From a virus, in the IMG/VR virus record IMGVR_UViG_3300047667_000540, positions 1 through 27,246 of that record: DNA of 27,246 nucleotides. One strand, 5' to 3'. A model generated the notes under the pieces. It ran no database searches. It worked only from the letters and a program-made list of their open reading frames with translations, and had not been told where the DNA came from. Below are positions 1 through 27,246 of this stretch, in pieces (the first letter of the stretch is position 1; every line of letters begins with the position of its first letter). The position numbers and the translations under genes were made by a program.

Positions 1-3000
1 TCTTGAAAAGATTTACTTTCAGGATTATATTTTTTATTTATACGCTCTTGTACTTTAGCTCGCTGCTCATTACTCAATACATCGTTCATGAAACTATCTA
101 TAGTTTCTCTGCCTTCTGGAGTAAATAAACCGTTTTTACCTTTAAAAGCTCTACGAGTTAAAAAATGAGATAATTCATGAGATGCAGCACTTACGGCGCC
201 GTTTTTTAAAGCTTGATCTCTATTAACTAATATTACATTTTTATAAGTTTTACCTTTTATTATCATGGTTTCTTTAAACACAGCATCTGATGTATTATTA
301 AATCCATTTTCTGCAGCTATATCTATGTAATCTCCTTCTGGTAATTCCCTAAAATCTACATCTAAACCTGGAGCTTCTTTAGCCACATAATCTATATCAG
401 CTTGATATTCTCCAACCTCTATTTCTCTACCTTCACTTCCGAGCATCATCATCTCTTTACCTAGCTCGGTTATTCTTATATTATTCTCTTGTATTTGAGG
501 CTTGTATATTACATCTAAACTAGGATTGTCTTGTATTTTTTGCAACATCTCTAAGTTTTGTGTTTTTATTTTTCTAGCATCTAATATTTTTCCAAGAAAT
601 AAATCTTTTTTAGCTTGTATTTGCTTTGACTCTCCTTTAAATTGTTTATTAGCCTCTATAATAGCCTCTGAATATTCACCAAACTCTTTTTGCATTAAAA
701 TAAAAGCATGAGTATTTCTTTCTATGCCCATTTTTTCAGCCATAACAAGGTTTAAAGCTTCAACTGGAGTTCTAAAGTTGTATCCATTGTTTCCATCAGA
801 TACTGGTGTATCAGAAAACTTACCTATTTCTTTTAAATCTTTTACGCTCAGCTCTTGCCCTGATTGTATTTTTTTACTTATAATATCAATCTTAGCTTCA
901 GTTGTTTTTTGATTATTAGTTTGTGCAGCTATACTTTTCTTAGCTTGAACCACGTTGTTTTGTGTATTTAAAACGCTTGCTGCTAGTTTTAAAGCTTCAG
1001 TCTGTTTCTTAACTTCAGGAGAGTTCATTCGCGCTGAATTCATTTTATCAACGCCAAGCTCTTTCATTTTATTATTTAAAGCTTCTGCTATTTCTCCTGG
1101 GCTACTAAACTCTTTTACACCTAAAGTTTTAGATGCTTCTACTGTTTTTTGAGTTCTACTATCTATTGCTAATATTCTATTTTTAACGTCAGTGACTACA
1201 GATCCTCTCATGCTTAATGCAGAAAAAGCAACAACATCACCTACTAATTGATCTATATCTGTTAAATGCTTCATTGATTCTTTGAAGTCTAACTCATCTT
1301 GTTCAGTTTTGTTACTTGAGTACCAATTAATTCCTATATTAAGACCTTCAACACTTTTAGCTACACTAGTAGCTGAAACACCACCCAAGACCATTCTACC
1401 CGCAGCATTAGTAACAACACCAAGTCTTGTTCTAGCAAACTCTGAAAAATAAGGTAAGTATGTTAAAGCTGCTTTTTTAGTCATACCAGCTACAGCACTA
1501 TTACCAACACCAAAAGACACCGCGTCTGTGTTTGATATTTTTTCTCCGTTCCAGAGAAATCCACCAACCTCATTAGCAACATTCATAGTTATAAGTTCTT
1601 TAGTAGCACCGCTAAGCACGTTGTAAGTTCTTTTAACAGCTTGTGATTTACCTGAACCCATACTTTTAAAAAGCTTATCAATACTTGCTAAAGCAGGCTT
1701 CACACCATACATTTTGCCTCCTGCTTTAACTTTAACTCCTTTAGATGCATATATAGCCATAAGCAATGGAGCTATTCCACTTAAAGCATCTGTAGATATT
1801 TCTGGTATACTTGAATTGTTAACACCTTTATCTAATATAGTCTGATCAACTTGAAGGCCCGTGCTTCTAATAGCTTCTGCATAAACTGCTGCTGCTTCAG
1901 TAGGGCTACCGCCTACGTCTCCTAGTTCTCCAAAAGAGTCTGTTCTTAAATAATTTTCACCAGTAATACCTTTTTGAAGTCCAGCTAAACCTCTAGCAAG
2001 TAAAGGAGCTTCTTCTATTGTCATTAAGTTAGAATTAAGCTTAATAGCTCTATCTAAAGCAAGCAACTCAAAAAAAGCTTCATTGTGCTCTAAAGCTAGT
2101 GGATTTTTAGACATTATTTTAGTAATGTTTTTTCCTATAGATAAAAAATCTTTTTTTCTACCTGCATCAGAAACATCATCTAAGGCTCTATCTTTAGATC
2201 CAGTAAAATAATTTATTATATCATTAACAAAACCTTCATCTGTTTCTTTTATATCTTCATTATTTTTAGAAATATTCTCATCAATTGCTAGTAATTTAAA
2301 AAAAGCTTTTTTCCTAGCTTCTATTAAAACATCTACAGTAGGTGCTTTATCTTGAAGAGCATCAGTTTTTTCTTTAACTAAAGCAATATCTCCATCGCTT
2401 AAACCCATATCCCCTTCCTCTAATGGTGGTATAATGTTTTTTTCGTCTATAGAAACACCTATTAAATTACCATTTTCATCATAAGCCTTGTCTCCTGCAT
2501 TAGCTTCTTTTCTTAATATTTTTTCTTTTAGTTTTTCAGATAATTCTCCTGTTTTTTTGTATTCATCAAATATTTTTCTTTCAGAAGTTGTAAACTGTCC
2601 TTTATCAAATCTTTTTGTAAATTTATCAATAGTTATTTGAGCGCCTTCAGATAATTCTCCTGTTTTATAATAAACATTTAGATCATTAGCTTTGGAATCT
2701 TTATTTTTAAAGTTATTTAAAATAGACAAATTTGCTTCAACAAAAGCATCTTCATCTACAGCTAAGCTATTACGTATTTTTGAAGCAGATCTATTATTTA
2801 ACTCTTTACGTATAGGCGCAAGAATATTGTTAGGATCCACTTCTTTTGGATTACCAAATATATTTAAATCTTCAGTATCTACCATAACAAAACCACTACC
2901 TTGACTTTCAATCTTGCTCTTGAATCTACCAGGATAATACTTCTCTAACTCTTTAAATCCATCAGCATCTACAAGCTCAAATGGATCTTTTTTATCTTCA

Positions 3001-3593
3001 TTATTTGGGTCTTGTTTTTCTTTGGTTTCTGCATCTTGTATTATCTTGTATATAGCTGGATTACTAGTTACATAGTCATCTAGATAAGCTTTGTTGTAAT
3101 TATCTGAAGAACTAACTGTGTAATTTACGTTTGGATCTTTTATTAAATCTTCTTGATCTATTTCAATATTAGCTTGAGTATTAGCCTTTACGTCTTCAGA
3201 CAATAGTCCAGTTGGATTATTGTTTATAGGCGCTTTTTCTTCAGGATTAGCTTGACTATATTTCCACTCTTTATATGCTATTTTCTCTTCACTGTATTCA
3301 GGTAAAGTAGAATAATAAAACTCTCCTTTATTAGGATTAAAAGGTTGTTTTTCATCTGGTGAATCCAAAAAACCACCTGCCAATGTTGATTCCGTAGCTG
3401 CTAACTGTTCTGTCGCCACAGGTGCAGCATTCTCTACAACGACTTTCTCCTTTTTTTCAACAACTTCTTCAGTTTTTAATTGTCCACCTACTGTAGATAT
3501 ATACTCTTCAACTTCCATTTCAGATGCCGCAGCAGCTTCTTGAATTTCAGATAATGAAATTTCTTCTCCGTCTATAATGTAAACTTCTTCCAT
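1..3593 (-). CDS. Very large probable internal virion (cargo) protein with HExxH metallopeptidase motif, partial
   Basis: An uninterrupted reading frame starts at ATG 3593 and stays open to the window edge, giving at least 1197 residues without a stop. It starts 2 bases after the stop of the 615-aa gene, behind the leader AAATTTAATT. The N-terminus is acidic (about residues 1-65: DGEEISLSEI, then EVEEYIS, then a Glu/Lys-rich stretch). The middle is mostly helical with hydrophobic patches near residues 600-750 (for example APLLMAIYASKG). An HELSH motif sits at residues 1139-1143 in the context VSAASHELSHFLTRR, matching the HExxH zinc-binding signature of zincin peptidases; the third zinc ligand may lie outside the window. 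Position as the last and largest gene after gp14-like and 615-aa proteins parallels T7 gp16 or crAss-like cargo proteins. The cargo role is inference from position and size; the peptidase role is inferred from one motif. Confidence 0.8.
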   Translation of the reverse strand, partial: MEEVYIIDGEEISLSEIQEAAAASEMEVEEYISTVGGQLKTEEVVEKKEKVVVENAAPVATEQLAATESTLAGGFLDSPDEKQPFNPNKGEFYYSTLPEYSEEKIAYKEWKYSQANPEEKAPINNNPTGLLSEDVKANTQANIEIDQEDLIKDPNVNYTVSSSDNYNKAYLDDYVTSNPAIYKIIQDAETKEKQDPNNEDKKDPFELVDADGFKELEKYYPGRFKSKIESQGSGFVMVDTEDLNIFGNPKEVDPNNILAPIRKELNNRSASKIRNSLAVDEDAFVEANLSILNNFKNKDSKANDLNVYYKTGELSEGAQITIDKFTKRFDKGQFTTSERKIFDEYKKTGELSEKLKEKILRKEANAGDKAYDENGNLIGVSIDEKNIIPPLEEGDMGLSDGDIALVKEKTDALQDKAPTVDVLIEARKKAFFKLLAIDENISKNNEDIKETDEGFVNDIINYFTGSKDRALDDVSDAGRKKDFLSIGKNITKIMSKNPLALEHNEAFFELLALDRAIKLNSNLMTIEEAPLLARGLAGLQKGITGENYLRTDSFGELGDVGGSPTEAAAVYAEAIRSTGLQVDQTILDKGVNNSSIPEISTDALSGIAPLLMAIYASKGVKVKAGGKMYGVKPALASIDKLFKSMGSGKSQAVKRTYNVLSGATKELITMNVANEVGGFLWNGEKISNTDAVSFGVGNSAVAGMTKKAALTYLPYFSEFARTRLGVVTNAAGRMVLGGVSATSVAKSVEGLNIGINWYSSNKTEQDELDFKESMKHLTDIDQLVGDVVAFSALSMRGSVVTDVKNRILAIDSRTQKTVEASKTLGVKEFSSPGEIAEALNNKMKELGVDKMNSARMNSPEVKKQTEALKLAASVLNTQNNVVQAKKSIAAQTNNQKTTEAKIDIISKKIQSGQELSVKDLKEIGKFSDTPVSDGNNGYNFRTPVEALNLVMAEKMGIERNTHAFILMQKEFGEYSEAIIEANKQFKGESKQIQAKKDLFLGKILDARKIKTQNLEMLQKIQDNPSLDVIYKPQIQENNIRITELGKEMMMLGSEGREIEVGEYQADIDYVAKEAPGLDVDFRELPEGDYIDIAAENGFNNTSDAVFKETMIIKGKTYKNVILVNRDQALKNGAVSAASHELSHFLTRRAFKGKNGLFTPEGRETIDSFMNDVLSNEQRAKVQERINKKYNPESKSFQ

Positions 3594-3595
3594 AA

Positions 3596-5443
3596 TTAAA
3601 TTTTAGTAATAATCCATTTGCCTTTATTCTTTCCTGTGCCTGCAACTACATTACCGGATCCTAACTTGAATCTAGCATTGGCCGCGGCTTCTTTAGTATC
3701 ATAAGTTTTAACGTTCTCCACACCAATGTTTTTCAACATATACGATTGCTCTGGAGGAGTAATACCAGCTCCAGTAGCTAACGTTGTAGTTATATCTGCA
3801 TTACTCATACTACCAGTTTGATCTTTAGTTATATGCATTCCAAGACGAGGTACGTAAGCTTGTTGTTGTATACCTTGTGCAGATGATCCTGCTTTTTTAT
3901 TTGGAACAAGAGTTACCATATAAACACCTTGATCTTCTATATTACTAGGGACATCTGTGGTTGGATAATTTCTTTTAACCAATTCTATATAATCTTTTCC
4001 TGTCATATACTCTCTATTAGCAGGGAAATTTGTGCCTAAACCGTTTATTTTATTATTATTTAAGTCTTTAGCAATTGCCGAAGCTTTACTTTGATGCAAA
4101 GCTGGATCATAAACACCAGCTGAGTTATTAACTGGCATTAAAGAAATATCACTACTACGTGAAACTAATTTACTAAAAGTAGGTTTATTTGCATTCATCA
4201 TTAATTTATCTTTCTCGGTGAGTTGACCTGTAACTTTACCAGTTGAATCTTTTTCTCCAACAACATTTTTTTCTAATAATTCATTATCTTGAGGTGAAAG
4301 CAGTTCAGAATAATAATTAGCTAACCCAACTCTAGCTGTTTCATTTGCTTTGCTAGTTAAAAATTCTTTATCTTTTTCATCTACCACTCCGTCCTTGGTT
4401 AAGTCACCATATTTTTTTCCAAAATCTTCATTACTCATAGAATTTATTTGCTTAATTTCTCTCCATGATATTTCACCTTCCACAATAGGATTACCATCGT
4501 TATCTCTTAAAAAACCACCTCTCCACAGTTGATCCCATTTTTTTTCAAATCCAGGAGAATTAATATCTACGTCTAATCTTTTTGAGTATTTTCCTAATAA
4601 ATCATTTTTTACTTGAGTTGGGTCGTACTTTTTTTCTTTTGTTTCTATCCATTTTTTACTTCCTTTATCCCAAATCTTGTTTGTCTCTACAGTAGGCTCA
4701 AACAACTCACTTAAACCAGGCATGCCTTTAGCACCGTTCCAATTATTACCTAAACTTTTTTGAAGCAAGTCATCTTCACCAATACTAGTAAACCAATCAT
4801 TGCCTTGAGCATTATTAGCAACATCAGCAGATAAATTTTCTGTATCGTTTCTTGTTATAATACCATTTTTATCTACATTAGTTGCATTTAAAATAACATT
4901 TCCACTTTCGTCTGTATCAAATTCAAAACTACTATATTGATCATTTTGAATATTTTGAGAAAAAGCGTATTTTTCGTTAGAACTACCTCTTGTAACTCTA
5001 CCAAGATCAATATCTTGATCAACAGCGTCTTGATTAGCTCCTATAGCACTTCCTGACTCATTACTTAAAACAGCCCAAGAACCTATATCTTGTAATACTC
5101 TTCTGTCTCTAGCCACTTTCAATCTAAACTCATTTCTAAGTTCAGGAGTTCCTCCAGACCCAAAAGCTTTTTCATGAAATACTGCTTGTTCTGTAGCTAA
5201 TTTTCCTACTAATTTAGAAGCGCCATCATTCCAAGCGGCTTTACCTGATTTAGTTTGTGCCTCGTAGTCTGTAAAAAAATCATTAGCAAATTGTTGGCCT
5301 TCTTTAACAAGTGCGGAACGTTGTTTGTTTTTTTCTTGTTGTTTTTTTGCTGTTAAATTTGTTATTTGAGCTATTTGTTGAGCTACTCTAGCATTGTGGG
5401 CGCTAGCATGTTCTGCTGCTTTGGTTATATAAGTTAATGCCAT
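3596..5443 (-). CDS. Probable internal virion protein, 615 aa
   Basis: The gene starts 2 bases after the stop of the 295-aa gene with leader AAAAAATATAAAT directly before ATG, and is followed after 2 bases by the giant gene. I do not recognise a named family. The N-terminal 60 residues look helical and rich in Ala, Gln and Lys. The centre is hydrophilic, rich in Asp, Asn and Lys. Residues 347-358 read DLTKDGVVDEKD, which fits the calcium-loop pattern of dockerin/EF-hand repeats (Asp at 1, 5, 9 and 12, Gly at 6). A looser copy, NVDKNGIITRND, lies nearer the N-terminus. No signal peptide or membrane segment is visible. Its place between a gp14-like protein and a giant protein corresponds to T7 gp15, so an ejected internal protein is the best inference; a structural tail component is the alternative. 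Confidence 0.85.
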   Translation of the reverse strand: MALTYITKAAEHASAHNARVAQQIAQITNLTAKKQQEKNKQRSALVKEGQQFANDFFTDYEAQTKSGKAAWNDGASKLVGKLATEQAVFHEKAFGSGGTPELRNEFRLKVARDRRVLQDIGSWAVLSNESGSAIGANQDAVDQDIDLGRVTRGSSNEKYAFSQNIQNDQYSSFEFDTDESGNVILNATNVDKNGIITRNDTENLSADVANNAQGNDWFTSIGEDDLLQKSLGNNWNGAKGMPGLSELFEPTVETNKIWDKGSKKWIETKEKKYDPTQVKNDLLGKYSKRLDVDINSPGFEKKWDQLWRGGFLRDNDGNPIVEGEISWREIKQINSMSNEDFGKKYGDLTKDGVVDEKDKEFLTSKANETARVGLANYYSELLSPQDNELLEKNVVGEKDSTGKVTGQLTEKDKLMMNANKPTFSKLVSRSSDISLMPVNNSAGVYDPALHQSKASAIAKDLNNNKINGLGTNFPANREYMTGKDYIELVKRNYPTTDVPSNIEDQGVYMVTLVPNKKAGSSAQGIQQQAYVPRLGMHITKDQTGSMSNADITTTLATGAGITPPEQSYMLKNIGVENVKTYDTKEAAANARFKLGSGNVVAGTGKNKGKWIITKI

Positions 5444-5445
5444 AT

Positions 5446-6333
5446 TTATATTTTTTCAAATTTAACATCAATACCTGAGTAATCAACTAAATCATATCCA
5501 TATTTGTCTTTTAGTATTGAATCTTTAGATAATTTAGGATCGTTAGACATAACGCCTTTATATTTACCATGTCCGTAGTTTTTGTTTATATATTCAAAAG
5601 TATATATTTTTAATCCACTTTTAGATTTTCCTACTTCTTTTATGTTTTCTTTTAATCTTATATCACTGCCAGCCAGTGCTGTTCCTACATTAGAAACTGT
5701 GCCAACCACAGCTTCCGTAGCAGCGTCTCCGTAAGCAACCTTTTGTTGTGTATAAAAATCTTCTTTTTCTTCTACTCTAGCTAAGTCAGCTGAGTCTCTA
5801 GCCTCTTGTCTATTATATGCATTACCCTCTTCTCCTATAGCTGATTTTTCTAAATTCATTCTTTGTTGGTTAGCTGCTGCTTCTCCAACCGCTTTTTGTT
5901 TAGCGTTTGAAGTTTCTTGCTGTTCAATAGTTGCTGCTATTCCTTTTTTACTCTGCATTGCTGCTCTAGCTAAAGCTGTTGCACCGCCAGCAGATGCCCC
6001 TGATGAAACCATAGCATCTAGTGTATTTGCTAAAGCCATATCGGTTTGTTCTGCTTGAAACTCAGCTGCCGCTGTAGATACCGCTAAATTAGCATACGGA
6101 TTGTTAACTTGAGCTTTTAAAGCTCTAATGTCAGCTGCTTGATTTAAAACAGGTTGCCTATTAGCTCTCATTTGAGTGGCTTCAGCTTCTCTTTTGGCTG
6201 ATTCTGCTGCTGCTTCTTTTTCTTTTTTCTTATTAGAAGCAAAAGATATAGCTCCAGATATTAAAGCTGCACTACCTCCTATTATTGCTGCAACTCCAAC
6301 AGTTGCTTCCATGTAAATTATTTCTAATATCAT
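5446..6333 (-). CDS. T7 gp14-like internal virion protein with short C-terminal S74 chaperone-like domain
   Basis: The start ATG at 6333 overlaps the TGA of the cupin-like gene (ATGA), suggesting translational coupling; a second ATG at 6312 is possible. A hydrophobic Gly/Ala-rich segment at about residues 12-31 is followed by a Lys/Glu-rich stretch and a long Ala/Gln-rich helical region to about 215. This resembles T7 internal protein gp14, which has a hydrophobic N-terminus and an Ala-rich helical body and joins the ejection conduit. From Ser223-Asp224 the C-terminus reads SDIRLKENIKEVGKSKSG, then IYTFEY and YKGVMSND, the start of the peptidase S74 (intramolecular chaperone) domain; the Ser-Asp pair matches the self-cleavage site known in endosialidase tails. 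Only about 72 residues follow, far shorter than a full chaperone domain. Whether it still cleaves is unknown. Confidence 0.85.
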   Translation of the reverse strand: MILEIIYMEATVGVAAIIGGSAALISGAISFASNKKKEKEAAAESAKREAEATQMRANRQPVLNQAADIRALKAQVNNPYANLAVSTAAAEFQAEQTDMALANTLDAMVSSGASAGGATALARAAMQSKKGIAATIEQQETSNAKQKAVGEAAANQQRMNLEKSAIGEEGNAYNRQEARDSADLARVEEKEDFYTQQKVAYGDAATEAVVGTVSNVGTALAGSDIRLKENIKEVGKSKSGLKIYTFEYINKNYGHGKYKGVMSNDPKLSKDSILKDKYGYDLVDYSGIDVKFEKI

Positions 6334-6827
6334 ATTTTTAATTTTGGATGATTATAATCTTTACTAGTAACATCATTAATTACATCCTCTACTTTAGTTT
6401 TGTTAGTAGGATGCACAGTTACCCATACACATTCTTCATGTATATATAAAATTCTTTGTGTTCCTGGCTTAGTCATGCCGTGGCAAGGTCCTTCAAGAAG
6501 TTCTAAACCCTTGTCTGATATTACAGTGCATCTACCTGACATAACAAAAAACGGATGCTCAACCAGGTGTATGGCACTTAGATATATCATATCTTTAGGC
6601 ATGGTAATTTTTCTTATGTAAGTTCCATCACCAAAACTATGTTCAAGATTAGCTCCATTTACAGTGTCAAAAGGATCATCTTCTATATAAGATTTTCTAA
6701 CAACTGAACCACTATAATCTCTTATTTGTTTTTGAAACTTAGATATTCTATTTCTAAAATCAACAGTACTCATTTTCCCTGCTTCTTTAATAATAATATC
6801 TAAATTTTCATCTGCTTTATTATTCAT
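6330..6827 (-). CDS. Cupin-like small phage protein
   Basis: A 165-aa protein whose second half has a cupin (double-stranded beta-helix) pattern. DGTYIRKI at about residues 67-74 is followed by the first motif with His87, His91 and a Gly turn (AIHLVEHPFFVMSGR), then KPGTQRILYIHEECVWVTVH at about 120-139 with His130 and His139 as second-motif candidates. Small proteins of this type are frequent in tailed-phage structural clusters, often annotated as cupin or RmlC-like; their role is not established. It is the first gene after the nozzle-type proteins and overlaps the 295-aa gene by ATGA. Its leader is an (ATTAA)-type pentamer repeat that includes the stop codon of the preceding gene. Metal binding is possible but not shown. 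Confidence 0.8.
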   Translation of the reverse strand: MNNKADENLDIIIKEAGKMSTVDFRNRISKFQKQIRDYSGSVVRKSYIEDDPFDTVNGANLEHSFGDGTYIRKITMPKDMIYLSAIHLVEHPFFVMSGRCTVISDKGLELLEGPCHGMTKPGTQRILYIHEECVWVTVHPTNKTKVEDVINDVTSKDYNHPKLKI

Positions 6828-6830
6828 TTA

Positions 6831-6845
6831 TTTAATTTAATTTAA
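6831..6845 (-). repeat. Three tandem TTTAA pentamers before the cupin-like gene
   Basis: On the plus strand TTTAA is repeated three times, ending 3 bases upstream of the ATG of the 165-aa gene. The repeat also contains the TAA stop of the 683-aa gene. It supplies the A/T-only leader in place of a Shine-Dalgarno sequence. The repeat itself is seen directly; a translational role is inference. Confidence 0.5.
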
Positions 6846-8893
6846 TACCCAGAAGACATCATGTATTCACTGCTAGCCGCCCATAATTCTTTTGGTCCAC
6901 CTTTTTGTGTTGTGTTATCTGTTTTAATTTTTACAGTTGCAAAATAACCTTTTATACCAGTAATACTATCTCCAAATCTAACTTCACCAGGAGCCGCTAA
7001 TGAATTAGATACCAGGTTAGCTACGTATTTATTTTCTTTTCTATCAAATCCGGCTCTAAAAGGAACTCCTCCTTGAATATATAATCCTTCATCATAACTG
7101 TGAATAGAATTAGTAACGTCTTGAGTGTTTATATAATTAGCGTTAGGTCCTAAATTAGGTTCTGTAAAACCAGACTTAAAAGATTCAACTTCCCAACCGT
7201 TACTACCTTCGTATTCTATATTTTTAAAAACTTTAACGCTTGAAGCTGAAGGATTAAAAACGAAAGTTACAGTTGAAGGGTTGTATGTTTCGTAATAAAA
7301 ACCTCTATTATTAATTACAGTTTCATCATAGTGCTCATATAGCTCTGACTGAGTAAACGTATAAAAATTATTTTTTAAACTACTCATTAAGCTAGGTTTA
7401 TAGCTAGCAAAACTAACCCATCCATTTATAGACTCATCAAAAGTTAGTGTCTTATAAGTGCTTTCTTTTTTGTTGTCTACATGTGAAGGCGTTAACTGCA
7501 TAGACATAACATAATTTTTATTATGAATATCCCAACCACCTATTGCTCTTGGTTTTATTGGACTTGTAAATCTAAAAGTAGTTCCAGATGAATAGCTTCC
7601 AATAAATTCAGATAAATAAACCTCTGTAGTAGTAGCTCCAATAATAACTTGACTTACAAAACCATCTAAATTTCCACTTGACCCGTTTGCTGCTGAAAAA
7701 GAAACATTCATACCTGTTGTTAGATTTGTTAATTCAAATCCATCTGCTGTTATGCTTGAGTTAGTTAAAGTTATAACAATATTAGTTGTTTCTACACTAG
7801 AAACACCTACCACTACGTAATTAGAGTTGTCATCAACTATCAAAGCTAGCTCATCTCTAAAATAATCTGTCATGCCATAAGCACTTATCTCAGTAAGGCC
7901 ATCACCAGACAGTCTCATTATAGCGTTTCTATCTCTATCTGAAAAGTATTTTCTATATCCGTAAACAGCAAAACTCTCTGGGTTATTACTTATACCATAC
8001 TCTCCTTTGTAAGGAACTATTTGGCCTAAAACTTTAGCTCCAGCTTGAGTCTGAGTACCACCCTCGGTTGTATATATTGTATCTTTATCTATTAAAGCTC
8101 TACTTATTTTATTTTCTTGAAATACTATTAAATTAGTGTCTTCAGAATAAGTTTTTTGAATAGAACCATTTTGAGGATCTGCAGATCTAACTAAGTCTTC
8201 AGCAACTGAGAAAACGTTTGTATTGTTAATACCTGTTCTAGAATTATAAAGTCCAGAATATATTAATGAATTAAATCTATTTTGCTGCTGAGGCTCAGGT
8301 TCGTTAACATAAGCTTTAACACCTTTATCCGTAGATGTATTATTGTAACCACCTCTGATCCTCGACTCTTCTACGTACCAACTATAATTATTAAAACCTC
8401 TATAGTCTAATGTACACTCTAAAACAGGTGTTGCTGCTGTTGTATTTGGTATTGTAAACTTTAAAATATCACCAGGTTCGTAATCCACGCCCGTGGTTGT
8501 ACATTCAAGACCAACTACTTCTCCAAAAACAACTACATTATTAACATCTTCTACTGAGGCTACAGTAATAGTAAACAACGCATCACTGCCATTAGTAACA
8601 GAAGCTGACAAAGGCGCTTGATCAACATATATATGATCTGCCGCAGGAATTAAGAGAGCATTTTTTTTACCTGAGCTTATGTTTCTTTCAAAACCATTTG
8701 GCCTTTGGTTTAATTCAATAGAGTTTGTTGTACCAGGATAGCCGATACCAGGTGATATAGCCATACCAGCAGGTGTTGTTAAATACCCATTTACACCATC
8801 AGGTATAACAGCCAACACGTCGTCCATGTTTGTATCTATTAATTTTTTTAGTAAATAAGTATTAAACCAATCTACTTCTATAACTGTAGCCAT
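6842..8893 (-). CDS. Tail nozzle/muzzle-type structural protein, C-terminal partner, 683 aa
   Basis: The start is chosen at the ATG preceded by ATAATATAAAT. Around residues 275-350 the protein has the block LIVFQENKI, then YKGEYGISNNPESFAVYGYR, then KYFSDRDRNAIMRLSGDGLT and ISAYGM. This is the conserved part of large podovirus and crAss-like tail proteins of the T7 gp12 (nozzle, or muzzle) kind. Further on, FYTFTQSELYEHYDE and KVFKNIEYEGSNGW belong to the same family. An inserted beta module with the pattern G-x-x-Y-x-x-GD lies at about residues 95-160 (GVDYEPGDILKF). It follows the 1836-aa gene, which carries the N-terminal hallmarks of the same class, so the two may be one ancestral protein encoded in two genes. 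Expected location: the distal tail tube or nozzle. Confidence 0.85.
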   Translation of the reverse strand: MATVIEVDWFNTYLLKKLIDTNMDDVLAVIPDGVNGYLTTPAGMAISPGIGYPGTTNSIELNQRPNGFERNISSGKKNALLIPAADHIYVDQAPLSASVTNGSDALFTITVASVEDVNNVVVFGEVVGLECTTTGVDYEPGDILKFTIPNTTAATPVLECTLDYRGFNNYSWYVEESRIRGGYNNTSTDKGVKAYVNEPEPQQQNRFNSLIYSGLYNSRTGINNTNVFSVAEDLVRSADPQNGSIQKTYSEDTNLIVFQENKISRALIDKDTIYTTEGGTQTQAGAKVLGQIVPYKGEYGISNNPESFAVYGYRKYFSDRDRNAIMRLSGDGLTEISAYGMTDYFRDELALIVDDNSNYVVVGVSSVETTNIVITLTNSSITADGFELTNLTTGMNVSFSAANGSSGNLDGFVSQVIIGATTTEVYLSEFIGSYSSGTTFRFTSPIKPRAIGGWDIHNKNYVMSMQLTPSHVDNKKESTYKTLTFDESINGWVSFASYKPSLMSSLKNNFYTFTQSELYEHYDETVINNRGFYYETYNPSTVTFVFNPSASSVKVFKNIEYEGSNGWEVESFKSGFTEPNLGPNANYINTQDVTNSIHSYDEGLYIQGGVPFRAGFDRKENKYVANLVSNSLAAPGEVRFGDSITGIKGYFATVKIKTDNTTQKGGPKELWAASSEYMMSSGY

Positions 8894-8931
8894 ATTTATA
8901 TTATTACTTGTTTATTTATTTTATTACTTAA

Positions 8932-11900
8932 CTAACTACTCTGGCTGTTTTCTTCATCTGGTAATGTAACTACAACGGTTATATTTATCGAAGTACTACT
9001 TTTTCCAGAGCCAGAAGCGTCATTTACATATACTGGAATTGTAAAAGAACCATTAGTACCTCCAGTAAATCTAAGTATCTGCACATTACACGGTATTGGA
9101 AAAGAATTTGTTAGAGGTAATGGAAAATTACTAATACTTCCACTGTTTCCGTTAACAAAAGACCATGCACCTCCTGCCGGCTGTAAATTTGATTTAACCC
9201 ATCTTAAGCCTTGGTCTTGAACACCCAACACAGCACCATTAATGGCATATAAAGCTACTTGAACAAAACCACCGCTTGAGCTTAAAGTAATATCAGTAGC
9301 AGGTATAGGAGTTTGAACATTATTAACTATGTTTGATTCCATTAGTTTTGGTGTGATATTTCCTAAAAATCCACTTACAACAAAATCTTTTGAATATGAA
9401 ATATCTGCCTCTATATTACTTACATTTATATAAAATTTAAATCCATTTAAAGAACTATTATTTCTAAAGTACCTATTAACTGTATTTTTAATTAGCAATT
9501 GATTTACATTAGCGGGTAACGGAGAAACTAATGAGCCAGAAAACTCATTTGAAATGTCAGAAACAGCAAGGTTTTCAACTTTTGTTAAGGAAATATCAGC
9601 CCCAGCCAATAAAACTCCATTAATATTTTTACAGCTAATTGTAGTTAATATCGTGTTTAATGCATCATTTTCATTATAAAAAATGTTAGCTCCTTTTTCT
9701 TGACCTGTTCCTTTAATAAATACTAGTTCAAAAGGGGAGGCTGCTGCTGCGGCTGTTGTTATGGCAGTATTTAATTCAGATATTAATCCACTAGTAGAAC
9801 TTTCCCAGTATATATCTAAATTAGAATTTCTTGGTTTAACTTCCATTACTGATAATGGATCTGGCCAAACTGGGTTATCTTGCGCTATATGCTCTGGAAG
9901 CAGCGTAAATTCTAAAGGATCACTCCAGTAACAACCTATAGCACCGTTAGTTAAATCATTACCATATGAATCAATATACACTTTGTCTCCAGCACTATAT
10001 CCAAATCCTAGAGTAGTTACTTGCCAGAACATCTTTCTAGGACTACCAGTAACATCACTACTATCTACTTTCTGTTGCATGCCGCTTGTATTCCAAGGTC
10101 CTATATTCAATCCTCTTAATCTTAACCCTGAACCACCGCCATTAGTACTTGTTGGAATACCACCACTAGAACCAAAATTAAAAGGTTTTAATTCTATGGA
10201 AATTGTATTGTCAGCTCCAGCGTCGTGGTGAGGATTCAAAGATAGACCAGTAACTACACCAGGACTTATTTTAATTATATCACCAACTTCATAACCGGAT
10301 ATTCCTCCACTCACAACTTTAATTACTAGATTAGGCTCTCTCATTGAACGCTCTAGTTTATTATCCCAATAGCTGTTTGTTTCAACAGCTGGAGTATAAT
10401 CTTGAACAAGTGATCCATATTCTTGGGTGGTAGAAGTCAATTGATCTCTAAAATAAAGACCAGTTACTGTAAATGATAAAATTGCGCCAGTTCCATTTCC
10501 ACCTCCACTATTTATGTATTCAAATTCATTTGAACCAGTAGCAGGCGTACCAGACGATTGAGTTAACGTTCTTGTAAAAGTATTTTTTTCGTGTAACGGA
10601 GTTGCGGACGTAACAACATTCGCGACTTGTAGAGTTGGGTAATCAATAACCAAGTAAGGATTAGTCCCTTCATCGGTAAATTCCCTAAAAGGAACTTTAT
10701 AATTAGAGTTAGCTACTGAACTAGATTTGTATCCAGAGGTAAAAGCTATTCCAGGATCTTTGCCGCCTTGAAAAGCTTGAGCATTTAATTGAGTAGCAAC
10801 AACTGGTGGTGGTGGTGAATACGCTCCCCATTGAGCTTCGTTTCCATTACCAATTGTTATTTCACCAACAAAACCAATAGCATTTTTATTTCTCCATTTT
10901 GTTTCTGGGTTTGGATATAAAGAACCATCAACTGGGCTTTTTAAAATTATCCTATCATTAGACGAGATTTCAGCAATTGAAACAGCCATATTAGGATTTA
11001 AAGAACCTCCAGTCCAAGCTGGCAAACCCATTCCTTTTGGCCCCATGCTAGCATCATCATCATTATCTCTACTATATATAGCGTTGCTAAAAACTATGTT
11101 ATTATAATAAGCACCATAAACATTACCATATGTACTTAATCTGGCAACATTAGGATTACTTTTTGCTTGGTATATACCTGGCGCTATAAGAACTGAAGCA
11201 TCTAGTACTCTATTGGCAGAGTCATCAAAAGATACTTTACCTTCTCTATTTATACCTAAATCATTAACTTTACCTATAGCATCAACAGTGAAATAATCTA
11301 ATGTGTTTTTTCTTGTATTAAATTGTTGGCTTAAAGGTAGCCACTGTTGTGCAGATACTCTAGGGTATAAAACTGAATCACTTGTTGAAAACTGTGTTTG
11401 TTCTGGCGCTACATCTTCTGTACTTATTGGTATTTTATTTATATTATCTCCAGTTAAAGTAATATGAGACTGTAGTTTAGCTAAAGGTATGCTATATTCC
11501 GTAGTTCCAGATAAAGAATTAGGTAAATAAGCATTGTAATAATCTTCAGCTTCTTGTTTTACAACAACTTTATAACTATACCAACCTAGTGGATTAGAAT
11601 TTCCAATAATCTCAATGTCTATAGTAGAAGATAAAGTTGAAAATTGAATACTTTTGTTTAAAGTTATTCTTTTATTTGAATAGTCAACTGATATTATAGC
11701 TAGAGAAAAAGGTGTAGGAGTAGTGTCTTGATCTACGCCCTTAACTATACTTCCTATTATTATGTCGTTAGACCAATCAGCATCACTAACTTGCAATATA
11801 TTAGCTAATGTCTGTTGCGTTGGCGCTGGCGTTGATGCGCAATTTATAAAACCACTTCTATATAATCCAGGATAACCACCTGCGTAAGAAACTGTCTCAG

Positions 11901-14442
11901 GTATAGCGTTATTCCAAAACATTTTTATACTATCTCCAAACCAATTGTTTATGTTTGTTGACCTGTCTCTATATTTAGAAAAAATTGTTGATCCAGAAAA
12001 AACATCTGATGAATTTATGCTACCATTAGGGAAAACAACAGTTCCCTCATTTATAGCAGACAAAATAACATCTGAAGATCTTCCGTATTTATCTTGTAAA
12101 ACAACTCCAACTTGATAATTTCTATTTTGTTTAACACTATGTGTTATATAAGCTGCTTGTGAAGATTTATTAGAAAAGTCTTGGTCTAGTCTAAATTTTT
12201 CATTTATGCCTACATAATAGTCTAAAGTTAGAGGTGGAGTAGGTTTATCTATAAAATTACCAAAAACAACTCTATTACCAGTAACTGACTGTGTTTTAGC
12301 TCTAATAGGTATTTTATCGTAAACTCTAACCGTATCTGCTTCTGTTAAATTTCTAAAAGGTTTTCTAGACTGATAATTGTATTTAAATATTTTTGACGAA
12401 TTACCACTTATTTCTACATCTATATAACTAAACGTGTCTAACACTTTTACTTGAAGCCCATCAGACTCTTTATATAATATATCTATTTCTATTACTTTTA
12501 ATTTGTCATATAATTGATTTATAATAAATTCAGACTCTATATTTATTTCTACTTCATCTACTCTATTCTCAAAAAAAGCAACAACTGTTGAATTTGAGAT
12601 AGCATCTTCTTGAGATTTTATAACGCTAAATGCTATTGTATCGTACCTATGGTCAGCTTTTCTTGATTGAGGAGGCTGAGCGTAAGCTGCTGAAGGACTA
12701 GCTGCGCTGGGGTAACTGCTAAATGATTGTATCGGCACAATTGGAGTATCTTGTTTATTAAAAACAGTATTATTATCTGTTGAGCTAGTTAAGTAACCAT
12801 CTTGTTTTGGTATAAAAGCTGGTTGAGTAAATGGAGACATTAATGAATATTCACCATCTTCATATTTAAACCTATAAGCAAATCTAACAAATTTTTCTTT
12901 TAAAAAATCTGAATCCCCAGGCCAGTCAGACTCAAATTCTGGATTTTCTTCAGAAAAAGTTATAGCACTAGACATTATAAGCACTTTTGCATTAAACCCA
13001 GCAAACCAGCCGGGGATTGTTGAACCTACTACAATGTCATATAAGTTAGGCCTACTGGTGTTTACTACTACTGAAGCTACTTTAACGTCAGAATTTAAAG
13101 GGCCTTGATTAACTCCAGAAGAATTACCACCACCCACTGCTGAACTAATTAACATACCTTTACGAGGCTTACCATTGCAAACACACGTAAAAGCATAATT
13201 AGTGCTTTGTCTACCTGGAAAATTATCAGTTGGGTTTCTATAAAAAGGAGTACCAGAAGTTATTTGACCAACTAGTGAAGCCTCTTTAAATCTTTCAGAC
13301 TTAGTGTATGATGTTGGATAATATAATTTTATATCTTTACCACTAAACACTAAATCAGATTTTACTGTAGATTCAATTTCAAAATAAAAAGGATTGGTTG
13401 TGCTGAGAGCTTTTATTCTAATGTTTTGAGTTTGGGAAGTTGCTGCTGCGTCTGGATCAATAACTAAAAAATTACCTGGCTTTAAAGATTGGTATTTAAT
13501 AGGTACATCACAATCAAAGCTGGTTATTAAAGTGGTATTTATTGGTATTTCCACTTGCGCTCCAATTATTATTGGATTAATGCTTGAATTAAATACTGTT
13601 ATAGTTTTTGTAGCAGGAACAACGTTATTGACAACAACTGAAGTTATGTAAGAAATACCAGGACCACCAAAGCCGGTTATTTTCATTCCAGTAACAACAT
13701 TGTTAACACCTGTTGCAGGGACTTCAAAAACTGTACCTCCAGCTGGTATGATTGCATTATTAGTAACACTACCGTCAGGTAAAGTAGTATGGTATTCATT
13801 TGAATGGTAGCTAGATGCTACTTCAACAGAAGTTGCATTATATAATTTAATGCTGCTATGAAGCTGAGCAGTCTTATAAGGATAGTATTTAGCTAAAGAT
13901 ATTTGTTCTTCTGTTGTGTAATGAGTTGGTGTTGAGAGACCAGAACTATTAGCTAAGTTTACATTTATTTTTCTAGGTTGGTTTCTATTGTCAGTCCAAA
14001 ACAGTAATTCTTCTATTAAATTAACACCGTTTATTAAATTTGTGGTTGAAAAATTTAAAAAATTTCCATTTACCAAAACACGAGACTGACCTAGTATCAA
14101 ATCATAAACATGTATAGCACAATAAGCACCAGCTGGAGCTGGATTTGATAAAGAGCCAGAAGACGAATCTGTGTAATTTGTTATATATACATATATTCTA
14201 TCATTAGCGCTATCCATTAAGTTGCCTATAATTACAGCACCATCAACAGTAGATCCATTACTAGAGGTAAAAGAGTTAAGTTTTAAATTACCTAATACAT
14301 TTTCTAATGCACCAACATCAGCACCCTCTGATTTACTTACATTTATATTTTGAGCATCTCTATACTCGCCTTTAGATAATAATCTATCATCTAAGTCTTT
14401 ATTCATTTTAGACTTGATAAAAGTATTTTGCGCTTTTGCCAT
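8932..14442 (-). CDS. Giant tail nozzle/muzzle-type structural protein, 1836 aa
   Basis: The N-terminus (NTFIKSKMNKDLDDRLLSKG, then EYRDAQNINVS and a GALENVLGN block) is the hallmark opening of large podovirus tail-tube proteins in marine and crAss-like phages. A conserved block near residues 765-795 reads KQNRNYQVGVVLQDKYGRSS. Another, at about 945-1035, reads SYKVVVKQEAEDYYNAYLP and then DNINKIPIS. Residues about 1320-1490 hold two copies of a Gly-rich beta module ending in YEVGDIIKI and YSAGDKVYI. The last 200 residues are beta-rich, like an Ig-type or lectin-like fold. No membrane segment or signal peptide is visible. It starts 6 bases after the 399-aa adaptor gene. By order and sequence it is the nozzle below the adaptor ring, with the inserted modules probably exposed for receptor contact. 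It is about twice the length of T7 gp12. Confidence 0.88.
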   Translation of the reverse strand: MAKAQNTFIKSKMNKDLDDRLLSKGEYRDAQNINVSKSEGADVGALENVLGNLKLNSFTSSNGSTVDGAVIIGNLMDSANDRIYVYITNYTDSSSGSLSNPAPAGAYCAIHVYDLILGQSRVLVNGNFLNFSTTNLINGVNLIEELLFWTDNRNQPRKINVNLANSSGLSTPTHYTTEEQISLAKYYPYKTAQLHSSIKLYNATSVEVASSYHSNEYHTTLPDGSVTNNAIIPAGGTVFEVPATGVNNVVTGMKITGFGGPGISYITSVVVNNVVPATKTITVFNSSINPIIIGAQVEIPINTTLITSFDCDVPIKYQSLKPGNFLVIDPDAAATSQTQNIRIKALSTTNPFYFEIESTVKSDLVFSGKDIKLYYPTSYTKSERFKEASLVGQITSGTPFYRNPTDNFPGRQSTNYAFTCVCNGKPRKGMLISSAVGGGNSSGVNQGPLNSDVKVASVVVNTSRPNLYDIVVGSTIPGWFAGFNAKVLIMSSAITFSEENPEFESDWPGDSDFLKEKFVRFAYRFKYEDGEYSLMSPFTQPAFIPKQDGYLTSSTDNNTVFNKQDTPIVPIQSFSSYPSAASPSAAYAQPPQSRKADHRYDTIAFSVIKSQEDAISNSTVVAFFENRVDEVEINIESEFIINQLYDKLKVIEIDILYKESDGLQVKVLDTFSYIDVEISGNSSKIFKYNYQSRKPFRNLTEADTVRVYDKIPIRAKTQSVTGNRVVFGNFIDKPTPPLTLDYYVGINEKFRLDQDFSNKSSQAAYITHSVKQNRNYQVGVVLQDKYGRSSDVILSAINEGTVVFPNGSINSSDVFSGSTIFSKYRDRSTNINNWFGDSIKMFWNNAIPETVSYAGGYPGLYRSGFINCASTPAPTQQTLANILQVSDADWSNDIIIGSIVKGVDQDTTPTPFSLAIISVDYSNKRITLNKSIQFSTLSSTIDIEIIGNSNPLGWYSYKVVVKQEAEDYYNAYLPNSLSGTTEYSIPLAKLQSHITLTGDNINKIPISTEDVAPEQTQFSTSDSVLYPRVSAQQWLPLSQQFNTRKNTLDYFTVDAIGKVNDLGINREGKVSFDDSANRVLDASVLIAPGIYQAKSNPNVARLSTYGNVYGAYYNNIVFSNAIYSRDNDDDASMGPKGMGLPAWTGGSLNPNMAVSIAEISSNDRIILKSPVDGSLYPNPETKWRNKNAIGFVGEITIGNGNEAQWGAYSPPPPVVATQLNAQAFQGGKDPGIAFTSGYKSSSVANSNYKVPFREFTDEGTNPYLVIDYPTLQVANVVTSATPLHEKNTFTRTLTQSSGTPATGSNEFEYINSGGGNGTGAILSFTVTGLYFRDQLTSTTQEYGSLVQDYTPAVETNSYWDNKLERSMREPNLVIKVVSGGISGYEVGDIIKISPGVVTGLSLNPHHDAGADNTISIELKPFNFGSSGGIPTSTNGGGSGLRLRGLNIGPWNTSGMQQKVDSSDVTGSPRKMFWQVTTLGFGYSAGDKVYIDSYGNDLTNGAIGCYWSDPLEFTLLPEHIAQDNPVWPDPLSVMEVKPRNSNLDIYWESSTSGLISELNTAITTAAAAASPFELVFIKGTGQEKGANIFYNENDALNTILTTISCKNINGVLLAGADISLTKVENLAVSDISNEFSGSLVSPLPANVNQLLIKNTVNRYFRNNSSLNGFKFYINVSNIEADISYSKDFVVSGFLGNITPKLMESNIVNNVQTPIPATDITLSSSGGFVQVALYAINGAVLGVQDQGLRWVKSNLQPAGGAWSFVNGNSGSISNFPLPLTNSFPIPCNVQILRFTGGTNGSFTIPVYVNDASGSGKSSTSINITVVVTLPDEENSQSS

Positions 14443-14448
14443 TTAATT

Positions 14449-15648
14449 CTAGTGTTTAATCCATTTAGACTTACCTCTCATAACTTGAGTAAATTCACCT
14501 AATTTTATATTACTTAATCTTATTTTCGCATTTCTTAATTTAGCAGATTTTTCTTTTTTAAATCTTTGAACTATGTATTCTGGTGTCTTTGGGCGATAAG
14601 CTATAATATTGTATACCATGTAAGCATATAATGCATCCTCGGCCATCTTAGGTATCTTAGTATCCTCATCATAACCAAGTCCATCAGATATATATTCTAG
14701 CAGTATTAACCTATTGGCTAAGTCACTACTAAACGAAAATACTCCACGTCTTTCGTCTATTGTAAACCATCCATTTTTTTGAGATATTTGAGGATCTAGC
14801 CCGTATCTTTGTCCATACGCCATTTTCCACCAATCCCAGCCATTAACATTAGCATTGCTATTTACATTAGCTAAAGTTTCATTGCCACTTATGTTGTTAC
14901 TGTTAGAAGATCTCCACCTACCGTTAACTAGGGACTGTTTAGATTCTAAAGCATTACCATAAAAATCTTGCGTAGGTATCCCACTAGAGTCTTGTAATGG
15001 TGTGAAAGTAGGGTTTGAAGTTAGAGTTGTAGGGTATATTATATGTTTAACACCAGCACCATCAACCCAAGATAATTGAACGTAATTAACATAGTCTTGT
15101 GGCAGAACTAAAGATAAGCTAGGTGGTATAGTTAATTCTTGAGATTTAACACTTCTTAAAGTGTCGTAGCTAAATTCTTGTAAACCTCTTTTGGCATGGA
15201 ATACCACATCGGATCTTTTTGTTCTAGGTATTAACTTGTCAGTACCAACATATATAATCATGAAATTATTAATAATATCTTTTAAATCAACATATTCATA
15301 ATTTTTATAATTATCCCATAGCGAAGAATTAATTAATTTAATTTCTACTATAGAAGTGCTTGGAACCGCAGTACCTGCAGAAACTAAAGAAACGCTTTGA
15401 GTTCTTACTCCTCTATCAACGGTAGTACTTAAAGTTGCAGTTATTTTATAAGGATCTAAAGTTGGATATTGCTCTACGTTGTCTATATATATTTTAAAAT
15501 TATTTACAGAAGTTGCTGTATCTGTAGCATTCCATATTAAAGGAGTTAAAGTATTGGGCCATGTAAAGTTATTTGTAGCGTTACCGTTAGGCGTGTATAC
15601 TACAGATCCTTCGTAATATTCTGAACTAGTTTGTTTTATTAAACCCAT
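14449..15648 (-). CDS. Head-to-tail ring/adaptor protein (T7 gp11-like position), 399 aa
   Basis: The first 110 residues are a beta-rich domain (YEGSVVYTPNGNATNNFTWP). Residues about 147-194 hold the strongest block: DVVFHAKRGLQEFSYDTLRS, then LTIPPSLSLVLPQDYVNYVQ. Sequences of this form are typical of the tail-stabilisation or ring proteins that sit under the portal in crAss-like and other short-tailed phages. The C-terminal third (MAEDALYAYMVYNIIAYRP, then KEKSAKLRNAKIRLSNIKLG) is helical and basic and ends in KSKWIKH, a common ending in this family. The gene lies 3 bases after the 387-aa ring-type gene and 6 bases before the nozzle gene, which is the T7 11-12 order. The ring assignment is from remembered family similarity and position. 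Confidence 0.85.
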   Translation of the reverse strand: MGLIKQTSSEYYEGSVVYTPNGNATNNFTWPNTLTPLIWNATDTATSVNNFKIYIDNVEQYPTLDPYKITATLSTTVDRGVRTQSVSLVSAGTAVPSTSIVEIKLINSSLWDNYKNYEYVDLKDIINNFMIIYVGTDKLIPRTKRSDVVFHAKRGLQEFSYDTLRSVKSQELTIPPSLSLVLPQDYVNYVQLSWVDGAGVKHIIYPTTLTSNPTFTPLQDSSGIPTQDFYGNALESKQSLVNGRWRSSNSNNISGNETLANVNSNANVNGWDWWKMAYGQRYGLDPQISQKNGWFTIDERRGVFSFSSDLANRLILLEYISDGLGYDEDTKIPKMAEDALYAYMVYNIIAYRPKTPEYIVQRFKKEKSAKLRNAKIRLSNIKLGEFTQVMRGKSKWIKH

Positions 15649-15651
15649 AAT

Positions 15652-16776
15652 TTATTTCTTTGAATTTGTTTCTTCTATTTGCTGCAACCCACTAGCCGCT
15701 TGAATTATTTGAGTGTCTTTTATTATTAAACCAGCGTATTTTAAAACACCTAGTATAGTCTCTGTTTGCTGGCTTTCACTTATTTCAAATTGAATAGAAC
15801 CTTGACCAGTACCACTCATTAAATTAGCCTCTGTAAGTGTTATTATAATATTAATAGAAGGTGAACCTGTAATAAAAGAATTTGTTGCAATAGTTATAGT
15901 ATCTCCAACAGCGTAGTTTTTACCAGATAACGTTACATTTATAAAAGTATTAGTGTTTGTTAGTGTTACTGCACCAGTTCCATTTACTGTAAAATTTATT
16001 TCCGCTCCAGTGCCACTACCATTTGTTTGAAAAGTTAAATTTCCAGTGCCAGCAGCTCCTTGAGTTAAAGGATAGCTAATAGAGGTTGCTGGTGCAACGG
16101 CGCCAGCAGCACTTCCAATTAAATTAGTTGAAGAAGTTAAAGAAGCTACAGCTAAACCGCTAGGTACATATAAATTAGAATCGTATATATACTGTCCTAA
16201 ACTACCTATAGTAAAACCCCACCTGGCATCTAATGGTTTTCTTATGTAATTAAATTCTACATCATCATTAGAAGGTGTGGAATTTAAGCTAGGATATACA
16301 GTTATTTTGTTAGCGGCATAAACACCTATAGGAAAATTTAAACTAGGCTGTAGTAAAGGAGATTTTGTTTGTAGATAATACTGTTTTTTACCCATCAACT
16401 CTATTTGAGGTGAGCCATTAGCTTTAGAATAAACTACACTACCCATTCTATGAACTGGAGATGAATTTGAGCTAGCGTCTTTGATTGGTTCTAAATATGT
16501 TACAGAGCTATCTGTATTTACTACGTGAGAACTAGCCTTAGCCGTTTCATCAAAAGTTTGAAACTCTTCATAAGTATGATCCATTCTTGACGCATACTCC
16601 ACGTCTGTTTTTGGCATTCGTAAAAATTGGTTGTAGTCTTCAAAAAACTTTTCAAAAGTTTCTAATTGAACTTGTGTAGCTAATTTATTAAACTCATCAG
16701 GAGTTAAATAACCACGTTGTTCTTTATTAAGAATACTTAATACTGTAGTGTATACCGTGTTTACGTTTATTGCCAT
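15652..16776 (-). CDS. Ring/connector-type tail protein, 374 aa
   Basis: An in-frame ATG at 16815 would extend the protein by 13 residues, but it lies inside an intrinsic terminator hairpin and encodes an unlike sequence. The ATG at 16776 has a TATTAAA leader and begins MAINVNTVYTTVLSILNKEQ, the expected opening. It continues RGYLTPDEFNKLATQVQLET, a conserved start seen in phage genes beside the tail adaptor. From about residue 60 to 210 it has blocks including VHRMGSVVYSK and NKITVYPSLNS. An inserted Gly-rich beta module at about 235-310 ends in GKNYAVGDTITI. The C-terminus (VLKYAGLIIKDTQIIQAASG) is a conserved tail of the same family. It is the first gene after the second terminator. Probably one of the rings joining portal and nozzle. 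Confidence 0.83.
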   Translation of the reverse strand: MAINVNTVYTTVLSILNKEQRGYLTPDEFNKLATQVQLETFEKFFEDYNQFLRMPKTDVEYASRMDHTYEEFQTFDETAKASSHVVNTDSSVTYLEPIKDASSNSSPVHRMGSVVYSKANGSPQIELMGKKQYYLQTKSPLLQPSLNFPIGVYAANKITVYPSLNSTPSNDDVEFNYIRKPLDARWGFTIGSLGQYIYDSNLYVPSGLAVASLTSSTNLIGSAAGAVAPATSISYPLTQGAAGTGNLTFQTNGSGTGAEINFTVNGTGAVTLTNTNTFINVTLSGKNYAVGDTITIATNSFITGSPSINIIITLTEANLMSGTGQGSIQFEISESQQTETILGVLKYAGLIIKDTQIIQAASGLQQIEETNSKK

Positions 16777-16788
16777 TTTAATATTTTT

Positions 16789-16819
16789 AAAAAAAAAGGG
16801 TGGCGATAAAACCACCCTT
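16789..16819 (-). terminator. Intrinsic terminator after the 261-aa gene
   Basis: Read on the minus strand, AAGGGTGG and CCACCCTT form an 8-bp stem around an 8-base loop, followed at once by a run of nine T. It sits 15 bases after the stop of the 261-aa gene and 12 bases before the ATG at 16776. It overlaps the alternative longer start of the ring-protein gene and so argues against that start. Some read-through, or a promoter not visible here, must feed the tail genes. Confidence 0.85.
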
Positions 16820-16834
16820 GTTTATAATCACTTG

Positions 16835-17620
16835 TTATTTTACTTTTTTATTTATAGATTTGTAAACCTCAAGTCCTTCGTCTGTTTTAAACCACGCAGC
16901 CATTGCTGAATAAGGGTTTTCGTCAAAAGGTACAGTCATTAGTTTACGACCATTAGATGTCCATTTAAATGTTCTTTGATCATCGGCTAAAGAAATTATA
17001 TTTTTTTCTGTAGCTACAATAGCAAAGTTTCTTAATACAACATTTTCGTCTTGAGATAATTCCATAAAAAGATTTGGTTGTTCTTTAGCAAATAATAATA
17101 AATCTCTTTTTAGCTCTTTAGAACTTAATTTACCTACACTAGAACCTTTTTCAACTCTTAATATAGCCTCTGCTTGGTCAATATCCATTTCGTAAGCCAT
17201 ATTCATAGCGGCTAACTCCATCTCTAACCAATCATGCTGGTCAGATGCTTCTTGTTTTTGATCATGCTCAGTAAATATTAATCCTCTATGAGGGTGTTTT
17301 TCTAAAAACTCTTGTAAGTTTCTTTTTTCTTTAGGAACCATTAAGTGTCCCATTTCAAACATTATATGCTTTAAAGTAACATTACCTTTTTGCTCATCAA
17401 CAAAAATACTTTTATGATTTGTTGCATATCTTAATTCTCTTTCATAACCAACTTTAGAATCAAACCATACTAAAGGGTATTTAGCAGAGTGTCTTGAAGG
17501 TAAAGTATATGTAAGAGGATTTTTATTTCTTAATAGATAGTAATTTCTATCTTTATATTCCCAAGTTTTTTCTTTAGACTCTTGTTTGGGTGCATGAGCT
17601 TTTTTTTCTTTTGTTTCCAT
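16835..17620 (-). CDS. Conserved phage protein of unknown function, 261 aa
   Basis: The first 20 residues are rich in Lys and Glu. From about residue 20 the protein reads WEYKDRNYYLLRNKNPLTYT, then LVWFDSKVGYERELRYA and VDEQKGNVTLKHIMFEMGHL. I recall this arrangement from Bacteroidetes and marine phage genomes, next to the major capsid or tail genes, without an assigned role. Residues about 130-155 (LEMELAAMNMAYEMDIDQAE) are helical and acidic. No catalytic motif, membrane segment or signal peptide is visible. The gene starts behind a (TATTA)n pentamer leader, follows the 145-aa gene by 35 bases and ends just before a strong terminator. A head-completion or assembly role is possible from position, but nothing in the sequence proves it. 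Confidence 0.85.
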   Translation of the reverse strand: METKEKKAHAPKQESKEKTWEYKDRNYYLLRNKNPLTYTLPSRHSAKYPLVWFDSKVGYERELRYATNHKSIFVDEQKGNVTLKHIMFEMGHLMVPKEKRNLQEFLEKHPHRGLIFTEHDQKQEASDQHDWLEMELAAMNMAYEMDIDQAEAILRVEKGSSVGKLSSKELKRDLLLFAKEQPNLFMELSQDENVVLRNFAIVATEKNIISLADDQRTFKWTSNGRKLMTVPFDENPYSAMAAWFKTDEGLEVYKSINKKVK

Positions 17621-17638
17621 AATATAATATAATATAAT
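17621..17638 (-). repeat. AATAT pentamer repeat abutting a start codon
   Basis: Three AATAT units plus AAT (plus-strand reading) lie directly against the ATG of the 261-aa gene, so the minus strand reads TATTATATTATATTATG. The next bases, ATAATTAAAAAT, continue the A/T-only leader. The scaffold-like gene has the same leader with one unit fewer. It could act as an SD-independent translation leader or as part of a promoter; neither is shown. Confidence 0.55.
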
Positions 17639-17655
17639 AATTAAAAATTGGTTAT

Positions 17656-18093
17656 TTAAGTTGAAGTAACTTTTGTGTATTCACTAGTTGCTATACTAAT
17701 AGGAACAGGGATACTAAATGTATCAGGATTTTGACCACTTGTGCCACTATAAACTATAGGTCCATTTATAACACCACTTAAACCAGCACTAGATGATATT
17801 GCTGACCAAAACACGTTTTTGAATTCTGATGCAGAAAGCTGAAAATCAGGCCTATTGCTAGGTGCTGTGTAGGCTATAACTTTACTTGCCATAGCTAAAT
17901 CACTAGTTCCGTCTGCAATTATTGACAACGGTGTATAAAGAATTTTTACTATGAAAGTAGTTCCAACGAACAAAATATCAATTGTAGAAACATTATCGCA
18001 GCTAATTAGATTAATATAATTATCAAAATCAACTCTATACGGGGTTAACGTTGCCCCATCTCCAATTCTAACTCCTAAATTTAAATAACCCAT
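17656..18093 (-). CDS. Small probable capsid-associated protein, 145 aa
   Basis: This short protein starts MGYLNLGVRIGDGATLTPYR, is predicted mostly beta, and has no charged clusters. Its region FKNVFWSAISSSAGLSGVIN followed by GPIV resembles the part of the 117-aa protein encoded just upstream (FAEAFSLAMGTSGPALV, then GPIV), so the two look like diverged paralogs. It starts 14 bases after the first terminator, behind TTTAAATAAAAAACAA. Encoded two genes after the major capsid protein, it may be a decoration, cement or head-fibre-base protein. That role is inferred from position and size only. Confidence 0.75.
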   Translation of the reverse strand: MGYLNLGVRIGDGATLTPYRVDFDNYINLISCDNVSTIDILFVGTTFIVKILYTPLSIIADGTSDLAMASKVIAYTAPSNRPDFQLSASEFKNVFWSAISSSAGLSGVINGPIVYSGTSGQNPDTFSIPVPISIATSEYTKVTST

Positions 18094-18106
18094 TTGTTTT
18101 TTATTT

Positions 18107-18135
18107 AAAAAAAGACCCCGCCGAAGCGGGATCTT
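18107..18135 (-). terminator. Intrinsic terminator with UUCG tetraloop after the capsid genes
   Basis: On the minus strand GATCCCGC and GCGGGGTC form an 8-bp stem with one G-U pair around a TTCG tetraloop closed by C-G, followed by seven T. The C(UUCG)G loop is an exceptionally stable RNA hairpin cap. It lies 14 bases after the stop of the 117-aa gene, so it ends the major capsid transcript and protects its 3' end. Its GC-rich stem stands out from the AT-rich surroundings. Confidence 0.9.
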
Positions 18136-18149
18136 AAGTATAACCTTGA

Positions 18150-18503
18150 TTAAGTTAAAACTGTTGAAAGCTTTAATGTAACTTCAGGTGTTATAGTACC
18201 TACTAGCATTCCAGTAGATGTAACTTTTTGTTCAACAATTGGTCCAACTAATGCTGGTCCACTTGTTCCCATTGCTAAGCTAAACGCTTCTGCAAATTCA
18301 GCTAAATATTGAGCTTCAGTTAAAACAAAAGAGTTAGATCCGCCTTTGGTATAAACAATATTAGCTTTCGCTAAATAATCGTCTTTCATAACAAGTGCAT
18401 AAGTAACATCAATTGTAAGCGTGTTAGCTGATATTGCTGCTGTAAGTTGTAATACGCCTTCGGCCATTACAACTTGATTTTGTGTGATTTTTAATAAACC
18501 CAT
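18150..18503 (-). CDS. Small probable capsid-associated protein, 117 aa
   Basis: It begins MGLLKITQNQVVMAEGVLQL and is short, mostly beta and low in charge. It follows the major capsid gene by 29 bases and is the last gene before the UUCG terminator, so it should be transcribed at the high level of the capsid protein. The region AEFAEAFSLAMGTSG plus ALVGPIV resembles part of the 145-aa protein after the terminator. A minor capsid or decoration protein is the likely role, by position. No domain is recognised. Confidence 0.75.
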   Translation of the reverse strand: MGLLKITQNQVVMAEGVLQLTAAISANTLTIDVTYALVMKDDYLAKANIVYTKGGSNSFVLTEAQYLAEFAEAFSLAMGTSGPALVGPIVEQKVTSTGMLVGTITPEVTLKLSTVLT

Positions 18504-18532
18504 TTTCTTATTTTTTAAATGTTAATAATTAA

Positions 18533-20065
18533 TTAAGCTCCTTTGAATAACACGAAGTTATTAGCAGCTTGAGTTACTAAACATCTTTCAGATAAGAAAC
18601 TTACAGTCATAGCATCTAAAGTGTCAGTATAAGCACCGCCTACTGAACCAGTAATCCAAGATTTCATTCTTCGATCTTCAGTTTCAGAAGCTCTGTATCT
18701 CACATGTAAGAAAGGACGTCTGATGTTTGATCCTAACATTTGATCATATACTGTAGTAGTTCCAGCTGGAATCATTACACCATCAATTTCCTTATCCATA
18801 CCTCTTAAAGAAGCATCGTTAAGATATTTCCAGTCAGTTTTGTAGAAGTCATAAGAACCTCTTCTAAACCCTGAAAAACCAAAGTTAAGAGCCATATCGC
18901 CATCATTCTCAAATAGACCATAAGAAGCAGCTGTAGTAGAAGCAAATCCACCATTAACAGCAGCAATCATATCGTCAAAATCAAGAGCCGTAGATCTTGA
19001 TAAGAATAACATGTTTTCTTCGATAGCACCTTGCTTGTCTAAGTTTTTGAGTATTTCATCAAAATCTGATAAAGCACCTGAACCAGGAGCAGCAGCGCCA
19101 GCAAAACCAGAGTATACATTACCTCTTGCTTCGATAGCAGCAAATAAACCTTCAGAACCTTGAACATCAGAGGTTAAAGCCACATCATTAGTTCCACCAT
19201 ATTGGAATTGAGCTCCACTAGCATAAGCAGCAGTGTTCATATCTTCAGCTTCTATCATTGACATTTCTAGGTAATCTTCAAATCTTAATCTTGTTTCAGA
19301 CTCAGACTTTAAGTACCACAAGTATCCTGATTGACCATCTTCAGTAGAAACTTCAACCCAACCAATCTGAGCTGTGTCAGATCCATTAATTTGAAAGTTA
19401 TCTTTAAGAATCATTGGTCTATTAGAAAACTGCGTGAAAGCAGGTTGAATAGAACCTTGCAATCCAATAGCACCTTTACCGAATTCAGAACCGTAAACAA
19501 ATACGTTTACTTGCCCGGCAACAACACCTAAAGCATTAGTTGCTGTTCCGTAAAACTTAATTTGTAATTGATCTAACATATTGTTAGCAGAGCTAGTTAC
19601 AGCCTGTACTAAACCTTTTTGTACTATAAGTCCAGTAGCAACGTCAGACATTAAAACTGTTTGACCAACTCTAATAGCGCCTCTACGTGAAGCAGCAGCT
19701 ACATCAGGTTGAGCAACAGCTAAATTTAATAATAACTGAACATCAGCATCAGCAGTACCAGAAGCACCTGTGATTTGATTACTCTTGTAAGCTACGTGAA
19801 GTCTATTTTGTTCAGACCAAATTACTTGATCAGAAGTCATAGGCATTTCAGCTCCTACCATTCTCAAGAAACCACCAATTGTTCGGTTTCCGTATCTTTC
19901 TATCTCAGCTTCGTAAAGCTCAGGTAGATATTGTTGTGCGAAGTTGTTAACTGGATCTCCGCCCGCAGCATTTCCTGTAAAATCTAAATAGTTAGTGTTT
20001 AAAGCTAATCTATTTTGTGCTGGGACTATTGATGCAGGAAAACTTCCTGAATTTGAAAAACTCAT
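18533..20065 (-). CDS. Major capsid protein, crAss-like type
   Basis: This 510-aa protein forms the icosahedral shell. The C-terminal 78 residues are the clearest evidence: VPAGTTTVYDQ-type sequence (here IPAGTTTVYDQMLGSNIRRP), then FLHVRYRASETEDRRMKSWI, TGSVGG, DAM, FLSERCLVTQAANNFVLF. I recall this ending from crAss-like (Crassvirales) major capsid proteins. The N-terminus (YLPELYEAEIERYGNRTIGG, then SDQVIWSEQNRLHVAYKS) also fits. Codons are less A/T-biased than in neighbouring genes, as expected for a highly expressed gene. The leader AATAAAAATAAAAAAC has no Shine-Dalgarno sequence. It follows the scaffold-like gene by 18 bases. No obvious maturation cleavage site can be assigned. Confidence 0.93.
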   Translation of the reverse strand: MSFSNSGSFPASIVPAQNRLALNTNYLDFTGNAAGGDPVNNFAQQYLPELYEAEIERYGNRTIGGFLRMVGAEMPMTSDQVIWSEQNRLHVAYKSNQITGASGTADADVQLLLNLAVAQPDVAAASRRGAIRVGQTVLMSDVATGLIVQKGLVQAVTSSANNMLDQLQIKFYGTATNALGVVAGQVNVFVYGSEFGKGAIGLQGSIQPAFTQFSNRPMILKDNFQINGSDTAQIGWVEVSTEDGQSGYLWYLKSESETRLRFEDYLEMSMIEAEDMNTAAYASGAQFQYGGTNDVALTSDVQGSEGLFAAIEARGNVYSGFAGAAAPGSGALSDFDEILKNLDKQGAIEENMLFLSRSTALDFDDMIAAVNGGFASTTAASYGLFENDGDMALNFGFSGFRRGSYDFYKTDWKYLNDASLRGMDKEIDGVMIPAGTTTVYDQMLGSNIRRPFLHVRYRASETEDRRMKSWITGSVGGAYTDTLDAMTVSFLSERCLVTQAANNFVLFKGA

Positions 20066-20083
20066 GTTTTTTATTTTTATTTA

Positions 20084-21247
20084 TTAATTGTTCTTTTTAT
20101 TTGTTTTAAATTTCAACTTAGAACTATCAACACCAGATATTGCTTTTACTTTCAAACCACCAATAAAAACATCACCTGTAGGATTACTCCTTGGTTCTGT
20201 ACTTATATTGTTTGATTTAGCTACCACATCTTTAATAGCGTCGGCTTTACCTTGCTCATAAAAATGTTGTGCTATTGTATCTGCATTTCTAGCTGCGTAT
20301 ACGGCTTTGTGATAGCCAACAGTATCACTAATCTCACCCTCTTTGTTTAAGAACTTCTTAACAAACGTACTTAAGCTTGATTGGTTTTCAACAACATCAC
20401 TTGGACTTGAAACGTTATACCTAAAAGTTTTTTCGCCAACGTTAAAATCGAAACCTTCAAATTTTTCGTTTAACAACTCTTTAGTATTTTTTTCAAACAA
20501 ATCGCGAATATGTTTAACTTTCTCTTGTTCTTTGTTGTGTCTATTGAAAAAATCCATTGCTTTTTGTTGTTCCTGAGTTACGCCGGGTCTCAACTTGATT
20601 TCGTCGTAATATTTCTCTTTTGTTTCTTCCAAAAAGTTTTTGGCTTTTGCAATTTCTTCTTTGAATGCGAGTTTTTTCTTTTTTACATCTCGCTCTTCAT
20701 CCACCTCTTCATCATAATTAAAATTATCCTCCATTATGAAAGATATTTCTTCATTATTTAAATGTGGTTTAGTATTTTTATAAAACTCTCGTAGTATTGA
20801 ATCTTCGTCTAGTTGTGAGTAATCTCTATTTAACCTAGCATAATCCTCTATAGTTCCACCAGTTTCTTTCATAAACGAAACTAACTTGCCAATATTTTCA
20901 GGCATTACTATTTCAGGTTTATTTTCTGTAACTGGATTTTCTAAATCTGGAGCTTTTTCTTTTCTTTCTATTTCAACTATAGGTGAAACTACTTCTTTCT
21001 CTTCGGTGGGCCGTACTTCTTCAACCACTTTTTCGCCACTTGTTTTGTCTTTTTGTTTTTCGACAATAACATTGCTATCATCTGGCTTTTGTTCTTGAAT
21101 GGCATTTTTAGTTTCTACTTTAGTTGTTTCTTCTGCAGGTTTTTTAGTTAAATTAACTTTATAATCTTCATTGACTGCATTTGTTAATTTCTTTGGCTTT
21201 TTAATTTTTAGAGGTGCCTTCTCTTTATCTTGAATTGTTTCTGACAT
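20084..21247 (-). CDS. Probable scaffolding protein, 387 aa
   Basis: The gene lies between portal and major capsid protein, where scaffolding proteins usually are. The first 110 residues are low-complexity and highly charged (Lys, Glu, Pro, Val; for example KIKKPKKLTNAVNEDYKVNL). Residues about 185-260 are strongly helical and charged, with coiled-coil character (KKKKLAFKEEIAKAKNFLEE, then QEKVKHIRDLFEKNTKELLN). The C-terminus has AIKDVVAKSNNIS and a short GDVFIGGLKVKAISG block ending in a Lys-rich tail. No protease motif is seen. Helical, charged and capsid-adjacent is the usual profile of a scaffold, so I infer that role. The start follows an AATAT repeat leader like that of the 261-aa gene. 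Confidence 0.82.
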   Translation of the reverse strand: MSETIQDKEKAPLKIKKPKKLTNAVNEDYKVNLTKKPAEETTKVETKNAIQEQKPDDSNVIVEKQKDKTSGEKVVEEVRPTEEKEVVSPIVEIERKEKAPDLENPVTENKPEIVMPENIGKLVSFMKETGGTIEDYARLNRDYSQLDEDSILREFYKNTKPHLNNEEISFIMEDNFNYDEEVDEERDVKKKKLAFKEEIAKAKNFLEETKEKYYDEIKLRPGVTQEQQKAMDFFNRHNKEQEKVKHIRDLFEKNTKELLNEKFEGFDFNVGEKTFRYNVSSPSDVVENQSSLSTFVKKFLNKEGEISDTVGYHKAVYAARNADTIAQHFYEQGKADAIKDVVAKSNNISTEPRSNPTGDVFIGGLKVKAISGVDSSKLKFKTNKKNN

Positions 21248-21260
21248 AATATAATATAAT
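21248..21260 (-). repeat. AATAT pentamer repeat abutting the scaffold start codon
   Basis: Two AATAT units plus AAT lie directly against the ATG at 21247. The minus strand reads TTAATTATTATATTATATTATG, a 22-base string also present before the 261-aa gene at 17620. Copy number differs by one unit between the two leaders. Function is unknown. Confidence 0.5.
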
Positions 21261-21272
21261 AATTAATAATAG

Positions 21273-23684
21273 TTACGGCATCAAGGGCTCAACACCCGTG
21301 GTGCTCATATCTTCTTCATTGTTGTTTTTAAAATCACTAGGTAATAAATTATTTTTTCTTTGGTCTATCATCTGGCTTTGCTGAGTTCCAGATATTCTAG
21401 TTCTTTCGTCTTTACGATCTTCTATAAAACTTTCTTTATCTCTATCTCTTTGTATTCTCATTTGCTCTAATTGAACATTATAACCAAATTCAATTTGCAT
21501 TGTTTCTTTTTTTATCTGAGACTCTGTCTGCATTCTCTGTATTTCAAATTGAGATTTACCTTGTTCTATTTGTAAAGTTGTTTGAGATAATGCTTGTTGT
21601 TTTTGGAGTTCTGCCATAGCGGCTTTTTCTGCTGTTTGCTGGTTCGCTTGTGCTTGCGCTTGTATATTAGCTTGTTGAGCTTCTTGATCAGCTTTTTGTT
21701 TTTTCTTTCTTCTGTATTTTAAAAACTGATTAGCTAGTTGAAGGTTTTTAACTTCTCTAATATCTATAGCGTCTTCTAAGAATATTTGTCCTGATTTTAA
21801 AGCAACTTGTATATTTTCTTCAAGTTTAGCTTTTTCTTCTTCATCTGGTTCTAAATTTAAAAATATACCAAAGTCATGTATGTTTAGTTTGGACAACTCA
21901 TCTAAAGTGCCTACGTTGTATTGTGATATACTATTTTCTAACGATGCTCTAGTTAAAGGAAATTTTAAAGAATCTGCTACTCTTAAAGATATATTTTCAC
22001 AAGCTCTAAGAGTTAAAAATAACTGAGCTTGAAGTATGTGTCTTGTAGCTACGTTTGAATTAGCAGCTGCTATTTTTTGTAAGCCCACTAAAGACTCTTT
22101 TGCTGGCATACTACCGTCTCTGGCTTCGTTTAATCCAGTTACATCCCTTATCATTTGCAAGTAATATTGATAAGTTTGTATCAATGACTGTATTTTAGCT
22201 CCACCAGATCCCGTTTGCAATTCTTGAATAGGTACTTTACCTCTATTAGGATCACCATCTACTGTTGAAGATCTACCAACTATAGAACCTGTTTGAAAAT
22301 ACATATTTAAAGCTTCTCTAGGGTTGTAGTTTGTTCCATTACCCAAATCAACTTCAGCCAGTCCATCTACGTCTAAAAACACGCCATCAGGAACTACTCT
22401 AGCTAATACTTGCTGAATTTTTAAATGTGTTAATTGAATCATATCAGCAAAGCCAGTAACTCTAGATACCAAAGACTCTATTCTACCTTTATACATTCTA
22501 GGAGCACATATAGCATAATTCATGTGAACTCTAGTAGTATCTGCATTAGGTCTAGTCATACTTTCTGATAAACCCCATTGCATCATCATAGGGTGTCCAA
22601 GTATTTTTGCTCCAGAATATAAAGTTTCTATAGTTCTAGATACTCTTTCAAAATTATCATTTTCTGGTGGATTAAAAGTGTCAGGTTTTTCTAAAGCTTT
22701 CTCAAGACCAAAAGCATTTTTCTTTATTTTAAAAACTTGATCTGAATAAGTCTTATATTCAAAGTATAAAACCTGAACAGTTAAATCATCTGATCTTCCA
22801 TTCCAATTTCTTAAATATTCAGCATTACCTGGATACCGTTGTATAGTTTCCATTTCTTCATCAGTAAGTCCAGGAAACTGAACTTTTAAATCTTGTAATG
22901 AAACAGATTTAACTTCACCAGCATAATATACATCCTCAAAGTTTGGGTCTTCTGTATAAGAATATACAAGCCTTGAAGGGTCAACATATTCAACTATAAC
23001 TCCTCTAGATCTATCCCACCTGGTTTTTAAAGCTCCAATACCTAAAACAGTTAAATCATAAGCTACTCTTTGTCTTGTTAGATCATATTTATTATAATCT
23101 AAAACTTGATTTATAACTTCTTCCTCAGCCACTTCAACACTTTGTTTAAAGTCCATCTGCATATGAACAGCTAATTCTTCTTTATCTTGCGGAGCAGCGT
23201 CTGGGTTTTCTGAATTAAAACCATTTACGTTTAAAACTTTTTTGGCTTCTGTTAAAAATTCTTTAGCAACTATATCAGTCATTAAGCCTTGAGCATATTC
23301 AGTTCTTTGTTTAGAACACACTGGGTCTTGAGCAAAAGCGTTTATTTCGTAACTTCTATCAGATATGCCATTAACAACAATATCTACGAATTTAGCTAAA
23401 ACTGGAACTGGTTTCCAGTCTAAGTTTAAATAAGATAAATCTCCATCTATAGCTAATTCATCTTTATATTTTTGAACAGGTTGTTCACCTCTAGCGTAAA
23501 GTCTTAATGAGTGGTATTGATTATAGTTAGTAGCGTAACCACCTGCACCACTTCTGTAGTTTCTGAACCATTCACCTTCTATAGCTCTTCCTACTGCTAA
23601 ACCGTATTCTTCTGTTGCTTTCTCTGCATCAGGAACAACTTGATTTGGAAAAGAACTATTATTACTAGTGTAAATTTGCGCCAT
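21273..23684 (-). CDS. Portal protein, crAss-like type
   Basis: The 803-aa length matches crAss-like portals. The N-terminal block at residues about 58-110 (YHSLRLYARGEQPVQKYKDE, then DGDLSYLNLDWKPVPVLAKF and VDIVVNGISDR) is the hallmark I recall for this group. Later blocks are RSRGVIVEYVDPSRLVYSYT, PNRGKVPIQELQTGSGGAKI and RDVTGLNEARDGS, the last typical of portals in general. From about residue 640 the protein is a long, charged, Gln-rich helical region with coiled-coil character, fitting a barrel extension inside the head. It forms the twelve-subunit DNA entry channel at one vertex and docks the terminase, whose gene ends 2 bases upstream. The leader is AAAATAAATATGG, with no Shine-Dalgarno sequence. 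Confidence 0.92.
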   Translation of the reverse strand: MAQIYTSNNSSFPNQVVPDAEKATEEYGLAVGRAIEGEWFRNYRSGAGGYATNYNQYHSLRLYARGEQPVQKYKDELAIDGDLSYLNLDWKPVPVLAKFVDIVVNGISDRSYEINAFAQDPVCSKQRTEYAQGLMTDIVAKEFLTEAKKVLNVNGFNSENPDAAPQDKEELAVHMQMDFKQSVEVAEEEVINQVLDYNKYDLTRQRVAYDLTVLGIGALKTRWDRSRGVIVEYVDPSRLVYSYTEDPNFEDVYYAGEVKSVSLQDLKVQFPGLTDEEMETIQRYPGNAEYLRNWNGRSDDLTVQVLYFEYKTYSDQVFKIKKNAFGLEKALEKPDTFNPPENDNFERVSRTIETLYSGAKILGHPMMMQWGLSESMTRPNADTTRVHMNYAICAPRMYKGRIESLVSRVTGFADMIQLTHLKIQQVLARVVPDGVFLDVDGLAEVDLGNGTNYNPREALNMYFQTGSIVGRSSTVDGDPNRGKVPIQELQTGSGGAKIQSLIQTYQYYLQMIRDVTGLNEARDGSMPAKESLVGLQKIAAANSNVATRHILQAQLFLTLRACENISLRVADSLKFPLTRASLENSISQYNVGTLDELSKLNIHDFGIFLNLEPDEEEKAKLEENIQVALKSGQIFLEDAIDIREVKNLQLANQFLKYRRKKKQKADQEAQQANIQAQAQANQQTAEKAAMAELQKQQALSQTTLQIEQGKSQFEIQRMQTESQIKKETMQIEFGYNVQLEQMRIQRDRDKESFIEDRKDERTRISGTQQSQMIDQRKNNLLPSDFKNNNEEDMSTTGVEPLMP

Positions 23685-23686
23685 AT

Positions 23687-25912
23687 TTATTTTATAATTT
23701 TTGAAATGCTACCTTTATTGTCATATCTTTTAAAGCCAAGATAAACAGGTTTTATTTTTCGATCAGCAACAGGTTTGTATCTGTTCTTGTTGCAAGCCAT
23801 AATAGATAAACCAGAACTTATAGTAGCATCATGCTTTGTTCTATTGTTTATATTAAATACAGCCCAATCTTCTAATGTTTTTTGAAGATACATGTCTCCA
23901 TATTCTTCATTGTTTAATCCTACATATTCTTCAATATAAGACTCTACCGCAGCCGCGTGAGCTTGCTTAATGTCTTCACTTGAATTAGGTATTCCACCAA
24001 TTTCTTTTTCTGTTGTAGATAATTTATTCCAAACTTTATCAGGTCTGTTCATTGAAAAACCTCTATAACCTCTACGTTTGAAATAATATAACAATCTAGG
24101 TTTATTATTCTCACATAATATAGGCATACTATAAAAAACACAAGCCATCAAAACATCTTCAAAAAATATCTCCGCTGTGTGTGGTCTTGATATATATTCT
24201 AAAAAAAAGTGATTAGGTGGCGCATCTTCCATACTAAATTTAGTTAAACCATGCAAAGCCCCATTAGAGCCTTTACCATCTACTGTTCCTGATATATCAT
24301 AACTATCACATCCAAAAGCACCTATGTGCTCATTTCCTGGATATTTTGTTTCATTTTTTATTATTATTTTGTTTTGTAAATTACTTGGTGGAACCCAAGT
24401 TATTAAAAATCTACCATTTTTGTCAGGAACAAATTGTACTGATGTATCTTTAACTCCATTTTTCCAGATAAATTTACCTTGAGTAACGTTAGTAACGTTA
24501 TTAAACTCCTGGTTATAATCTATTTGTTGATATATTCTAGTTAAATTAAATAAACTTTGTTTAGACTCGTCTCTAAAAGCGTGTTGTTCTGTTCTTGGAA
24601 ACTGTCTGTAGTATTCGTTTAAACTATCTTGATCAGACTTTAATCCTTCAACTTCGTTTTGCCAGTGTTCAATAACGCCTGTTGTAATGTCGTAACCGTC
24701 AACGCCTTTGACGCTATCTTTTTCTCTAATAAAAACAGGTGATCCGTAAGTATCCATGAATCCTTCGTAGTTCCATTCCATAGGGACGAACAAAGAATAG
24801 AGTCCAGAAGAAGTTTGTCCATTTCTATTTCTTTTTTTAACGTCTGAATTATAGTATAATTTTTTGAAGTTGTTTCCACCCTTGTCTAATGCATTTGAAG
24901 TTGAGCCCATCATACACTTGCCTACGATTCTTGATCCTAGCCTTAATGTAGTTTTTGTAACTCTCCAGTTATTCAATATGTTATCAGGTCTTTCCCATTT
25001 ACCACTTTCATCATGAGCTAATAGCTTTAGCTTTTCACCATCGTAAGAGTTGTCGCCTGTATTTTTCCAGTCAATAGTTGTATCAAGCCCATCAAGTTCC
25101 CTTAATTGCTCATTACTTTCAAGCTTTCTTCTAGTAAGTTTTGAAGCCGGAACCCTATACGCCAGTTCTGTCTTAGGACGATCCATACCGTCTTGGATCG
25201 GCTTGAAGAAAAACGGATAGTTAACGGATATTGGCACGACTTTATCTGTGAACATTTTTTTAGCATCTGATCCAGATTTAGATAATATACCGAATCTGGC
25301 GTCACTGGATATTGTCGCTTGATTAACAAGTTCTGCTGAGGACATAAATGAAAATCCAGACCTTCTGTTTTTAAGGTAGCACATACCGTAACATCTGTTA
25401 TCTGCTTTGCATGCTTCCCAAAATATATAGAATAGTCTATTTGCTTCTCTATAATCTGGTGCTCCAACGTCAATTTTTGACCATTGCAAGTACATGTAAT
25501 GAGTACCAGTAATGTAAGTAGGTAAACCTTTATTATAGAACCAATAACCCTCATCTCTTCTTGTAAATTCTTTATCAATATAATCATACCACTTTTCTTT
25601 AAACTCAGTGCCGTGATCTTCCCAATCAAACCTAGATTTAATTCTACTTAGTTCTTTTGGGTATTCTTGCTTTTCCCATTTTTGATCAACTTTGTTTTCG
25701 CTTCGTTTAAACGGTTCATTTGTTGTTGGTAAAGCAATCCTGAGATTTTGTATTTCAATGATTTGTCCAATTTGTCCAGTTTTACTTATTACTATAAAAT
25801 CATAATCAGAGTTATAACCATACTCCCATTTTTTGAAACGATTTTGTTTCTTTAATATCTTAGGATTAATTAAATCCTTAACCTCTTTCCAAAGAGTTTG
25901 CTCGTAACTCAC
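23687..25912 (-). CDS. Terminase large subunit (TerL)
   Basis: A 741-aa DNA packaging motor with ATPase and nuclease halves. The block YITGTHYMYLQWSKIDVG at about residue 130-150 is typical of crAss-like TerL. A deviant Walker A follows at K181-S188 (KNRRSGFS). Walker B is KLLAHDESGKW with Asp301 and Glu302, and the coupling motif is GSTSN at 336-340. The RNase H-like nuclease has GCDSYDISG (Asp536, Asp539), CEN (Glu601) and HDA (Asp695) as likely metal ligands. The start codon is GTG, overlapping the TGA of the 91-aa gene (GTGA). A GGGAG purine run 6 bases before it is the one Shine-Dalgarno-like sequence seen in the window, though it also lies in the coding sequence of the 91-aa gene. Two same-strand frames inside this gene are rejected as shadows. 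Confidence 0.93.
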   Translation of the reverse strand: MSYEQTLWKEVKDLINPKILKKQNRFKKWEYGYNSDYDFIVISKTGQIGQIIEIQNLRIALPTTNEPFKRSENKVDQKWEKQEYPKELSRIKSRFDWEDHGTEFKEKWYDYIDKEFTRRDEGYWFYNKGLPTYITGTHYMYLQWSKIDVGAPDYREANRLFYIFWEACKADNRCYGMCYLKNRRSGFSFMSSAELVNQATISSDARFGILSKSGSDAKKMFTDKVVPISVNYPFFFKPIQDGMDRPKTELAYRVPASKLTRRKLESNEQLRELDGLDTTIDWKNTGDNSYDGEKLKLLAHDESGKWERPDNILNNWRVTKTTLRLGSRIVGKCMMGSTSNALDKGGNNFKKLYYNSDVKKRNRNGQTSSGLYSLFVPMEWNYEGFMDTYGSPVFIREKDSVKGVDGYDITTGVIEHWQNEVEGLKSDQDSLNEYYRQFPRTEQHAFRDESKQSLFNLTRIYQQIDYNQEFNNVTNVTQGKFIWKNGVKDTSVQFVPDKNGRFLITWVPPSNLQNKIIIKNETKYPGNEHIGAFGCDSYDISGTVDGKGSNGALHGLTKFSMEDAPPNHFFLEYISRPHTAEIFFEDVLMACVFYSMPILCENNKPRLLYYFKRRGYRGFSMNRPDKVWNKLSTTEKEIGGIPNSSEDIKQAHAAAVESYIEEYVGLNNEEYGDMYLQKTLEDWAVFNINNRTKHDATISSGLSIMACNKNRYKPVADRKIKPVYLGFKRYDNKGSISKIIK

Positions 25913-26184
25913 TTGCTTCTCCCTTCTGCAAATCCTTTAAAAGTTTTTTGTTGTTTAACTTCTTTAGGTTTTTCATTTAAAATATCTTCCTCTATCTGTA
26001 TGCGAGTTAATATTTCAAAAGCATCAAATATTGCTAATTTTTTTGTTGCAGCAGCATTTTTTAATCTATCAGCGCTTACATCGTCGTCTGAGTCTACAAT
26101 CTTTTCTTTTGCTACTTTAATTAGTTCTTCAACTGCTTTCTGCCCAGCTTGGATTATTTTCAATTTCGTTTCCTTCGTATTCAT
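25909..26184 (-). CDS. Possible terminase small subunit, 91 aa
   Basis: A short, helical, highly charged protein directly before TerL and overlapping it by 4 bases (GTGA). It reads KLKIIQAGQKAVEELIKVAK, then DDDVSADRLKNAAATKKLAI and FDAFEILTRIQIE, and ends in a basic GFAEGRSK. The KNAAATKKLAIFDAFEIL block looks conserved and I recall it from marine phages, where it precedes the terminase. Small size, helical content and position suggest the DNA-recognition subunit, but no clear helix-turn-helix can be assigned. Its first 56 bases overlap the end of the GroES-like gene in another frame; both are supported by their conserved-looking ends. Confidence 0.7.
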   Translation of the reverse strand: MNTKETKLKIIQAGQKAVEELIKVAKEKIVDSDDDVSADRLKNAAATKKLAIFDAFEILTRIQIEEDILNEKPKEVKQQKTFKGFAEGRSK

Positions 26185-26722
26185 TTACTAAAGCTATATC
26201 ATTTGATTTCATACAATAAAGTCGTTCACCATCTATAATAAACTCAAATTCAGAGTTTGGGGTAAACGTAATAAGTGTTCCAGGATTAATTCCTAGAGCT
26301 TCTAAGGTATTATTAGTATATTTTACTATACCAACGTTAGGTTGTTCTTTTCTATTGTCTAAAATGCTATTATTTAAAATAGGTTTTATAAAACAATAAT
26401 CTAAATGAGGTTTGTTGTTGTACATATATATTTGGTCAAAAGAAACAAAATACATATTATCTTTAAAAAAAGTAGAAGAATTTTTTTCTTCACCTCTAAC
26501 ATTATACCATCTTCTGAATATATTATGATGTACATAAAGTTCGTCACCTACTTTTATTTTAGTTTTATAAGCTGCAGGCGTTGAAACAACTACAGCTTTT
26601 TTACTAACAAATACATGATTTTCAATACTAGTGTTAATAATAAGATTATTGTTATTAACCTTACGTACATTGTCGTATCTTTCATTTAAAGGTTCAACAA
26701 TAAAGCTATATAAACCTTTCAC
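26129..26722 (-). CDS. Tandem GroES-like co-chaperonin protein, 197 aa
   Basis: The start codon is GTG, sharing a base with the TAG of the preceding gene (TAGTG). The protein appears to contain two GroES-like folds. First half: LYSFIVEP at 4-11, AVVVSTP at 43-49, KVGDELYVHHNIF at 57-69, then YFVSFDQIYMY at 91-101. Second half: CFIKPI at 110-115, GIVKYT at 131-136, INPGTLITFTPNSEFEFIID at 145-164, then GERLYCMKSNDIALV. Both follow the GroES order of an N-terminal P-loop strand, a G-x-V turn, the GD-x-V strand and a final D-I strand. It ends in SWAESS. Phage co-chaperonins such as T4 gp31 help the host GroEL fold the capsid protein; the position ahead of the head genes fits. The mobile loop is not obvious. 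Confidence 0.82.
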   Translation of the reverse strand: MKGLYSFIVEPLNERYDNVRKVNNNNLIINTSIENHVFVSKKAVVVSTPAAYKTKIKVGDELYVHHNIFRRWYNVRGEEKNSSTFFKDNMYFVSFDQIYMYNNKPHLDYCFIKPILNNSILDNRKEQPNVGIVKYTNNTLEALGINPGTLITFTPNSEFEFIIDGERLYCMKSNDIALVNEYEGNEIENNPSWAESS

Positions 26723-26946
26723 TAATACTTTAAATCATATTCTACTGAAACTGCCATATTAGAATTAAACTTTTTCCAAGGCAAAACCTCATCGTTTTTA
26801 GTTATAAATATATTATACGATTGGTCTTTTTCTTTAAAAAGAATATCACTAATTATATGCCCTCCATAAACCTCTTGTCCAGTGGCATAATGCATAGCTT
26901 CATTCTTATAGTCTGCTCCTATACTAATCTTTCTTATCTTCGACAT
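26722..26946 (-). CDS. Small phage protein of unknown function, 74 aa
   Basis: Begins MSKIRKISIGADYKNEAMHY, with a probable beta-rich core (GQEVYGGHIISDILF, then YNIFITKNDEV) and a C-terminal SVEYDLKY. The SIGADYK...AMHY...GQ opening looks conserved and I recall similar small proteins in marine phage genomes, but no function is known to me. It overlaps the 85-aa gene by 23 bases and the GroES-like gene by one base (TAGTG), so the three are probably translated in a coupled way. No signal peptide or membrane segment is seen. Confidence 0.7.
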   Translation of the reverse strand: MSKIRKISIGADYKNEAMHYATGQEVYGGHIISDILFKEKDQSYNIFITKNDEVLPWKKFNSNMAVSVEYDLKY

Positions 26947-27181
26947 TTTCTTCTATCTTAGTATAAGATCCATCAGATAAGTCTATGTTTACATTTCCGT
27001 ACTTTTCTTGAAACTTTATTTTAAACTTCTCTAATTTTTCCCCGTTATCTTTTAAGTGCTTGATAAATAAGCTCTTTTGAAACTCTATTCTACCAATAGA
27101 AGTTAAAAAATCTTGACCTTCTTTTGTTAATTCTTGAACTTTAGAAAGTTCGTCTTTTGTTAATTTATTTTTTTTTGACAT
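26924..27181 (-). CDS. Small charged coiled-coil protein of unknown function, 85 aa
   Basis: Starts MSKKNKLTKDELSKVQELTK and is dominated by charged helix (Lys and Glu) with heptad-like spacing, followed by EKYGNVNIDLSDGSYTKIEE and an acidic end. The YGNVNIDLSDG segment looks conserved, but I cannot assign a family. The start lies directly after a TCAAA-type pentamer repeat and there is no Shine-Dalgarno sequence. Its last 23 bases overlap the next gene. Expressed early in the transcript that leads to the terminase. Confidence 0.68.
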   Translation of the reverse strand: MSKKNKLTKDELSKVQELTKEGQDFLTSIGRIEFQKSLFIKHLKDNGEKLEKFKIKFQEKYGNVNIDLSDGSYTKIEENVEDKKD

Positions 27182-27196
27182 TTGATTTGATTTGAT
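27182..27196 (-). repeat. Three tandem TTGAT pentamers abutting a start codon
   Basis: Plus-strand TTGAT is repeated three times directly against the ATG of the 85-aa gene, so the minus strand reads ATCAAATCAAATCAAATG. It is the fourth pentamer repeat in the window in the same position relative to a start codon, with a different unit from the others. Confidence 0.5.
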
Positions 27197-27208
27197 TTTA
27201 TTGTTTTA

Positions 27209-27246
27209 TTAATATACTGCTACTAAATTACTTCCTGCAGTTATTC
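27209..27246 (-). CDS. C-terminal end of an upstream gene, partial
   Basis: The only minus-strand frame without an early stop at the right edge encodes ITAGSNLVAVY and then two in-frame stops (TAA TAA), 28 bases before the 85-aa gene. In a window packed this tightly it is probably the end of the previous gene. Eleven residues are too few to name it or to be sure. Confidence 0.3.
   Translation of the reverse strand, partial: ITAGSNLVAVY

Follow-up and report, generated by a model that had tools for sequence, protein, structure and literature searches.

Podoviruses such as T7, P22 and N4 carry three-protein ejection cassettes, and the giant proteins that podoviruses eject are large and mostly unexplained. 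In T7, gp16 is the last and largest of the three internal ejection proteins and carries a transglycosylase. Iyer et al. (2017) defined zincin-like metallopeptidases (MPTases) of polyvalent proteins by a HEXXH motif in one helix and a Glu in the next, published them as 12 clades and described them as the commonest domain of polyvalent phage proteins (PMC5512222). The proposed roles include self-processing, release of domains after injection and attack on host proteins, and packaged phage metallopeptidases were predicted (PMC5512222); the idea of an injected protease is therefore not new. We found no experimental test of these predicted packaged enzymes in the literature. P1 DdrB undergoes cleavage before it is packaged, with its own MPTase as the probable protease, and N4 vRNAP possesses a HExxH domain, is packaged uncut and nevertheless requires its MPTase region for encapsidation (PMC5512222). 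The available text of the N4 vRNAP structure paper, in which the C1 domain of gp50 comprises residues 2124-2375, reports no proteolysis (PMC12633501). Iyer et al. 2017 make no mention of crAss-like phages (PMC5512222), one of which, phiCrAss001, has a cargo protein, gp47, detected in virions by MS (PMC10172136).

Here we analyse a 27,246-bp stretch of DNA (the window), the whole of IMG/VR record IMGVR_UViG_3300047667_000540, which comes from a marine crAss-like phage. Sequence comparison and structural modelling indicate that its giant last structural protein contains a zincin (HExxH + Glu, gluzincin-type) metalloprotease domain, and that this domain is a polyvalent-protein metallopeptidase of the Iyer et al. 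type. As the kind is already known, what we add is its identification in a marine lineage, the third ligand, the fold and a measure of conservation.

A crassvirus-type operon ending in a truncated giant gene

The window derives from a podovirus with crassvirus-type structural genes, including those for terminase, portal, head protein and a muzzle C-terminal domain (Table 1). Its head protein shares 40-51% identity with those of Flavobacterium Elemovirus phages, Maribacter phage Panino and ctfjg026. Two adjoining ORFs, the muzzle ORF of Table 1 and its neighbour at 8932-14442, match the muzzle-like family phrog_14478 (1474 aa). What a genome scan for hosts yielded was limited to short contigs in MAGs of mixed taxa, and on that basis we made no host call.

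Table 1. Positions of the features discussed, in the window unless a locus is named.
Feature	Position	Strand	Basis or remark
HELSH active-site motif, residues 1139-1143: two predicted zinc-ligand His and catalytic Glu	165..179	-	translation, model
Predicted zincin (HExxH metallopeptidase) domain, residues 1074-1197, second half missing	3..374	-	AlphaFold2 model and alignments
Last core strand before the active-site helix, residues 1115-1124, ending ...NVILVN	222..251	-	alignment and model
Helix with HELSH, residues 1136-1150	144-188	-	model
Final two bases, GA of the next codon	1..2	-	predicted third-ligand Glu about 6 residues beyond, outside the window
Last structural gene, a giant of which the N-terminal 1197 aa are present before the contig ends	3..3593	-	
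615-aa gene before the giant; middle ejection protein position	3596..5443	-	syntenic with a 576-aa gene of L139 (37%)
295-aa protein with a hydrophobic stretch at the N terminus, Ala-rich helices after it and an S74-like chaperone motif at the C terminus	5446..6333	-	
Muzzle protein C-terminal part; crassvirus-type tail	6842..8893	-	crAss_MUZ_C, E 3e-12
Major head protein (phrog_13704)	18533..20065	-	51% to ctfjg026, about 41-42% to Elemovirus phages
Complete giant of L139, 3025 aa (stop to stop)	L139:3470-12544		

In the window, the giant gene is the last of the structural operon, after the muzzle gene and behind two ejection-type genes. The long marine loci that we inspected likewise encode a small protein, then a 490-690-aa protein and then the giant at the end of a rightward operon, with convergent genes next; the ORFs that we inspected there showed no DxDGD RNAP motif. 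By position and composition, the 295-aa protein appears to be T7 gp14-like. This protein ends in an S74-type (endosialidase chaperone) motif, ...SDIRLKENI..., which is odd in an internal ejection-type protein. Small protein, middle protein and giant together seem to resemble the three-protein ejection cassettes of podoviruses, and gene order and the relatives suggest that the giant is carried in the head and injected.

The contig cannot be extended, because the window already spans the full IMG/VR record. In two IMG/VR queries, no contig carrying the missing C terminus was found; the sole match, a near-identical contig (L002/L083, 3300046534_000589), ends at residue 1182, 15 residues earlier. 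The closest relative, L139 (3300030102_002077), is 47% identical over 1201 columns that span the entire window fragment to its last residue, and shares with the window the order muzzle C terminus, fibre protein, small Ala-rich protein, middle protein and giant. Giants span 2300-3870 aa (3865 aa in ctfjg026 and 3703 aa in the Elemovirus phages), and the window itself encodes the N-terminal part only. In a BLAST comparison of the L139 giant with other giants, residues 151-900 were covered by about one match or fewer, residues 1051-1200 by about 22 and residues 2251-3000 by about 79, making the putative zincin stretch the best conserved within the first 1900 residues, where conservation is otherwise poor. 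In most relatives, the zincin domain is about 10-30% identical to that of L139, which occupies giant residues of about 1030-1240; the C-terminal half retains about 60% identity.

The preliminary description had raised the prospect of further enzyme domains in the missing part, and the downstream half of the relatives does contain HAD/polynucleotide-kinase (PNK)-like and P-loop modules. In L139, the HAD/PNK-like domain matches phrog_415 (E 2.2e-6), and a P-loop kinase insert is present in the C-terminal half of some relatives. The polynucleotide kinase/phosphatase-like HAD motif KKIR[VI]FDFDDTLA occurs in the C-terminal half of L139, L091, L093, L099 and L100, with a P-loop GGPGSGK beside the HAD domain in L099 and L100. 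This part of the giants is possibly a nucleic-acid end-repair enzyme within an ejected protein. DUF3293 (PF11697) was found in one ejection-position giant (E 1e-12) and is also annotated in the Elemovirus record (L090). Pfam detected no transglycosylase in 16 giants, unlike T7 gp16. The predicted zincin therefore sits in large multi-enzyme proteins, with HAD/PNK-like and sometimes P-loop domains, as expected of polyvalent proteins.

A conserved, predicted His-Glu-His-Glu active site

Translation of the giant ORF (minus strand, running off the contig) yields ...KNVILVNRDQALKNGAVSAASHELSHFLTRRAF..., with HELSH at residues 1139-1143 as the preliminary description had reported. By composition, 0.002 HExxH motifs are expected in this 1197-aa fragment, which has 5 His in total.

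We gathered related giants through an alignment of the conserved C-terminal half, so the motif was no part of the selection. Among the 80 loci obtained, 78 have a 5'-complete giant, and exactly one HExxH is present in 75 of these 78 proteins, against an expectation across all 78 of 0.39 by composition and 0.36 in shuffles. Where the HAD motif FDFDDT was found, HExxH lies roughly 850-1400 residues before it. In a cultured Elemovirus giant the motif reads HEIFH and stands at residue 1552 of the ORF. Of the three exceptions, L155 resembles the HEXXXH class of polyvalent MPTases, with HEILGH (HExxxH) at residue 1412 and EKEFLAEF downstream, and L161 and L164 have EELFH at the aligned place, having lost only the first His and kept the second His and the Glu. 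The complete His-Glu-His set is thus retained in 76 of 78 giants (75 HExxH plus the HExxxH of L155), as the proposed zincin reading predicts.

A second conserved acidic position follows the motif. In an alignment of 74 non-redundant domains, 73 of which reach the relevant column, a downstream Glu is present in 72 (98.6%), 29-86 residues after the second His; when the part after HExxH was shuffled and realigned, the best column reached 27% Glu. An Asp or Glu also stands seven columns beyond this residue in 68 domains. The downstream Glu is, judging from the alignment, the expected third zinc ligand. In L139 the candidate is E195, within ...DFQQKQYEEYL, six residues past the last residue of the window; it is missing from the window because the contig ends first. 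Leftward extension, by which the third ligand was to be found, had no sequence to draw on, but the relatives place a Glu just past the window end. The catalytic residues are the sole near-invariant columns of a domain with a mean column identity of about 14%, and their retention while the domain drifts makes it very likely that the predicted enzymatic activity is under selection.

Two giants are short: the L098 ORF (1509-5123, 1205 aa) and the L101 ORF (873-4565, 1231 aa) both stop about 200 aa past HExxH. An overlapping ORF may encode the rest of the L101 giant; in L098 the C-terminal half seems to be absent.

Predicted fold of the domain

An AlphaFold2 model of the L139 domain, built with 71 sequences, has a mean pLDDT of 86.9 and comprises a long helix (24-76), strand 80-84, helix 86-96, two strands at 104-107 and 112-116 and helix 128-142, which carries HELAH (131-135); E195 is placed within a later helix, 188-205. 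The model of the window domain (window 3-569, 189 residues; pLDDT 90.6) has the same element order, with strands 72-76, 96-104 and 107-116 and helix 128-142 bearing HELSH at 131-135 in domain numbering. In both, HELSH (pLDDT 91) or HELAH (pLDDT 87) lies on an active-site helix that follows a three-stranded sheet. The strand-then-helix setting that the preliminary description had noted is thereby recovered, and HELSH is modelled inside a zincin fold rather than outside one.

Structural comparison gave middling scores. VIA-align matched L139 residues 58-263 to the catalytic domains of solved zincins over 150-170 residues with Z of about 6.6, and the matches include the solved zincin that Iyer et al. 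used to recognise the superfamily; unrelated helical proteins reach equal Z, on the N-terminal helix only. Residues about 44-148 of the window model align to YbeY, a SprT-like protease, selecase and the zincin-like 3e11, among the matches listed, with Z of 3-5. Foldseek alone returned no significant PDB match for either model: E-values were weak and many rows were unrelated folds (STING, helical proteins). In a BFVD structure search, the best match was an uncultured-virus protein (E 6e-9); the lower rows included large-polyvalent proteins and crAssphage ctbg_1 A0A345MT41, an 'RNAP associated protein fused to zincin protease'.

Sequence-based searches returned less. Pfam and NCBIfam gave nothing convincing for the domain (Peptidase_M78 was best at 0.0017; DUF6782 reached 0.019), and a sequence profile against PDB gave only weak matches, snapalysin and IrrE among them. 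A GenBank phage protein search found no match to the giant or to L091's conserved C-terminal half, and only weak ones to the domain (E 0.4 and above).

Possible roles of the protease

Given that almost all relatives retain the active-site residues, it is very probable that a protease is packaged and injected by the phage. Our best guess is that the giant processes itself during or after ejection. The giant would be packed in the virion, be threaded by way of the tail into a Bacteroidetes host and, once ejected, refold in either the envelope or the cytoplasm of the cell. Zinc would be held in the zincin domain by HELSH and the downstream Glu, and the refolded enzyme would cut the giant itself or a co-ejected cargo protein, freeing the fast-evolving N-terminal part from the conserved HAD/PNK-phosphatase-like C-terminal half. 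We infer zinc binding, packaging, ejection, activity and a cis substrate for the giant, and favour cis cutting after ejection because of where the zincin lies, with a variable part on its N-terminal side and conserved enzymatic modules on its C-terminal side. Points against this reading are the loss of the first His in L161 and L164, the middling structural Z, the weak Foldseek E-values and the lack of a convincing Pfam peptidase match. As a whole, the reading of a zincin in a packaged, ejected giant that most likely cuts in cis after ejection has, in our estimate, about an even chance of being right.

An injected effector that, after ejection, cleaves in trans a protein of the host (one of its envelope, of its defences or with a regulatory role) is a serious contender, albeit an unlikely one. 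Effector MPTases have been proposed already (PMC5512222), and the greater divergence of the zincin (about 10-30% identity, against about 60% for the C-terminal half) is expected of a part that faces varied hosts, but such fast divergence is equally compatible with a self-cutting enzyme. Likewise, the L098 zincin forms the C-terminal end of a short giant that, ending about 200 aa after HExxH, seems to have no C-terminal half behind it to release, yet the mid-chain placement of the zincin in almost all relatives suits processing equally well. We consider it improbable that the enzyme is instead a maturation protease that, before packaging ends, trims the giant or further cargo proteins in the head or in the course of assembly. 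P1 DdrB, cut before packaging, provides a precedent (PMC5512222) and the giant gene lies within the late structural operon, but N4 vRNAP enters the virion unprocessed (PMC5512222), and the virion listing, read at protein level, gives phiCrAss001 gp47 its full-length mass. L098 and the uncut N4 protein are why we do not regard cis cutting as universal and keep a host target and maturation as live rivals.

More doubtful still is a structural or packaging role for the domain, with its catalytic site unused. L161 and L164 retain the domain despite having lost the first His, and the MPTase region of N4 vRNAP is needed for encapsidation of a protein that stays uncut (PMC5512222); however, the catalytic residues are the only near-invariant columns at such low overall identity, and nearly all giants have the full His-Glu-His set. 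A chance HExxH in a helical ejection protein merited consideration, as the motif is short and was originally seen in one sequence only. We rejected this explanation as vanishingly improbable given HExxH in 75/78 giants, the third Glu in 72/73 domains and the fold prediction. Self-processing during or after ejection remains our preferred reading, and EELFH in L161 and L164 offers natural variants that are useful for comparison.

Relation to crassvirus cargo, N4 and polyvalent metallopeptidases

phiCrAss001 gp47 has HEAFH and a downstream EENMAE, and its aligned gut relatives keep HExxH and Glu. Using gp47's own family alignment rather than the single gp47 sequence, we found that the gp47 profile matches the marine profile across both motifs (P 4.6e-5, hhalign probability 69%). 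gp47 and the ctbg_1 protein are giant virion cargo encoded after the muzzle gene with HExxH and EE..AE, and the marine giants, as predicted cargo, resemble them in this. In gp47, however, the zincin is near the C terminus (2157 of 2341), whereas that of the marine giants is at about residue 1100 of 3000, and RNA polymerase genes come next after gp47, whereas other convergent genes come next in the marine loci. The structural proteins of phi14:2 are MS-detected according to the record notes, and its cargo protein g070 did not match the zincin profile. This MS-detected protein (L187:10360-12141, 593 aa) matches Pfam Crassvirus cargo protein 1 (2.8e-10) and contains HEFTH and HEFIH, and g065 contains HEIMH; Crassvirus cargo protein 1 may itself carry zincin domains.

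One giant ejected protein can now be assigned a predicted enzymatic domain whose active site is defined. The domain persists in almost all members of a large marine lineage of uncultured phages and has a counterpart in a phiCrAss001 virion protein, and the proposal that phage cargo processes itself becomes directly testable. It is tempting, though speculative and probably too sweeping, to suppose that, in practically all crassvirus-like phages of Bacteroidetes from gut and sea alike, each virion injects a zinc protease that cuts the giant ejection protein after tail passage. If so, post-ejection proteolysis would be a general infection step in the viruses that are most abundant in the gut and in their marine relatives.

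By description, N4 gp50 is similar to the marine giants in being an ejected protein of about 3500 aa with a HExxH domain between modules; it differs in being attached to a T7-like RNAP, whereas no RNAP was found with the marine giants. With the polyvalent MPTases, the marine domain shares the HEXXH helix, the Glu in a later helix as modelled for L139, the three-stranded sheet, the giant protein, the adjoining enzyme domains and the occurrence of HEXXXH variants (L155). Unlike them, the marine set is clearly caught by no Pfam or NCBIfam family, and in this lineage the predicted zincin is joined to a HAD/PNK-like domain and a conserved C-terminal module.
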